Virus record (IMG/VR): IMGVR_UViG_3300037961_005406
Span: 1 to 55,883 of that record
Reading direction: 5' to 3' (one strand)
From: a virus
Length of the DNA stretch: 55,883 nucleotides
Each line of letters starts with the position of its first letter. Within the stretch, counting starts at the first letter, position 1. The translations under genes were made by a program, and so were the position numbers. The notes beneath the pieces are model-generated. The model saw only the letters and a list, made by a program, of their open reading frames with translations, was not told the DNA's origin and ran no database searches. Shown here piece by piece: positions 1-55,883 of the stretch.

Positions 1-1024
1 TTACTTTACCTTCTGACTCTTCTATAATGTCAGATAAAGCATGTAGTTTAGGATTTTTAAATTCTTTTATCTCTCCGTCATTTGTTTTAACAAAACCATT
101 ACATACCTGGTGTAGTTTAATTATTTCAGTTAATTTATTATTATAAGACACTGCTTCATCTTCTATTATAGCTATAGCAGCTATTCTAAGTCTTTCATAA
201 AAATCTTTTTGTTCATCATTCATTTCTATATATCTTTTAGAATATAATTTATTTGGTAAATCCAAACACTCATCTTTAGTAACTCTGTATGAAAAATTAT
301 TTAGTTTAGTTTCTAGTTCATCTAAATGAACATAATATTTAGGTATTTCTGTATACTTACCATTACCTAAATCTAATTTATGAGTTACACAATATCTATT
401 TCTAAAAGTAAAATAAGAAGAGAAACCTAAATGATTTGGGTTTAAAAAATTACATTGCGTGTATAAATCTAATGGTGATTTAGTTACAGGTGAACCTGTA
501 AGTATTCTTTTGTATTTAGAATAGTCTGCAAGTTTAATAACATTTCTAGTTCTTATTGCTCTGTGGTTTTTTATTGTAGTAGACTCATCTACAATTGTTA
601 AGTTTTCTGGATGATTATATAAAAATTCTGTAGCACCTTTTAATCCTCTAGATGTAGACAATGCTTCTATATTCATACAAAAGATTTTTAATTTACCTTT
701 TGGATCAAAAGATTTTTTTAATTGTTTAGGTTTATCTATGTTCCAAGAATATATTTCATATTCTATATCAGGAGACATGTGTTTTTTTATTTCATCAAAA
801 GCCCAAACTGTGTAAACTGATTTAGGAGCTAGTATTAATACACCTGTAATTTTTTTATTTATCCTCAAAAGTCCTATATTATCTATGGCGACTTTTGTTT
901 TACCTGTACCCATTTCCATGAAAAAAGCGTATGTGGGTTTATCCCAGGCTTTAGAAAGGCAAGTTTTTTGGTGTTCGTATGGTTGTGTTTTAAAGTTAAA
1001 CAAGTTCAACATAATGCTTGACAT
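1..1024 (-). CDS. SNF2-family DNA helicase/translocase, C-terminus cut off by window start
   Basis: The complement of the first 1,024 bases is open throughout. It reads as an SF2 helicase N-terminal lobe: a Q-motif-like YEHQ start, Walker A MEMGTGKT near residues 36-43, LILAPKS (motif Ia region), a DEST box (IVDESTTIKN) replacing DEAD/DEAH, and LTGSPVTKSP as motif III. These are hallmarks of SNF2-like ATPases that move along duplex DNA and are common in phage replication or recombination modules. The second lobe lies beyond the window. Two in-frame ATGs are possible (1024 and 1012). Neither has a clear Shine-Dalgarno, and a -10-like box overlaps the first, so the mRNA may be nearly leaderless. 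It is divergent from the replication operon. Confidence 0.85.
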   Translation of the reverse strand, partial: MSSIMLNLFNFKTQPYEHQKTCLSKAWDKPTYAFFMEMGTGKTKVAIDNIGLLRINKKITGVLILAPKSVYTVWAFDEIKKHMSPDIEYEIYSWNIDKPKQLKKSFDPKGKLKIFCMNIEALSTSRGLKGATEFLYNHPENLTIVDESTTIKNHRAIRTRNVIKLADYSKYKRILTGSPVTKSPLDLYTQCNFLNPNHLGFSSYFTFRNRYCVTHKLDLGNGKYTEIPKYYVHLDELETKLNNFSYRVTKDECLDLPNKLYSKRYIEMNDEQKDFYERLRIAAIAIIEDEAVSYNNKLTEIIKLHQVCNGFVKTNDGEIKEFKNPKLHALSDIIEESEGKV

Positions 1025-1050
1025 ATTAGCATTCAGAACTATATTGTCAA
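1018..1050. promoter_or_regulatory. overlapping face-to-face bidirectional promoter
   Basis: On the plus strand TTGACA (1018-1023) is followed after 16 nt by TATATT (1040-1045), then AAGGAGG at 1055-1061 and the ATG at 1070. On the minus strand TTGACA (1050-1045) is followed after 16 nt by TAATAT (1028-1023) just ahead of the SNF2 gene. The two promoters occupy the same 33 bp, each -35 abutting or overlapping the other's -10, so polymerase binding should be mutually exclusive. The boxes are directly visible; promoter activity is inferred. Confidence 0.65.
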
Positions 1051-1069
1051 CACAAAGGAGGTCATATTT

Positions 1070-1612
1070 ATGAACCTAGAACAATTAACAAAGATAAATA
1101 TAAAAACTGACGAAGTAAAAGACATATCCGACGCTTGTAAAAAGCTAACTTCTCAAAATAAGATTGTAGAAAAAACTGAAGATCTTCTTAAATTACAACA
1201 AGAAGAAGCTAGACGTTTATCTGAAGAAGTGATACCAACTCTTATGCAGCAAGCAGGAGTTTCATCAATAACACTTGATGACGGTACTTCGGTTGAGGTT
1301 TCACCTTACTACTATGCGAAAATCCAAGAGGCACACAAAGAAGAGGCCTTCCGATGGTTGCGTGAGAACAATCACGGGGATCTGATAAAAAACAATTTAT
1401 CGGTTTCGTTTGGTAAGGGGGAAGATGCTGATGCAACGAAACTAAAAGAATCGTTGGAGAAGCAAGGTCTGGTCGTAGACCAAAAACAAGACGTTCATTG
1501 GCAAACTCTTCGAGGATTTGTGAAAGAGCAAATTGAGAAGAATAAAACTATACCATCTGAAACTTTTGGATTGTATATTGCTAATCGAACTAAAATAAAA
1601 AGTAACAAATAA
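1070..1612 (+). CDS. hypothetical early phage protein, first gene of the replication operon
   Basis: This 180-residue soluble protein has a strong AAGGAGG ribosome binding site 8 nt before the ATG. The N-terminal third is a charged, probably coiled-coil helix (about residues 20-60). The C-terminal half contains HWQTLRGFVKEQ, which looks like a conserved core. I do not recognise a catalytic motif. Position at the head of the operon ahead of ssDNA-binding, primase and helicase genes suggests a replication or recombination accessory role, but that is context only. Confidence 0.8.
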   Translation: MNLEQLTKINIKTDEVKDISDACKKLTSQNKIVEKTEDLLKLQQEEARRLSEEVIPTLMQQAGVSSITLDDGTSVEVSPYYYAKIQEAHKEEAFRWLRENNHGDLIKNNLSVSFGKGEDADATKLKESLEKQGLVVDQKQDVHWQTLRGFVKEQIEKNKTIPSETFGLYIANRTKIKSNK

Positions 1613-1629
1613 CAACTAAGAGGTAAAAA

Positions 1630-2436
1630 ATGGCAACACAAAAAGCCACAAACGCAGTTGCTCAAAAGGCAACAGCACAAGCACCTATGGTTTCAAATAT
1701 GGAACAATTCGCAGGTGCAGGAGCGGAAAACATTACATCAAAAGATGTATCACTTCCGTTTTTAAAAATCCTTACTAATAATTCACCGCAAGTTACTCAA
1801 GGTGACTCGCAGTTTATTAGTGAGGCAAGACCAGGTATGGTAATAAATTCTGTTTTGAACAAACTTTATGATGGTCAAGCAGGATTTAAAGTCATTCCTT
1901 GTTTCTTTAAATTCGAATACGTGGAATGGGCTGATAGAGGCACACAGAATTCTGTGGCACCTATTAATTCGTATCCAGCTGATTCGGATATAATGACTAA
2001 AACAACCAGGGGTGATGATCGAAAAGATAGATTACCTAACGGTAATTATATCGAGCCAACTCATTACCATTACGTGTTAATGGTTGATGAGAATGATCAA
2101 GCTACGACTACTGCTGTTATTGTGATGAAAGCTACTCAGGCTAAAAAGTCTAAGAAGTGGAACTCAATGATGCTTTCTCAAAGAAGGAAAGGCAGTAAAG
2201 GTATGTTCCAACCACCTACATGGTCTCAGATTTATACTCTAAGAACTGTGTTAGAAAAGAACTCTTTGGGTTCTTGGTTCGGTTGGGAGATTGATCATGA
2301 TAAGGATATACCTAACGACACTCTCATGCAGGCAGCGATGTCTTTTTATGAGACGTGTAAAAAAGGTAATGCCAAGGTCAATCTTACCGAGGAACAGCAG
2401 GCACAAACAGGAACAACACCTTTCGAGCCTGCATAA
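1630..2436 (+). CDS. putative phage single-stranded DNA-binding protein
   Basis: A 268-residue protein with a low-complexity Ala/Gln/Thr N-terminus and then a compact domain beginning MEQFAGAGAENITSKD, with SLPFLKILTNNSPQV, a VEWADRG segment and a C-terminal ...TPFEPA tail. This layout resembles a family that phage annotations usually call ssDNA-binding protein; the assignment is from remembered resemblance plus position immediately before the primase. No OB-fold motif can be proven by eye. It follows an AAGAGGT ribosome site, and its stop overlaps the primase start (TAATG), indicating translational coupling. Confidence 0.55.
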   Translation: MATQKATNAVAQKATAQAPMVSNMEQFAGAGAENITSKDVSLPFLKILTNNSPQVTQGDSQFISEARPGMVINSVLNKLYDGQAGFKVIPCFFKFEYVEWADRGTQNSVAPINSYPADSDIMTKTTRGDDRKDRLPNGNYIEPTHYHYVLMVDENDQATTTAVIVMKATQAKKSKKWNSMMLSQRRKGSKGMFQPPTWSQIYTLRTVLEKNSLGSWFGWEIDHDKDIPNDTLMQAAMSFYETCKKGNAKVNLTEEQQAQTGTTPFEPA

Positions 2437-3983
2437 TGAGTTCACTAGATTTTTTTAGTAAACTCTTTGGTGGATTAACGTCTGCCTACGGTACCTACGA
2501 GCTCTCAGGAGCTCGTAGAGCCGATGGTAAAGCAGAAGGTAGAGCGTTAACCAAAAAGGCAGATGTAACATTAGAATTATTTGCTAAACATCTTAAAGGA
2601 GAATTGTCATTAGGTATCGTACCTATAATGAAAGATAACAACTGTAAGTGGGGTTGTATTGATGTTGATGAATACGATGGATTTAATCCTCTCGATGTCA
2701 TAAAAAAAATTAGAGATTTAAAATTACCACTGTTTCCTTACAGATCTAAGTCTGGAGGATTACACATATTCCTACATATAGATGGTGTAGTACCAGCAAC
2801 AGACATGATTGATAAACTTACTGAACTATCAAGTAGGTTAGGTTTAGCAGATTGTGAAATATTTCCTAAACAGAGAACTATAAATGTTGAGTTAGGTACA
2901 ATAGGTAATTGGTTAAACCTACCATATCAAAATGCACATTTAACAACTCGTCATGCAATAGATGATAACGGCCACTCGATACCCATAGAAAAATTACAAG
3001 AAGCAGTTACACCTTATCTTGTTAAACCAGAGGACTTTTACAAAATAAAATTAGAAGATCTTAACGATGAAGATAAAACATTTTCAGATTACCCACCTTG
3101 TGTACAGAACTTTGTAAAGAATGCTGTTAGGCCTGGTGATGGTAGAAATGAAGCTTTGTTTAATGTTGGTGTATGTATGCTGAAGAAACATGGTAAAGAA
3201 GGTGCATGGGAAGATGAGTTAGGAGAGATAAATAAATCATGGGGTGATAATAAAATAGATCCTAAAGAATTAAAAATAACTGTAATAAAAAGTTTAAGTG
3301 GAGATAAAGATTACAATTACAAATGTTCTTCTCCTATAGCTAAAAAATATTGTGATCAGGCTGCATGTGTAAAAAGAAAATTAGGTATTGGTAAAAAAGA
3401 TTACAATTTTCATGTGGACTCTTTTCAAAAAATAAGCACTAAACCTCCTAAATATATTTTAACAATAGATAAGAAACCTGTAAGACTTACAGGTCAACAA
3501 TTATGTCAGCAACAACTATTAAAAACAGAATTGTTTGATTGTGATATTGTTTGGAAAACTATGAAATCAGAAGAGTTTGGTTTATGGTTAAACTATCTTA
3601 AATCAATTCAAACTGCTGTAGAAGGATATGACTTTACTGATGATGACAAAGATGAGTTTAATTATCTGTTTAGAAACTTTATGGATGATAGTCAGTTAGC
3701 TGATGATATTACTCAAACTCAAACAGACTATATTTTTGAAGAAGAAGGTTATCTATTTTTTAGAGCAGAACTATTTAAAAAGTTTTTAAAGAAAGAAGGT
3801 AACAACTTAAAACCTTTTGAAGTAAAAGAATTATTAATTGACAATGGAGCTGAGTACATAAGACAACATAAAGAATACAAAGGTCGATTGTGGAAAATAC
3901 CAAAACCCGAAACACTTAACATTAAAGAACGTGATGTTAGTTTCAAACAACAGGAAGCCCCTTTTGACCCAGATACACAATAA
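2436..3983 (+). CDS. archaeo-eukaryotic-type (AEP) primase with C-terminal PriCT-like and Cys-rich regions
   Basis: Synthesises primers for replication. The AEP catalytic core is visible: CIDVDEY with metal-binding D76 and D78, then RSKSGGLHIFLH carrying the sGlH nucleotide-binding motif (H110), then DCEIFPKQ as the third motif. After about residue 215, PPCVQNF...GDGRNEALFNVGV resembles the PriCT helical domain, followed by a Cys cluster (KCSS...KKYCDQAACVKRK) that could bind zinc. The C-terminal ~190 residues are not recognised. No DnaB-like helicase domain is fused. It is coupled to the upstream gene, and its end overlaps the following UvrD-like helicase by about 50 nt. Confidence 0.85.
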   Translation: MSSLDFFSKLFGGLTSAYGTYELSGARRADGKAEGRALTKKADVTLELFAKHLKGELSLGIVPIMKDNNCKWGCIDVDEYDGFNPLDVIKKIRDLKLPLFPYRSKSGGLHIFLHIDGVVPATDMIDKLTELSSRLGLADCEIFPKQRTINVELGTIGNWLNLPYQNAHLTTRHAIDDNGHSIPIEKLQEAVTPYLVKPEDFYKIKLEDLNDEDKTFSDYPPCVQNFVKNAVRPGDGRNEALFNVGVCMLKKHGKEGAWEDELGEINKSWGDNKIDPKELKITVIKSLSGDKDYNYKCSSPIAKKYCDQAACVKRKLGIGKKDYNFHVDSFQKISTKPPKYILTIDKKPVRLTGQQLCQQQLLKTELFDCDIVWKTMKSEEFGLWLNYLKSIQTAVEGYDFTDDDKDEFNYLFRNFMDDSQLADDITQTQTDYIFEEEGYLFFRAELFKKFLKKEGNNLKPFEVKELLIDNGAEYIRQHKEYKGRLWKIPKPETLNIKERDVSFKQQEAPFDPDTQ

Positions 3984-5541
3984 AACTTTTAAGATATTTG
4001 GTCCACCAGGTACAGGTAAGACTACGAGACTTATAAAAATAGTAGAAAAACATTTAAGACTTGGAGTATTACCTCACGAAATGGTTTATGTTTCTTTTAC
4101 TAACAAGGCAATTGATGAAGCTGTTGATAGAGTTCTTAAAAAATTTAAACAGTATGATGAAGATGATTTTATTAATTTTAGAACTATACATTCTTTTTGT
4201 AAGAAAGAATTGTCTTCAGTTCCTGTGTTAGACCCAAGAGTTGATATGTTAAAATTCCATACTGATTGGGGAACTATAAGTGCTAACTTTACAGAAGAAG
4301 ATGCAAATCAAAAAGTATTTAGTAATTGGTCTTTAAGAGTATATGACAAAGCTAGAAATATGTTGGTAGATCCTATTAGTTTGTATAAGACAGAACCAAT
4401 AAAGAAAGTCAGACTACAACAGTTCAAAGACATAATTAGAAATTACAAAAAATTTAAAAAAGATAATAAGATGGATTTTACAGATATGGTAGAAAAATAT
4501 GTAGAAGAAATAAATCCACCATCTTACAAAGTATTTATTGTTGATGAAGCCCAGGATTTGACACCTTTACAATGGAAGTTTGTTGACAAAGTAGCAGCTC
4601 AAGCGCACAGAATTTATTTAGCAGGAGATGATGATCAAGCAATTTATGAATGGAATGGTGCTAGAGTTAGAAGTTTTTTGGACTTTCCAGGTAAAATATT
4701 TATTTTAAACAAATCATATAGATTGAATAATACGATTCTTAACTTTTCTAAAGAAATATTGAAGTTTATACCTGAGAGACAGCCAAAAGAATTTACCTCA
4801 ACCAACAAATCTAGTGGCTCTATTAAGACATACAGTAAATTTAACGAGGTTCCCTTTGATACATTAGGAGGAACTTGGTATGTATTAGGCAGAGTTGGAG
4901 ATAACGTAGATGAGTTAAAAGAATATGCTAGGCAAAAAGGCCTGTATTTCCAAGATATGCGAGGTAATAAATCGTTCAATATTAACAAATGGAACGCTAT
5001 TAATCATTGGTTAAATTTACAAAAAGGTGGAACTTTAACTAAAGAAGAGGTAGGTGTTTTGTATGATTTTATTGATCAAATTAAAAAAGGATGGAGAAAG
5101 ATAGACAACAAAGCCTGGTCTGATATTCATCCTAACCAACCTTTAGATCTAGACTTCTTAAAAGAGAATTGTGGGTTAGAGACGAAGCACACTGAATGGT
5201 GGAAGGTCTTGAACAGAAAATTTACTGCTCGAGACTTGGATTATTTTCAAAGTATGTTAAAAAGAAACATTCAATTTAATGAAAAAGCAAAAATTATAAT
5301 CGACACTATCCACTCAGTAAAAGGTGGGGAGGCAGACAACGTACTAATATATGAAAAAGCTAATTGGCCATCTAATTTTTCAACCAAAAACATCAAAGAC
5401 AAGATGGCTGAAGCGCGGGTTTGGTATGTTGGTATTACACGCTCTAAGACATCCCTACATATACTCTCAACTAATCATACATATTTTTTTCCTTTGGGGC
5501 GTCTTGCATCTAATTTCAACAGGAGAACTATAAATGAGTAG
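3934..5541 (+). CDS. UvrD/Rep-like superfamily 1 DNA helicase
   Basis: ATP-driven 3'-5' helicase likely unwinding the fork in place of a DnaB-type enzyme. Motifs in order: GPPGTGKT (Walker A, residues 23-30), VSFTNKAIDEA (Ia), VDEAQDLTPLQ (II), AGDDDQAIYEWNGA (III), NKSYRLN (IV), DTIHSVKGGEADNV (V) and VWYVGITRSK (VI). About 535 residues, shorter than cellular UvrD and lacking the long 2B insertions. The ATG at 3934 directly follows an in-frame GTG at 3931; both lie inside the primase gene. The 3' end overlaps the next gene by 8 nt, so the operon is tightly packed. Confidence 0.92.
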   Translation: MLVSNNRKPLLTQIHNKTFKIFGPPGTGKTTRLIKIVEKHLRLGVLPHEMVYVSFTNKAIDEAVDRVLKKFKQYDEDDFINFRTIHSFCKKELSSVPVLDPRVDMLKFHTDWGTISANFTEEDANQKVFSNWSLRVYDKARNMLVDPISLYKTEPIKKVRLQQFKDIIRNYKKFKKDNKMDFTDMVEKYVEEINPPSYKVFIVDEAQDLTPLQWKFVDKVAAQAHRIYLAGDDDQAIYEWNGARVRSFLDFPGKIFILNKSYRLNNTILNFSKEILKFIPERQPKEFTSTNKSSGSIKTYSKFNEVPFDTLGGTWYVLGRVGDNVDELKEYARQKGLYFQDMRGNKSFNINKWNAINHWLNLQKGGTLTKEEVGVLYDFIDQIKKGWRKIDNKAWSDIHPNQPLDLDFLKENCGLETKHTEWWKVLNRKFTARDLDYFQSMLKRNIQFNEKAKIIIDTIHSVKGGEADNVLIYEKANWPSNFSTKNIKDKMAEARVWYVGITRSKTSLHILSTNHTYFFPLGRLASNFNRRTINE

Positions 5542-5776
5542 TAAGGATATGTTTGACGAAGCTTTTCCAGACGGAAAGCAGGTCGGAGGATCACACTATA
5601 AACAATTTATCATTCAGCCATGGACTTTTATTAGAAAAAATGGCTTGAATCCTTTTCAAGCAAATGTAATAAAGTATGCTTGTAGATATTTAGGTAAAGG
5701 TAAATCAATTGAAGATCTAAATAAAATAAAACATTATTGTGATTTAGAAATACAACACTTAAAGGAGAAAAAATAA
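5534..5776 (+). CDS. DUF3310-like small phage protein
   Basis: An 80-residue protein containing the family signature QVGGSHYKQFIIQPWTFI, then NVIKYACRYLGKGKSIEDL and a helical end. DUF3310 proteins occur in very many phages, sometimes loosely annotated as nucleotide kinase-like, but no P-loop is present here. It has an AGGAG ribosome site (AACAGGAGAACT) and overlaps the end of the helicase gene. Function unknown; the replication-operon position suggests nucleotide or DNA metabolism. Confidence 0.85.
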   Translation: MSSKDMFDEAFPDGKQVGGSHYKQFIIQPWTFIRKNGLNPFQANVIKYACRYLGKGKSIEDLNKIKHYCDLEIQHLKEKK

Positions 5777-5904
5777 TGAGTAATGAAATGACAAAGATAC
5801 TAGAGAACCACTACGAATGGTGCAAACAAAACGGTAGAGATACTTCATGGTACAAAAAAATGAAAAAACAATCCTCTGTAAAGATTGCGAAAAAAAAGCA
5901 GTAA
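5776..5904 (+). CDS. small hypothetical protein, 42 residues
   Basis: Starts at the ATG of a TAATG overlap with the DUF3310 gene and has an AAGGAG ribosome site. The protein (MSNEMTKILENHYEWCKQNG...) is polar, ends in a lysine-rich tail and has no recognisable domain. Its 3' part is overlapped in another frame by the zinc-ribbon gene starting at 5847. Confidence 0.55.
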   Translation: MSNEMTKILENHYEWCKQNGRDTSWYKKMKKQSSVKIAKKKQ

Positions 5905-5996
5905 TAATAGAAGATAAAAAATATTATTGTGCTGAATGTTACATGAAGAAAAAAAGAATCAAACCAAAAAATTATGACAACAGAATTGGTGTTTAA
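5847..5996 (+). CDS. tiny zinc-ribbon protein overlapping both neighbours
   Basis: A 49-residue frame with two CxxC knuckles (LCKDC and YYCAEC) separated by 14 residues, the classic zinc-ribbon spacing, and a basic C-terminus. It overlaps the upstream 42-residue frame by 58 nt and the start of polA by 23 nt. No clear Shine-Dalgarno is seen, so translation may rely on coupling. The motif is visible; expression is inferred. A second zinc ribbon follows polA. Confidence 0.5.
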   Translation: MVQKNEKTILCKDCEKKAVIIEDKKYYCAECYMKKKRIKPKNYDNRIGV

Positions 5997-7848
5997 CCAA
6001 ACAGAATCAGATTGGAAAAGGCCTGAAAGTTATCCTGACTTATCAGATAGATCTATCATAGCAGTTGATTTAGAAACTAGAGATCCAAATATAAAAACTA
6101 AAGGACCTGGTTGGGCTACAAAAGATGGAGAGATAGTTGGTATTGCTGTAGCTGCTGATGGTTTTAAAGGATACTTTCCTATAGGACATGAAGCTGGTGG
6201 TAACATGGATAAAGAAATTACTTTGAAATGGTTCAAACAGTTAATGGAAAACAATGTAGATAAGGTATGCCACAATGCTTCTTATGATATTGGTTGGGCA
6301 AGATCTTTAGGTATAAAACCTAACGGTAAAATTTATGATACGATGATTGCTGGTGCATTAATTAATGAAGATAGATTTAGTTATTCTTTAAATGCATTGT
6401 CTTTTGATTATTTAGGCGAAGTTAAATCAGAAGCACAGCTAAAAGAGAAAGCAGAGGAGTGGGGACTAGATGCTAAACAAGATATGTGGAGATTACCTGC
6501 AGGTTATGTTGGTCCTTACGCTGAACAAGATGCTGAACTTACACTTAAACTTTGGAATAGATTTAAAATAGAAATACAACAACAAAATCTAACAAATATA
6601 TTTAATTTAGAAACAGAGTTAACTCCTATTCTTATAGAAATGAGAGAGCATGGAATAAGAGTAGATTTATCAAAAGCTGATGAACTTAAAAAAAATTTTA
6701 TAAAAGAAGAGAACAAGAGATTAAAACAGATAAAAGATATGAGTGGTCATGACGTTGAGATCTGGGCTGCTGTATCAGTTGCAAAAGCATTTGATGCTTT
6801 AAAAATTCCATATGAGAGAACTGCAAAAACAAAAGCACCTAGTTTTACAACTAATTGGTTACACAACTGTCCACACCCTTTAGCTAAATTAATTAGAGAA
6901 ACTAGAGAAATGAATAAGTTTCACTCTACATTTATTGATTCAATACTTAGATATGAACATAATGGCAGGATTCATGCAGAGATTAATCAATTAAAATCTG
7001 ATTCAGGTGGTACAGCCACAGGTAGATTATCTATGAGTAACCCTAATTTACAGCAGATTCCTGCTAGAAATAAGGAGTTTGGTAAGCATATTAGAGCTCT
7101 TTTCTTGCCTGATGAAGGAAAAAGGTGGGGTAGCTTCGATTATAGCCAACAAGAGCCTAGGCTGGTGGTACACTACGCATCAAGCGTAGATCAGGGTTTT
7201 GAGGGCTCCTATGAGCTTTTAAAGGCCTATGAAAACGATAATGCAGACTTTCACCAGGTTGTAGCAGAAATGGCTGATATACCTAGGTCACAGGCTAAAA
7301 CCATTAATTTAGGCATGTTCTATGGCATGGGAAAGGCCAAATTATCGGCAGAACTAGGTATTGATATAGAACAGGCTAAAAGTATCTTAAATGCTTATAA
7401 TGAAAGAGTGCCTTTTGTTAAGATGCTATCTAATAGATGTATGACTACAGCAGATAAAAAAGGATGTGTAGTAACTATAAAAGGCAGACATTGTAGATTT
7501 GATCGTTGGGAACCTAAGACTTTTGGTATACACAAATCCATGACTAGAGAAGAGGCAGAAAGTAAATATGAACGAGGTATGATTAAAAGAGCCATGACAT
7601 ATAAGGCCTTAAATAGATTGATCCAAGGATCAGCAGCAGATCAGACTAAACAAGCTATGATTAACTGTTACAATAAAGGCCACCGGCCACTACTACAAAT
7701 ACACGACGAATTGTGTTTTAATATAAACAAAGAAGAAGACATAGACGAAATTAAATACGAAATGGAACATTGTTTAGATGACGTGCCTTTAAAAGTGCCT
7801 AGCAAAGTAGATCTTGCTCTTGGGATAAATTGGGGAGAAGCTACATAA
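5974..7848 (+). CDS. polA: family A DNA polymerase with 3'-5' proofreading exonuclease
   Basis: The replicative polymerase (624 residues). The DEDDy exonuclease domain shows VDLETRD (D32, E34), NASYDIGW (101-108) and YAEQDAELT (182-190). The polymerase domain shows TGRLSMSNPNLQQIP, motif A SFDYSQQEPR (D389), motif B R438...K442 within RSQAKTINLGMFYGMG, and motif C LLQIHDELCF near 572-581. The residue corresponding to E. coli Pol I F762 is leucine (L446). There is no 5'-3' exonuclease domain, as in T7-like phage polymerases. The gene starts inside the preceding small zinc-ribbon gene, and its stop overlaps the next start (TAATG). Confidence 0.95.
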   Translation: MTTELVFNQTESDWKRPESYPDLSDRSIIAVDLETRDPNIKTKGPGWATKDGEIVGIAVAADGFKGYFPIGHEAGGNMDKEITLKWFKQLMENNVDKVCHNASYDIGWARSLGIKPNGKIYDTMIAGALINEDRFSYSLNALSFDYLGEVKSEAQLKEKAEEWGLDAKQDMWRLPAGYVGPYAEQDAELTLKLWNRFKIEIQQQNLTNIFNLETELTPILIEMREHGIRVDLSKADELKKNFIKEENKRLKQIKDMSGHDVEIWAAVSVAKAFDALKIPYERTAKTKAPSFTTNWLHNCPHPLAKLIRETREMNKFHSTFIDSILRYEHNGRIHAEINQLKSDSGGTATGRLSMSNPNLQQIPARNKEFGKHIRALFLPDEGKRWGSFDYSQQEPRLVVHYASSVDQGFEGSYELLKAYENDNADFHQVVAEMADIPRSQAKTINLGMFYGMGKAKLSAELGIDIEQAKSILNAYNERVPFVKMLSNRCMTTADKKGCVVTIKGRHCRFDRWEPKTFGIHKSMTREEAESKYERGMIKRAMTYKALNRLIQGSAADQTKQAMINCYNKGHRPLLQIHDELCFNINKEEDIDEIKYEMEHCLDDVPLKVPSKVDLALGINWGEAT

Positions 7849-8036
7849 TGCCTTCTAAATTAGATGACTTAGCTCTAGGTAAATGTCCTCATTGCGATAC
7901 CGTTACAACTTTTATACCTACAAGAAAACCAGAAATTTACATTTGTGATTATTGTGAACAGAAAGTTAGACAACATGTAAATGGAAAAGTGCATTGGTAC
8001 AAATTCAGCGAAGTACCATTAGGAAAGTTTGATTAA
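7848..8036 (+). CDS. small zinc-ribbon protein
   Basis: A 62-residue protein with two CxxC pairs (GKCPHC and YICDYC) about 20 residues apart, followed by QKVRQHVNGKVHWYKF. The start is the ATG overlapping the polA stop (TAATG), chosen over a longer in-frame extension inside polA. The ribbon probably binds zinc and may contact nucleic acid or a replication partner. It is the last plus-strand gene of the replication operon, and its 3' end overlaps that of the converging minus-strand gene by 18 nt. Confidence 0.75.
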   Translation: MPSKLDDLALGKCPHCDTVTTFIPTRKPEIYICDYCEQKVRQHVNGKVHWYKFSEVPLGKFD

Positions 8037-8240
8037 ATAAAATACTAAACCAGATCCAAGTATAAATATTTGAGGAACAAAATTTAATAAAATACTTCCC
8101 TCTCTCCATTTAATACCAACTATTGTCCATAAAATAGCACCAATAAAATGAACTATTACACCCAATGGATATACATCAAAAGAATGTAAACAAATTGCTG
8201 TTAAGATTACAGTTGCAGCTGTGTATTTTAAAAATATCAT
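8019..8240 (-). CDS. small membrane protein, three hydrophobic segments
   Basis: 73 residues, almost all hydrophobic: segments at about 4-20, 26-43 and 52-70, separated by SFDVYP and KWREGS loops. It is probably an inner-membrane protein; a vague likeness to small SemiSWEET- or DUF6552-type membrane proteins is noted but unproven. The start overlaps the end of the upstream oxygenase gene by 4 nt (ATGA), so the two are co-transcribed. Confidence 0.65.
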   Translation of the reverse strand: MIFLKYTAATVILTAICLHSFDVYPLGVIVHFIGAILWTIVGIKWREGSILLNFVPQIFILGSGLVFYLIKLS

Positions 8241-8818
8241 TTGAAGAAAATTACTACATTTAAAACTATTCTTATACCAGATTTTATTGGATTTGCACTT
8301 GCATGAAAATGGTTTTTTATAATTAAAAGTTTGTTTGCTTTTGGCTTTATTTTTTTCATTACAGTCAATAATTTAAATTTATCTTTGTATCCTTCATTAA
8401 AAACAACTGTATCTCCATCACTATTATTTAAATATAACAACAAAGAAATATGTTTTTCATCATTGTCTACATGAGGCATGTTGTGTACATCTTTAGTTTG
8501 TATCTTATTATTATTTAATAGTAAATTTATTTTTGCTTTATGTATATAACCCTCAATATTATTATCTTTCATAAGTTTAAGAATTATTGGAATAAAAATT
8601 TCTGCATAAGGTGAATTAATTTTTTTATCTAAAACCAAACCATGAGATAGTTGTGGAGTAATAAAACCGTTTTTAATTGGAAATATTGTATCTTCTATAC
8701 GTGTATATTCTCCTGAATCTAGTCCTAAAAAATAAGGAAAGTTGTCTTTGACGACCAATTCATACATTTGATCAAAAGATTTTTTATCTACAGCATTTTC
8801 AATAATTTTTAGAGACAT
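8237..8818 (-). CDS. 2OG-Fe(II) dioxygenase-like protein
   Basis: 193 residues with the double-stranded beta-helix signature: HVD at H116/D118 (NMPHVDNDEKHISLLLYLN), the downstream strand GDTVVFNEGYKD, distal His near 170-172 (NHFHASANP) and Arg183 (GIRIVLNVV) for 2-oxoglutarate. Family members hydroxylate proteins, sugars or nucleobases; the substrate here is unknown. Unlike the other oxygenases in the window it lies in the early accessory region, on the minus strand with a small membrane protein. No strong ribosome site is visible. Confidence 0.8.
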   Translation of the reverse strand: MSLKIIENAVDKKSFDQMYELVVKDNFPYFLGLDSGEYTRIEDTIFPIKNGFITPQLSHGLVLDKKINSPYAEIFIPIILKLMKDNNIEGYIHKAKINLLLNNNKIQTKDVHNMPHVDNDEKHISLLLYLNNSDGDTVVFNEGYKDKFKLLTVMKKIKPKANKLLIIKNHFHASANPIKSGIRIVLNVVIFFK

Positions 8819-8863
8819 GAATAGCCTAGGATATTATATGAAAAAAAACAAAATGCTAGTCTA

Positions 8864-9052
8864 TTAACCAGCTTTATCTAAAAGACCACTCTTTGCATCT
8901 TCTACACTTTGATCATTGATCTTAGTTCGAAGTTCTTTGATCTTTATGTCGATCCACTTCATATCAGGAGTTACTCTGCCCTGAGACAGTGCTTGGTTCG
9001 CCCACTTGGACTCCAACTGAAGTTTCTCCGAGATTAACTTTTGTAGTTGCAT
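8864..9052 (-). CDS. hypothetical helical protein
   Basis: 62 residues, charged and helical (MQLQKLISEKLQLESKWANQ...), probably coiled-coil. The ATG at 9052 is chosen because GAGGAGG lies 9 nt upstream; an in-frame ATG at 9070 has no such site. The 5' end overlaps the C-terminal coding part of the upstream gene by 89 nt in another frame. Not recognised. Confidence 0.6.
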   Translation of the reverse strand: MQLQKLISEKLQLESKWANQALSQGRVTPDMKWIDIKIKELRTKINDQSVEDAKSGLLDKAG

Positions 9053-9242
9053 CTCTATCAACCTCCTCAAAGGTTAGAAAAAGAAAGTTAGGATCATAAA
9101 GTCCTGCACCATCTTTTTCGGTTAACTGCCCAGAATCATAACTCGCACTAAAAGATTCTAAAGCAGCTTTATCGTCGCTAGCCTCTATAGTTTCATCCAA
9201 ACGAATATCTTTATAGTTGGCTTGGATACGATAAAGTTTCAT
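8964..9242 (-). CDS. hypothetical small protein
   Basis: 92 residues starting MKLYRIQANYKDIRLDETIEASDD, a mixed alpha/beta beginning with many acidic residues, ending in a Gly/Ser/Thr-rich tail. The N-terminal ~55 residues look like a small folded domain. The tail is encoded where the next gene starts in a different frame. A weak TTTACA/GATATT pair lies directly upstream; no Shine-Dalgarno. Function not recognised. Confidence 0.6.
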   Translation of the reverse strand: MKLYRIQANYKDIRLDETIEASDDKAALESFSASYDSGQLTEKDGAGLYDPNFLFLTFEEVDRDATTKVNLGETSVGVQVGEPSTVSGQSNS

Positions 9243-9317
9243 AAGAATATCTTATCAAATTTTTTAATGTAAAACAAGTTGTCAATAGGTGCTAAAAGTG
9301 TTGAAAACACTAGCTTT

Positions 9318-9530
9318 TTAGATGGTGGTAGTAGGAGTGCAATGAAATTTTATAAAAATATTGTATTTATTTACATCATCTGAGCCTATTTCTTTCATTT
9401 TATTTATAGATTCTTCATACCCAAAAATAAGGCAATCATACTGACTATTAAATGTTTCTGTCCATTGATACGGATCCATACATGTACCTGCGACCTGGGA
9501 GCAAATTATTAAAGTTAATAATATTTTCAT
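9318..9530 (-). CDS. small secreted protein, marine-phage type
   Basis: 70 residues with a signal peptide (MKILLTLIICSQVAGTC) and a short mature part containing YDCLIFGYEESINKMKEIG and a final Cys. The two mature cysteines could form a disulphide in the periplasm. I recall very similar short secreted proteins in uncultured marine phages; none has a known role. It is divergent from the gene at 9613 across an 82-nt promoter region. Confidence 0.7.
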   Translation of the reverse strand: MKILLTLIICSQVAGTCMDPYQWTETFNSQYDCLIFGYEESINKMKEIGSDDVNKYNIFIKFHCTPTTTI

Positions 9531-9537
9531 TTAAGTA

Positions 9538-9568
9538 TTGACCTATCTTATTTATCATCTATATAGAT
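9538..9568 (+). promoter_or_regulatory. sigma70-like promoter with palindromic -10 region
   Basis: TTGACC (9538-9543) is followed by TATATA (9560-9565, 16-nt spacer) or TATAGA (9562-9567, 18-nt spacer). The -10 lies within a perfect 12-bp palindrome, ATCTATATAGAT (9557-9568), which could be a repressor site. It sits between the divergent genes at 9530 and 9613. Confidence 0.5.
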
Positions 9569-9612
9569 AAGATAAATATAAATTAATATTAACTAATTAT
9601 ACAGGAGAAAAT

Positions 9613-9891
9613 ATGAACAGTAAAAGTGTCAGCTTCTTAAAACTTGTAAAAGAAGTAGATGAAATACTTAGTAAGATGCATTCTAAAAGTTCTGATGGTG
9701 AACCTATACAACCTGGATCGGATCATTGGAATGAAACAAGAGATAGATTAATGAAAGTACATGTAGGTGGTGAAACTAGATTTATGACCTATCCTATGAA
9801 TTGGAGTTTATCAGAACATTTAATGGTTGATGAATTAAACAGCAGACCTGATGTGCATCCAATGCATGTAAAACTAAAAACAGAATTGTAA
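9613..9891 (+). CDS. hypothetical protein
   Basis: 92 residues, soluble, with an ACAGGAGAAA ribosome site 5 nt from the ATG. The N-terminal helix (SFLKLVKEVDEILSKM) is followed by a segment rich in Trp, Met and His (GSDHWNET...YPMNWSLSEHLMVDEL). It starts a run of six overlapping small genes reaching 11433. Not recognised. Confidence 0.65.
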   Translation: MNSKSVSFLKLVKEVDEILSKMHSKSSDGEPIQPGSDHWNETRDRLMKVHVGGETRFMTYPMNWSLSEHLMVDELNSRPDVHPMHVKLKTEL

Positions 9892-10004
9892 TGACAGATA
9901 GTATTGGAATAGCATTAATAATTTTATTTATTTTACTTTTCCCTAAATTTTTTTTAGGAACTGTAGTTGCAATTATTGCATTTTTTATGGGAGTAACAAT
10001 ATGA
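9891..10004 (+). CDS. 37-residue single-span membrane peptide
   Basis: The ATG overlaps the upstream stop (TAATG), and its own stop overlaps the next ATG (ATATGA). The product (MTDSIGIALIILFILLFPKF...) is almost wholly hydrophobic, with one or two short membrane spans around a PKF turn. Tight coupling on both sides supports it being real. Function unknown. Confidence 0.5.
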   Translation: MTDSIGIALIILFILLFPKFFLGTVVAIIAFFMGVTI

Positions 10005-10225
10005 CAAAAGATAGACACGCAGATACAAATAACTTTTTAAAAAAATTAAGACGTAAAGATTGGAAAGACAGACGTGTAGCAGCTATAAATAAAATTAGTG
10101 AAAAAAAAGGTTGGAGTTGTAGTGAAAACAATCCTTACTTTGAACAATATACAGTAATTATGAATCCAAATATTAAAACAAAACAACAATGCAAAGAGGA
10201 GTGTAGAAAAAATGGATATAAATAA
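10001..10225 (+). CDS. hypothetical basic protein
   Basis: 74 residues, strongly basic (FLKKLRRKDWKDRRVAAINK) with three C-terminal cysteines (SCSEN, QCKEEC). A nucleic-acid-binding role is possible from charge alone. Translationally coupled to the upstream membrane peptide (ATGA); the next gene begins inside its 3' end. Confidence 0.6.
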   Translation: MTKDRHADTNNFLKKLRRKDWKDRRVAAINKISEKKGWSCSENNPYFEQYTVIMNPNIKTKQQCKEECRKNGYK

Positions 10226-10421
10226 ATGGAAATCAGTAGCAGTAAAAAAAGAAACACACACATTACTTACTGCACTTTGTGGAGAAAAAGAACGTAACCC
10301 TGCTAGGATGATATCTAAATTAGTAAAAGATTATGCTGAATATCAGGCAAAGAAAAAAGGTATGCCTACAGAAAAATATATTGCGACTTTATTAAAAAAG
10401 AATGCGACTAAACAGAGATAA
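10212..10421 (+). CDS. possible ribbon-helix-helix DNA-binding protein
   Basis: 69 residues. KWKSVAVKKETHTLLTAL could be the beta strand plus first helix of an RHH (CopG/MetJ-like) fold, and ARMISKLVKDYAEYQAKK the second helix. RHH proteins dimerise and act as repressors. The first methionine overlaps the upstream gene, preceded by AAAGAGGAG. Assignment rests on pattern only. Confidence 0.6.
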   Translation: MDINKWKSVAVKKETHTLLTALCGEKERNPARMISKLVKDYAEYQAKKKGMPTEKYIATLLKKNATKQR

Positions 10422-10902
10422 ACTTCACTCAATAAAAAATGATACAGTTATAGATATTACTGTATCTAACAGACCAGGTTTATATTTTTTATTTAATCAA
10501 GAATATAAATTAATCTATATCGGAGAAAGTTTATTTCCATTAAGTAGAATACTAGATCATTATTGGAAAGCATATTTAGATGGAAAAGATAAAAAAGGTA
10601 TTGGACCTGTATTTTCTTATTTTAGAATAATTAGTGTAGATAATGAAACTAGAATTAGACAACACTATGAAAAACGTTACATAAAACATTACAATCCAGA
10701 GCATAATCATGGAGCAAACAGAGCACCATATAGTTTAACTTGTAAACAAATAAAAGCTCACATAATGATTTATGAAATGTTTTTTAAAAACATGAGCTGG
10801 TACAGATACATAAATGATGAAGTATTAAAAAAAATGTCAGATGGATTAGCACATAAAAAGAAATTAAGAAAATTAAGAGAAAAAAAGAAAACTTGGAGAT
10901 GA
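10402..10902 (+). CDS. GIY-YIG family nuclease
   Basis: 166 residues with GLYFLF (26-31) and IYIGES (38-43) as the paired GIY and YIG strands, a downstream R49...H53, and the metal-ligand region ETRIRQHYEKRYIKHYNPEHN. The fold cuts DNA in homing endonucleases, UvrC-like enzymes and restriction proteins. No intron or mobile boundary is visible, so a free-standing nuclease for host DNA breakdown or recombination is plausible. The basic C-terminus (HKKKLRKLREKKKTWR) may bind DNA. Starts within the preceding gene. Confidence 0.75.
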   Translation: MRLNRDKLHSIKNDTVIDITVSNRPGLYFLFNQEYKLIYIGESLFPLSRILDHYWKAYLDGKDKKGIGPVFSYFRIISVDNETRIRQHYEKRYIKHYNPEHNHGANRAPYSLTCKQIKAHIMIYEMFFKNMSWYRYINDEVLKKMSDGLAHKKKLRKLREKKKTWR

Positions 10903-11207
10903 AAAAAACATTATTAAAAATAAATAACATGAAAAGGTTCTGTAAGTGGCTAGATCAAACTAGTGTGCACTTAGATATTGTAAGAACTTTACTATCTCAC
11001 CCATGGGTTATGTCATGGAAAGAGAGAAAAGGTATAGAAAAGCGACTAAAACAAACCCAAGACAGAGATTATTTTTGTTTCAAAAGATCTAAAACTAGGT
11101 TAAGATGGCGTAACATATACACACGTTTTCATCACTATGAGAAAGCGACCGAACTACTAACATATGTAAGGAAACGTTATGCCAGGCAAAAGAATAAAAA
11201 AAGATAA
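10899..11207 (+). CDS. hypothetical basic protein
   Basis: About 102 residues, highly basic and Trp/Arg-rich (WLDQTSVHLDIVRTLLSHPW, RLRWRNIYTRFHHYEK). The ATG at 10899 overlaps the nuclease stop as ATGA; an in-frame TTG at 10893 is less likely. No family recognised. Its charge suggests nucleic-acid association. Confidence 0.6.
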   Translation: MKKTLLKINNMKRFCKWLDQTSVHLDIVRTLLSHPWVMSWKERKGIEKRLKQTQDRDYFCFKRSKTRLRWRNIYTRFHHYEKATELLTYVRKRYARQKNKKR

Positions 11208-11433
11208 TCTAGAACAAGCCCTAGAAATACTTGCAGCTAATCTAAATTCTAAAGATTATTCCAAAGTAACAGGAGTTATGTCCATGTTATTTATAGGCCA
11301 TCAGTTTAATTTAAGTGGTGATGGCTTTGAATTTATTAATTTAGCTGTAAAAATTAAGAAAGAATCTCATAAGAAAACATTTAAAAAAGCTTTACATGGC
11401 AATGTAATTAAGCTAAAACCTAGATCGTCTTAG
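11179..11433 (+). CDS. hypothetical protein ending the small-gene operon
   Basis: 84 residues, helical (NLEQALEILAANLNSKDYSK), with a short hydrophobic stretch VMSMLFIGHQF and a basic tail. Overlaps the upstream gene by 29 nt. Not recognised. Confidence 0.6.
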   Translation: MPGKRIKKDNLEQALEILAANLNSKDYSKVTGVMSMLFIGHQFNLSGDGFEFINLAVKIKKESHKKTFKKALHGNVIKLKPRSS

Positions 11434-11464
11434 GACGAACTCTCTTTTTTTTAGTTAATAGAGT

Positions 11465-11498
11465 AGGGGATGTGAGCGGGAGACTGCAATCATCCCCT
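11465..11498 (+). other. stem-loop in 120-nt intergenic gap
   Basis: AGGGGATG (11465-11472) pairs perfectly with CATCCCCT (11491-11498) across an 18-nt loop. There is no U-run after it, so it is not an intrinsic terminator; it may protect the 3' end of the upstream transcript. A TTGACT box (11505-11510) follows, with a weak TATTCG 17 nt later, perhaps a promoter for the next gene. Confidence 0.45.
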
Positions 11499-11553
11499 TA
11501 ACTATTGACTTTAACTTTAATACAACATATTCGTGTAGTTATGGAGCTACTAC

Positions 11554-11985
11554 ATGAACATATCAGCGAAAATTCTAAAAATTATGGGTTTGAACGTAGC
11601 TGAGAAGTTAATAGAAAACACACCAAACCCTGACGTACGCATCTGGCGAGCTGTAATTGCGCTTGCTTTGGAAGATGTAATGATCACAAATCAGAACAGA
11701 ACTGAATCTGTTTTGAAAGGTGATGCTCATGATTGGTTTTGTAGCAACAGTGATGATTTTAAAATGGTATGCTTTCAAGCAGAATTAGATCCTAGGTTTG
11801 TAAGAGAAAGGTATCTTGATGCACTAGAAAAAGGTATAATTAAATTTACAAGAAAACAAAATTTGAATATAAGTTATACAAAAGAATATGAAAAACTTAG
11901 ACGAGCCACTACGAAGGAGCAGCGAAGGAAGCACAACGCAGTTATTGATAAGTTGCGGAAAGCTATATTTGAGTGCACCGATTAA
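11554..11985 (+). CDS. hypothetical phage protein, possible DNA-binding
   Basis: 143 residues. The central part (RIWRAVIALALEDVMI...DAHDWFCSNSDDFKMVCFQAELDPRFVRERY) resembles a widespread small phage family in which a helix-turn-helix-like WxxSxxxDF...vCxxAglDPxxVR pattern recurs; the role is unknown. The C-terminal ~40 residues are basic (KLRRATTKEQRRKHNAVIDK). GGAG lies 7 nt before the ATG. It converges with the minus-strand cassette. Confidence 0.7.
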   Translation: MNISAKILKIMGLNVAEKLIENTPNPDVRIWRAVIALALEDVMITNQNRTESVLKGDAHDWFCSNSDDFKMVCFQAELDPRFVRERYLDALEKGIIKFTRKQNLNISYTKEYEKLRRATTKEQRRKHNAVIDKLRKAIFECTD

Positions 11986-12040
11986 TAGTATTGAAAGACA
12001 GTTTTATAAATTTTTATATAAAAAAATAAAATTAAGATAT

Positions 12041-12508
12041 TTAAATTAAAGATTTTTCCCATCTATATTTTTGAACTGAATGAACTTTTGGTTGCCACTC
12101 TCTATTCTTTCTTGTTGTCCAACCTGTACCTTCTGAAAAAGCTCTTGTTGTTTCTTTGTGTGTATATCCTGCAGCTTTTAAACTAATCCCAGATTCTGTT
12201 TCTAATGTATAAGTTAAAATTTTAGTGCCACCCATTTCTTTCCATATCCTAGCACATGCACCATATAAGAAGCTGTTAACATTTTTAATACCTTCTGTGC
12301 ATGTTCTTACAATTTCTCCTGTATAACCATCATCTAATTTTCTTGCTACAGGTCTACCAACAATTGCTACACCAATAATTTGATTGTCATCATCAACAGC
12401 TGCAATACAAAACTTACAGCCAACTACAGTTTTACTATGTCTGTGATGTTTTCTGACATACTCATTTGCTAATCTTAATGTATAAGGTTTAATCCTCACA
12501 GGCCACAC
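12041..12508 (-). CDS. XF1762-like protein (GNAT-related)
   Basis: 155 residues matching the conserved outline of the XF1762 family: ANEYVRKHHRHSKTVVGCKF, then IIGVAIVGRPVARKLDDG, then EIVRTCTEGIKNVNSFLYGA and YTLETESGISLKAAGY. The fold is thought to be acetyltransferase-like. These genes travel with phage DNA-modification genes, but no activity is established. Here it overlaps the end of the PP-loop gene by 13 nt and is the last gene of the minus-strand methyltransferase cassette. Confidence 0.8.
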   Translation of the reverse strand: MWPVRIKPYTLRLANEYVRKHHRHSKTVVGCKFCIAAVDDDNQIIGVAIVGRPVARKLDDGYTGEIVRTCTEGIKNVNSFLYGACARIWKEMGGTKILTYTLETESGISLKAAGYTHKETTRAFSEGTGWTTRKNREWQPKVHSVQKYRWEKSLI

Positions 12509-13308
12509 ATACCTTCACACTCTTGATTGAATAAATCTCCTTGAGTGTCATTTTTAAATTTAACTTCATCTAAAGGTACACAAGATCTGTGAACATAGTT
12601 TTTTACTTTTGGATTATGTTTACGCATTTCTTTATCGAAGAACACAGCTTCTTTAAATTCGTTAGGTCTCTTATCTCTCATTTCTATCCAGAAATTATCA
12701 TCGTGAAACGGACACCCGATACAGGCCGACTTCACAGGTACATTGAAACCTTTACCTTCATACCATTTTAAACAATCCTGTCTGGTCATTTTCTTTTCTA
12801 ACAATGGCCATCTGTTTTCTTGCCACCAAAACCTAGATGGTTTCATACGCATTACTTCATCCATAGATATACCAATCCAAACCTCAACCCATTGATTTTT
12901 CTTCATTTTTTGTCTTGGTTTGTAGCCTAATATTTCTCTTATTTTCTTTGCAATTGGAGTTATTTTATATTCTCTTGTGCATTGTCTTCGACCCATTCCT
13001 TTTTTACCTTTTTCATTCAAAGTATAAAATGGTGCTGAAGCGAATTGATTACCACCTGGAGACAAAGCTTTTAAGATGTCTTTGTCTAGATCTCCTTTTT
13101 TAGTTATGTGCACAGGATAAGATAGTTTTGTTTTTAAATAATTTAAATGATCTATTACTGTAGATGGTTCCCAACCTGTATCTGCGAATACAGCTGCATC
13201 AGGTTTAACACCAAATGCTCCTTGGTCTGCCATCAAGGCCATAGTGCTAGATTGTACACCAGCTCCTAACGATAAGATTCTTAGACTTGGTTCTTTGTCA
13301 CGTTCCAT
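12496..13308 (-). CDS. PP-loop / PAPS-reductase-like protein
   Basis: 270 residues beginning with the PP-loop SLGAGVQSSTMAL (13-25), then AAVFADTGWEP, typical of the phosphoadenosine-phosphosulfate reductase-like branch of ATP pyrophosphatases. Several Cys residues in pairs (RRQCTREY, SACIGCPFHDD, CEGMCGL) could coordinate a metal or Fe-S cluster. Phage members often sit beside DNA methyltransferases; a role in DNA or tRNA thiolation or another modification has been proposed but not shown for this branch. It overlaps the methyltransferase gene by 28 nt and the XF1762 gene by 13 nt. Confidence 0.8.
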   Translation of the reverse strand: MERDKEPSLRILSLGAGVQSSTMALMADQGAFGVKPDAAVFADTGWEPSTVIDHLNYLKTKLSYPVHITKKGDLDKDILKALSPGGNQFASAPFYTLNEKGKKGMGRRQCTREYKITPIAKKIREILGYKPRQKMKKNQWVEVWIGISMDEVMRMKPSRFWWQENRWPLLEKKMTRQDCLKWYEGKGFNVPVKSACIGCPFHDDNFWIEMRDKRPNEFKEAVFFDKEMRKHNPKVKNYVHRSCVPLDEVKFKNDTQGDLFNQECEGMCGL

Positions 13309-14237
13309 ATTGCTCTTCCTATTTCTTCTGCGATTTGCGGGACGATAGAGTTTCCCAATCCTTTAAGTCTGTATACCCGCCCGGGTACCCCATTAGCCAC
13401 TCTACCCACATCGGGTTCAGTGCGCCACCAACTTTCTCCCCTAGATTCCCCTTGCCACGATCTATCTTGCTGTCCTTGTACATGAACTCCCTTGGAGTTG
13501 GCCACATTATGTTCGGATGTGCTACTTGATCGTTTAAACTGATCGGCATTTTCTTGTTCACTTTCATTTGCATTCTTTCCTTCGAACTCGCTCCCCTGTC
13601 GCAATGTGCGTCTGGTGTTCTCCATAACTTCATTGTCGCTGGATCCACTTGTTCTCTCAGGTTCGATGGACGAGATCTTCCCTTCCTTTGACCTTGCATC
13701 AGCTTCTTGGTTCCTTCTTCTGATCTTGGAGGTAAGTGATCCATTGTGTTTGGAGTAGCCCACAATCCAGACTCTTTCTCTTCTATGGGGCGCGCCGACG
13801 CCTGCAGCTGGAATAATAAACGCTTGGACTTCGAAGCCTTCACTTTCCAGGTCAGTGCACACTGTTTCGAATACCATGCCGTCTTGGATGTTAATAATTC
13901 CTCTGACATTCTCTGCAATAATCCAGGTGGGTCTGACTTCTTTAATGACTCTGAACATATCTGGCCAGAGATATCTGTCGTCATTGGTACCTTTTTGCTT
14001 GCCTGCAACACTGTACGGTTGGCAAGGAAAGCCTCCTGTGAGGATGTCAATGGGTTCTTTGATGTCTTTCGCTTCCAATTTTTTAATATCATGATGTATT
14101 GTAACTCCTTTCCAATGTTTTTGCAGCAATAGTCTGCAGTATGGGTCAACTTCACAGAAGCCTACAGTTGTAAAGCCCACTCGTTCTAGAGCTAAACTAA
14201 ATCCACCAATACCGCTAAATAAGTCTAAATGATTCAT
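13281..14237 (-). CDS. dcm: DNA (cytosine-5)-methyltransferase
   Basis: Transfers a methyl group from SAM to C5 of cytosine. Numbered from the ATG at 14237: motif I HLDLFSGIGGFSLAL (3-17), catalytic Cys72 in GGFPCQPYS, ENV (109-111), HRRERVWIVG (151-160), and C-terminal motifs ending KGLGNSIVPQIAEEIGRAI. The stretch after residue 160 is polar and low in hydrophobics, which is unusual for a target-recognition domain, and is exactly where a second frame is overprinted. A TTG 39 nt upstream is in frame, but it is the TTGACA of a likely promoter, so the ATG is preferred. Protection against host restriction is the usual role. Confidence 0.92.
   Translation of the reverse strand: MNHLDLFSGIGGFSLALERVGFTTVGFCEVDPYCRLLLQKHWKGVTIHHDIKKLEAKDIKEPIDILTGGFPCQPYSVAGKQKGTNDDRYLWPDMFRVIKEVRPTWIIAENVRGIINIQDGMVFETVCTDLESEGFEVQAFIIPAAGVGAPHRRERVWIVGYSKHNGSLTSKIRRRNQEADARSKEGKISSIEPERTSGSSDNEVMENTRRTLRQGSEFEGKNANESEQENADQFKRSSSTSEHNVANSKGVHVQGQQDRSWQGESRGESWWRTEPDVGRVANGVPGRVYRLKGLGNSIVPQIAEEIGRAIWNVTKNQV
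13319..14155 (-). CDS. overprinted frame inside dcm, possible real protein
   Basis: A 278-codon open frame on the same strand as dcm but in another frame, covering 13319-14155. It contains three WxTP motifs (WATP 132-135, WRTP 178-181, WPTP 218-221), TWKVKASKSKRLLFQL (102-117) and a hydrophobic ending LNPMWVEWLMGYPGGYTDL (246-264). I recall similar sequences encoded with cytosine methyltransferases of other phages, so this frame may be under its own selection. The true start is uncertain (Met1, 22, 58 or 83) and no ribosome site is obvious. Function unknown; a long chance frame is the alternative. Confidence 0.5.
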   Translation of the reverse strand: MKLTHTADYCCKNIGKELQYIMILKNWKRKTSKNPLTSSQEAFLANRTVLQASKKVPMTTDISGQICSESLKKSDPPGLLQRMSEELLTSKTAWYSKQCALTWKVKASKSKRLLFQLQASARPIEEKESGLWATPNTMDHLPPRSEEGTKKLMQGQRKGRSRPSNLREQVDPATMKLWRTPDAHCDRGASSKERMQMKVNKKMPISLNDQVAHPNIMWPTPREFMYKDSKIDRGKGNLGEKVGGALNPMWVEWLMGYPGGYTDLKDWETLSSRKSQKK

Positions 14238-14238
14238 C

Positions 14239-14435
14239 TGTGACACTGTTTTTATAGGTTTTACGTAATTTGTCAATCTATATAAGATATTTCTACCTAA
14301 AACACTCTACACAGGACACCAGAATGTCTGACATTTGTGACATAGACCTCTTTTTAGACTATTTACATTGATACTACTTACTTATTTGATGTCACAAACA
14401 CTTTTATTCTGTGACATACACTGACACTAGTGACA
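14239..14435. promoter_or_regulatory. TGTGACA operator-like repeats between dcm and terS
   Basis: The 268-nt divergent gap holds TGTGACA at 14239-14245, 14336-14342 and 14410-14416, its complement TGTCACA at 14390-14396, and AGTGACA at 14429-14435. The 14390-14416 pair forms a 7-bp inverted repeat with a 13-nt spacer. A TTGACA on the minus strand (14276-14271) with TAAAAA 16 nt downstream could drive the dcm cassette. The repeats suggest binding sites for a regulator of either divergent unit. Confidence 0.5.
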
Positions 14436-14505
14436 CTAACCACTTATGGACAAAACACCTAAACTTGGATACAGTCTTAATTGAGTTAAAAATATCTTAT
14501 TACAA

Positions 14506-15000
14506 ATGGCTGGAAAAAAGAACACTATAAAAACGATGCATGATCTGACTGCGAAGCAGAGAAAGTTTGTTGATATCTATGTGGCCAATTACGGATTAAT
14601 TAGTAAGACAGAAGCAGCTAAGCAAGCTGGATATGTAGCTAAAGATCCACATACGATTGCATCTAAATTAACTAACCCAAATAGAAACCCCCATGTTGTA
14701 AGATATTTAGAAAAAAGATTAGCTGTTGAAAGAAATAAATATGCTAATCCGTTACGTTCACATAAAAGATTTGAGAAGTTTGGTGATGACGCTGCAAAGA
14801 AAAACCAATTCGCTTCAGCAATCAATGCAGAATTTAGATCTGGCCAATTGGCTGGAATGTATGTTGATAAAAAAGAAATTACAAATAATACTCTGGAGGG
14901 AATGTCACGTGAACAACTTGAAAAACGTTTATCAGAACTCGAAGCCAAAATCGGGGAAGGTAAAAACATCATTAACGTCACGCCAACAGAGGATGGTTAA
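14506..15000 (+). CDS. terS: terminase small subunit
   Basis: 164 residues. LTAKQRKFVDIYVANYGLISKTEAAKQAGY is the helix-turn-helix region of Terminase_2-type small subunits (residues about 14-43, where the packaging site is recognised). A central helical part and a C-terminal coiled-coil (MSREQLEKRLSELEAKI) that would contact the large subunit follow. No Shine-Dalgarno is visible. Unusually, the large subunit lies 4.5 kb downstream, separated by accessory genes. Confidence 0.85.
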   Translation: MAGKKNTIKTMHDLTAKQRKFVDIYVANYGLISKTEAAKQAGYVAKDPHTIASKLTNPNRNPHVVRYLEKRLAVERNKYANPLRSHKRFEKFGDDAAKKNQFASAINAEFRSGQLAGMYVDKKEITNNTLEGMSREQLEKRLSELEAKIGEGKNIINVTPTEDG

Positions 15001-15100
15001 AACAGATAAATGGATGGTTGTATTTAATGAAATACATAATTCACATTTATCTATGAATATAGGAAAGGTAGATGTTAAAACAGATGAAGAAGAAATATAA
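14993..15100 (+). CDS. 35-residue hypothetical protein
   Basis: Starts 8 nt before the end of terS (GAGGATGG). The product MVKTDKWMVVFNEIHNSHLS... is a short beta-like peptide with an acidic end, whose last bases overlap the next gene in another frame. The overlap pattern supports coupling but the frame is short. Function unknown. Confidence 0.35.
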   Translation: MVKTDKWMVVFNEIHNSHLSMNIGKVDVKTDEEEI

Positions 15101-15413
15101 AGTTGGTAAAACTTATAAAAAAACAATTCCTTTGAATTTTAAAAAGCTCGGTAAAAATATAGAAGATTATCCTTTTGTAGAAATAAATTGGGCTGACATT
15201 GAAGGAGATGCAGGTTGGTCTGATACAAAAAGTTTGTTAAAAAGTAAATTACCCATTTGCGTTTCTAAAGGTTATTTGGTATCACAACGTAATGGAGTTA
15301 CAAGAATATTTACAGATTATATCAAAGCGAAAGACAATGATACTTTTGAAAATATTGGTAACACCACAATTATTCCAACTTCAGTTATTCAATCAATAAA
15401 GGTATTAGGCTAA
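15072..15413 (+). CDS. hypothetical protein
   Basis: 113 residues. FVEINWADIEGDAGW...LPICVSKGYLVSQRNGVTRIFTDYI...TTIIPTSVIQSIKVL suggests an all-beta domain; similar short proteins are frequent in phages and I know no function. The ATG at 15072 has an AAGGTAG ribosome site; an in-frame ATG at 15084 is an alternative. Confidence 0.65.
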   Translation: MLKQMKKKYKVGKTYKKTIPLNFKKLGKNIEDYPFVEINWADIEGDAGWSDTKSLLKSKLPICVSKGYLVSQRNGVTRIFTDYIKAKDNDTFENIGNTTIIPTSVIQSIKVLG

Positions 15414-15619
15414 TGGATATGATAATTTATCAAGATGGTGTTTACGAACTAATTACTGTAACAAAAGATATGTTTGAAGGTGCTATCAAACCAGAAATAG
15501 TAGATTGTTTTAGCTTGTGCGATATACTTAGAGATAAATTTACTACCTACCTTGAGGACATTAACAGACATGTTATGAAAGAAGGTGGTGCATACTTTTA
15601 TGGCTGTATGTGCAGCTAA
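15413..15619 (+). CDS. hypothetical protein
   Basis: 68 residues; the start overlaps the preceding stop (TAATG). Mixed sequence with four Cys residues clustered near the middle and end (DCFSLCD, GCMCS). Not recognised. Confidence 0.55.
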   Translation: MDMIIYQDGVYELITVTKDMFEGAIKPEIVDCFSLCDILRDKFTTYLEDINRHVMKEGGAYFYGCMCS

Positions 15620-15634
15620 CTTGTCTTATATCAA

Positions 15635-16051
15635 ATGGCATTAAAAAAACGTGAATCTTTACTCTTTCAAAGAGTACGTAAACATATAAAAAAAGCGCAT
15701 TTTACAAGGATAGAAAGCTCAACAATACAAGGTATACCTGACGTACATTGTGTGATGAATAAGCGTATTTTTTGGATTGAATTAAAGTCTACTGAGGACA
15801 AGTTTCCGATACTGTCTAAGTTTCAAATGGCATGGTGTTATGAATACCAAAGACATGGTGGCCATGTTTTCGTGCTGCATCAGGCCCTCTCGCAGAGGTC
15901 TCTGAATCTTTACAAAGTGGCCGGTGAGGTGGATCCCTCGTCTCGTTCCTCGTTTTCTCGTTCCCTCGTTCTCGTTTATAGCTCACCGGACCCACCTCCG
16001 CCGCTGGCCTGGCAGGAGCTGGCCGCTGCGCTTCAGGAAAAAAATGGTTGA
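15635..16051 (+). CDS. VRR-NUC-like nuclease with an unusual repeat-encoded tail
   Basis: 138 residues. The first ~95 form a PD-(D/E)XK nuclease of the VRR-NUC type: GIPDVHCVM (D46 region), FWIELKS (ExK) and FQMAWCYEYQRHGGHVFVLH. Such enzymes act on branched DNA or replication intermediates. From about residue 97 the protein changes character to SSRSSFSRSLVLV...DPPPPLAWQELAAALQ, encoded by the CTCGTT array and the GC-rich block after it. The usual family length stops before this tail, so the repeat element seems to have replaced the original 3' end. Confidence 0.75.
   Translation: MALKKRESLLFQRVRKHIKKAHFTRIESSTIQGIPDVHCVMNKRIFWIELKSTEDKFPILSKFQMAWCYEYQRHGGHVFVLHQALSQRSLNLYKVAGEVDPSSRSSFSRSLVLVYSSPDPPPPLAWQELAAALQEKNG
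15937..15976 (+). repeat. CTCGTT cluster 1, flanked by an inverted repeat
   Basis: Five CTCGTT hexamers plus one CTCGTC in 40 nt. The cluster is enclosed by CCGGTGAG (15921-15928) and CTCACCGG (15982-15989), a perfect 8-bp inverted repeat that would loop out the array. ATAGCTCACCG (15978-15988) recurs at 16261-16271. It lies inside the nuclease gene's 3' end. Confidence 0.7.
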
Positions 16052-16075
16052 CACCATTTCCTCGTTTGATATAAG
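16048..16075 (+). promoter_or_regulatory. sigma70-like promoter
   Basis: TTGACA (16048-16053) and TATAAG (16070-16075) with a 16-nt spacer that itself contains a CTCGTT. The TTGACA overlaps the nuclease stop codon. The predicted start of transcription is just before an ATG at 16086 that opens a 21-residue frame. Confidence 0.6.
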
Positions 16076-16179
16076 GAATTTGTTAATGACAAAGGTGAGG
16101 AACAGCTCTGGCATCCGTCCATGGAGAGATGCAGTGTGGCGCAACTCCTAGCTTATTTGTTTATTTATCATCTGTCATA

Positions 16180-16207
16180 CCACGGGCTAGTCCTTGCTGG
16201 CCCGTGG
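16180..16207 (+). other. GC-rich stem-loop
   Basis: CCACGGGC (16180-16187) pairs perfectly with GCCCGTGG (16200-16207) over a 12-nt loop. No U-run follows, so an RNA structural element or attenuator is more likely than a simple terminator. It immediately precedes CTCGTT cluster 2. Confidence 0.5.
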
Positions 16208-16220
16208 CCTTAATCAAAAC

Positions 16221-16242
16221 CTCGTTTTCTCGTTTCCTCGTT
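16221..16242 (+). repeat. CTCGTT cluster 2
   Basis: Three CTCGTT copies (16221, 16229, 16237) in 22 nt, followed by ATAGCTCACCG (16261-16271) and CCCAGCAGCCGTCG, a block that recurs as CCCAGCAGCTGTCG near 17386. Noncoding. Confidence 0.65.
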
Positions 16243-16318
16243 TAGCAATAGTTCTAGGACATAGCTCACCGTTAGCATCTGGTGCCCAGCAGCCGTCGGA
16301 AGCTGATGCGTGTGGATC

Positions 16319-16331
16319 CTCGTTTCTCGTT
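16319..16331 (+). repeat. CTCGTT cluster 3
   Basis: Two CTCGTT copies separated by one base, preceded by GTGGATC, as is cluster 1 (GTGGATCCCTCG there, GTGGATCCTCG here). This shared left flank suggests copying of a larger element rather than chance growth of hexamers. Confidence 0.6.
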
Positions 16332-16435
16332 TAGAAATAAGGCTTTTGTTTACAGGTGATTACCTGTGAGCTGGGACCCAGATTTTTCCACCAGAATCTC
16401 CTGAAGCCCTGCTGAAAAAAAAATAAATTTTCTTC

Positions 16436-16450
16436 TTGACTTCTATCCCA
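16436..16450 (+). repeat. 15-bp direct repeat, copy A
   Basis: TTGACTTCTATCCCA, identical to 17438-17452. Each copy lies upstream of a small gene (ATG at 16554 and 17494). TTGACT could act as a -35 here with TATGTG 17 nt downstream, but copy B lacks a matching -10, so a shared operator is equally possible. Confidence 0.5.
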
Positions 16451-16501
16451 TGAGGTCTTATGTGTATGTCTATGATTATAATATATACAACAGCACTGTA
16501 T

Positions 16502-16526
16502 CTCCTGATCCTTTTTGGGTCAGGAG
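16502..16526 (+). other. leader hairpin upstream of the 16554 gene
   Basis: CTCCTGATCC (16502-16511) pairs with GGGTCAGGAG (16517-16526), one G-T wobble, around a T5 loop. It ends 16 nt before the AGGAG ribosome site, a position suited to mRNA protection or translational control. A TATAAT (16477-16482) lies just upstream but without a good -35. Confidence 0.5.
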
Positions 16527-16553
16527 TGGTGTCATTTAACTTTTAGGAGAGCT

Positions 16554-16850
16554 ATGCCAAAGACAGATGAACGAGAAAAAGATAATGTTGTTTTCACGTG
16601 TAAGAAGCACGGAAAAGAAACATACTTCAAAATTAAAAAACTTGAGAAGATGAGAAAGATGCGTGAGTACGTATACGTATGGTTTGACGTAGATGGTCTT
16701 ACTGAAAAGATGTGGGTGCGAATCATTTCGGGTGACCGTAAAAAAGGAATGGGTAAATTGGATAACGTTCCAAGCATTCTAGATCATTTAAGGTTAGGAG
16801 ATCTAATCAGATTCGAAACTGACAAGGAGGGAATAACATGGGGACTTTAA
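16554..16850 (+). CDS. small DUF2314-like hypothetical protein
   Basis: 98 residues, start chosen at the ATG after TTTTAGGAGAGCT. The core YVYVWFDVDGLTEKMWVRIISG...GKLDNVPSILDHLRLGDLIRFETDKEGITW resembles the short beta-barrel DUF2314 pattern (MWVrV...GxLxNxP...GdxIxF...IxxW). No function is known; a small regulatory or anti-host protein is possible. Its stop overlaps the next gene by 13 nt. Confidence 0.6.
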   Translation: MPKTDEREKDNVVFTCKKHGKETYFKIKKLEKMRKMREYVYVWFDVDGLTEKMWVRIISGDRKKGMGKLDNVPSILDHLRLGDLIRFETDKEGITWGL

Positions 16851-17257
16851 AAATACGCGATTGGCTTCTCGCTGGAGAAGCCAAAGAATATTTTACAATT
16901 AAGGACATTGCTGAGCACGGCTGCGAAGGAGGTGTTTCAGGTTTGATTTACTACAAAGAAACCGCAAGGTTTCACGACGACAATGAGGAAGAGATTTGGG
17001 ATATCATTTCTCGGTTTGCCGATGACAGCGGACAGACATTGATGCAATACCTTTCCGTGGTCGCGAAGGATGCCAGGACTCTCACCGGCCTGAAGAACTC
17101 CCTCGTTTGGATTGCCGTTGAGTCGATAGCTCAAGACATTGATGAAGAGCGCCAGACAGGTGGCCAGCAGCAGCGGACGGGAACGAAAAGCGAATTCATC
17201 AAGCTAATGGAAAAAGGCGAGGTTGATGATAGCTATAATATGCGAGGCAACAAATAA
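16838..17257 (+). CDS. small conserved phage protein (DUF7222-like)
   Basis: 139 residues with a perfect AAGGAGG ribosome site. DIAEHGCEGGVSGLIYYKETARFHDDNEEEIWDII matches a family seen widely in phages (IAEHGCxxGxxxxLxYYxDTxxFxxxxExEIW), function unknown. The C-terminal tail is Gln/Gly-rich and polar. It ends at the TAATG from which a longer frame runs into the next gene. Confidence 0.65.
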   Translation: MGTLKIRDWLLAGEAKEYFTIKDIAEHGCEGGVSGLIYYKETARFHDDNEEEIWDIISRFADDSGQTLMQYLSVVAKDARTLTGLKNSLVWIAVESIAQDIDEERQTGGQQQRTGTKSEFIKLMEKGEVDDSYNMRGNK

Positions 17258-17309
17258 TGTTTGTATTATTTTTACTAATATTTGCCTGTATTCTGTGGCC
17301 TGAAGTTAC

Positions 17310-17339
17310 CTCGTTCTCGTTTTGGATCGTGGTCTCGTT
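17310..17339 (+). repeat. CTCGTT cluster 4
   Basis: Three CTCGTT copies (17310, 17316, 17334). Downstream come GGGAGCTGGCCAGG and CCCAGCAGCTGTCG, shared in part with the blocks after clusters 1 and 2, then the 15-bp repeat copy B. The region can be read as a hydrophobic extension of the next gene, but it looks like element sequence. Confidence 0.6.
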
Positions 17340-17437
17340 GGTAGTTATGGCTTTCCAGGGAGCTGGCCAGGCGCAGCGGCTGAGCCCAGCAGCTGTCGAA
17401 CCTGTACCTGCTTTTACTTTTTTAGAAAAATATTCGT

Positions 17438-17452
17438 TTGACTTCTATCCCA
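17438..17452 (+). repeat. 15-bp direct repeat, copy B
   Basis: TTGACTTCTATCCCA, identical to copy A (16436-16450). It lies 41 nt before the ATG at 17494. TATGAT (17455-17460) and TATGTA (17467-17472) are nearby, but neither gives a normal promoter spacing. Confidence 0.5.
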
Positions 17453-17493
17453 CGTATGATAAGACATATGTAACTAAAAAAAAGGAGAACAAG

Positions 17494-17886
17494 ATGGGAT
17501 TAGATCAATACGCTCACCTGCGTGGGCAAGAATACGAATGGGACGCCAACGATGATAATCAATTCTATTGGCGAAAACATGCGAGACTTCAACAGTTCAT
17601 GGCTAAAGAACACGCAAAACAAAACCCCGTTGAAAAAAATGAGAATGATATGGGATTAGGTTTTAATGGTGGACCGGTGTACATAACTGAAGAAGTAGTG
17701 AGAAAACTAGAAGAGGCGATAGAAAATGATTATTTTGATTATTTTGCTCCTGATGGTTTCTTTTGGGGACAACAGTTCCAAGAACAGCAGGTGAAAGAAT
17801 ACAAAGCACAGGATAAAAAGTTTTTGCAATGGTGTAAGGACATGATTGCGAAAAAGAAAGTTGTTGAATACCATTGTAGTTGGTAG
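17494..17886 (+). CDS. conserved phage protein of the MGLDQYA type
   Basis: 130 residues starting MGLDQYAHLRGQEYEWD. The ATG at 17494 is chosen because AAAGGAG lies 7 nt upstream and because family members begin MGLDQYA. An in-frame start at 17257 would add a hydrophobic N-terminus encoded by repeat sequence. Conserved features include FYWRKHARLQQFM, a GFNGGPVYIT segment and DGFFWGQQFQEQQ. These proteins are common in T4-like and marine phages; function unknown. Confidence 0.7.
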   Translation: MGLDQYAHLRGQEYEWDANDDNQFYWRKHARLQQFMAKEHAKQNPVEKNENDMGLGFNGGPVYITEEVVRKLEEAIENDYFDYFAPDGFFWGQQFQEQQVKEYKAQDKKFLQWCKDMIAKKKVVEYHCSW

Positions 17887-17891
17887 GCGAC

Positions 17892-17908
17892 GACCTGCGA
17901 GGTCTTTT
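17892..17908 (+). terminator. short intrinsic terminator
   Basis: GACCT (17892-17896), loop GCG, AGGTC (17900-17904), then TTTT, starting 5 nt after the stop of the 17494 gene. The stem is short (5 bp) but GC-rich, so termination is probably partial. Confidence 0.5.
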
Positions 17909-17931
17909 GTCAGAGTAGCTCCTGTTTAGAC

Positions 17932-17953
17932 CTCGCTTTTCTCGTTTCTCGTT
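17932..17953 (+). repeat. CTCGTT cluster 5
   Basis: CTCGCT plus two CTCGTT copies (17941, 17948). The following block holds ACCAGGATCTGGCCAGCTGC and CTTCAGGAAA (18019-18028). CTTCAGGAAA also occurs after cluster 1 (16031-16040) and at 18299-18308. Confidence 0.6.
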
Positions 17954-18036
17954 TGAAACGCAAACTTAATTTTAACTAATGAAGTTACCAGGATCTGGCC
18001 AGCTGCAGTTCACGGAAACTTCAGGAAAGGAATGTG

Positions 18037-18216
18037 ATGACAGATAAAGCTGACCAATGGATTTGGTATAAAGATAGAACTAACAGAACAAGAAAAATTA
18101 AATTGAAAACTTTATTAAATCGTGTAAATTCCATATCAATTAAAAACAAATACTTTTCTACAAGGAGGGAAGCAAATGGCAGTACAAGATCAAATCGTGC
18201 AGGAAGTGCAAACTAA
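18037..18216 (+). CDS. small hypothetical basic protein
   Basis: 59 residues (MTDKADQWIWYKDRTNRTRK...), basic and Trp-containing, with AGGAAAGG upstream; a GTG directly before the ATG is possible. The last 41 nt overlap the next gene in a different frame. Not recognised. Confidence 0.45.
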   Translation: MTDKADQWIWYKDRTNRTRKIKLKTLLNRVNSISIKNKYFSTRREANGSTRSNRAGSAN

Positions 18217-18346
18217 AAATAAAGCGAAAGCTTTTGCGGAACAAAAAGAAATGCGAAAGGAATGTAAAGACTTCATTGAGAAGTGTTCTACTTTTCAGCT
18301 TCAGGAAATTTTTTCCGAAATAAAAAGACTGACAAAGAGGTATTAA
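18176..18346 (+). CDS. small helical hypothetical protein
   Basis: 56 residues with a strong AAGGAGG site 7 nt before the ATG. The sequence MAVQDQIVQEVQTKNKAKAF... is one or two charged helices. The segment encoding STFQLQEIF carries CTTCAGGAAA, the decamer shared with the repeat elements. Function unknown. Confidence 0.55.
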   Translation: MAVQDQIVQEVQTKNKAKAFAEQKEMRKECKDFIEKCSTFQLQEIFSEIKRLTKRY

Positions 18347-18374
18347 TATGATTGGTTATTTGATAGCTCTCGCT

Positions 18375-18409
18375 CTCGTTTTTTTCTCGTTGTTTCTCGT
18401 TACCTCGTT
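18375..18409 (+). repeat. CTCGTT cluster 6
   Basis: Four CTCGTT copies (18375, 18386, 18396, 18404) in 35 nt, the densest cluster after the first. Read in the only ATG-initiated frame it gives a Leu/Val/Phe/Ser membrane-like peptide. Confidence 0.65.
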
Positions 18410-18424
18410 TTAACCTGTAACCTG

Positions 18425-18445
18425 GGCAGCTAAATTTTAGCTGCC
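18425..18445 (+). other. strong 9-bp stem-loop
   Basis: GGCAGCTAA and TTAGCTGCC are perfectly complementary around a 3-nt loop. The flanking GGG/CCC can extend the base imperfectly. There is no U-run directly after it. Confidence 0.5.
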
Positions 18446-18657
18446 GAGCCCAGCACCAGATTTTCTTCCTGAATTTTTTAAAATTTTCCTGTGAGGTATA
18501 GGTCGCATTAAGGTCTAAATCTTAATGTGCGTGGCTCTATGGAAGAAATTTTTTTTCAAAATTGGACCAAAATTAAGATTTGCAATTTTTTAAAAAATAA
18601 ATTAATTTAAATACAAATCTAAATTTTTTAGATTAACAACTAACAAAGGACAAAAAC

Positions 18658-19068
18658 ATGACGACACAAAAAGCAAAAAAAGTTCTTTTAGAAAAGAACG
18701 AAAAGCAAGTGTGTAATTCATTTATAGATCAAGCATACTTGTTAACTAAATATCAAACTTTAAAATCGGACACTAAAGAATTAGTAGCTGAATTTTTTTT
18801 AAAGTTAAAACAAAACATAATCATTTTATCTAACACTAGATATATTCAAAAGATTGAAAGAACTCAAAGACGATTTGATAGTAAATCTTTTATTGATTAT
18901 GTTAATGGCAAATCAACAACTGATGAAAAAATTTCATTTAAAGAATTACAAATTCTTTTAAATGGCTTTTATAAACAAATCAAAGTTGTTGAGTTCAAAC
19001 CTTTTGATGATAAACTTGAAAAAGAAAAAATAAAAACTAAAAAAGGAGTAACAACAAATGCCAAATAA
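18658..19068 (+). CDS. hypothetical protein
   Basis: 136 residues, helical and basic, with CAAAGGAC ribosome-site-like sequence upstream. Segments such as KYQTLKSDTKELVAEFFLKLKQN suggest an all-alpha fold. It overlaps the next gene by 11 nt, forming a two-gene unit ended by a strong hairpin. No family recognised. Confidence 0.6.
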   Translation: MTTQKAKKVLLEKNEKQVCNSFIDQAYLLTKYQTLKSDTKELVAEFFLKLKQNIIILSNTRYIQKIERTQRRFDSKSFIDYVNGKSTTDEKISFKELQILLNGFYKQIKVVEFKPFDDKLEKEKIKTKKGVTTNAK

Positions 19069-19366
19069 TAACGATAATAACAATAACAATTTGCCCTCAA
19101 TGAGTGTTTTATCTCAAATGATACAAACGCAAATGCAAAACAAAGGACTTGACCAAACTAGAGTGCAATCACTTTTAAATGAAAGTGATAATAACAAGTC
19201 TTTAAATTACCAAATACTGTACAAACTTTTAGAAAGTGCAGTTGAGGAATTTATTTTAATTAACAATGGAAATCCTTTGGCAGATGATTTTAGGAATAGA
19301 GTTGTTAATAAAATGTCAGATGTAGTTAATATGTTGATGGGCAATCAACCCCCAAACAATAGCTAA
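19058..19366 (+). CDS. hypothetical Asn-rich protein
   Basis: 102 residues with a low-complexity Asn-rich start (MPNNNDNNNNN) and then a helical domain (SVLSQMIQTQMQNKGLDQ..., LLESAVEEFILINNG). AAAGGAG lies before the ATG. No domain recognised. Last gene before the large terminase unit. Confidence 0.6.
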   Translation: MPNNNDNNNNNLPSMSVLSQMIQTQMQNKGLDQTRVQSLLNESDNNKSLNYQILYKLLESAVEEFILINNGNPLADDFRNRVVNKMSDVVNMLMGNQPPNNS

Positions 19367-19378
19367 ATAAATTTTACT

Positions 19379-19403
19379 CGTTGGCGTAGTTCCTACGCCA
19401 ACG
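19379..19403 (+). terminator. strong hairpin, probable transcription terminator
   Basis: CGTTGGCGTAG (19379-19389) and CTACGCCAACG (19393-19403), an 11-bp perfect stem with a TTC loop. TTTT occurs only 8 nt later, so it is not a canonical U-run terminator. Its position between the accessory region and the packaging genes fits insulation of the two units. The stem begins with another CTCGTT (19377-19382). Confidence 0.6.
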
Positions 19404-19488
19404 AAGGCTCTTTTCCGAAAACTTCTACCTTCACCAATCTCAACCCCCGAACCCCCTTTTTTGCTTGTATTATAGCTGACGCTGGCGC

Positions 19489-19516
19489 TTTACAATCAAA
19501 TTCACACGTGTATAAA
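19489..19516 (+). promoter_or_regulatory. sigma70-like promoter for the terminase/head operon
   Basis: TTTACA (19489-19494) and TATAAA (19511-19516) with a 16-nt spacer, ending 13 nt before the terL ATG. The leader would be very short and no Shine-Dalgarno is present, suggesting near-leaderless translation of terL. Confidence 0.6.
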
Positions 19517-19529
19517 CTATAAAATACTT

Positions 19530-20996
19530 ATGAATCTTGATACTTTAACCACTGATCAATTACGAGATCGTGTAGAAAAATTATATATTGAACACATAAA
19601 ACTTTGCCAAGACAATTTTTTATATTTTGTACAATCAGTTTGGCCAGATTTTATATGCAGAAAAGAAAAGGATCCTAAAAAGTGGGGGCACCATCAGCAC
19701 ATTGCATCTGAACTAACAAACATTGCAAGAGGCTCAAAAGGAAGGCTCATTGTTAATATGCCTCCTAGACACACTAAATCTGAATTTGCGTCTTATTTAT
19801 TTCCTGCTTGGTACATTGGAAAGTATCCTAAGAAAAAAATTATGCAGGTATCACACAACGCTGAACTAGCAGGTAGGTTTGGTTCTAAGGTTCGAAACTT
19901 AATTGATAGTCCAGAGTACAAACAAATATTCGGGGATGTTAAACTACGGGAAGATAGTAAAGCAAAAGGTAGGTGGGAAACCAATCATGGTGGTGAATAC
20001 TTTGCAGCGGGTGTTGGCGGTTCGATCACAGGACGAGGGGCCGATTTGCTTATTATCGACGATCCACATACAGAGCAAGACTCATTATCAGATTCTGCTA
20101 TGGAGAGAGCTTACGATTGGTATAACTCTGGACCTAGACAACGTTTACAGCCAGGTGGTTCCATCTTGTTAGTAATGACTAGATGGGCTCAAGATGATTT
20201 AACAGGAAGATTATTGAAGGCTCAATCTGAACCAAAAGCTGATACATGGAAACTTATAGAGTTTCCTGCAATACTTCCTTCAGGTAATCCTGTGTGGCCT
20301 GAGTATTGGAAGAAAGAAGAACTAGAAGCAGTCAAAGCATCTATTACTCCTAGAAATTGGAACGCACAGTATATGCAGGATCCTGTTGCAGAAGAAGGAG
20401 CGATCATAAAAAGAGATTGGTGGATTCCTTGGAAAGGAGAGGTTCCATCTTTGAAACATGTCATACAATCTTATGATACTGCATTTTCTAAAAAAGAAAG
20501 TGCTGACTATAGTGCAATTACTACGTGGGGTGTATTTGAACCTACAGAAGGAGACTCTTGTTTAATTTTATTAGACGCTGAAAAAGGACGATGGGACTTT
20601 CCTGAATTAAAAGCTGTAGCTTTTGAAGCTTACAAATATTGGGAACCTGAGTCTGTTGTAGTTGAGGCCAAAGCAAGTGGACAATCTTTGATACAAGAAC
20701 TAAGACGTGCTGGTATACCTGTGATGGATTTTGTTCCTTCAAGAGGAAAAGACAAACATTCTAGAGTTAATGCTTGTGCTCCTGTATTTGAGTCTCAAAA
20801 TATTTATTATCCTGATGGTGCTCATTTTGCAGAGGAAGTTATTGAAGAATGTGCAGCGTTTCCTTTTGCTCAACACGATGACTATGTGGATTCTATGACT
20901 CAAGCTGTGTTAAGATATCGTCAAGGAAATTTCGTTTCAACTTATTTAGATGAACCCGAAGGTATGCGAGTTGAAAGAGATTATAAGTATTATTAA
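19530..20996 (+). CDS. terL: terminase large subunit (ATPase and nuclease)
   Basis: 488 residues. The N-terminal packaging ATPase has a Walker-A-like MPPRHTKS (77-84), Walker B LLIIDDPH (173-180) and coupling motif VMTRWAQDD. The C-terminal RNase-H-like nuclease shows QSYDTAFSKK, VVVEAKASGQSLIQEL and HDDYVDSMTQAV. This enzyme cuts concatemeric DNA and pumps it through the portal. Full length for the family. The small subunit is 4.5 kb upstream. Confidence 0.95.
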   Translation: MNLDTLTTDQLRDRVEKLYIEHIKLCQDNFLYFVQSVWPDFICRKEKDPKKWGHHQHIASELTNIARGSKGRLIVNMPPRHTKSEFASYLFPAWYIGKYPKKKIMQVSHNAELAGRFGSKVRNLIDSPEYKQIFGDVKLREDSKAKGRWETNHGGEYFAAGVGGSITGRGADLLIIDDPHTEQDSLSDSAMERAYDWYNSGPRQRLQPGGSILLVMTRWAQDDLTGRLLKAQSEPKADTWKLIEFPAILPSGNPVWPEYWKKEELEAVKASITPRNWNAQYMQDPVAEEGAIIKRDWWIPWKGEVPSLKHVIQSYDTAFSKKESADYSAITTWGVFEPTEGDSCLILLDAEKGRWDFPELKAVAFEAYKYWEPESVVVEAKASGQSLIQELRRAGIPVMDFVPSRGKDKHSRVNACAPVFESQNIYYPDGAHFAEEVIEECAAFPFAQHDDYVDSMTQAVLRYRQGNFVSTYLDEPEGMRVERDYKYY

Positions 20997-20998
20997 TT

Positions 20999-23299
20999 AT
21001 GGCTTTAGACTCGAACAAAATTGCAGATAATTTTATTGATCAAATCAAACAAGGAAGTTCTCCAACTCCTAAAATAGATAACACTGTTGTTGTAACAGAT
21101 GACACGGATCCGTCGGCGATTGGCGGGTTAGCTGCTTTAGGTGCTACTATTGTTGGAGCTGGTGTCCTAGCAAAAAGAATACCTGGAGCTAGAACGTTAT
21201 TACAAAATTTAAAAAAAGATATCACACCTAATAAAACATTCACACCTAACAAACCTGTAGAAGAAATTGCAGATATACCAACGGCCACCGGACAATCATC
21301 AGAACTAATTACAACACCAAGTAAAGAATTAGTTATAGGTCGTTCAAGAATAGGTGAAGTACAAAACATTCCTTTTACACAAGGTAAAGGTTACACCGAA
21401 GCAAATCCATTAGTAGGATCAGCTACCTTCGATAGAATTATGGAGGCGCCATTTGAAAAAGGTACCGCTAAACAATGGTCTGATTGGCTAGTGAAAGCAA
21501 ACAGAGCAGATTTAAAAATAGCGACAGGTCCGTTGGCAGGTGTCTCACGTAGAGTTTCACCTGATGAGTTAGATGAATTAAATATAATTAAATTTGATAA
21601 ACAAGGAAAAGGTGAGTCTGGTTTTTTAAAAATCATGGACGATCAAAACATGGAAGTGGATAGAGAAACTCTACTAGAGTTAGTTAAGAACTCTCCCGTT
21701 AATAAATTAAAAACAATAAGATTAGGAGTAAGAGGAGATCCAGAAGGTGATTTCATATCTATTCAATCATCGTTTCGTGATGCAGTAAATAAATCAGGAG
21801 TCGATACAAGTAGGGGTACTGCACAGATATCGGAGTTTGTAGAAAGAATTAATAATAATTTAAGAAAAGTTATTAATGGATCTTATGCACAAAAAGAAGC
21901 TATTCCTTCAGGAATTTATACAGAGATTCAAGACGATTTAGTTAAGATAGGAAGACTAGTGGATAATCCACAAGACTTTTCGAAAATCTTAGTTAACTTC
22001 AATAGAGACTTAGGTAAATATAATTCATATAGTATGAAATTAGATAAACCAGAATTTTTAAGATTTAGAAGAGATAAATCAGAAAATCCAAATTTCTATC
22101 CTACTTACAAAACAGGTATGGGTTACACTTACAAAATGGATGCGGGAGAAAACTTTGTTGAAGATGTAGTTTTCTATCCTGGAAGAGTGCCTAACACTAC
22201 AACAGGAAAATTTAGTCCAATAGATGAAGTGCATTATATTGATAATGAAATAGGATTTATAAGATATGATGATTTAGCTAATCCTAAATTAAATGAAAGA
22301 TTTGGTTTGAAACCAAATGCAAGACATTTAAGAATTTCAGAAATACAAACAGACATACACTCTCCACAATTTGGTGACAACAAAGCTAGTTATTTTAAAC
22401 GTAAGATAAATCCTTTTAACAGAGATGCAGAACTAGAAATTTTAAAAAAACAAAGAGCTGAACTATTAGCAAAAAAAGAACCTTTCGAAGAACTTGGTAG
22501 AGGTATTTCAGGATTGACTAAAAATCAAAGGCAAGAACTTGCAAGAGTTAATTATGAGATTGGACAATTAGAAAAATCTGGTTTATCTAAATTAATAAAT
22601 AACCAACCAATAGAATATACAACAGCAGCTCCTTTGGCTAGATCTTGGCCTGATTATGCTGCTAAAAGTATTTTAAGAACAATGGCAGAAAGAGGAATCA
22701 ATGCTGTTTCTGTAGTTCCTTCTCCAATGAACAAAGCAATCAAGATGCCTTCCTTCAGCACTTTAGGAGATGAGATAAATTATGGTTTGATGGATGGTAA
22801 AGCGTTAATAAAAACTGCTGATGGTTCAATTAAAAAAACAAACCAGCTAGCAGTTAATGTAGCTCCTTTTGCAAAGTTAGCAAAACAATATGGTGCTAAG
22901 TTTGAATTGTTTCCTATGCCTAAAAGCAATCCAGATAAACCTTTTAAAGTAATAGCAGAATATACTACTAGAGGAGGAAGAGATGGAAAAAATATTAAAG
23001 CTGAAAGAATACATTACAATAAAAAAATAGGAGATCAGTACGTTTACGAAGATCATGTTGGAGCAGCTAATACTATGGATGAAGCATTAGAGATTATGAA
23101 AAACAGAGAAGGTGTTATTGGAGACAGAGGTAAATTAATTATAAAAGAAATAGGTAAAGATAATCCTGATTTATATGAGAAAGTACCTACACTAATTGCT
23201 TCTGATGATGTATTAAGAAAATTTTTATTACCAATGAAAGCTTATATGAAGGTTGGTGGATTTGTAGACAAAACTAATATATTTAAAGGCCTATTATAG
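20999..23299 (+). CDS. large hypothetical protein with polyvalent-protein-like region
   Basis: 766 residues between terL and portal. The N-terminus has a hydrophobic Gly/Ala stretch (IGGLAALGATIVGAGVLA). The segment HLRISEIQTDIHSPQF, then PLARSWPDYAAKSILRTMAERGINAVSVV, recalls the EIQSD...W...aaKrllr.AaexGyd pattern of large polyvalent proteins, which are delivered into hosts by phages and conjugative elements. It may therefore be an injected internal protein, but no catalytic site is identified. It begins 2 nt after terL and probably shares its operon. Confidence 0.7.
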   Translation: MALDSNKIADNFIDQIKQGSSPTPKIDNTVVVTDDTDPSAIGGLAALGATIVGAGVLAKRIPGARTLLQNLKKDITPNKTFTPNKPVEEIADIPTATGQSSELITTPSKELVIGRSRIGEVQNIPFTQGKGYTEANPLVGSATFDRIMEAPFEKGTAKQWSDWLVKANRADLKIATGPLAGVSRRVSPDELDELNIIKFDKQGKGESGFLKIMDDQNMEVDRETLLELVKNSPVNKLKTIRLGVRGDPEGDFISIQSSFRDAVNKSGVDTSRGTAQISEFVERINNNLRKVINGSYAQKEAIPSGIYTEIQDDLVKIGRLVDNPQDFSKILVNFNRDLGKYNSYSMKLDKPEFLRFRRDKSENPNFYPTYKTGMGYTYKMDAGENFVEDVVFYPGRVPNTTTGKFSPIDEVHYIDNEIGFIRYDDLANPKLNERFGLKPNARHLRISEIQTDIHSPQFGDNKASYFKRKINPFNRDAELEILKKQRAELLAKKEPFEELGRGISGLTKNQRQELARVNYEIGQLEKSGLSKLINNQPIEYTTAAPLARSWPDYAAKSILRTMAERGINAVSVVPSPMNKAIKMPSFSTLGDEINYGLMDGKALIKTADGSIKKTNQLAVNVAPFAKLAKQYGAKFELFPMPKSNPDKPFKVIAEYTTRGGRDGKNIKAERIHYNKKIGDQYVYEDHVGAANTMDEALEIMKNREGVIGDRGKLIIKEIGKDNPDLYEKVPTLIASDDVLRKFLLPMKAYMKVGGFVDKTNIFKGLL

Positions 23300-23352
23300 A
23301 TTTTGTCTAAAAAATGCTTTACACTGTACAGATAATTCTATAGGAGGAAATA

Positions 23353-23814
23353 ATGAGTTTAAAAAAGAAACTAAAGAAGATTGGTAAGGCAGCAGTAATG
23401 GCTGGTGCAGCTTACGGAGCTTCAAAAATGTTAGGTCCAAAATCAAGTGGATTTCTATCATCAGGCGCTGCTGGTGGACAAAGATTACCAAAAGGTGATG
23501 CGTTCGCTAGAGCAAGAAAACTAATGACTTCTAACGAGGCAGTTAAAGGCGTTAGATCACCAATGAAAAAACCAAGCTTTTCAAAAAGAGTAATGGATGC
23601 AGTTAATGTATACAGAAAAAAAGGTTTAGATACAGGTCGTGGTCCTGGTATTAAAAGAACTGATTCATTAGCTGACAAAGTGTTAAGCGGAAACGTAATG
23701 GGTTTAACTGATATGGGTGGAGCTAAATACGGAAAAATGATAGAAGCCAAAAACGGTAAATACGTTAAGGCACCTTGTAAATTAGGAAGAAATAAAAAAA
23801 CATTAATTACGTAA
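23353..23814 (+). CDS. small basic virion-associated protein (putative)
   Basis: 153 residues, very basic, beginning MSLKKKLKKIGKAAVMAGAAYGASKML, an amphipathic Lys/Ala N-terminus common in marine phage structural regions. The rest is Gly/Lys-rich (KPSFSKRVMDAVNVYRKKG). A strong AGGAGG site precedes the ATG. It lies directly before portal (4-nt gap) and is possibly a head or internal DNA-binding protein. Confidence 0.6.
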   Translation: MSLKKKLKKIGKAAVMAGAAYGASKMLGPKSSGFLSSGAAGGQRLPKGDAFARARKLMTSNEAVKGVRSPMKKPSFSKRVMDAVNVYRKKGLDTGRGPGIKRTDSLADKVLSGNVMGLTDMGGAKYGKMIEAKNGKYVKAPCKLGRNKKTLIT

Positions 23815-23817
23815 TAA

Positions 23818-26157
23818 ATGGCTATTGAAACTGATAACCCAACCAACGAAGAAGTTGAAGTTGAGGAAGAGGCAGTTATTTCATTACCACCTGAAGAAGG
23901 TGAAGAAGTAACTGAGGAACCTGAACAAGATTTCTATGGAAATATTGCTGAGACAATTGATGATAAAGCATTATCTCAACTAGCTTCTGACTTAATTTCT
24001 GAATACCAGAAAGACAAAGAGTCTAGAAAAGAATGGGAAGATACCTATAGAAATGGTTTAGATCTTTTAGGATTTAAATACAAGTCAACAACACAACCAT
24101 TCAAAGGAGCAAGCAACGTTACTCATCCATTGTTGTCTGAAGCGGTTACTCAGTTTCAATCCCAAGCTTACAAAGAGTTACTTCCAAGTGATGGTCCTGT
24201 AAAAACTAAAATAGTTGGATTACAAAATGAAATGGTTGAAGCTCAAGCACACAGAGTAAAAGATTTCATGAACTATCAGATCATGGAGAAGATGGAAGAA
24301 TATACTCCTGAGTTTGATCAATTATTATTTTATCTACCACTTGCAGGTTCTGCGTTCAAGAAGATATACTATGACGCTCTGATGGAAAGAGCTGTTTCAA
24401 AATTTATTCCTGCAGAAGATTTAGTAGTTCCTTACTTTGCAACTGACCTAAAAGATGCTCCTAGAATTACACACGTACTAAAACAATCAGAAAATGATCT
24501 GTTAAAAAAGATGGCTTCAGGATTCTACAGACAAGTAGATTTGATGAAACCACAAAAGAAAGATAACAAAATTCAAGATAAGTATAATGAACTAGAAGGT
24601 GTTAAACCTGTTGAAACAAACGATTACATTTATAGTGTTTTAGAAATGCATGTTGATTTAGATTTATCAGATTACATTGCAGATAACGAAGAAGATAAAA
24701 TTAATATTAAAATTCCTTACATTGTAACTATAGAAGAAGGAACAAGAAAAGTATTATCTATATACAGAAACTATAAACCTGAAGATCCTAAATTTACTAG
24801 AAAAGAATACTTCACACATTTTAAATTCTTACCTGGTTTAGGTTTTTATGGCTTTGGTTTGATTCACATGATCGGTGGCCTGTCTAGAACAGCAACTACA
24901 GCTCTAAGACAACTACTTGATGCAGGTACATTATCAAATTTACCTGCTGGATTTAAGTCTAGAGGTATGAGAATCAGAGATGATGACCAACCAATACAGC
25001 CTGGAGAGTTCAGAGATGTGGATGCACCAGGTGGAAACATTAGAGATCAGTTTCAATTACTACCTTTTAAGGAGCCAAGCACAACTTTATTCAACCTTTT
25101 AGGTTTTTGTGTTGATGCAGGAAGAAGATTTGCATCAATTGCCGACATGCAAGTGGGTGATAGCAACCAACAAGCTGCTGTTGGAACAACAATTGCTCTA
25201 TTAGAACGAGGTTCTAGAGTAATGTCAGCTATTCACAAGCGTTGTTACTATGCAATGAAGCAAGAATTTAAACTTTTAGCTTCAGTTATTGCAGAATATT
25301 TACCTCCAGAGTATCCATATGCAGTTTATGGAGCAGAAAGAATTATAAAAGTAGCAGATTTTGATGAAAGAGTTGATATTTTACCTGTTGCAGACCCAAA
25401 TATCTTCTCAATGTCACAAAGAGTGACGTTAGCACAGACACAATTGCAAATTGCACAGTCAAATCCACAAATTCACAACATGTATGAGGCTTACAGACGT
25501 GTTTATGAAGCTTTAGGCACTAAAGAAATACCTCAAATACTAAAACCAGACCCAAAACCTTTTCCAAAAGACCCTGCAATGGAAAATATGGAGGCATTAC
25601 AGATGCAACCACTAACAGCTTTTCCAGAACAAGACCATGATGCTCATATTGCAGCGCATTCAGCGTTTATGAGAACTAGAATGGTGCAGATTAACCCAAT
25701 GGTGTATGCAAATTTACAAGGACACATCTCTCAACACGTGTCTATGAAGGCTTCTGCCGAAGTTATGGCTATGATGCAACAAGATCCTAACACTGCACAG
25801 ATGATGCAACAGAATCCACAACAATTTAAGGTAATGTTTGACTCTGAAGTAGCAAAAAGAGTAGCTCAAATAACAGCTGAGCTAGCACAGAACGAAAATA
25901 TGGCTGATATGCAAAAACAAGATCCTGTGGTTATGTTGAAACAAAGAGAATTAGATCTTAGAGCCATGGATTTACAAAGACGTGCTTCAGAAGGTAGTAT
26001 GAAGTTAGAACAAAATTCAGATCAATTTGATGAAAGACTTGATTTTGATAAAATGAAATTAGAACAACAAGATGAGCAATCTGATAAGAGATTAGAAATT
26101 GCTCGAGAAAAAATGGAGAAACAAAATGTCGGGAAAAAAGCACGGACTACAAGATAG
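23818..26157 (+). CDS. portal protein
   Basis: 779 residues, the size of podovirus-type portals. The acidic N-terminus is followed by DKESRKEWEDTYRNGLDLLGF, FKGASNVTHPLLSEAVTQFQSQAYKELLPSDGPVKT, KIYYDALMERAVSKFIPAEDLVVPY and HKRCYYAMKQEFKLLA, all characteristic of marine phage portals. The C-terminus is a charged coiled-coil (EQNSDQFDERLDFDKMKLEQ). It forms the dodecameric DNA channel and docks terminase. Its last 32 nt overlap the next gene. Confidence 0.9.
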   Translation: MAIETDNPTNEEVEVEEEAVISLPPEEGEEVTEEPEQDFYGNIAETIDDKALSQLASDLISEYQKDKESRKEWEDTYRNGLDLLGFKYKSTTQPFKGASNVTHPLLSEAVTQFQSQAYKELLPSDGPVKTKIVGLQNEMVEAQAHRVKDFMNYQIMEKMEEYTPEFDQLLFYLPLAGSAFKKIYYDALMERAVSKFIPAEDLVVPYFATDLKDAPRITHVLKQSENDLLKKMASGFYRQVDLMKPQKKDNKIQDKYNELEGVKPVETNDYIYSVLEMHVDLDLSDYIADNEEDKINIKIPYIVTIEEGTRKVLSIYRNYKPEDPKFTRKEYFTHFKFLPGLGFYGFGLIHMIGGLSRTATTALRQLLDAGTLSNLPAGFKSRGMRIRDDDQPIQPGEFRDVDAPGGNIRDQFQLLPFKEPSTTLFNLLGFCVDAGRRFASIADMQVGDSNQQAAVGTTIALLERGSRVMSAIHKRCYYAMKQEFKLLASVIAEYLPPEYPYAVYGAERIIKVADFDERVDILPVADPNIFSMSQRVTLAQTQLQIAQSNPQIHNMYEAYRRVYEALGTKEIPQILKPDPKPFPKDPAMENMEALQMQPLTAFPEQDHDAHIAAHSAFMRTRMVQINPMVYANLQGHISQHVSMKASAEVMAMMQQDPNTAQMMQQNPQQFKVMFDSEVAKRVAQITAELAQNENMADMQKQDPVVMLKQRELDLRAMDLQRRASEGSMKLEQNSDQFDERLDFDKMKLEQQDEQSDKRLEIAREKMEKQNVGKKARTTR

Positions 26158-26395
26158 TTACAAAAAATTAAGAATGGGCGGAATGATGTACTACAAAACA
26201 GGTGCGCTTTCCGATAAACAAAAAGCAATTGCAGCTAAAGCACCTCCTGCTAATAAAATAGACGGAAAAGACTTTGCAGTTTTAAGAGCTGAAAAAGCAA
26301 AAGACAGAGGCATGGGTTTACAAGATGAAAAGATGAAACCAGGTAAAGTTATGAAAGCTAGAGTTGGTAGATCAATTGAAAAAATAAAAAGATGA
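26126..26395 (+). CDS. small basic hypothetical protein
   Basis: 89 residues, Lys/Gly/Met-rich (GLQDSYKKLRMGGMMYYKTG). The start at 26126 uses TGGAGAAACAAAATG inside the portal gene; a longer in-frame start at 26099 is less likely. It overlaps the next gene by 4 nt. Probably structural by location; family unknown. Confidence 0.55.
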   Translation: MSGKKHGLQDSYKKLRMGGMMYYKTGALSDKQKAIAAKAPPANKIDGKDFAVLRAEKAKDRGMGLQDEKMKPGKVMKARVGRSIEKIKR

Positions 26396-26574
26396 TTAAA
26401 AAACATACAGTTTCTGGCAAAAGATCAGGGCCACCTCCTTTGAGTGGCCCAAACCCCCAAGTTCCTCCTGTAAAACTAAATAGTGGTGGAGAAATGGTTT
26501 GTCCTCACAGACCTGATGGTATTAGAGGTATGGGTGCTGCTATCAAAGGAATGAAATTTGTAGGAGTTAGATAA
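26392..26574 (+). CDS. small conserved marine-phage protein
   Basis: 60 residues. The pattern SGPPPLSGPNPQVPPVKL then GIRGMGAAIKGMKFVGV is one I recall from many uncultured marine phages next to portal. Pro-rich N-terminus, Gly-rich C-terminus with one Cys-Pro-His. Function unknown. Coupled on both sides (ATGA at 26392, TAATG at 26574). Confidence 0.65.
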   Translation: MIKKHTVSGKRSGPPPLSGPNPQVPPVKLNSGGEMVCPHRPDGIRGMGAAIKGMKFVGVR

Positions 26575-26954
26575 TGTGGTTTCAAGCAATTAAATTAGCG
26601 GTATCTGCAGGAAGTAAGATATACGCTAACAAGCAAAAGGCAAAAGTAGCAATGTCAGACGCACAATTGCTACACGCAGAACGTCAAGCACGTGGTGAGG
26701 AAGCTTACCAAGGTAAGTTGTTAGAGGCACGTCAATCAGATTATAAGGACGAGGCGGTTCTCGTGATCTTGACACTCCCAATTCTGGTTCTTGCATATGG
26801 GGTCTTCTCCGATGACGCTCAGGCGATGGATAAGATAAAAATTTTCTTTGAACATTTCCAGGCACTCCCGTCCTGGTTCACAAATCTCTGGATCCTTGTC
26901 GTAGCTTCGATATATGGAATTAAGGGGACTCAAATATTCAAGGGAAAAAAATAA
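26574..26954 (+). CDS. holin-like membrane protein
   Basis: 126 residues. An amphipathic N-terminal helix and charged region (residues 1-58) are followed by two membrane spans (AVLVILTLPILVLAYGVF and LPSWFTNLWILVVASIYGIKG) separated by a short loop, with a Lys-rich C-terminus. This two-span layout and size match class II holins and a family common in marine podoviruses. It would permeabilise the inner membrane for the M15 endolysin at 36116. The holin role is inferred. Confidence 0.6.
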   Translation: MWFQAIKLAVSAGSKIYANKQKAKVAMSDAQLLHAERQARGEEAYQGKLLEARQSDYKDEAVLVILTLPILVLAYGVFSDDAQAMDKIKIFFEHFQALPSWFTNLWILVVASIYGIKGTQIFKGKK

Positions 26955-27091
26955 TGTGGAAGTGGATTAAAAAATTATTTAAGAAAAAAAATCCAATTAA
27001 TGATGATACTTTAGATAAAATGTCTAAAGGAGATCGTAAAAAATTAAAAAGCGAAGGTAAGATTAACTCTATTTACAAACCATACTATTAA
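26954..27091 (+). CDS. 45-residue hypothetical protein
   Basis: Starts at TAATG with the holin-like stop. MWKWIKKLFKKKNPINDD is an amphipathic, Trp/Lys-rich helix able to lie on membranes; the rest is polar. It could be a lysis accessory, but only by context. Confidence 0.5.
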   Translation: MWKWIKKLFKKKNPINDDTLDKMSKGDRKKLKSEGKINSIYKPYY

Positions 27092-27106
27092 TATATAAGT
27101 CCTTAT

Positions 27107-27325
27107 ATGATAATAGATTATCCATTAATAAAAAGACTTACTGAAAAGAAAATAGACTCCTTAAAAGACACTCTAGTGTATACCGTTGACAATTTAGAGA
27201 AACTTCATTATATTAGAGGACAAATCAAAGGCCTAGAGTCTTTGCTTCAGGATCTTAAAGACCTGCAAGAAAAACAGGAGCAACTAAATGACCAAGAACT
27301 TAGAGACTTCGAAGGAAGTACCTAA
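27107..27325 (+). CDS. small helical hypothetical protein
   Basis: 72 residues with a predicted coiled-coil (LRGQ-like GQIKGLESLLQDLKDLQEK). No clear Shine-Dalgarno. It overlaps the co-chaperonin gene by 38 nt in another frame. Similar short coiled-coil genes are common before head genes in marine phages. Confidence 0.55.
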   Translation: MIIDYPLIKRLTEKKIDSLKDTLVYTVDNLEKLHYIRGQIKGLESLLQDLKDLQEKQEQLNDQELRDFEGST

Positions 27326-27755
27326 AAGAACCGAAGCGTTACTTGACGCTTATAAATCCAAAGATGAAATCAACGAAACTCAGTTAGATGTTAAAGCTAT
27401 CGAAAGCAATAAAAGTCTTTTAGATAGATTACCAACACCAACGGGTTACAGACTTTTAGTTTTACCGTACGCGGGACCTAAAAAAACTAAAGGAGGAATT
27501 TATCTTGCGGATACTACCCAGGAAACAATACAGATGACTACCGTATGTGCATACGTATTGAAGATGGGGGATCTATGCTACAAAGACAAAGAAAAATTTC
27601 CAGAAGGTCCTTGGTGTAAAAAAGGAGATTGGATAATTTTTGGACGTTATGCTGGATCTAGATTTAAAATAGAAGGCGGAGAAGTTCGTATTCTAAACGA
27701 TGACGAGATAATCGCCAAGATAAACAACCCGGAGGATATCTTGCACGCATATTAA
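27288..27755 (+). CDS. GroES-like co-chaperonin
   Basis: 155 residues. A disordered N-terminus is followed by a Cpn10-like beta barrel: LPTPTGYRLLVLPYAGPKK, a mobile-loop-like TKGGIYLADTTQETIQMT, AYVLKMGDLCYK, CKKGDWIIFGRYAGSRF and VRILNDDEIIAKI. The mobile loop binds GroEL in this family. T4 gp31 is a phage precedent needed for capsid protein folding. Its position directly before scaffold and capsid genes supports the same job here. Confidence 0.8.
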   Translation: MTKNLETSKEVPKRTEALLDAYKSKDEINETQLDVKAIESNKSLLDRLPTPTGYRLLVLPYAGPKKTKGGIYLADTTQETIQMTTVCAYVLKMGDLCYKDKEKFPEGPWCKKGDWIIFGRYAGSRFKIEGGEVRILNDDEIIAKINNPEDILHAY

Positions 27756-27782
27756 AACATACGCAATTAAACAGGAGCTACT

Positions 27783-28763
27783 ATGGAAATACAAGAAGAT
27801 GTAAAAAAATCTCCAGAAGTCGATATAGACACAGACGGAGTAAAAGAAGAATCTATTGAAGTTGAAGAACAGAAAGTAGAAACTTCAGAAACCGAATTAC
27901 CAAAACATGAAGTTGATTTAGGTTATACAGAACCTAAACCAGAAGGCATTGAAGGTATCAAGGTTGAAACTGTAAAAGAAGAAGAAACTAAACCAGAAGT
28001 AAAAGAAGAAAACCTTTCTGAAGTTTCAGAAAAAGTTCAAAGAAGAATAAACAAACTTACTTTTAAAGTAAGAGAATCTGAAAGAAGAGAAAAGGCTGCT
28101 TTAGACTATGCAAAAAGTTTACAGAAAAAACTTGATGATACCCAAAGTCGTTTTTCTAAAACTAGTAAAAGTTATATAGAACAATTTTCGGCTAGAGTTA
28201 CTGCAGAACAAGAGGATGCTAAAAAAGCTTTAAGAGATGCAATTGCTGAGCAAGATGCTGATAAAATAGCAGATGCAAACTCTAGAATAGCTCAATTAGC
28301 TGTTGAAGCAGAAAAAGTTAAAATAACTCAAGCTGAAGAGGACGCAAAACAAGAGAAAGCTAAAGTAGAACAACCAATACAACAAGCACCTCAACAAACT
28401 ACTCAACAAGAACCTTCTCCAAAAGCAAAAGGCTGGGCTGAGAAAAATGAGTGGTTTGGTAGTGATAAAATTATGACAAGCGCAGCATTCCAAGCTCACA
28501 ACGATCTTGTAGAGCAGGGGTTTGACGCAGAGAGTGATGAGTATTATAATGAAATTGATAAAGTTATGAGAGAAAACTTTCCTCATAAATTTAATCAACA
28601 ACAGGAGCAAAAGAAACCCGTCCAAACTGTTGCTTCTGCACAAAGAAACCAAAGCGGACGCCGATCAGTGAAACTCACCAAGTCACAAATAGTTATCGCT
28701 AAAAAACTAGGGGTGCCACTAGAGGAATACGCAAAATACGTGAAGGAGAATGCAAATGGATAA
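27783..28763 (+). CDS. capsid scaffolding protein (putative)
   Basis: 326 residues, strongly acidic N-terminus (many Glu/Val/Lys), then a long coiled-coil (about 75-200, KVQRRINKLTFKVRESERRE...) and a basic C-terminus (SGRRSVKLTKSQIVIAKKLG) that could bind the capsid protein. Composition, length and position upstream of the major capsid gene are typical of scaffolds. Ribosome site AGGAG. No sequence motif proves the role. Confidence 0.75.
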   Translation: MEIQEDVKKSPEVDIDTDGVKEESIEVEEQKVETSETELPKHEVDLGYTEPKPEGIEGIKVETVKEEETKPEVKEENLSEVSEKVQRRINKLTFKVRESERREKAALDYAKSLQKKLDDTQSRFSKTSKSYIEQFSARVTAEQEDAKKALRDAIAEQDADKIADANSRIAQLAVEAEKVKITQAEEDAKQEKAKVEQPIQQAPQQTTQQEPSPKAKGWAEKNEWFGSDKIMTSAAFQAHNDLVEQGFDAESDEYYNEIDKVMRENFPHKFNQQQEQKKPVQTVASAQRNQSGRRSVKLTKSQIVIAKKLGVPLEEYAKYVKENANG

Positions 28764-29229
28764 TGAAATAAAAAGAACCTCACGCGAGTCTGAAACTAGA
28801 AACCAAACTAAGAAACCTAGTGCTTGGGCTCCACCATCGAGTTTAGATGCACCACCCGCTCCACAGGGCTATGCCCATCGTTGGATACGAACGAGTGTGG
28901 CTGGGTTTGAGGATACAGCTAATGTAACCAAAAAACTTAGAGAAGGTTGGGATTTTGTTAGAGCAGAGGAGATTAAAAACTCACCTGACGTACATAAATA
29001 TCCAATCATCAATCAGGGACAGTATCAAGGGTGTATAGGAATCGGTGGCCTTGTGTTGGCAAGGATACCTGAAGAGATATTGAAAAGCCGTGCTGAGTAT
29101 TTTTCAAAACTTACTCAAGATCAAATGACAGCGGTGGACAATGATCTAATGAAGGAACAACGACCTGAAATGCCAATCAATATTGAGAGGCAATCAAGAG
29201 TTACCTTTGGTGGTAGTCGTAAAAAATAG
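28756..29229 (+). CDS. conserved structural-region protein
   Basis: 157 residues. The ATG at 28756 is preferred over 28750 because AAGGAGAA then lies at proper spacing. Contains APPAPQGYAHRWIRTSVAGFED and NLREGW-like KLREGWDFVRAEE, a pattern I recall in marine phage head modules; function unknown. It overlaps the scaffold gene by 8 nt. Confidence 0.65.
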   Translation: MDNEIKRTSRESETRNQTKKPSAWAPPSSLDAPPAPQGYAHRWIRTSVAGFEDTANVTKKLREGWDFVRAEEIKNSPDVHKYPIINQGQYQGCIGIGGLVLARIPEEILKSRAEYFSKLTQDQMTAVDNDLMKEQRPEMPINIERQSRVTFGGSRKK

Positions 29230-29292
29230 TTTTTTTGCATTACCTACCCGATGTAGCTTGGATAATTAAAACATTAATAGGAGAAAACAACT

Positions 29293-29871
29293 ATGGCAAA
29301 CGTAGCAGAAAAGTTCGGTCTTAGACCGTACAGAAAACTAGACGGTACACCATTAGTAGGAGCTCAAAACAGATACACGATTGCATCAGGATACAGTGAC
29401 GCGATTTTCCAGGGAGAATTGGTTGAACCATTAGGAACAGGAAATATCCAAAGACACGGTCCTAATACATCGGATGCTGTTATTGGCGTTTTCAACGGAT
29501 GTTTTTATACAGATCCAACTACTCAAAAGCCAACTTATAGCAATTACTACCCAGGTGGTATTGCTGCTTCGGACATCACTGCATTTGTCATTGATGATCC
29601 AGACGCAGTATTCTTAATGGATGCTGATGCGGCTTTCACTAGAGCAGATTTGTACAAGAATTATTCGGTGACAAATACTACAGGTGTAACACAAACAGGA
29701 TTATCGAAACAACAACTTGATGTATCGGTATCAGGAACAGCAACTACTTTCGCAGTTCAAGCGATTGATATTTCTCAAGATCCTGATAACTCTGACACAA
29801 GTTCAGCTAACGCAAATATTCTTGTTAGAATCAACAATCACTTCTTTAGAAGTGGCACAGGTATAGCGTAA
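29293..29871 (+). CDS. putative capsid decoration or minor head protein
   Basis: 192 residues, beta-rich and low in Cys, beginning MANVAEKFGLRPYRKLDGTPLVG. The conserved-looking GVFNGCFYTDPTTQKPTYSN motif and mostly neutral Thr/Ser/Asp composition fit a decoration protein. Strong TAGGAG site. Lies immediately before the major capsid gene with its own spacer. Confidence 0.6.
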   Translation: MANVAEKFGLRPYRKLDGTPLVGAQNRYTIASGYSDAIFQGELVEPLGTGNIQRHGPNTSDAVIGVFNGCFYTDPTTQKPTYSNYYPGGIAASDITAFVIDDPDAVFLMDADAAFTRADLYKNYSVTNTTGVTQTGLSKQQLDVSVSGTATTFAVQAIDISQDPDNSDTSSANANILVRINNHFFRSGTGIA

Positions 29872-29886
29872 TAAAGGAGAATAACT

Positions 29887-30807
29887 ATGGCAATATCACG
29901 AGCACAACTAGTTAAAGAACTAGAGCCAGGTTTGAATGCTTTATTCGGCCTGGAATACAGTAGATATGAAAATCAACATGCGGAGATTTTCCCTACTGAA
30001 ACATCTGACAGAGCTTTCGAAGAGGAAGTAATGTTAAGCGGTTTCGCTTCAGCACCGGTTAAACAAGAAGGTGCAGGAGTAACGTTTGATTCAGCGGGTG
30101 AAACTTTCACAGCTAGATACTCACACGAAACTGTAGCATTAGCGTTCTCAATTACTGAGGAAGCAATCGAAGATAACCTGTACGACAGATTAGCTGCAAG
30201 ATACACAAGAGCTCTTGCAAGATCTATGTCGAACACTAAACAAGTAAAAGCAGCGTCAGTGTTAAACAACGCACAGAAAGCAACCGGTTTCAACGGTGGT
30301 GACGGAGTTTCTTTAATTAACTCTGCACACCCTCTTGCAACAGGTGGAACTTTCTCAAACGTTTTAGCAGTGGCTGCAGACCTTAACGAAACTTCACTTG
30401 AGCAATCGTTAATTGACATTGCATCATTTGTAGATGAAAGAGGACTAAAAATAGCTACTCAAGGTAGAAAAATGGTAATTCCAAAAGAATTACAATTCAC
30501 TGCTGAGAGAATTATGAAGTCTCCTCAAAGAGTCGGCACTGCTGATAACGACATCAACGCAATCGCTAACATGGGTATGGTTCCAGAAGGATATGTTGTA
30601 AATAACTTCTTATCTGACACTGATTCATACTTCTTGTTAACTGATGTTCCTAACGGTTTTAAACACTTCGTAAGAAGTCCAATTAAAACTGCTATGGAAG
30701 GTGATTTCGATACAGGAAACGTAAGATTTAAAGCTAGAGAAAGATACTCTTTTGGATTCTCTGATCCAAGATGTGTATTTGGTAACGGAAACTTACCTAC
30801 TAGTTAA
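29887..30807 (+). CDS. major capsid protein
   Basis: 306 residues. Features of an HK97-fold, Mu-like or podovirus capsid protein: EVMLSGFASAPVKQEGAGVTFD, AFSITEEAIEDNLYDRLAARYTRALARSM (the spine-helix region), LINSAHPLATGG, IATQGRKMVIPKELQFTAERI and FKARERYSFGFSDPR near the end. It has an AAAGGAG site, slightly higher GC third positions than neighbours, and a textbook terminator after the stop, all fitting strong expression. It forms the icosahedral shell. Confidence 0.9.
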   Translation: MAISRAQLVKELEPGLNALFGLEYSRYENQHAEIFPTETSDRAFEEEVMLSGFASAPVKQEGAGVTFDSAGETFTARYSHETVALAFSITEEAIEDNLYDRLAARYTRALARSMSNTKQVKAASVLNNAQKATGFNGGDGVSLINSAHPLATGGTFSNVLAVAADLNETSLEQSLIDIASFVDERGLKIATQGRKMVIPKELQFTAERIMKSPQRVGTADNDINAIANMGMVPEGYVVNNFLSDTDSYFLLTDVPNGFKHFVRSPIKTAMEGDFDTGNVRFKARERYSFGFSDPRCVFGNGNLPTS

Positions 30808-30830
30808 TAGTAATTAAAATTACTAACTTA

Positions 30831-30862
30831 AAAGGGGCGGAGTTTACTCTGCCCCTTTTTTT
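30831..30862 (+). terminator. rho-independent terminator after the major capsid gene
   Basis: AAAGGGGC (30831-30838) pairs with GCCCCTTT (30851-30858) and an internal GAG/CTC pair; the T-run TTTTTTT begins in the stem. Canonical intrinsic terminator, 24 nt after the capsid stop. Confidence 0.9.
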
Positions 30863-30891
30863 ATATATAATAAAAATACCTAGAATAAATT

Positions 30892-30934
30892 ATTATGTAG
30901 ACTGACTAGGCAGACGGTATAGAGACTACATAAT
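30892..30934 (+). other. 43-nt stem-loop upstream of the 30959 gene
   Basis: ATTATGTAG (30892-30900) and CTACATAAT (30926-30934) form a perfect 9-bp stem around a 25-nt loop (ACTGACTAGGCAGACGGTAT...). It lies between the capsid terminator and the next ribosome site. It may be a 5' mRNA structure or promoter-proximal regulator. The loop includes TATAGA, so promoter overlap is possible. Confidence 0.5.
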
Positions 30935-30958
30935 GAACGCTATACAAAGGAGAAAATT

Positions 30959-31504
30959 ATGGCAAATACTACATTTGACGGGCCAGTCAGATCAAAAAAT
31001 GGCTTTATTAATTTAGGACCTGCTGCAGTAAAAGCAGTTACTTTAGCAACAGATTTAACTGTTGCTGACCATGCTGGAAGATTAGTAACAATGGATCCAG
31101 CAGCAACACCTACTGCAATAACATTACCTGCAATTATTTCAACTGCTGATTCTGCTATCGCAGGACCAGGAAGTGATCCAAATAATAAAAACACAATAGG
31201 TACAACTTTTGAAATTCTTTTTATTGATGATTTCACAGGAACTATTAAAACTGCTAGCACAGATGACAAATTTATTGGTGCTGCTACAATCGGTATTGAT
31301 GCGTCAGTAGCCGGTAAACAATTTGTTGTAGCAACTAATGATAATGAAGTTAATCTTAATGGTGAAGCAGGAGCATCTGTTGCCACAACAGGTGGTCTAA
31401 AAGGTTCAAGAATTAAATTTACTGCAATCGCAGCTAACTTATATGCTGTAGAGGGTCAGCTTGTTGGTTCTGGATCAATTGCAACACCTTTTGATGCACA
31501 GTAA
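30959..31504 (+). CDS. virion structural protein (putative)
   Basis: 181 residues, all-beta, rich in Ala/Thr/Gly: MANTTFDGPVRSKNGFINLG, LVTMDPAATPTAITLPAI and GSRIKFTAIAANLYAVEGQ. Such proteins commonly follow the capsid gene in marine phages and are thought to decorate heads. AAAGGAG site. It follows its own leader and stem-loop. Confidence 0.65.
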   Translation: MANTTFDGPVRSKNGFINLGPAAVKAVTLATDLTVADHAGRLVTMDPAATPTAITLPAIISTADSAIAGPGSDPNNKNTIGTTFEILFIDDFTGTIKTASTDDKFIGAATIGIDASVAGKQFVVATNDNEVNLNGEAGASVATTGGLKGSRIKFTAIAANLYAVEGQLVGSGSIATPFDAQ

Positions 31505-31514
31505 TAATTAATTA

Positions 31515-31534
31515 GTGGCTCCTTCGGGAGCCAC
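31515..31534 (+). terminator. UUCG-tetraloop hairpin
   Basis: GTGGCTCC (31515-31522), TTCG loop, GGAGCCAC (31527-31534). UUCG tetraloops are exceptionally stable. No U-run follows, so it may pause or protect the transcript end rather than terminate. It lies 10 nt after the stop of the structural gene. Confidence 0.6.
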
Positions 31535-31551
31535 AACTATAGGAGAAAATT

Positions 31552-31842
31552 ATGGGTGGAGGAAGTTTTTCATCAGATCAATCGAGTGCTCATGCAACAT
31601 CCACAGCTCAAATGGTAGCTACGGGTAAAAGAGCAAGACTTACTTCGATACAAGGAAAAGGAAACAGTGCGAGTGGTTCTGTCATTTTTAGAAGTGGTGG
31701 TGCTACAGGAAGCGTAATTGCTACTTATCTTTTTGGAGAAGAAGGTTTAGATATGTATCTTCCTGGTAATGGTATTTTGTTTGAAGAAGGTATTCATGCA
31801 ACTATATCAGGAACAGGTGGTGTAACTATTACATTTACGTAA
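31552..31842 (+). CDS. small Gly/Ser-rich structural protein
   Basis: 96 residues, Gly/Ser/Thr-rich beta protein (MGGGSFSSDQSSAHATSTAQ..., ISGTGGVTITFT), likely a head or tail decoration protein by composition and location. TAGGAG ribosome site. Function not proven. Confidence 0.6.
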   Translation: MGGGSFSSDQSSAHATSTAQMVATGKRARLTSIQGKGNSASGSVIFRSGGATGSVIATYLFGEEGLDMYLPGNGILFEEGIHATISGTGGVTITFT

Positions 31843-31843
31843 G

Positions 31844-32164
31844 ATGGATTATTACGCTGATTTAGGATTAGAGATAGAATTTTTTAAGAGAGGTGGTATG
31901 CCTGCTCGTAATAAGAAAAACTATCGTAGCACTAAATCAGGTGCAGGAATGACTAGAGCCGGTGTTGCTGCTTACAGAAGAATGAATCCTGGTTCTAAAC
32001 TAAAAACAGCTGTCACAGGAAAAGTTAAAAAAGGATCTAAAGCAGCCAAACGTAGAAAATCTTATTGTGCAAGAAGTGCTGGACAAATGAAAATGCACAA
32101 TGTAAATTGCAGTAAAACTCCTGATAAGAGAATATGTGCTGCAAGGAGAAGATGGAAATGTTAA
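31844..32164 (+). CDS. DUF6321-like basic protein
   Basis: 106 residues, highly basic. Contains GMTRAGVAAYRRMNPGSKLKTAVTG and KKGSKAAKRRKSYCARSAGQM, the signature I associate with DUF6321 of marine phages. A possible nucleic-acid-binding or virion protein; no function known. It starts 1 nt after the upstream stop. Confidence 0.75.
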   Translation: MDYYADLGLEIEFFKRGGMPARNKKNYRSTKSGAGMTRAGVAAYRRMNPGSKLKTAVTGKVKKGSKAAKRRKSYCARSAGQMKMHNVNCSKTPDKRICAARRRWKC

Positions 32165-32857
32165 ATGGCTTATTTAAATGCAAATCTACCTCCAATATAT
32201 TGTAAAGTAAGAAAGGAATATCTTTATGATTTTAAAAAACATCAAGGAGGCTATAGTGACTGTGTTATCTTTGGCCTTACTTCCATTTCAGGTCGTGCAC
32301 TCTTATTTAACATTATGTTACCCAATGGCGCGTGCTTTTGGCGCTTGCCTATATCAGCGTTTTTTCAAAAAGAGTTCGATAGAGCCTCTGTGCCGGATAT
32401 GCAGACGCACGAATTGGAACTGTGGAACTGTTTCAGTTATTGGCCTAGTGTTCATAGCTTCGATTGGTTGGCTGGTATAAAAGGCAAATATCTAGGTTTA
32501 GACAAAAAATTTTATCACGGAGAATATCTATTTACTATTGATTGGGGACACCCAGATGTTAATATATTGAATGTTGAACATTCTGAAATTCCTCAAGAAC
32601 ACAAGTGTGCACATATATTGGCTCTTGATAACGGTAATTATGCAGCTCAGCCTAATAATCGCATTCTGTGGCATGTTAACAGTTACACTACTGACACATC
32701 TTGGCCTGACTATAAAGTCCAAACTACGTATTGGGATGCAGAAAACAGTGGCATGGTTACAGAAGATAGTGATAAGATGTTTTATGAAATGGAAGAAAAA
32801 GAAAAATCAGTAAGTGAATTATTACAAGAAGGTTTTGAAAAAGAACAAAATGATTGA
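32165..32857 (+). CDS. conserved marine-phage hypothetical protein
   Basis: 230 residues, rich in aromatic residues and Trp (LPISAFFQKEFDRASVPDMQ, FDWLAGIKGKYLGLDKKFYHGEYLFTIDW, WPDYKVQTTYWDAENSGMV), with an acidic helical C-terminus. I recall orthologues in uncultured marine phages; no role is known. It overlaps the next small gene by 8 nt. Confidence 0.7.
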   Translation: MAYLNANLPPIYCKVRKEYLYDFKKHQGGYSDCVIFGLTSISGRALLFNIMLPNGACFWRLPISAFFQKEFDRASVPDMQTHELELWNCFSYWPSVHSFDWLAGIKGKYLGLDKKFYHGEYLFTIDWGHPDVNILNVEHSEIPQEHKCAHILALDNGNYAAQPNNRILWHVNSYTTDTSWPDYKVQTTYWDAENSGMVTEDSDKMFYEMEEKEKSVSELLQEGFEKEQND

Positions 32858-32987
32858 TAAATGGATATACGCTTTTTTTGGGGGACTAGACAAAATGTGT
32901 TCTTTCATGGATAATTTATGGAACTTTTTTACTGCACCAAGATGTAAATGTGGTAAAAAGAAAACAGGAGCTAAAAATGATAGATAA
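32850..32987 (+). CDS. 45-residue small protein
   Basis: Starts within the end of the preceding gene. MIDKWIYAFFGGLDKMCSFM is amphipathic and aromatic; the end has CKCGKKK. Possibly membrane-associated. Not recognised. Confidence 0.5.
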   Translation: MIDKWIYAFFGGLDKMCSFMDNLWNFFTAPRCKCGKKKTGAKNDR

Positions 32988-33081
32988 GATAAAAAATGCG
33001 TGGGCTCATTATTGGGCAGATCACAAAATTGGTTTAGCTATCGTTGCTGCAATAGTAATAGCAGCAATATGGCTTGGTTAA
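32977..33081 (+). CDS. 34-residue single-span membrane protein
   Basis: MIDKIKNAWAHYWADHKIG followed by a hydrophobic helix (LAIVAAIVIAAIWLG). The ATG overlaps the preceding gene and follows CAGGAGC. A minimal membrane peptide; function unknown. Confidence 0.55.
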   Translation: MIDKIKNAWAHYWADHKIGLAIVAAIVIAAIWLG

Positions 33082-33092
33082 TAATAAACAAT

Positions 33093-33120
33093 AAAAGTTC
33101 CGGCAATAGTCGGAACTTTT
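33093..33120 (+). terminator. rho-independent terminator
   Basis: AAAAGTTCCG (33093-33102) and CGGAACTTTT (33111-33120), a 10-bp perfect stem with an 8-nt loop, ending in T4. It terminates the small-gene run after the 32977 peptide. Confidence 0.75.
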
Positions 33121-33132
33121 ACAGAGGTAAAT

Positions 33133-33225
33133 ATGGAGCTAAACAGGATGAACTACTATTTTACAGGTACTCTTATTCTGTTATTAGTTTTTTTAGCTCT
33201 ATGTGGAGGACCAACAGGTTATTAA
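33133..33225 (+). CDS. 30-residue membrane peptide
   Basis: MELNRMNYYFTGTLILLLVFLALCGG..., one hydrophobic span and a Cys at the end of the helix. An inner ATG (33148) is an alternative start. Short, but preceded by AGAGGTAA and followed directly by another gene. Confidence 0.4.
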   Translation: MELNRMNYYFTGTLILLLVFLALCGGPTGY

Positions 33226-33226
33226 A

Positions 33227-33391
33227 ATGAGAGATACAAAAGTATTAGATAGATTTAGAGAAAAAAGTGAAAAAAAATATAAAGAAATGCTACTATTTCA
33301 AAATTTAAAAAAAGAAGTTAAAATAGGAGCTAATGGAACACAATCTTATATTATCAAAAAAGGAATAAACAAAGGAAAGAAACTTGGCTAA
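33227..33391 (+). CDS. 54-residue basic hypothetical protein
   Basis: MRDTKVLDRFREKSEKKYKE..., basic and helical with a Gly/Lys tail. The ATG at 33227 is adjacent to the previous stop. No family recognised. Confidence 0.5.
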   Translation: MRDTKVLDRFREKSEKKYKEMLLFQNLKKEVKIGANGTQSYIIKKGINKGKKLG

Positions 33392-33761
33392 TAAACCACT
33401 CAACATAGGAGAAGAAGCACGGGTGCAGATGCCGATGAAGACGGTTGCTAGCTTGATCGTGCTCGTTGCAGCTGGCGTGTTCGCTTATACGGAGCTTACG
33501 GCCAGGTTAGTTTCACTAGAGACATCACGTGAGTTGTTTGAAAATGATTTGTTAAAGCGAAGTGAACAAGTCCCCATAGATCAGGAGCAACATTTTTTAA
33601 TCGAGGATTTGTACAAGTCCGTTGAGAAAATGGAAGAGACTCAAGAGATGAATATGACCAATAAAGTAAATATCGAGTTTTTAAGAGAGCAGCTTGATCA
33701 AGCATTGTCTGATATCGAAGAGCTGAAAGATAAAGTTAGAGCAAACGGGAGTCACGAATGA
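33384..33761 (+). CDS. membrane-anchored coiled-coil protein, TTG start
   Basis: 125 residues. A short basic N-terminus is followed by one membrane span (TVASLIVLVAAGVFAYTEL, about 20-38) and a long charged helix with a C-terminal coiled-coil (NIEFLREQLDQALSDIEEL). TTG at 33384 is preferred because AAAGGAAAG precedes it and I recall relatives beginning MAN; the next ATG is 45 nt inside. The topology would suit a spanin-like or virion role, but this is not established. Confidence 0.6.
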   Translation: MANKPLNIGEEARVQMPMKTVASLIVLVAAGVFAYTELTARLVSLETSRELFENDLLKRSEQVPIDQEQHFLIEDLYKSVEKMEETQEMNMTNKVNIEFLREQLDQALSDIEELKDKVRANGSHE

Positions 33762-33976
33762 CAGAGATGGTGATAGCTTTACTTATGATAATCAACGGAG
33801 AGATCAAGGAGGCACGTATCCAGAATTCAATGTCTGAATGTCTCAAGGGTTCACGTGTAGCAAAACGTCAGTTAAAACCAGATAGCAAAGTAAAGTATCA
33901 GTGCCTAAAGTCGATGGCTGAATTAGAGTTGAACATAGATGGTAGCAAAAGTATTAAGAAATTAATTTTGAAATAA
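33758..33976 (+). CDS. small secreted protein
   Basis: 72 residues with a short hydrophobic N-terminus (MTEMVIALLMIINGEI) and two cysteines (SECLKGS, YQCLKSM). Similar in scale to the secreted protein at 9318. The ATG overlaps the preceding stop (ATGA). Role unknown, possibly envelope-directed. Confidence 0.5.
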   Translation: MTEMVIALLMIINGEIKEARIQNSMSECLKGSRVAKRQLKPDSKVKYQCLKSMAELELNIDGSKSIKKLILK

Positions 33977-33985
33977 AACTTTTTT

Positions 33986-34582
33986 GTGCAAATTATTCCG
34001 ATATTTTCTAAACCAATTTATATTAATAAAATAAATATAGAGACCAAAAAAATTTTTAACATTTTAAATAATTTTCATTTAAGTAAATCAAGAGACGATT
34101 CTAAATCTAGTGATATTGCAATAAATTACAATGTACTTAATATGGCTGAATTGAATGAATTAAAAGAAAAAATTGTAATATCTTATGAAGACTTTCTTAA
34201 CAACAATTTACATTATAAAAACAAATTTAAAATAACCACTTCTTGGATAACTAGAACTTTACCAGGCCAAAAATCACACGCTCACAATCATTTAAACAGT
34301 ATGTTTAGTGGTGTATTTTACGTACAAACTAAAAAAAATTGTGGAAAAATTCAATTTCAAAATTTATTTAATAAAACTTTTCATTTAAATATAAAAAGTT
34401 ATAATATCTACAATTCTGATTTTTGGGATATAGAACCATCAGATGGTTTAATTTTAATTTTTCCTTCTGAGATATATCATCAAGTATTAGAAAATTTTTC
34501 TGATCTTGAAAGAGTTTCAATAGCTTTTAATTTATTACCTATTGGAAAAATTGGAGAACATGATAGTCAATTAAAATTATGA
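33986..34582 (+). CDS. 2OG-Fe(II) oxygenase (TIGR02466-like)
   Basis: 198 residues, GTG start. The family pattern is clear: SWITRTLPGQKSHAHNHLNS with clustered His (98, 100, 102), SGVFYV strand, then LILIFPSEIYHQVLEN (H165) and ERVSIAFNLL (R176). Phage relatives are predicted hydroxylases; the substrate is unknown. It overlaps the halogenase start (ATGA), so the two are translationally coupled and may act on the same molecule. Confidence 0.8.
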   Translation: MQIIPIFSKPIYINKINIETKKIFNILNNFHLSKSRDDSKSSDIAINYNVLNMAELNELKEKIVISYEDFLNNNLHYKNKFKITTSWITRTLPGQKSHAHNHLNSMFSGVFYVQTKKNCGKIQFQNLFNKTFHLNIKSYNIYNSDFWDIEPSDGLILIFPSEIYHQVLENFSDLERVSIAFNLLPIGKIGEHDSQLKL

Positions 34583-36114
34583 TTAAAAAAATAGTTATCG
34601 TTGGAGGAGGCACAGCTGGTTGGATAACTGCATCCATACTTATATATAAATTAAATCCAAAAATAAAAATTTCGTTGATAGAATCTAAAGAAATACCAAT
34701 TGTTGGAGTCGGAGAAAGCACGACAGGGACTATTTCTCAACTAATAGATGATCATACTCATTTAGGAGGTATAAGAAATTTTTTAAAAGAAACAGGAGCC
34801 ACTTACAAATATGGTATTAGACATGTGGATTGGTTACGAAAAAACCATTCATTTGTTAGCCCCATAGGATCTTCTTTTGAAAGATGGAAAAAATATCCAA
34901 CAGAAGACTATGACCATATTAGAATTTATCATGTGGCAGAAAAATTAAATTATGTAATACCACTTCAAAATCAATTGATGCTTCAAGATAAATTATATTA
35001 TGTAAAACATGGAGATAAATATCAAATGATGCATGATTTAGATGATGGTTTACACATAGATGCCTTTAAAACTTCAGATTATTTTAGAAAAAAATGTTTA
35101 TCTACAGGCAGAATAACAAGAATTGAGGATACAATTCAAAGTTTTATCAAAAATGATCTTGGTGGTGTTAAAACTTTAAAATTAAAATCTGGTAAAGAGT
35201 TAGACGCTGATTTATTTATTGATTGTTCTGGATGGCATAAAACTTTAATTAAAGATATGGGAGTAAATTTTGTTTCTTATGAAAATAATTTATTAACAAA
35301 TAGAGCTATTTTATTTCCTAAAAAAAATAAGGAAAATGATATACTGAAAAATCATCTTACAGCAACTGCAAGAAAATACGGTTGGACATTTGAAATTCCT
35401 TTACAAGAAAGAACAGGAAGAGGTTACATAATAAATCGGCATATGGTTTCCGATGAGGATGCAGTTAAAGAAATGAATGAGTGTTTTAATGAGGAGATTG
35501 AAGTTAAAAAAACAATAAACTTTGAAGTAGGTAGACTTAATAATTTTTGGATTAAAAATGTTTTAGCAGTAGGGCTATGTTCTAATTTTATAGAACCTTT
35601 GGAAGCTACCGGTTTACATACAACAATTGAACAAGTCGAACATTTTTGTGATTATTATTTAAATGATACTTTGGATTTATATGATTATTATTTACAAAAA
35701 AATTACAACGATCACATTACAAGTTTTATTGATGATATAAGAGATTTTATTTTACTTCATTATCAAACAAAAAGAACTGATACAGATTTTTGGATAGAGT
35801 CTTCATCTAAAAAAAGATGGACAGAAGAGTTTAAAAGAAAGATGTACACTTGGAAAAAAAGAATGCCAAGAAAACACGATTATCATCACAAAGGTAGATT
35901 ACACGGTTTAAGTAATGCTTTGTGGTTACAAGTTGGTCATGGTTATGAAATTTTTGATAGTGAAATAGCAAAAAAAGAGTTAGAATATTATGGATTATAT
36001 GATATAGCCAAACAGCAATTAAATGAAATAGGAGTTTTTTCTAAGTATTGTGTGGATAATGCTATGACTACTAATGACTTTTACAAACTACTAAATAATG
36101 GTAAAATAAATTAA
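34579..36114 (+). CDS. flavin-dependent halogenase (tryptophan-halogenase family)
   Basis: 511 residues. FAD-binding GGGTAGW (9-15) and VGVGES (42-47). Lys77 in TYKYGIRHVDW aligns with the catalytic Lys79 of PrnA/RebH, which guides HOCl to the substrate. The family WxWxIP motif appears as WTFEIP (269-274), with Phe in place of the second Trp. NFIEPLEATGLH (337-347) matches the FxEPLxxTGI active-site segment. Length fits the family (~510-540). Phage precedent: VirX1 of cyanophage Syn10. Halide preference and substrate cannot be told; no flavin reductase is seen. Overlaps the upstream oxygenase by 4 nt; the downstream M15 peptidase gene starts 2 nt later. Confidence 0.88.
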   Translation: MIKKIVIVGGGTAGWITASILIYKLNPKIKISLIESKEIPIVGVGESTTGTISQLIDDHTHLGGIRNFLKETGATYKYGIRHVDWLRKNHSFVSPIGSSFERWKKYPTEDYDHIRIYHVAEKLNYVIPLQNQLMLQDKLYYVKHGDKYQMMHDLDDGLHIDAFKTSDYFRKKCLSTGRITRIEDTIQSFIKNDLGGVKTLKLKSGKELDADLFIDCSGWHKTLIKDMGVNFVSYENNLLTNRAILFPKKNKENDILKNHLTATARKYGWTFEIPLQERTGRGYIINRHMVSDEDAVKEMNECFNEEIEVKKTINFEVGRLNNFWIKNVLAVGLCSNFIEPLEATGLHTTIEQVEHFCDYYLNDTLDLYDYYLQKNYNDHITSFIDDIRDFILLHYQTKRTDTDFWIESSSKKRWTEEFKRKMYTWKKRMPRKHDYHHKGRLHGLSNALWLQVGHGYEIFDSEIAKKELEYYGLYDIAKQQLNEIGVFSKYCVDNAMTTNDFYKLLNNGKIN

Positions 36115-36115
36115 T

Positions 36116-36592
36116 ATGAATCTTTCACGTAACTTTACTCTTCAAGAGCTAATTAAATCTGACACTGCAATCAGGTTGGATATAAATAATAATCCAAACT
36201 CTGGTCAAATAGAAAAACTAAAAGCACTTTGTGAAAATATTTTGCAACCCGTTCGGGATCACTTCGGTAGAGTTAAAGTGACTAGCGGATTCCGTAGCGA
36301 GCAGCTGTGCCTAAAGATAGGTAGCTCAGTCAACAGTCAACATGCCCGTGCAGAGGCTGCGGATTTTGAAGTGATGGGAACAGACAATGCAGAATTAGCT
36401 GATTGGATCAATCAGAATCTAGACTACGATCAATTAATATTGGAGTTCTACACTCCTGGTGAGCCGAACAGTGGGTGGATACATTGCAGCTATACACCTG
36501 ACCAACCAAGAAAACAATTCTTACACGCGTACAAATCAGAAGGTAAAACTAAATACAAACCTGTGATTGGTAAAGCTAAAGATTTGGTATGA
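36116..36592 (+). CDS. endolysin: peptidase M15-type
   Basis: 158 residues. The zinc ligands of the M15_3 family are visible: SQHARAEAADFEV (H76, D83) and WIHCSY (H123), with TSGFRSEQL in between. These enzymes cleave D-Ala-containing peptide links in peptidoglycan. No signal peptide, so a holin is needed; the candidate is at 26574. Sitting inside the halogenase/oxygenase cluster is unusual. Confidence 0.88.
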   Translation: MNLSRNFTLQELIKSDTAIRLDINNNPNSGQIEKLKALCENILQPVRDHFGRVKVTSGFRSEQLCLKIGSSVNSQHARAEAADFEVMGTDNAELADWINQNLDYDQLILEFYTPGEPNSGWIHCSYTPDQPRKQFLHAYKSEGKTKYKPVIGKAKDLV

Positions 36593-37128
36593 TTAACGTA
36601 ATCCAACATTTAGAAAAACCTTTACTAATACAAAGCACTTTTATTAAAGCAAAAATAGGCGATTTCGATTCAGAATATTTTATAAACAAAATAGAACATT
36701 CTTTAAAAGAAGATAATTCAAAAAATAATATGACAAATGTAAAAGGTCAAATGACTAATTGGACAGCATTTGTAAATGATGAATATTTATCGAAAATAAT
36801 TTTTAATTTTTTAACTCATATAGAATATAATTTTGAACAAAATTTACAGTTGATAGAGGCTTGGGGTATAAAAATGCAAGAAAATAATTATACAAAACTT
36901 CACAATCATAGAAGATGTGATTGGTCTGCTATACTTTATTTAAACGATTGTTCTACTCCTTTAATTTTTCCAGAATCAAATATGGAAGTATATCCAGAAG
37001 CAGGATTGTTCGTTTTTTTTAGTGGTTTTATGAAACACCAAACTAGAACAATTAAAAAAAATGAGGTAAAATATGCCATACCTTGTAACTTTAATTTAGT
37101 TGGTTTACCACAATATAACAAAGATTAG
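36589..37128 (+). CDS. 2OG-Fe(II) oxygenase-like protein
   Basis: 179 residues. EAWGIKMQENNYTKLHNHRRCDWSAILYLND (H105, H107, D111), LIFPESNMEVYPEAGLFVFFSG and MKHQTRTIKKNE (H150) give the jelly-roll strand order of 2OG oxygenases. The first motif is HNHxxxD rather than plain HxD, so the exact metal triad is uncertain. Overlaps the endolysin by 4 nt, which makes it part of the same unit. Confidence 0.75.
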   Translation: MINVIQHLEKPLLIQSTFIKAKIGDFDSEYFINKIEHSLKEDNSKNNMTNVKGQMTNWTAFVNDEYLSKIIFNFLTHIEYNFEQNLQLIEAWGIKMQENNYTKLHNHRRCDWSAILYLNDCSTPLIFPESNMEVYPEAGLFVFFSGFMKHQTRTIKKNEVKYAIPCNFNLVGLPQYNKD

Positions 37129-37135
37129 GAGAGAA

Positions 37136-37279
37136 ATGACAATATCAAGATCACAAATATCCAAACAAGTTGATGGCAAATTAAGAGGTGCCAGAGATGA
37201 AAAGAAAAAAGATAAAAAAACAGTTAAAAAAAATAAACCCCTTAAAAAGAATCCTCTTAGCAGGACATTTACTGTTTAG
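37136..37279 (+). CDS. 47-residue basic hypothetical protein
   Basis: AGGAGAGA ribosome site 4 nt before the ATG. MTISRSQISKQVDGKLRGARD then a Lys-rich stretch. Small, basic; DNA association possible. Not recognised. Confidence 0.5.
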   Translation: MTISRSQISKQVDGKLRGARDEKKKDKKTVKKNKPLKKNPLSRTFTV

Positions 37280-37296
37280 GCAAAGAGTGGTACAAT
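37268..37296 (+). promoter_or_regulatory. sigma70-like promoter
   Basis: TTTACT (37268-37273) and TACAAT (37291-37296) with a 17-nt spacer, 34 nt before the ATG of the next gene. The -35 lies in the 3' end of the preceding small gene. Confidence 0.6.
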
Positions 37297-37329
37297 CTAA
37301 GAAGTTGTACAACCGAAAAAGGCTTAAAC

Positions 37330-37692
37330 ATGACAAAACTATGTGCTAGAGGCAAAGCGGCCGCTAAAAGAAAATTTAAAGTATACCCGTCTGCATATGC
37401 GAACGCATACGCTAGTAAGATTTGTGCGGGTAAAATAAAAGATCCATCAGGAACTAAAAGAAAAGATTGGGGACCTAAAAAAGCTAGTAAAGGTGCAGAT
37501 ATAAAAATTAAAAAAGTTGCAAAAGCTTTACACAAAGCATCAGGATTACATAAACAACAAGCTAAAACATTAGAATCAATAAAAGCTAATAAAGGAGCTT
37601 ATACAGGTTCTTATATGAAAAGCGAGATTGCTGGAGAACCTGCATCTAATGAAAGTTTAGTTTCATACTATGGAGACATGATAGATGTCTAG
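37330..37692 (+). CDS. conserved basic marine-phage protein
   Basis: 120 residues. LCARGKAAAKRKFKVYPSAYANAYASKICAGK is a signature I recall from many marine phages; the following Lys-rich part is basic. Two Cys in the conserved block. A nucleic-acid or virion protein by charge; function unknown. Overlaps the next gene by 8 nt. Confidence 0.7.
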   Translation: MTKLCARGKAAAKRKFKVYPSAYANAYASKICAGKIKDPSGTKRKDWGPKKASKGADIKIKKVAKALHKASGLHKQQAKTLESIKANKGAYTGSYMKSEIAGEPASNESLVSYYGDMIDV

Positions 37693-38071
37693 TCGAGGAA
37701 CTTGTTGGGAAGGATACGTCCAAAAAGGAATGAAGAAAAAAGGAGGACGAATGGTTCCTAACTGTGTGCCTGCTGGTATGAAAAGAGGTGGACTCAAACA
37801 ATGGTTTCAAGAAAAGTGGGTAGATATTGGAGCAAAAAAGAAAGATGGTAAGTTTCAAGAATGTGGAAGAAAATCAGCTTCTGGTTCTAAAAGAAAATAC
37901 CCCAAGTGTGTTCCACTTGCAAAAGCTAGAGCTATGTCTAAATCACAAAGATCATCAGCTGTAGCAAGAAAGAGAGCTGCAGGTAACACAGGACCAAAAC
38001 CAACTAATGTAAAAACAATTGCTAAAGCAAGCACGGGTGGTATGGCAGATTATTATAGAGGTATAGTTTAA
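37685..38071 (+). CDS. DUF5872-like basic protein
   Basis: 128 residues. GTCWEGYVQKGMKKKGGRMVPNCVP, then KQWFQEKWVDIGAKKKDGKFQECGR and KYPKCVPLAKARAMSKSQRSSAVARKRA, typical of DUF5872 from marine phages. Several Cys and many Lys/Arg; function unknown. Coupled to the next gene at TAATG. Confidence 0.7.
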   Translation: MSSRGTCWEGYVQKGMKKKGGRMVPNCVPAGMKRGGLKQWFQEKWVDIGAKKKDGKFQECGRKSASGSKRKYPKCVPLAKARAMSKSQRSSAVARKRAAGNTGPKPTNVKTIAKASTGGMADYYRGIV

Positions 38072-38298
38072 TGGCTTACGATTACGCAAAAAAATATTAT
38101 AAAAATGCAAGTCCAACAAATAAAAAAAGATTTAACGAAATCGTAGATGATTTACGAATAGATATGTCTTTTGATTCCGCTATTAATGAAGGTTTAAGAA
38201 AAATAAGAGAAGAAATTAGAAATACATCTGGAGGAAAAAAATTTAATACAGGTGGTATAATACTAACTAAAGATAATTACTATAAGGATTTATTATAA
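38071..38298 (+). CDS. small hypothetical protein
   Basis: 75 residues, helical, with a Gly-rich end (NTSGGKKFNTGGIILTKDNYY). Tightly coupled on both sides (TAATG). No family recognised; position suggests a head-tail junction or minor virion component. Confidence 0.55.
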   Translation: MAYDYAKKYYKNASPTNKKRFNEIVDDLRIDMSFDSAINEGLRKIREEIRNTSGGKKFNTGGIILTKDNYYKDLL

Positions 38299-38987
38299 TG
38301 GCAAGTTCTGGAACTACAGCATTTGATTTAAACATTGATGAGATTATAGACGAAGCTTACGAAAGATGTGGAGTGTCTACAGAATCTGGTTATGATTTAA
38401 AAAGAGCAAGAAGAAATTTAAATTTATTGTTATCTGAATGGGGTAATAGAGGATTACATCTTTGGAAAGTAAAAAACAAAGAACAACTTTTAACTGCAGG
38501 AACATCTCAATACGCAACTCCAAGTGATTGTAGCGATGTGTTAGAAGCTTATATATCTACAGGAACAGGAAATGGACCAACAATAACAGATGTGTCTTTA
38601 ACAAAAACTGACAGATCTAACTATGCTGCATTACCCAACAAAGGTGCTACAGGTCAGCCATCACAGTATTATGTAGATAGACAAATTACACCACAAATAT
38701 ATTTGTACCAAACACCAGATGCAACTACTTATACTTATTTAAAATACTACTACATTGGTAGAATTGAAGATGCAGGAGGATACACAAAAACTCCAGACGC
38801 ACCTTTTAGATTTTTACCTTGTATGGTTGCAGGTCTTGCATACTATGTTTCTTTTCTAAAAGCTGCAGACAGAACTCAAATGTTAAAATTAGCTTATGAA
38901 GATGAAATGAAAAGAGCACTAGATGAAGATGGTTCTAGAACTTCTTTGTATATTTCACCACAAACTTACTTTGGAGATGGAGTGTAA
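38298..38987 (+). CDS. head-tail adaptor protein (P22 gp4-like)
   Basis: 229 residues. FDLNIDEIIDEAYERCGVSTESGYDLKRARRNLNLLLSEW, then a beta part and FRFLPCMVAGLAYYVSFLKA with a C-terminal EDGSRTSLYI. This helical start and layout is that of gp4-type adaptors that bind below the portal ring. Coupled to upstream and downstream genes at TAATG. Confidence 0.75.
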   Translation: MASSGTTAFDLNIDEIIDEAYERCGVSTESGYDLKRARRNLNLLLSEWGNRGLHLWKVKNKEQLLTAGTSQYATPSDCSDVLEAYISTGTGNGPTITDVSLTKTDRSNYAALPNKGATGQPSQYYVDRQITPQIYLYQTPDATTYTYLKYYYIGRIEDAGGYTKTPDAPFRFLPCMVAGLAYYVSFLKAADRTQMLKLAYEDEMKRALDEDGSRTSLYISPQTYFGDGV

Positions 38988-39346
38988 TGGGATACGCATC
39001 AGGAAAACAATCTCACGCAATATCAGATAGATCTGGACAATCTTTTCCTTATAAAGAAATGGTTAGAGAATGGACAGGTGCATTAGTTCATATATCTGAG
39101 TTTGAACCTAAACATCCTCAAATAAGAAGAAAAACAGTTAAAGCAGATGCAATAGCTTTACAAAATTCTAGATCTCAAGATTTTAATTTAACTTCTGGAG
39201 GATCTAGATTTACAACAGTTAATTTAAAATTACCTGGTGAGTTTGCTTTTGAATCTTCAGGAATGAAACCTGATGATGGATCAGAACAAAATAGACAAAG
39301 ACAATTAATTGGTATTTTAGGTACCGTAACAGTGAGTATTACATAA
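38987..39346 (+). CDS. conserved virion-region protein
   Basis: 119 residues. The pattern GYASGKQSHAISDRSGQSFPYKEMVREW followed by LVHISEFEPKHPQIRRK is frequent in marine phages between the two adaptors, probably a neck protein. Coupled at TAATG on both sides. Confidence 0.65.
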   Translation: MGYASGKQSHAISDRSGQSFPYKEMVREWTGALVHISEFEPKHPQIRRKTVKADAIALQNSRSQDFNLTSGGSRFTTVNLKLPGEFAFESSGMKPDDGSEQNRQRQLIGILGTVTVSIT

Positions 39347-39999
39347 TGGCTATTACACATTCAGCATTTTTAACACAAGTAAGAAACTACACAGAAGTAG
39401 ACTCCAATGTGTTATCTGACACTATCATTGATCAATTTATTAGAGTAATTGAAGTAGATGTAGCGGGTAAGGTTGATTACGACGATCTTAGAAAATATGC
39501 TAACTCTAATTTTACAGCTGGTAACAGAGCTATATCTATGCCATCTGATGCCATGATTTTAAGATCTATTGAACACATTGATTCAAGTGGTAACAGAACA
39601 TTTTTAGAAAAAAGAGAGACAAGTTTTATATCAGAATTTAATTCAACAGGCACTCAAGGCACTCCTAAATATTTTGCTAATTGGGATGACTTTAATATTA
39701 TTGTAGCACCCGTTCCAGCTTCTGCGGATACAGTTCAAATAAATTATATAAAAGATCCGCCTCATTTTAATTCTACCACGAATACTTTTTTATCTACTTA
39801 TCAAGATCCCATGTTATTACATGGTGTACTTACAGAATGTTTTTCATACCTAAAAGGACCTATGGATCTGTACAACTTATATAAAAGCAAGTATGATGAA
39901 GAAGTACAAGCTTTTGCCCTACAACAAATGGGCAGAAGAAGACGAGGAGAATACGATAGTGGGGTACCTAGAGTTAAGATACCTTCACCATCACCATAA
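39346..39999 (+). CDS. second head-tail adaptor/connector protein
   Basis: 217 residues. VLSDTIIDQFIRVIEVDVAGKVDYDDLRKY, YFANWDDFNIIVAPVPASADTVQINYI and LLHGVLTECFSYLKGPMDLYNLYKSKYDEEVQ form the layout of phage adaptor proteins that bridge the portal and the tail tube. The C-terminus is basic. Probably partners with the 38298 protein. Confidence 0.7.
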   Translation: MAITHSAFLTQVRNYTEVDSNVLSDTIIDQFIRVIEVDVAGKVDYDDLRKYANSNFTAGNRAISMPSDAMILRSIEHIDSSGNRTFLEKRETSFISEFNSTGTQGTPKYFANWDDFNIIVAPVPASADTVQINYIKDPPHFNSTTNTFLSTYQDPMLLHGVLTECFSYLKGPMDLYNLYKSKYDEEVQAFALQQMGRRRRGEYDSGVPRVKIPSPSP

Positions 40000-40017
40000 A
40001 ATTAAAGGAGAAAAATT

Positions 40018-40461
40018 ATGGCTATTACAACAAATGCAATTTGTGATTCTTTTAAAAAAGAATTACTACAAGGAAAGCATGACTTTGATACATCTTCTGA
40101 CACATACAAGTTAGCGATGTACACAAGTTCTGCAACTTTAGGTAAATCAACTGAGAACTACACAACTAATAACGAAGTATCATCATCAAACTACACAGCT
40201 GGTGGCGGAACTCTTGTTAACCAAGGTGTGAAAGTTTCATCATCTGTGGCTATTACAGACTTTGCTGATTTATCTTTTCAAAACGTAACTCTTACTGCAA
40301 GAGGTGCTTTAATTTACAACACAACAACTGACGGTGGATCAAACACTACTGACGCTGTTGCTGTATTAGATTTCGGTGGTGACAAGACTGCAACTTCTGG
40401 AACATTTACAATTCAGTTTCCTGCATTCACAACATCTGCTGCGATTTTAAGATTAGCATAA
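40018..40461 (+). CDS. virion structural protein (beta-rich)
   Basis: 147 residues. MAITTNAICDSFKKELLQGKH, then YKLAMYTSSATLGKST and ...VLDFGGDKTATSGTFTIQFP. All-beta, Thr/Ser-rich; typical of small tail or head proteins in marine phages. AAAGGAG site. Confidence 0.65.
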   Translation: MAITTNAICDSFKKELLQGKHDFDTSSDTYKLAMYTSSATLGKSTENYTTNNEVSSSNYTAGGGTLVNQGVKVSSSVAITDFADLSFQNVTLTARGALIYNTTTDGGSNTTDAVAVLDFGGDKTATSGTFTIQFPAFTTSAAILRLA

Positions 40462-40482
40462 TAATTATGGGAGCCCGATTCA

Positions 40483-41793
40483 GTGACAACAAAAACATTT
40501 ACTGTTACAGTTTCTAACCCTGGATCGGGTAACCGATATTATATAGACGGAGTTTTACAAGCTACTGTCTCTTTAGCTTATGGTGCTACCTATCGTTTTG
40601 ATCAATCAGATTCTTCAAACGCAGGCCACCCTTTAAGATTTTCAACTACCTCTGATGGTTCTCATGGGGGAGGTTCTGCATATGTTCCCGGTATTACAGT
40701 AGTCGGAACTCCAGGTTCATCTGGAGCGTACACAGAATTTTTCGTAACTGAAGTTGGTCCACCATCAACAATGTATTATTATTGTACGCAACACTCAGGT
40801 ATGGGTGGAGCTGCGAATTTAACCTCTAATTCTTGGGGTGGTTTATCTTGGGGCAATGGCACTTGGGGTGATCAAGGTCATATTGATTTTTCAGCTACAG
40901 GACAATCTTTAACTTCAAGCATTGGAACTTTACAATCAGTTACAGGAAACTCTATTGTTCAACCAAGTGGACAACAACTTGCTTCATCGCAAGGAACAAC
41001 AGTTGGTGGTACGTCAGTTACCGTTCAAGTAACGGGAAATTTAGAATCAATGGGTGTTGGTCAGGTTGTTTCTGGAATAGGTGTCCTTACAACAGGATCA
41101 TCTATGAACTCAAGTATAGGAGCTGCTACTGTAGATGAATCTACACTTACCGGAGAAGGTTGGGGTAGAGATGCATGGGGATCTTTTGCATGGGGTGTAA
41201 ATTACTCGGTAGCTGTAACAGGCCAATCTTTAACATCAACAATTGGAAATGAAACAGCGTTTACAGATGTGACTGTTGATGTCACGGGACAATCGCTTAC
41301 GTCTACACAAGGATTAATATCATTAAAAGGAGATTTTGGTATTGTAGTTTTTGCTGCTGAAGATCAATTAGATTTTAGTATTGGAACTTTAACTTTTGAT
41401 GCTGACGCTAATGTTTCTGTTTCCGGTATTTCTATGACAGCATCACCAGGAACCGCAGTTGGAGGATTAAAAACACCTGTTGATGTATCTGGAATTCAAG
41501 CTTCAATGAGTATAGGAAATATCTCTCTTGTTCAAACGACCACAGAATCAGTGTCTGGAATTGCTGCGACCATGACACTTGGACAACATGCAGAAATACC
41601 TGGTCAAATGATAGGTGTTTCAGGACTATCTATGACTTCATCTTTGGGGGAAGAAGAAGTTATTGGAGGAGCTTTAGTAATTCCAACAGGCATACAGTTG
41701 ACAGGTTCTGTAGGAAGTCCTAATATTACTGCGTGGGCAGAAATAGATTTAGGAGTCAACAATGTTTGGACACCCGTTGATCTAGCAGCTTAA
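40483..41793 (+). CDS. virion protein with cupredoxin-like domain and repeats
   Basis: 436 residues, GTG start with GGAG upstream. Residues ~1-110 look like a cupredoxin: GHPLRF (H49) and MYYYCTQHSGMGG (C101, H104, M107) match the ligands of a type-1 copper site, though Cys-His-Met spacing (+3, +6) is tighter than plastocyanin. The remainder has Gly/Ser beta repeats built around VTGQSLTSSIG- and SGISMTAS-like units, probably a trimeric fibre or baseplate shaft. Located between neck and fibre genes. Copper binding is unproven. Confidence 0.7.
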   Translation: MTTKTFTVTVSNPGSGNRYYIDGVLQATVSLAYGATYRFDQSDSSNAGHPLRFSTTSDGSHGGGSAYVPGITVVGTPGSSGAYTEFFVTEVGPPSTMYYYCTQHSGMGGAANLTSNSWGGLSWGNGTWGDQGHIDFSATGQSLTSSIGTLQSVTGNSIVQPSGQQLASSQGTTVGGTSVTVQVTGNLESMGVGQVVSGIGVLTTGSSMNSSIGAATVDESTLTGEGWGRDAWGSFAWGVNYSVAVTGQSLTSTIGNETAFTDVTVDVTGQSLTSTQGLISLKGDFGIVVFAAEDQLDFSIGTLTFDADANVSVSGISMTASPGTAVGGLKTPVDVSGIQASMSIGNISLVQTTTESVSGIAATMTLGQHAEIPGQMIGVSGLSMTSSLGEEEVIGGALVIPTGIQLTGSVGSPNITAWAEIDLGVNNVWTPVDLAA

Positions 41794-41805
41794 ATAATGT
41801 ATTAT
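41777..41805 (+). promoter_or_regulatory. sigma70-like promoter for the fibre gene
   Basis: TTGATC (41777-41782) and TATTAT (41800-41805) with a 17-nt spacer, 24 nt before the ATG at 41829. It lies across the end of the preceding gene. Confidence 0.55.
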
Positions 41806-41828
41806 ACATATTACTAAGGAGATTTTTT

Positions 41829-43052
41829 ATGGCATCAAGTTATTCAAGTGATCTTAAACTAGAGTTGATGGTAACCGGTGAAAACGCTGGTACTTGGGGT
41901 GACAAAACAAACACAAACTTAAACTTAATTCAACAAGCTGTAGCTGGATTTGAACAAATTACTCTTTCTTCTGGAGGAACTGTAGCACTTGTAATGTCGG
42001 ATGGTGCTATATCAAACGCTAGAAATTTAGTAATTAAATTTGCTACTGCAACAATCGCAGCGAGCACTGTTTGTACTATACCAGATTCTATAGAAAAATT
42101 TTATATCTTTGATTGTTCAGGATTAACAAATCCATCAAACTTAACAATTAAAACTGCTTCAGGAACAGGATTTACTCCTGACGCTGCAAAAATTTATGCA
42201 GCATATTCTGATGGAACAAATTTAAATGAAGTGTCATTAGACACTTTAGGTGGCACAGTAGCTGCAGCACAAATTGCTGATAGTGCAGTGACTACTGCAA
42301 AAATTGCAGATGATGCTGTTACTTCAGCTAAGATAGCTGACGATGCTGTTGTGACTGCTGCGATTGCAGATGATGCTATTACTACTGCCTTGATTGCAGA
42401 CGATGCTGTTGGTGCCGATCAACTTGCAAACACTGCCGTAACTGCGGGATCTTATACAACTGCAGACATTACTGTTGATGCTCAAGGAAGAATCACTTCT
42501 GCTGCAGATGGATCAGGAGGTGGCGGAGGAATGTTTTTAAGAGTTCAAAGTGCTGGATCAACATCGGGTACTTTTACTTCTGCTGCTGGATCTTCAAATT
42601 ACGCTGCCTTTGCGTGGGCAGGAGGCGGTGGAGGAGGAGGCTCCTTATTTAATTGGGGAAAAGCTGGTGGTGCTGGAGGAAATGGTGGCTATGGTTACTA
42701 CCATGGCACTCTTACAGGTAACACTGCATATCCTTATTCTGTTGGAGCTGGTGGAAACGCTGGAGGACCTGCATCTGCGGGAAGCGCTGGTGGTGCTACA
42801 ACTTTTACAAATTTATTTACAGTAAATGGAGGTGGCGGTGGAAATGCTCCGTCTATGAACGCAAATGGAAATACGGGTTCTGCAGGAAGTGCTCCAGGTG
42901 CTGCTATTGTATTTGCTCCTAAAACTTTTATGATCGTAAGTGACTTAGGTGGTGGTGGACCAGGTGGTCCATTTGGTCCTGGACAACAAACAAATCCAGG
43001 AACTGCTGGAACTGCTGGCGGTATTATTTTTTATGAGAATAGTTTAACATAA
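41829..43052 (+). CDS. tail fibre/adhesin with Gly-rich tip
   Basis: 407 residues. The N-terminus (SSDLKLELMVTGENAGTWGDKTNTNLNLI) is the usual attachment module of marine phage fibres. Near 160-210, IADDAVTSAKIADDAV-type repeats form a trimeric beta-helical or coiled shaft. From ~240 the sequence is very rich in Gly (AGGGGGGGS, AGGAGGNGGYG, GGGGPGGPFGPGQ), like the polyglycine receptor-binding tips of T4-type gp38 adhesins. It probably recognises the host surface. AAGGAG site. Confidence 0.8.
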   Translation: MASSYSSDLKLELMVTGENAGTWGDKTNTNLNLIQQAVAGFEQITLSSGGTVALVMSDGAISNARNLVIKFATATIAASTVCTIPDSIEKFYIFDCSGLTNPSNLTIKTASGTGFTPDAAKIYAAYSDGTNLNEVSLDTLGGTVAAAQIADSAVTTAKIADDAVTSAKIADDAVVTAAIADDAITTALIADDAVGADQLANTAVTAGSYTTADITVDAQGRITSAADGSGGGGGMFLRVQSAGSTSGTFTSAAGSSNYAAFAWAGGGGGGGSLFNWGKAGGAGGNGGYGYYHGTLTGNTAYPYSVGAGGNAGGPASAGSAGGATTFTNLFTVNGGGGGNAPSMNANGNTGSAGSAPGAAIVFAPKTFMIVSDLGGGGPGGPFGPGQQTNPGTAGTAGGIIFYENSLT

Positions 43053-43062
43053 GGTATTTAAA

Positions 43063-43518
43063 ATGGCATATTGTATATTAAACCCAAATGAATCTAACAA
43101 ATTAAACATTCATAGAATTGCTGAAAATGAAGAAGAAAAAAATTTGTTTCATACTACTGATAATTTTATAGTAGTAGATTTAAGTGATGAAGACTTTAAC
43201 AAAATAAAAATTAATACTCATTTTATATCAGGATATTCAGAAGAAAATGGTTATCAGCTACAAGCACAAGAAACAAATGATCTTGGTATTTTTAATAAAG
43301 GATCTCTTCAAAGTCATTTAAATTTTTTAAGTTCTTCTATTGCAAATTATTTAAGTAATAATAATCAAGAGAGCTCAATCAGATCTTTTTGGGAAACTTA
43401 TAAAGGTGTAATTGACGGTTTTGATGTAGAATCATTAACTTATCCTACTAATTTTTCTTGGGAAAAATATTGTCAAGATAACGGAATACCTTTTAAAAGT
43501 ATTTTACAATTACCATAA
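43063..43518 (+). CDS. hypothetical protein after the fibre gene
   Basis: 151 residues, acidic, mixed alpha/beta (NKLNIHRIAENEEEKNLFHTTDNF, SIRSFWETYKGVIDGFDVESL). Placed directly after the fibre gene, so a fibre-assembly chaperone is a reasonable guess. No family recognised. Confidence 0.55.
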   Translation: MAYCILNPNESNKLNIHRIAENEEEKNLFHTTDNFIVVDLSDEDFNKIKINTHFISGYSEENGYQLQAQETNDLGIFNKGSLQSHLNFLSSSIANYLSNNNQESSIRSFWETYKGVIDGFDVESLTYPTNFSWEKYCQDNGIPFKSILQLP

Positions 43519-43536
43519 TATTTATTATAAAAGGTT

Positions 43537-44253
43537 ATGTTTTTTCAAAATATAACTTTTAGTGCTCCTAAAAATTATTTAAATAATACTAAAGATTACC
43601 CAAAACCAATTAAACTAAATATACCTCATTGGTTTAAAGATTTAGAGCACACAAAAAATAATTTTACTGTTAAAGGTTGTGTGCCTTTTTTAGAAACCTT
43701 AAAAACGGGTTATGTCTTGAGTTTACCCCAAGATTTTATTTTACAATATGATTCATTAGGTGAAATGAACTTTCAACCTTCTCAAGAATCAAACAGTCAA
43801 TTACCTTTAAACAAGCGTGGTACTCATCACATACATTCAATAAAACAATTTGAAGGCTCTCCTATACAAAAAACCAATTTAAACTTTTCTGTTAATAAAA
43901 TAATAAACCCGTGGATAATTAAAACACCTCCTGGATATTCATGTTTGTTTATGTCTCCATTAAATAATACAGATGATAGATTTAGTATAATATCTGGTAT
44001 AGTAAATACAGACACTTATGACCAGCCTATAAATTTCCCTTTTAATATAAATGGTGATAAATATCCTAATCAAGACACTGTATTAAAAAAAGGTACTCCT
44101 TATGTTCAAATAGTGCCTTTTAAAAGAGACTCATGGAAAATGAAAATTAATAGCTATAATACAGAAAAATTAGATTTAGATATTTACAATTTTTTTTTAA
44201 AAATTTACCACAAATATAAAAATAAATTTTGGACAAAAACAATATGGAAATAA
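43537..44253 (+). CDS. DUF6065-like protein
   Basis: 238 residues. IPHWFKDLEHTKNNFTVKGCVPFLETLKTGYVLSLP, then NPWIIKTPPGYSCLFMSPLNN and ISGIVNTDTYDQPINFPF are characteristic of a family I associate with DUF6065, common in marine phages and often near 2OG oxygenases. Function unknown. Its end overlaps the next gene by 10 nt. Confidence 0.7.
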   Translation: MFFQNITFSAPKNYLNNTKDYPKPIKLNIPHWFKDLEHTKNNFTVKGCVPFLETLKTGYVLSLPQDFILQYDSLGEMNFQPSQESNSQLPLNKRGTHHIHSIKQFEGSPIQKTNLNFSVNKIINPWIIKTPPGYSCLFMSPLNNTDDRFSIISGIVNTDTYDQPINFPFNINGDKYPNQDTVLKKGTPYVQIVPFKRDSWKMKINSYNTEKLDLDIYNFFLKIYHKYKNKFWTKTIWK

Positions 44254-44819
44254 AAAATTATATATTAGAATTTGAAAATATCTTAACAAAAGATGAATTT
44301 AATATATTTGAAAAATGTGTTAAAGACAATATTTTTTCTTTTCAAGAAGCTAAAGTTTATGAAACTAATGAAACTGATCAAGCTGTGAATACAAATTTAA
44401 GAAAAACAGAGACATGTCCTTTTTTTAATTTAGGCGTAGAAAGTATGACTGTGGTTTTTTGGGCAAATAAATTAAAAAATATTTTTAATAATGCTTTAAA
44501 AGATTACGCTAAAATCACAAATACTCACATTGATGCAAAAGTAAATACTATTGAATTATTAAAATATAAAGTAGGTGGTTTTTTCCTACAACATACTGAT
44601 CACGTTACAAAAAATCCAAGAGCTATAAGTTTTATTTACTTTTTAAATGATGATTACGAAGGTGGTGATTTAATTTTTAGATTACCTCATGGAGAAAATT
44701 TAAAAATAAATACTAAAAAAAATAAACTTTTAGTTTGGCCTAGTAATTTTTTGTATCCACATGAAGTTATGAAGGTCACTAAAGGTATAAGATATTCGAT
44801 AGTAGCATGGGCAAATTAG
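44244..44819 (+). CDS. prolyl-4-hydroxylase-like 2OG-Fe(II) oxygenase
   Basis: 191 residues from the ATG at 44244 (a TTG 15 nt upstream is less likely). A textbook P4H-type core: YKVGGFFLQHTDH (H117, D119), AISFIYFLNDDYEGGDLIF, LLVWPSNFLYPHEV (H173) and RYSIVAW (R183). The enzyme hydroxylates an unknown target using Fe(II) and 2-oxoglutarate. Overlaps both neighbours. Confidence 0.85.
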   Translation: MEIKNYILEFENILTKDEFNIFEKCVKDNIFSFQEAKVYETNETDQAVNTNLRKTETCPFFNLGVESMTVVFWANKLKNIFNNALKDYAKITNTHIDAKVNTIELLKYKVGGFFLQHTDHVTKNPRAISFIYFLNDDYEGGDLIFRLPHGENLKINTKKNKLLVWPSNFLYPHEVMKVTKGIRYSIVAWAN

Positions 44820-45367
44820 GTGTAGATTTTAATTATTTAAAAATAGAAAACTTCTTAAAAGAAGATATTCTTGAAGTTCTTAAACATTATTGTGAAATGA
44901 AAAACAGAGTGGTTGATGAAAAGCACTTATTAAATAATCCCATAAGTAAATTGACTTGTGCTGAGTTATCTTATTACGGAGAACCTTTAATGGATTCTAT
45001 CTTATTATATTGTCAAAAAAAAGTTGAACAAAATTCAAATAGAACTATATTGCCTTCTTATTCTTTGTGGAGAACATACACATATGGTAGTTATCTTTTA
45101 CCTCACATAGATAGACCTTCATGTGAGATTAGTGTTACAATTCACTTAAATGGAGATGGGACTGATTGGCCATTTGAAATAGAAGATACTTCTATCAAAA
45201 CTAAACCTGGTGATGGTATTATATATCTAGGAAACAAAGTTACACATGGTAGAAAACAATTTTTAGGAGATTTTCAAACTCAACTTTTTTTACATTATGT
45301 TGATGCAAATGGTAAATTTAAAGATTTTGAAAAAGATAAAAGAGCAACATTAGGAGTAGTAAAATGA
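44807..45367 (+). CDS. 2OG-Fe(II) oxygenase
   Basis: 186 residues. LWRTYTYGSYLLPHIDRPSCEISVTIHLN (H100, D102), IKTKPGDGIIYLGNKVTHGRK (H147) and LFLHYVDANG. I recall close relatives annotated as 2OG-Fe(II) oxygenases in cyanophages. Overlaps the upstream oxygenase by 13 nt and the next gene by 4 nt. Substrate unknown. Confidence 0.82.
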   Translation: MGKLGVDFNYLKIENFLKEDILEVLKHYCEMKNRVVDEKHLLNNPISKLTCAELSYYGEPLMDSILLYCQKKVEQNSNRTILPSYSLWRTYTYGSYLLPHIDRPSCEISVTIHLNGDGTDWPFEIEDTSIKTKPGDGIIYLGNKVTHGRKQFLGDFQTQLFLHYVDANGKFKDFEKDKRATLGVVK

Positions 45368-45585
45368 GATTTATACAAAATGGAAAAGACGGAAGCTGTA
45401 GAGTAATTTTTTCTGAACAAGAAAAAAAAATAATAAACGAAAAAGGCGAGTTTATGTTAGATGCAATGGCATTAAGACATTTTAGTAATCATCTTATGAG
45501 AATAGTTCATGAATTTTATAAACTATTTCCAGAAGAAATAAAACATAAACAGACTTTTGAGGACTCGGAGTGTGAAGGAAAATAA
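45364..45585 (+). CDS. small hypothetical protein
   Basis: 73 residues; start overlaps the upstream stop (ATGA). FIQNGKDGSCRVIFSEQE then a helical part with HFSNHLMRIVHEFYKLF. Perhaps an accessory of the oxygenases; no family recognised. Confidence 0.5.
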   Translation: MRFIQNGKDGSCRVIFSEQEKKIINEKGEFMLDAMALRHFSNHLMRIVHEFYKLFPEEIKHKQTFEDSECEGK

Positions 45586-46054
45586 AATTTATAAATGCAT
45601 AAATAATTTTATTGAAAATGATAAGACAAGAAAAATAAATCATATTTTAAATTTGCCGTCTTTCCCTTGGTATAAAACATCTTATAAAAATACTTTTACT
45701 CATATTCTATTTCAAGATGGGAATCCCATAAGTTCATTTGTAGATTTACTTGAAGGATTTCCAGAACAGATAAAAGAAAATATTTTTTTTTCTCAACTTT
45801 TTTTAATAAGTAAAAAAGATAAAATTGAAAAGATATTAGAAAAACCATTTGAAGAAAAAGCTAATCAATTTACAAATTTAATATATTATGTAAATAGTTG
45901 CGATGGCGAAACATTGATAGGTTCTGTTGCAAAATTTAAGTCTGTGCAAAATAGAGCAATATTTTGTTCTTCACATTTGTCAATTAATGAAACAAACTGC
46001 ACTGATGAAGATTTTAGAATAATTTTGTACATTACTTATAAAACTCATGATTAA
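45572..46054 (+). CDS. oxygenase-fold protein apparently lacking the HxD motif
   Basis: 160 residues from a GTG at 45572, 8 nt after a GAGG. FPWYKTSYKNTFTHILFQDGNPISS, then LIYYVNSCDGETLIG, VQNRAIFCSSHLS and TDEDFRIILYITY follow the strand order of phage 2OG oxygenases, where HxD normally sits just before the YYVN strand. Here that stretch (EEKANQFTN) has no His or Asp pair. The distal His and Arg remain. It may be inactive or a partner subunit. Confidence 0.6.
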   Translation: MKENKIYKCINNFIENDKTRKINHILNLPSFPWYKTSYKNTFTHILFQDGNPISSFVDLLEGFPEQIKENIFFSQLFLISKKDKIEKILEKPFEEKANQFTNLIYYVNSCDGETLIGSVAKFKSVQNRAIFCSSHLSINETNCTDEDFRIILYITYKTHD

Positions 46055-46544
46055 ACCAAATTTATCACCAAAATTTTTAGATTGGGTAAGAAGTAATGAT
46101 TTTTCAAATAAAATTTTGTTAGAATTAGGTAGTGGAGATTCAACAATTTTTTTTTCTCAATATTTTAAAAAAGTATACTCATATGAAGATGATGTAAATT
46201 ATTATGAAAATTTAAAAAAAAATTTATCTAACAATGTAGATTACAAATTATTTAATAAAAACATATTTAAAGATATTGATTTTAAAAACAAAGTATCTGA
46301 GAGTGACGTATTTTTAATAGATAATCATCTGGAAAGAATTCCAAGAGATCAATTTGCTTTTTACATTCATAAAAATAAAAAACCATTTTCAATAATAGTT
46401 TTAGATAATGGAGATTGGAATTACAAAGCTTATGAATTTTTAAGATCTAATTATTATTGTTATGATTTTTTAAAAATTGATGAGACAGAAAATAACGAAC
46501 TTACGCAAACAACTGTGTTTTTTCACCCAAGAATTAAAAAGTAA
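46047..46544 (+). CDS. SAM-dependent methyltransferase-like protein
   Basis: 165 residues. LLELGSGDSTIFFSQ (23-37) is the SAM-binding motif I, and VYSYEDD (43-49) the acidic post-motif. VSESDVFLIDNH is motif IV-like. Related to Rossmann-fold methyltransferases of small-molecule or sugar type. Its 5' end overlaps the upstream gene by 8 nt. Substrate unknown. Confidence 0.7.
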   Translation: MIKPNLSPKFLDWVRSNDFSNKILLELGSGDSTIFFSQYFKKVYSYEDDVNYYENLKKNLSNNVDYKLFNKNIFKDIDFKNKVSESDVFLIDNHLERIPRDQFAFYIHKNKKPFSIIVLDNGDWNYKAYEFLRSNYYCYDFLKIDETENNELTQTTVFFHPRIKK

Positions 46545-46550
46545 AGATAC

Positions 46551-46579
46551 TTTAAATACATTGATCTATAGTATATAAT
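46551..46579 (+). promoter_or_regulatory. sigma70-like promoter
   Basis: TTTAAA (46551-46556) and a perfect TATAAT (46574-46579) with a 17-nt spacer, only 7 nt before the ATG at 46586, giving a leaderless transcript of the tail gene. Confidence 0.6.
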
Positions 46580-46585
46580 ATCGTT

Positions 46586-48745
46586 ATGCCTTTAACAAAA
46601 GTAAATATAGCTCCAGGATTTAATAAACAAGTCACTCAAACAGGTGCCGAAGGCCAATGGACTGATGGTGATTTTGTTAGATTTAGATACGGACTACCTG
46701 AAAAAATAGGTGGTTGGGAACAGATTGTAGACAATAGTTTAGTAGGAGCTGCAAGAGATCAATTTGTATGGGCAGATTTAGATGGCAGAAGATATGCAGC
46801 TATAGGAACTAATAAACTTTTAGTTATATATTATGAAGGTGCCTTTTATGATATTACACCACTTGGTACAGCTTTAACAGGATGTACATTTGACACCGTA
46901 AATACTTCAGCGACAGTTACTGTAAACAAACCTGCACATGGTTTAGAACCTGGAGACATATTTTTATTTTCATCTGTCACACCTCCAACAGGAGCTGGTT
47001 ATTCTGCAGGAGATTTTACAACAAATCCTTTTCAAGTAGTTACTGTTCCAGGAAGTGATGAGTTTACTATAACTATGGCAAGTGCTGCTGGAACTACGGT
47101 GAATGCAAGCGGATCAGCTATAGTTACACCTTATATAAAACCTGGTGCTTTAGGTTTTACTTATGGCTTTGGTTGGGGCACAGGATTATGGGGAGGTGGC
47201 CAACAAGTATTTAGCACATTGAATGGAGCTTTATTAGATGACACAGCAGGTACAGGTGGATCGGGAACCTCAATTACGCTTGCATCAACTACAGGCTTTC
47301 CATCATCAGGAACAATAAAAGTTGGAGCAGAATTTATTTCATACACAGGTATTTCATCAAATGATCTCACAGGAATTACGAGAGCTGCAGCGGGAACAAG
47401 ATCTGCACACTCGAGTGGATCAGGTGTTGAAGTATTTACAGGATGGGGAATAGCTTCACTATCTCAAACTTTAACAACAGATCCTGCTTCATGGTCATTA
47501 GATAATTTTGGAGAACAATTAATTGCAACTATTAAAAATGGTCAGTCTTTTTCATGGAATCCAATTAACTCTAACCCCAATGCTCTTACAACAAGAGCTA
47601 CAGTAATTAGTAATGCACCAACAGCTTCCGTCATGTCATTAGTTTCAGATAGAGATAGACATTTAATAATGCTAGGAACCGAGACAACCATTGGTTCTAC
47701 AGGAACACAAGACAAATTATTTATAAGATTTTCTGATCAAGAAAATATTAGTAACTATACACCTACCTCAGTGAATACTGCTGGAACATTTAGATTAGAC
47801 TCTGGAACCAAAATTGTAGGAGCTGTAAAAGGAAAAGATTATACATTTATTTTAACAGATAATGCTGCGTACGTTATGCAGTTTGTTGGTCCTCCATTTA
47901 CTTTTTCTATTAGACAAGTTGGGTCTAATTGTGGATGTATCGGTCAACACGCTATGAAATATGTTAACGGTGCAGTTTATTGGATGGGAGAATCTGGCGG
48001 TTTTTTTGTTTATGATGGTACAGTAAAATCTTTACCTTGCGCAGTTGAAGATTTTGTATTTACAACTAAAAATGGTAGTAATTTAGGAGTCAACTATCAA
48101 AATGGTGAATCAGTTTTTGTTGGTTTAAATCATCTTTATGAAGAAATTACATGGTTTTATCCAAAAAGTGGATCTGATTTTGTAGATAGATGTGTTACTT
48201 TTAACTATCAAGATGGAACATGGGTAACAGGATCTTTGGCGAGAACGACTTGGGTAGATGCTAATTTATATGACGTACCTTATGCAACGGAGTATAACTC
48301 TACAGGAACACCTACTTTTCCTACAGTACAAGGTATAACAAATATAAATGGATCTACAATTTATTATGCTCATGAAACAGGAGTAGATCAAGTAGATACT
48401 TCTGGAAACAAAACTGCTATTCCAGCATTTATAGAATCAGGAGATTTTAGTTTAAATCCTGACGGCACAAACGCTGAAATATTTATGAGTATGAGAAGAT
48501 TTGTTCCTGATTTTAAAACCATTCAAGGAAATGCTCAAGTAACAATATTGCTTAGAAATTTTCCTGTAGACACAGAAGTATCGTCTCCATTAGGCCCATT
48601 CACGGTCACCGGATCAACACAAAAGGTAGATACAAGAGCAAGAGCTAGATTTGCTAGTTTAAAAATAGCTAACACATCGACTGATGAAAATTGGCGTTTT
48701 GGAACTTTTAGAGCTGATATACAACCAGATGGAGCTAGAGGATAA
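46586..48745 (+). CDS. tail tube/DNA-stabilisation protein
   Basis: 719 residues. The N-terminus MPLTKVNIAPGFNKQVTQTG...GQWTDGDFVRFRYGLPEKIGGW is the typical start of the podovirus tail protein that acts like P22 gp10 or T7 gp12. Multiple beta domains follow (VNKPAHGLEPGDIF; a Thr/Gly/Ser-rich stretch near 210-280). It closes the channel after packaging and carries the fibres. No Shine-Dalgarno is seen because of the short leader. Confidence 0.75.
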   Translation: MPLTKVNIAPGFNKQVTQTGAEGQWTDGDFVRFRYGLPEKIGGWEQIVDNSLVGAARDQFVWADLDGRRYAAIGTNKLLVIYYEGAFYDITPLGTALTGCTFDTVNTSATVTVNKPAHGLEPGDIFLFSSVTPPTGAGYSAGDFTTNPFQVVTVPGSDEFTITMASAAGTTVNASGSAIVTPYIKPGALGFTYGFGWGTGLWGGGQQVFSTLNGALLDDTAGTGGSGTSITLASTTGFPSSGTIKVGAEFISYTGISSNDLTGITRAAAGTRSAHSSGSGVEVFTGWGIASLSQTLTTDPASWSLDNFGEQLIATIKNGQSFSWNPINSNPNALTTRATVISNAPTASVMSLVSDRDRHLIMLGTETTIGSTGTQDKLFIRFSDQENISNYTPTSVNTAGTFRLDSGTKIVGAVKGKDYTFILTDNAAYVMQFVGPPFTFSIRQVGSNCGCIGQHAMKYVNGAVYWMGESGGFFVYDGTVKSLPCAVEDFVFTTKNGSNLGVNYQNGESVFVGLNHLYEEITWFYPKSGSDFVDRCVTFNYQDGTWVTGSLARTTWVDANLYDVPYATEYNSTGTPTFPTVQGITNINGSTIYYAHETGVDQVDTSGNKTAIPAFIESGDFSLNPDGTNAEIFMSMRRFVPDFKTIQGNAQVTILLRNFPVDTEVSSPLGPFTVTGSTQKVDTRARARFASLKIANTSTDENWRFGTFRADIQPDGARG

Positions 48746-48909
48746 TGGCTAGAGTAGATATTGTAATACCTGAACCTACACCGATATATACTGAAGAAAA
48801 CCAAAGGCAGGTAACCCAGTCTTTACGAACGATGCAAGATAAGTTAAACACTTCTTATCAACAAGAATTAAAAAATGAACAAGATTCCTTTAATTATTTT
48901 TTATCATGA
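48745..48909 (+). CDS. 54-residue hypothetical protein
   Basis: TAATG coupling with the tail gene. MARVDIVIPEPTPIYTEENQRQVTQ..., then a helix; resembles short virion-associated peptides after the tail-tube gene in marine phages. Coupled to the next gene (ATGA). Confidence 0.55.
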   Translation: MARVDIVIPEPTPIYTEENQRQVTQSLRTMQDKLNTSYQQELKNEQDSFNYFLS

Positions 48910-49244
48910 CAATTAGATACAAAAGCGATACGTTTAATTTAGACACAACTAATGTGACTACTATTTTAACCTGCCCAAATGATGCAACAATACTAGTTAA
49001 AAATATTGAAGCAGTTCATAACACAGCAAGCAATGTGGATACTGACTTATTTATTAGAAAATCTGGTGCGGGTTCAGATATACAAGTTGCACATAAACAA
49101 TTAAACAAGGAAACTTTTAATTTTGCACTACAAACTATAAATTTAGAGGCTAGTGATATTCTAAAAATGCAAGCAGACACTGCTAATGAAATTTCAGGAT
49201 TAGTAAGTTATGCCTTAATAGATAGATCACAGGAAAATGGCTAG
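48906..49244 (+). CDS. small virion structural protein
   Basis: 112 residues, all-beta: TIRYKSDTFNLDTTNVTTILTCP, ILVKNIEAVHNTASNVDTDLFI and NLEASDILKMQADTANEISG. The pattern recurs in marine phage tail modules. Function not known beyond probable virion role. Confidence 0.65.
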   Translation: MTIRYKSDTFNLDTTNVTTILTCPNDATILVKNIEAVHNTASNVDTDLFIRKSGAGSDIQVAHKQLNKETFNFALQTINLEASDILKMQADTANEISGLVSYALIDRSQENG

Positions 49245-49365
49245 ACAAAAATTTGTAAATTTTGTTCCACGTCCGAAACCTCCTAAGAGGCCAAGAAGAC
49301 ATAAAAAAAGACTTAACAAAAGTGAAAAACGCAGTTATAAAAGATATAATAACCAAGGTAGATAA
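49237..49365 (+). CDS. 42-residue highly basic protein
   Basis: MARQKFVNFVPRPKPPKRPRRHKK..., nearly half Lys/Arg/Pro, ATG overlapping the preceding gene by 8 nt and stop overlapping the next start (TAATG). Could be a DNA-condensing peptide. Not recognised. Confidence 0.5.
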   Translation: MARQKFVNFVPRPKPPKRPRRHKKRLNKSEKRSYKRYNNQGR

Positions 49366-50021
49366 TGTATTTTCCAATAACTGTTGTAGATAATTTTTAT
49401 AACGATTTTAATAAAATTATTAAATATGTAAATAATTTAGAGTTTTATGAAAAAACTCAACACACAATGCCAGGATTGCAAACACAAAATTTAAAAGATT
49501 TAAATATAAATTTATATAAAGAAGTTATAAGTAAAGTTCTTGCTACTTATTATAATAGATTCACAATTGAAAATATAAATTTTGAATGTCGTACCTCATT
49601 TGAAAAAATGATACCTTATGGTAAGGATTATAATAAAGAAGGTTGGATTCATTCTGATGATACAAACAAATTATCAGGCATTTTATACCTACAAGGAGAT
49701 TTAGATGACGGTACTTCTTTTTATAAAAACAAAAATGTGGGTTTATTTGATAAGGAGAAATTAAAATATAAGCATGCTCTTTATGGGGGAGAATTAATAA
49801 GTCCAGATTTATATAATAAAAATTTACAAAATCACAATTCACAATTTGAGGAAATACTAAATATACCTTGCATTCCAAATAGATTAGTGTTATTTGATTC
49901 TTCTATGTTGCATAAAAGTAATGGATTGGGTAAAATAGAAAAACCAAGAATTATACAAACTTTTTTCTTTGGTTCTATTTTGGCAGATAGTTTTCCTATT
50001 CCAGAAATAAAAAGATATTGA
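49365..50021 (+). CDS. DUF6445-like 2OG-Fe(II) oxygenase
   Basis: 218 residues. VVDNFYNDFNKIIKYVNN, TMPGLQT, GWIHSDDTNKLSGILYL (H96, D98), GTSFYKNK, and NRLVLFDSSMLHKSNG (H183) then RIIQTFFFG match DUF6445, a 2OG-oxygenase-like family. It probably hydroxylates an unknown target. Sits between small tail genes and the glycosyltransferases. Confidence 0.78.
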   Translation: MYFPITVVDNFYNDFNKIIKYVNNLEFYEKTQHTMPGLQTQNLKDLNINLYKEVISKVLATYYNRFTIENINFECRTSFEKMIPYGKDYNKEGWIHSDDTNKLSGILYLQGDLDDGTSFYKNKNVGLFDKEKLKYKHALYGGELISPDLYNKNLQNHNSQFEEILNIPCIPNRLVLFDSSMLHKSNGLGKIEKPRIIQTFFFGSILADSFPIPEIKRY

Positions 50022-50031
50022 GGAGGATATA

Positions 50032-50232
50032 ATGAGTGATTTACCAAAAATACCAGCAGTTGCCAAAGAGATTATAAAAAATAAAAGAACAGGTAAGGTT
50101 TATGATAGTAAAGATCATTTTGATGCTGATGTTGCTGATCCCAATACTGATACTACTGTGGATGATTTTAGACAGGACTTAGAAATTAAAGTTACACGAG
50201 CTGGCAGTATTGGTGCAAAAACAAAAAAATAA
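50032..50232 (+). CDS. small hypothetical protein
   Basis: 66 residues with a GAGGAGG site. MSDLPKIPAVAKEIIKNKRTGKVYDSKDHFDADV..., acidic centre, basic ends. I recall similar short proteins in marine phage tail regions. Coupled to the glycosyltransferase at TAATG. Confidence 0.55.
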   Translation: MSDLPKIPAVAKEIIKNKRTGKVYDSKDHFDADVADPNTDTTVDDFRQDLEIKVTRAGSIGAKTKK

Positions 50233-51161
50233 TGAAACCAAGAGGCGCAACAGAAATACAACAAGAGTTTCTTGAAAAATATGTATCTAAAGATTTATTA
50301 GATAAGTTTCAAATATGTACATCTATACCAGGAAAAGTTCCGTTAGACCCCAATAAAATAAATATACTTTGGCAAAAAAATTCTTGGGATCAACCAAACC
50401 TTCAAAGTTTTTTTAGAGACAAAAATAGACACCACGAATACGATTGGTATATTTTTAATTCACATTGGTGTTATGAAAAATTTAGATATTTTTTTCAAAT
50501 ACCTGAAGACAAATCTATTGTAATTAAAAATGGTGCTAGTCATTTTCCAAAAAGAAAAATATATAAAAAAGGAGATCCTATAAAAATTATACACCATTGT
50601 ACTCCTTGGAGAGGTCTTAATGTTTTGTTACTTGCAATGCAATATGTTAGGAATAAAAACGTAACTCTCGATGTCTATAGTTCAAATCAAGTGTATGGAA
50701 GTGAATTTGCTAAAAGAGTAAACAAAGACACAGAGGCTTTGTTTGATCAAGCAAAAAAATTACCAAATGTAAATTATATAGGATACAAACCAAATGAATA
50801 TATACTAGAACATATGACAGATTACGATTTATTTGTTTACCCATCCATATTTGAAGAAACCTTTTGTGCTTCTGCTCTAGAAGCACTTGCTTCAGGAGTT
50901 CATGTTATAACAACAAACTTCGGAGCTTTACCTGAAACTTGCGCAGAATGGCCTGTGTATGTAAATTATACAGGTAATTTACAAATGTTAGCTATTACAG
51001 TTGCTAATGCCATAGATTCAGCTGCTGAATATTTACACACGGATACAATACAAAATCATTTAGAAGAACAACAAAAATACTATAAAAAATTTTATAGTTG
51101 GGATAAAAAAGCTATGGAATGGACAAACTTTTTGAAAGGAGCTATAAGTGTCAAGCAATAA
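50232..51161 (+). CDS. GT4-like glycosyltransferase
   Basis: 309 residues with the GT-B retaining-enzyme signature: IIHHCTPWRGLNVLL, YIGYKPNEYILEHMTDYDLFVYPSIFEETFCASALEALASG (E208 and E218, the EX7E-type pair region is near 208-218) and NFGALPE. Transfers a sugar from a nucleotide-sugar donor. The target could be virion protein, phage DNA or host surface polymer. No nucleotide-sugar synthesis genes are visible. The next gene starts within its last 14 nt. Confidence 0.85.
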   Translation: MKPRGATEIQQEFLEKYVSKDLLDKFQICTSIPGKVPLDPNKINILWQKNSWDQPNLQSFFRDKNRHHEYDWYIFNSHWCYEKFRYFFQIPEDKSIVIKNGASHFPKRKIYKKGDPIKIIHHCTPWRGLNVLLLAMQYVRNKNVTLDVYSSNQVYGSEFAKRVNKDTEALFDQAKKLPNVNYIGYKPNEYILEHMTDYDLFVYPSIFEETFCASALEALASGVHVITTNFGALPETCAEWPVYVNYTGNLQMLAITVANAIDSAAEYLHTDTIQNHLEEQQKYYKKFYSWDKKAMEWTNFLKGAISVKQ

Positions 51162-52023
51162 ATACATTAATGAAGATACATATCAAACATTACAAGAAGT
51201 AAATATTGAACCTCAATCAAATTACGAAAAATCAATAGAACCATTGTGGAAAGAAAATAAAGATCAATACAAAGATGTAGAGGTTTTTGTTGCAACACCT
51301 GTTCATAGTGAAGTTTCTATACATTACACACAAGCTTTAATAGAATTTCAACAAGAGTGTTTTAAAAACAGACTTAAAGTTTCTTTTCATTTAATTAAAT
51401 CATCTTTAGTAACACAAGGAAGAAATTTATCTGTAGCTGGGTTCTTAGAATCAAGAGCAACTCATTTGTTGTTTATTGATTCAGATATATATTTTCAAGG
51501 TAAATCTATATTTGCCATGCTAAAAGCAGATAAACATATTATATCTGTACCTTATCCTTTAAAAACTTTAATGTGGGAAAAAGCATTTGCTAAAATGCAA
51601 GAAGGTAAAATAAAATCACCTGATGATATTAGAAGAGCTTTACATACTTATCCTATGAAAGTTCCTGATCCTAATAATATAAAACTTGATAAAGGTATTA
51701 TGGAAGTTACTGATTCTCCAACAGGATGTATGTTAATTAAAAGAGAAGTAATAGAAAAAATGATAGAGAAATATCCTGAAAAAGAGATAGTACAAAAGAC
51801 TGTTATCAATGGTAAGTATGTCAACAAACCTAATATGTGGAACTTTTTTGATACCTTACATGATCCTAAAGAGAAGACTTATAATGGTGAAGATTTTGCT
51901 TTTTGCAAGCTATGGAGAGATCTAGGTGGTAAGTGTCATGCATATATTAATGATGCCATAGTTCATGTAGGAGAACACCAATATCAAGGTAAGTTTTACG
52001 ATGAGTTGATATCAGCCAAGTAA
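51148..52023 (+). CDS. GT-A-fold (Anp1-like) glycosyltransferase
   Basis: 291 residues, GTG start. After an N-terminal region, VEVFVATPVHSEVSIHYTQAL, LLFIDSDIYFQ (DxD) and EDFAFCKLWRDLGGKCHAYI with HVGEHQYQG fit the GT-A fold seen in phage Anp1-type transferases. DxD binds the metal-nucleotide. Works with the GT4-like partner upstream. Substrate unknown. Confidence 0.75.
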   Translation: MSSNKYINEDTYQTLQEVNIEPQSNYEKSIEPLWKENKDQYKDVEVFVATPVHSEVSIHYTQALIEFQQECFKNRLKVSFHLIKSSLVTQGRNLSVAGFLESRATHLLFIDSDIYFQGKSIFAMLKADKHIISVPYPLKTLMWEKAFAKMQEGKIKSPDDIRRALHTYPMKVPDPNNIKLDKGIMEVTDSPTGCMLIKREVIEKMIEKYPEKEIVQKTVINGKYVNKPNMWNFFDTLHDPKEKTYNGEDFAFCKLWRDLGGKCHAYINDAIVHVGEHQYQGKFYDELISAK

Positions 52024-52034
52024 AATGATATTAT
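52006..52034 (+). promoter_or_regulatory. sigma70-like promoter
   Basis: TTGATA (52006-52011) and TATTAT (52029-52034) with a 17-nt spacer, 25 nt before the ATG at 52059. The -35 is in the end of the glycosyltransferase gene. Confidence 0.55.
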
Positions 52035-52058
52035 TATCCATATTTAAGAGAAAAAATT

Positions 52059-52988
52059 ATGGATCCATTTACTATAGCATTAGCCACATTTGGTGTACAA
52101 AAACTTCGAGGAAAATCAACTAAAAGATCTTTAAGAGATGCTTTATTTGCTGGAGGTCTAGGTCAACTAGGTGGCATGGCAGGTGTTGGTGGACTTAAAT
52201 CATTCGGCACAGGACAGATAGCAGGAAATACAATAGGTCAACAATTTATGAATACAGCACCTATGAGACTCGCAAGTAGTATTAATCCTTTTGCACGAAA
52301 ACAACTTCCTGGACCTGATGTGATTACAGGTGGAAATCAATCTAAAGGATTAGCTGAATTTTTACCAAAAAGCACAGCAGGTAAGGTTAGTTTATTTGCT
52401 GGTAGTATACCTTTATTATCAGCTTTAGGTGATGACGAAGTTGTAACAAATCAAATGCCTGCATATAATAAAAATTACAAAAAATTAATTGATAGTGGTT
52501 TTGCAGGAACACCTACAGGTTTTATGACTAGAGCATATAATGCAGATGGTTCTTTTTCTGATACACCATTAGAAGACGCAAGCACTTATCAATCCGTAGA
52601 AGAAATACTAGATGAAGATCAAAAACCTACAGGATTAAAGACAGGTGGTATTGCAAACATACAAAAATTTAATGAAGGAGGTCACACAGCCTTACCTTCA
52701 AAAGCGTCTCATGATGAGAAAGATCCAAGTAATTATGTAAGAGCTCATGGCTATGTTACAGATGCGGCAGGTGTTGGAGACGAAAATGAAGATACTATGT
52801 TAGCTCAACTAGCTGATGGTGAGTTTGTATCTAGATCTGCAGCAGTAAGAGGAGCAGGAATTTTAGCAGGAGCTAGTGTTTCAAATAGAGAAGAACAAAG
52901 AAAAAAAGGAGCTGAGTTTTTCTATGAACAACAAAGCCGTTTTAAAAGAATTATGGATTTATTAGATGCAAGTAGAAAAGACAATTAA
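52059..52988 (+). CDS. internal virion/tail protein, marine-phage type
   Basis: 309 residues. The Gly/Ala-rich N-terminus (LFAGGLGQLGGMAGVGGLKS) may insert in membranes. The C-terminal HTALPSKASHDEKDPSNYVRAHGYVTDAAGVGDENEDTMLAQLADGEFVSRSAAVRGAG is a pattern I recall in marine podoviruses between tail and ejection genes. Possible ejection or tape-measure-related role. Overlaps the next gene by 23 nt. Confidence 0.6.
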   Translation: MDPFTIALATFGVQKLRGKSTKRSLRDALFAGGLGQLGGMAGVGGLKSFGTGQIAGNTIGQQFMNTAPMRLASSINPFARKQLPGPDVITGGNQSKGLAEFLPKSTAGKVSLFAGSIPLLSALGDDEVVTNQMPAYNKNYKKLIDSGFAGTPTGFMTRAYNADGSFSDTPLEDASTYQSVEEILDEDQKPTGLKTGGIANIQKFNEGGHTALPSKASHDEKDPSNYVRAHGYVTDAAGVGDENEDTMLAQLADGEFVSRSAAVRGAGILAGASVSNREEQRKKGAEFFYEQQSRFKRIMDLLDASRKDN

Positions 52989-53427
52989 ACCTGAAGTAGA
53001 TGTTTTGTGCATCAAACCAAAAGAGGTAGATACATTCTGGCCTCTTGTAGAGTTTTTAATTGCTGAAGCATTAAAGTTTAGTGGTCAATATGCAGATGCT
53101 AAACATATTAAACAATTAATAAAAAAGAACATAATGCATTTATGGATTATGTTTGGAACAGATGAGGATGGAGAAAACAAAGTTTTTGGTTGTTGCACAA
53201 GTAGATTTTTTGACAATCCTAACTACAAAGAATTACAAGGATTAATATGTACAGGTAAGAAAATGAGTCTTTGGTCAGATAAATTAGTAAATCAATTAGA
53301 AGAGTTTGCTAAAATAAATAACTGTAAAAGAATTACAGCTTTGATGAGACCTGGATATAAAAAAGTTATGAGTAAATATGGTTGGAAAATTAAACATTAT
53401 GAATTTCAAAAGGAGTTAAAGAAATGA
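52966..53427 (+). CDS. GNAT-like protein
   Basis: 153 residues. LIAEALKFSGQYADAKHIKQL, LWIMFGTDEDGENKVFGCC and LNQLEEFAKINNCKRITALMRPGYKKVMSKYGWK follow the GNAT-fold order, including the Y..GW end. Similar proteins occur in podoviruses at this place. Substrate and acetylation unproven; it may be structural. Confidence 0.6.
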   Translation: MQVEKTIKPEVDVLCIKPKEVDTFWPLVEFLIAEALKFSGQYADAKHIKQLIKKNIMHLWIMFGTDEDGENKVFGCCTSRFFDNPNYKELQGLICTGKKMSLWSDKLVNQLEEFAKINNCKRITALMRPGYKKVMSKYGWKIKHYEFQKELKK

Positions 53428-54317
53428 GTATATTCGGCGGCGGAGGAGGCGGCGGAGGCGGTGGCACTCAGCCTTCTACAACAACACAATACATAAGAGA
53501 AGCACCAGGTATAGAGGAAAGAAAACTTGGTTTGATGGACATTGCTTCATCACTTGCTCAAACACCTGTTAATATCCCTGCTATTAATGTTGCCCCAATG
53601 GGTGCTTTAGAGCAACAAGGTATTACAGCTTCTGGAGTTACAGGTGTTGGTCAACCAACAGTTAGTTCTGCTGTATCAGGAGTACAAGGAGCAATGGCTC
53701 CTGTAGGTGCACAACAAATTTCACAATTTTTAAATCCATATCAATCTTATGTTACAGATGAAATTGGAAGACAATCACAAATGATGCAAAACCAATTAGG
53801 TGCACAAGCAATAAGATCGGGAGCATTTGGTGGTGGAAGAGAAGGAGTTCAACAAGCAGAACTTCAAGGTAGAGCATTAGAAGCCATGGGTAGAGCGCAA
53901 GCTCAAGGTTTTAACACTGCGTTAGGTGCAGCTCAAAACCAACAAAGAATAGGATTACAAGGTGGTCAATTATTAGGTGCATTAGGTCAGCAACAACAAA
54001 ATATGGCGCAAGCAGATATTAATCAGTTGATGGCTGCGGGTGGTTTACAAAGACAGTTAGGTCAACAAGCTTTAGATGCACAAAGACAAACTGAATTACA
54101 AAGAGCATACGAACCATTCCAAAGAGCTGAGTTTTTAAAAAATATATATGCTGCTGGACCAACATCTCAATCTGCTTTAACGCAAACTACTACGCCAGCG
54201 GCCACCGGCAACCCATTAGCACAAGCGGCGGGAGCAGGACTTGGAGCATATGCAACTTATTCGATGTTAAATAAAAACCCTACAGCCGCGTCAATGGCCT
54301 TGGGTAGAACAATATAG
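53424..54317 (+). CDS. putative ejection/internal virion protein with Gly-run start
   Basis: 297 residues. The N-terminus contains ten consecutive glycines (MSIFGGGG...), then helical repeats rich in Gln/Ala/Gly (RSGAFGGGREGVQQAELQG, GLQGGQLLGALGQQQQNM). This composition matches T7 gp14-like or P22 ejection proteins that form a channel across the host envelope. Coupled (ATGA) to the GNAT-like gene. The Gly run is GC-rich inside an AT-rich genome. Confidence 0.65.
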   Translation: MSIFGGGGGGGGGGTQPSTTTQYIREAPGIEERKLGLMDIASSLAQTPVNIPAINVAPMGALEQQGITASGVTGVGQPTVSSAVSGVQGAMAPVGAQQISQFLNPYQSYVTDEIGRQSQMMQNQLGAQAIRSGAFGGGREGVQQAELQGRALEAMGRAQAQGFNTALGAAQNQQRIGLQGGQLLGALGQQQQNMAQADINQLMAAGGLQRQLGQQALDAQRQTELQRAYEPFQRAEFLKNIYAAGPTSQSALTQTTTPAATGNPLAQAAGAGLGAYATYSMLNKNPTAASMALGRTI

Positions 54318-54325
54318 GTAGTTTA

Positions 54326-55883
54326 ATGGACAAAACATTAAACAGGCCTCTATTTAAAAAAAGAGCACAGGAGATTCATCAACAAGTGAATCCTAAACAA
54401 GTGCCTAAATTTTTCTTAGGTGGGATTATGTCAGCAGGTCAAATGGCAAGTAGAGCTATAGCTCCTGCTTACAATTTTCTTGCACCTAGAGTTTCTGCTT
54501 TTATGAACAAACCTGCAGTTGCAACAGGCTTAGTTGGACTAGAAGGTTATGGTATTGGAGTAGGATCTAGAGATATGGCAGAAGGTATTGTTGAAGGAGA
54601 CACAGGTAAATTTTTACAAGGTGCTTCTCTTGCTGTGCCTGGTGCTGCTTTCTTACCATCATCTGCAAAACGATCTGGTATACAAGCTTTAAGAGAAACA
54701 GGAGAATATTTAACTCCTAGAATGACAGGAGCTACACAATCATTAGTTAGAAATCCTGGAAAGACGGCCATAGGATCTATTGGAACAGGTATTACAGGAG
54801 CTATGTTATCTCCAGACGTTATTTCTGAAATTAAACCATCAGAAATGTCTAATGAAGATTATGCAAAAGATATTCAAGAAAGATTAATTTATCAAGAAAG
54901 ACCTAAATACGAACCTGATCCTAAAAAAAGAGTTACAGAAAATTTAAAAGAGTACAGAGAGAAAGCAAAAGATTTTCAACCAAAAGTTATTGGTATTGAA
55001 AATCCATTAACTGAAGGTGAAAAACAATTAGATGCACAATTAAAACAAATTAATTCTATTAACGAAGTTGCAGATAAATTAGGTATTAATCCAAATGAAG
55101 CAACAGAAGATCAGTTAAAACAAATAGCTGTTGAATCAAATGTAGATCTTAGCACTTTACAGAAAATGGTTACTCCAAAAGATGACAGTATCACACCTCC
55201 TGGAAATGATGGTGTTCCAATTATTACAGGTAATGAAGGTGAAGCAGAAACTCAATACTTAGTAGATAAAAGAAAAAGAGATGTTGCTGGAGGTAAAGAA
55301 ATATCTAATTCAGGAACTTTAGCAGGTCAGTTCCAAGAGTTTAAAAATAAATTAAATGAAATTACAGGTTCAAGTAATGAGAACTTAAATAACTTGTTAA
55401 TGATGAGAGCTGCAGGTCAATTGCTTGCAGGTAAATCACCTGAATCAGGTGTGAGAGGATTTTTAGATATTGCAGGTCAAACAATGGGATCTACAGCTGA
55501 TGTGCTTATTGGTCTTAAAATGAAACAACAAGATTCAGATATGAAATTAGCACAAGCTTTCTTAAAAATGAAATCTGATAAAGCTAAAGGCCAAGGAATG
55601 TTAACAGGTGGAGATAAAACAGTTAGAGTAAGTGATCCAAGTGTACCAGGTGGTTTTAGAAATGTCAGAGTATCTTTAGGTAAAGACAATAAGTTTTATG
55701 AAAGAATTTTAAACCCTGATGGATCACAAGGTTTTGTTGAAGCAAACTTTACAGGAACTGATGTAAAAAGAAATGATGAGAAACTTAACAAAGCTTTAAT
55801 GGGTCTAGAAGACAATAGACGTGGTGGTAAAATGGTAGAGTTTGTAATTCAAAATGCATCACAAGGTGGTACTAAAGCTGCTA
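54326..55883 (+). CDS. large internal virion protein, C-terminus cut off by window end
   Basis: 519 codons open to the last base with no stop. N-terminus MDKTLNRPLFKKRAQEIHQQ, then Gly/Ala-rich hydrophobic stretches (GLVGLEGYGIGVGSRDMAEG, GKTAIGSIGTGITGAMLSP) resembling channel-forming ejection proteins, a charged helical region (YREKAKDFQPK...) and further Gly/Leu-rich segments (LLMMRAAGQLLAGKSPESGVRG). An AGGTAG-type site precedes the ATG. Probably the largest ejection protein. If the genome is circularly permuted it would converge on the minus-strand helicase. Confidence 0.7.
   Translation, partial: MDKTLNRPLFKKRAQEIHQQVNPKQVPKFFLGGIMSAGQMASRAIAPAYNFLAPRVSAFMNKPAVATGLVGLEGYGIGVGSRDMAEGIVEGDTGKFLQGASLAVPGAAFLPSSAKRSGIQALRETGEYLTPRMTGATQSLVRNPGKTAIGSIGTGITGAMLSPDVISEIKPSEMSNEDYAKDIQERLIYQERPKYEPDPKKRVTENLKEYREKAKDFQPKVIGIENPLTEGEKQLDAQLKQINSINEVADKLGINPNEATEDQLKQIAVESNVDLSTLQKMVTPKDDSITPPGNDGVPIITGNEGEAETQYLVDKRKRDVAGGKEISNSGTLAGQFQEFKNKLNEITGSSNENLNNLLMMRAAGQLLAGKSPESGVRGFLDIAGQTMGSTADVLIGLKMKQQDSDMKLAQAFLKMKSDKAKGQGMLTGGDKTVRVSDPSVPGGFRNVRVSLGKDNKFYERILNPDGSQGFVEANFTGTDVKRNDEKLNKALMGLEDNRRGGKMVEFVIQNASQGGTKAA

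Follow-up and report, generated by a model that had tools for sequence, protein, structure and literature searches.

A phage C5-cytosine methyltransferase gene with a conserved protein-coding +1 frame that probably encodes the recognition half of the enzyme

A methyltransferase gene with a second reading frame

The DNA analyzed here, referred to as the window, is a virus record of 55,883 bases, from a phage that carries family A DNA polymerase and terminase genes. The locus under study consists of a C5-cytosine methyltransferase open reading frame, called alpha, and a second frame inside it, read from the same strand at +1 relative to alpha and called beta (Table 1). An earlier note on this DNA had described an alternative frame of 278 codons with WxTP motifs at residues 132, 178 and 218 and the sequences TWKVKASKSKRLLFQL and LNPMWVEWLMGYPGGYTDL, and the frame and all of these features were found as described. 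The same-strand overlap is long (about 250 codons) and evidently old. The N-terminal core of beta overlaps alpha from before the ENV motif through motif VIII.

The methyltransferase adjoins a gene for a PAPS reductase-like protein and is clustered with a gene for a Mom-like DNA modification protein, both on the same strand and downstream of it. Similarly annotated PAPS reductase-like genes lie near the methyltransferase in Bacteroides phage BKO1-TP3 (L005) and phage C72C1 (L006). This neighbourhood is consistent with a DNA-modification, anti-restriction cluster and is taken as context, not proof. Elsewhere in this phage genome the window holds a tryptophan halogenase gene.

Table 1. Features of the window and of related loci. 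Coordinates are those of the window unless a locus is named.
Feature	Position	Strand	Evidence or remark
Alpha, C5-cytosine methyltransferase ORF	13281-14276	-	PF00145 8e-56, TIGR00675 1.5e-48
Alpha, likely start	ATG 14237 (MNHLDLF)	-	
Beta, +1-frame CDS inside alpha	13319-14092	-	257 aa; putative recognition and motif IX role
Longest ORF of the beta frame, from GTG 14155	13319-14155	-	278 codons
Shine-Dalgarno-like AAAGGAG, alpha codons 56-58	14105-14111	-	12 nt 5' of the beta ATG
Beta N-terminal core, about ISGQICSESLKK to TWKVKASKSKRLLFQLQAS	13752-13966	-	constraint on both frames
Beta recognition module A (WATPNTMDHLPPRS...NLREQV)	13625-13762	-	module clustering
Beta recognition module B (WRTPDAHCDRG...LNDQVAH)	13505-13624	-	module clustering
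Beta recognition module O (WPTPREFMYKDS...)	13421-13504	-	module clustering
Beta motif IX (assigned), LNPMWVEWLMGYPGGYTDL	13364-13420	-	weak phmmer, hhalign
Alpha linker over the beta modules	13407-13730	-	predicted disordered; p3/p1 inverted
Alpha motif X (RLKGLGNSIVPQIAEEIGRAI)	13293-13370	-	GN of GN.IVPQ; modelled helices
PAPS reductase-like protein	12496-13308	-	phrog_424 3e-47; weaker SspD 1.7e-12
Mom-like DNA modification protein	12041-12508	-	phrog_1384 1.9e-30
Tryptophan halogenase	34579-36114	+	PF04820 2.6e-93
E. coli prophage and N15 loci with open +1 frame	L292 2363-3397; L293 1855-2769; L294 1779-2687; L004 1778-2773		
Synergistaceae loci with GGFPC(Q) insertions	L234 1832-1846; L226 1580-1594; L223 1775-1787; L198 about 1415-1880		
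Marine phage KM23-C739, alpha over two frames	L002 1920-2824		

Selection on both frames and the start of beta

Relatives were gathered by IMG/VR searches using each frame as the query. The +1 frame was open over 184-457 codons in all 89 of the 89 distinct full-length methyltransferase ORFs, some of which came from phage records. Stops were counted over alpha codons 75-312 (238 codons) in 41 non-redundant homologues, and none of the 41 contained a +1 stop, as compared to an expectation of 8.5 per sequence (5.2-11.1) from synonymous codon shuffling over the same codons. The +2 frame, used as a control, contained 16-36 stops in these homologues. In the opposite direction, no gene had an alpha-frame stop within the recognition region, as compared to 4.5 per gene expected from shuffling beta codons. 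With zero stops each way against 8.5 and 4.5 expected, both frames are kept open.

Substitutions were counted by alpha codon position (p1/p2/p3) in 20 independent sister pairs. Codons 14-60, which precede the overlap, demonstrated the usual pattern (54/27/189), and codons 61-104 gave 52/24/193. Counts over codons 105-175 were 48/12/68, with both frames held. Over codons 176-270 the counts were 327/100/61 (P = 4e-45), so that alpha position 1, which is the beta wobble position, was free and alpha position 3 was fixed. Amino-acid identity over these codons was 0.94 for beta and 0.79 for alpha, and codons 284-304 leaned the same way (37/16/16). The frame under selection over alpha codons 176-270 is the +1 frame. 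Alpha synonymous differences told the same story along the gene, with observed to expected ratios of mostly 0.5-0.9 upstream and mostly 0.05-0.4 where alpha overlaps the beta core, where a local peak of 0.7 was seen near codon 165. They were near zero in codons 175-215, and a dip at codons 50-65 fell at the site of the beta initiation region. The +1 frame is truly protein-coding: it is overprinted, conserved and selected, and the methyltransferase frame is under constraint from it. The earlier note had claimed a second conserved protein overprinted on the dcm gene and had named two outcomes that would speak against it, frequent stops in homologues and freely evolving dcm synonymous sites. Both analyses were run, and the stop-free codons 75-312 of the 41 homologues, the 327/100/61 pattern and the depressed synonymous differences all bear the claim out.

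Biased codon use can by itself leave +1 frames open, and the methyltransferase contains repeated VANS/VADS-like motifs, so the open frame could in principle be an untranslated by-product of amino-acid and codon bias. However, shuffling with identical amino acids and codons resulted in 5-11 stops per gene, and the free first and fixed third alpha positions over codons 176-270 argue against it. Across phyla, the beta recognition region also matched 26 of 80 loci (E<1e-3), against 3 of 80 for alpha over that stretch, a comparison not free of bias as these loci were found with beta. We give a by-product of bias essentially no chance of being correct. Beta homology as a shadow of alpha was ruled out by the stop counts, the codon-position pattern and the matches across phyla.

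The stop counts also delimited beta at its 5' end. Codons 41-62 held about as many +1 stops as chance predicts (21 observed, 23.4 expected), and codons 63-97 almost none (1 observed, 61.7 expected). An ATG at codon 62 (14092) behind AAAGG[AGT]G was present in 39 of the 41 homologues, and the two without this ATG were also without the Shine-Dalgarno sequence. Because stop avoidance begins at codon 62-63 and the Shine-Dalgarno/ATG pair is conserved, ATG 14092, producing a beta of 257 aa, is the most likely start. The 12 nt spacing between the two elements is long, and the start assignment is strong but not final. The first ~35 residues of beta (residues 22-57 of the long ORF) were under little constraint beyond stop avoidance. 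Two other candidates were rejected: GTG 14155, as stops upstream of codon 62 were at chance level, and ATG 13984, which as a general start was present in 18 of 41 homologues.

Shine-Dalgarno-like sequences can stimulate +1 frameshifts, as in prfB, and the one before beta could act in this way. The beta frame is +1 and lies downstream of the alpha start, and stop avoidance from codon 63 would also fit a programmed +1 frameshift near codons 58-62, which would make beta the C-terminal part of a fusion with the alpha N-terminus. Against this, the codon-62 ATG is kept in nearly all homologues and was lost jointly with the Shine-Dalgarno sequence in the other two, the codons after the Shine-Dalgarno sequence are variable (ACA/AAG/AAA) with no slippery run, and the annotation of phage Catalina gives beta a gene and a start codon of its own. 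In addition, the product of a frameshift at codons 58-62 would lack the PCQ, ENV and RxR motifs. We consider a frameshift unlikely and favour internal initiation at ATG 14092.

The catalytic chain and its probable other half

Alpha matched phrog_363 (1e-85) and carries the C5-methyltransferase catalytic set, motifs I, IV (PCQ), VI (ENV), VIII (RxR) and X. Residues G11, G12, P71, C72, Q73, E109, N110, R153, R155, G295 and N296 were invariant in 79 homologues. Judged by its motifs, alpha is the catalytic chain of a C5-cytosine DNA methyltransferase with motifs I-VIII and X and without motif IX; the alpha frame yielded no motif IX-like sequence, whereas the +1 frame did. The match of alpha to M.HhaI covered residues 8-172 only, and Foldseek aligned the alpha model to about 165 of the 327 M.HhaI residues. 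In the AF2 model of the 318-aa alpha the catalytic core and the motif X helices (287-294 and 300-317) were mostly confident, with dips to ~56-71 at residues 71-90 and 111-120, while residues 170-277 had a pLDDT of 32-46 and no secondary structure. No TRD or small domain was recognisable in alpha by the M.HhaI match, AF2 or Foldseek. As the M.HhaI match stops at 172 and the linker is predicted to be disordered, alpha appears to be without the small domain. The earlier note had called the methyltransferase frame unusually polar after the last catalytic motif, which was right, and this is the stretch predicted to be disordered. Sequence and modelling together suggest that the DNA that would code for the small domain of alpha instead encodes that domain in the beta frame.

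The alternative frame matched phrog_1008, annotated as 'DNA methyltransferase' (2e-28), and beta contains the WxTP modules and a motif IX-like sequence, LNPMWVEWLMGYPGGYTDL. Phmmer aligned LNPAWVEQLMGYPDGW of a single-chain relative to residues 273-289 of M.HhaI (KLHPRECARVMGYPDSY, the motif IX region) with a weak score of -0.5 bits, and despite the poor score its placement and order agree with M.HhaI motif IX. When the beta profile was compared to single-chain enzymes by hhalign, the probability was 97.9 for L244, a Pyramidobacter locus, and 95.5 for mycobacteriophage Moonbeam. The motif IX assigned in beta, LNPMWVEWLMGYPGGY, is homologous to a segment that lies in frame between the TRD and motif X in single-chain relatives.

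These relatives display the same domains in three arrangements. Moonbeam gp69 (P0003, L252) is one chain of 367 aa that matched phrog_363 over its length and whose C-terminal half matched phrog_1008 positions 152-323. The Pyramidobacter locus, truncated at its start, has motifs II-VIII followed by WRPPDANADRG..., then LNPAWVEQLMGYPDGWTD and finally motif X, all in a single frame. Catalina has two genes, gp024, which ends just past motif VIII, and gp025, which contains PTP modules, LAAAFPEWMMGYPEGW and motif X; the split in L241 is similar, with beta continuing into motif X. Of 39 further viral loci, 20 were single-chain and 6 were split. The nested +1 layout seen in the window was found in 87 of 90 loci surveyed, 80 of the 90 having been found via the beta profile, and the nested loci span Firmicutes, Bacteroidetes, Proteobacteria, Synergistaceae, Planctomycetes and others. 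Methyltransferase genes of E. coli prophages and phage N15 that are annotated as a single CDS had a +1 frame open over 242-297 codons; GGQLNPDLSRWLMGLP is one example of how it ends. The E. coli prophage hits did not prove to be the EcoHK31I system. Across this sample dual coding is evidently old, widespread over many phyla and mostly unannotated.

Beta could instead be a real overprinted protein with its own function, for example in DNA binding or anti-restriction, that merely shares the locus. This would be in keeping with its having no solved homologue, fold match or family: the beta profile drew only chance hits among PDB sequences, a Pfam search found no family for beta, and Foldseek found no match in the PDB to its low-confidence AF2 model (pLDDT 62.6, pTM 0.35). 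A poor model might, however, simply come of folding half an enzyme in isolation from the other half. In single-chain enzymes the beta segment stands in frame, preceded by motif VIII and followed by motif X, and the domain missing from alpha is exactly the one that this segment supplies in these relatives. For these two reasons beta is probably the target-recognition/motif IX half of alpha's own enzyme, and we regard an independent function as highly improbable. The separate, unstudied protein proposed in the earlier note is not what the phrog_1008 match, the fused relatives and the precedent of M.EcoHK31I described below point to.

Recognition modules, known systems and a proposed enzyme

Beta has 1-6 xTP modules, of median length 38 residues, between its core and motif IX. 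Module clustering resulted in 25 recurrent types that occur in many orders, forming a mosaic, and the window beta reads as the string A-B-O, with three WxTP modules. Type A was present as 31 copies in 31 loci, type B as 28 copies in 26 loci, some of them from Synergistaceae, and type O as 4 copies; types A and B recur across phyla. The mosaic order looks like reassortment of recognition units, and beta appears to also carry the recognition domain, in the form of these ~38-residue modules.

M.EcoHK31I targets YGGCCR and M.AquI targets CYCGRG. In M.EcoHK31I, a bacterial two-polypeptide enzyme from 1995, beta is reportedly likewise translated from a second frame within the alpha gene. In the portion of the literature that describes their motif layout (PMC3404938), M.EcoHK31I consists of an alpha polypeptide with motifs I-VIII, X and the predicted TRD and a beta polypeptide with motif IX, and the M.AquI chains are divided between motifs I-VIII and IX-X. 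The window resembles M.EcoHK31I in motif layout, having motifs I-VIII and X in alpha and IX in beta. It differs in that the modules are in beta, with a linker predicted to be disordered in the corresponding part of alpha, and in being a phage gene for which a partner nuclease is not evident. As in M.AquI, the catalytic half and the recognition/motif IX half are on two chains, and the M.AquI split is nearly matched by L241 and Catalina, in which motif X is on the second chain. The window differs from the M.AquI type in carrying motif X in alpha and in having the second chain nested at +1 over most of alpha. The precedent is M.EcoHK31I, and what is additional here is an apparent recognition domain in beta and dual coding over many phyla. 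No account of this two-frame overlap in phages was found in the literature searched; two DNA-cytosine methyltransferases are listed in a study of 48 Paenibacillus larvae phages, which leaves an overlap unremarked, and the PHROG label of phrog_1008 states neither a recognition half nor an other-frame overlap with phrog_363.

We consider it very likely that the locus encodes a dual-coded split C5-cytosine methyltransferase, in which a catalytic alpha and a beta carrying recognition and motif IX, the latter produced by internal initiation, assemble into one enzyme. One message would be read in frame 0 to produce alpha, comprising the catalytic domain (I-VIII), a flexible linker and motif X of the cofactor site. 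Internal initiation at the Shine-Dalgarno/ATG within alpha would produce beta in the +1 frame, supplying the missing small domain as the N-terminal core, motif IX and, between them, WxTP recognition modules, of which the window has three. The two chains would associate into the working enzyme, beta selecting the target and alpha flipping and methylating the cytosine, and methylation would presumably shield the phage DNA from host restriction. For the two halves of an enzyme to be encoded by a long and old overlap on one strand is rare and easily missed. Cloning the product of the annotated single gene, or predicting specificity from alpha, would then be expected to fail, and the split would account for the phage 'DNA methyltransferase' orphans of phrog_1008. 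The locus is a clear case of selection dividing one stretch of DNA between two frames, and the series of architectures, from a single chain to two genes to two nested frames, is useful for studying the origin of overlapping genes.

The C5-methyltransferases of Bacillus phages SPR, phi3T and H2 have tandem recognition domains within one enzyme (PMC8936443). Beta, with 1-6 modules in mosaic order, may be comparable to these multispecific enzymes, which unlike the two chains of the window are single-chain. One target per WxTP module would be a guess. We tentatively suggest, as an idea that may well prove wrong, that beta is a dual-coded modular specificity subunit in which each WxTP module is one exchangeable target-recognition unit, and that phages reassort modules (in strings such as ABO, AB, BIHF and AMLCD) so that multiple sites are methylated together, the overlapping alpha frame staying open through every swap and becoming a disordered linker. 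If true, a second coding frame would be overlaid with a combinatorial system for countering restriction.

Two irregularities were observed in the alpha frame of related loci (Table 1). Four Synergistaceae loci have insertions at the alpha catalytic GGFPC(Q) motif, with the beta frame still open. Three of the four are 6-9 nt long and contain in-frame stops (TAA CTG; TAA CTA CAG; TGA TGA), and the fourth is roughly 440 nt with an HNH-like ORF. An Rfam search at these insertions found no RNA element, and they are possibly mobile-element scars or a switch. The alpha of marine phage KM23-C739 appears to be frameshifted, being divided between annotated CDSs in two frames, and the shift is either real or a sequencing error.
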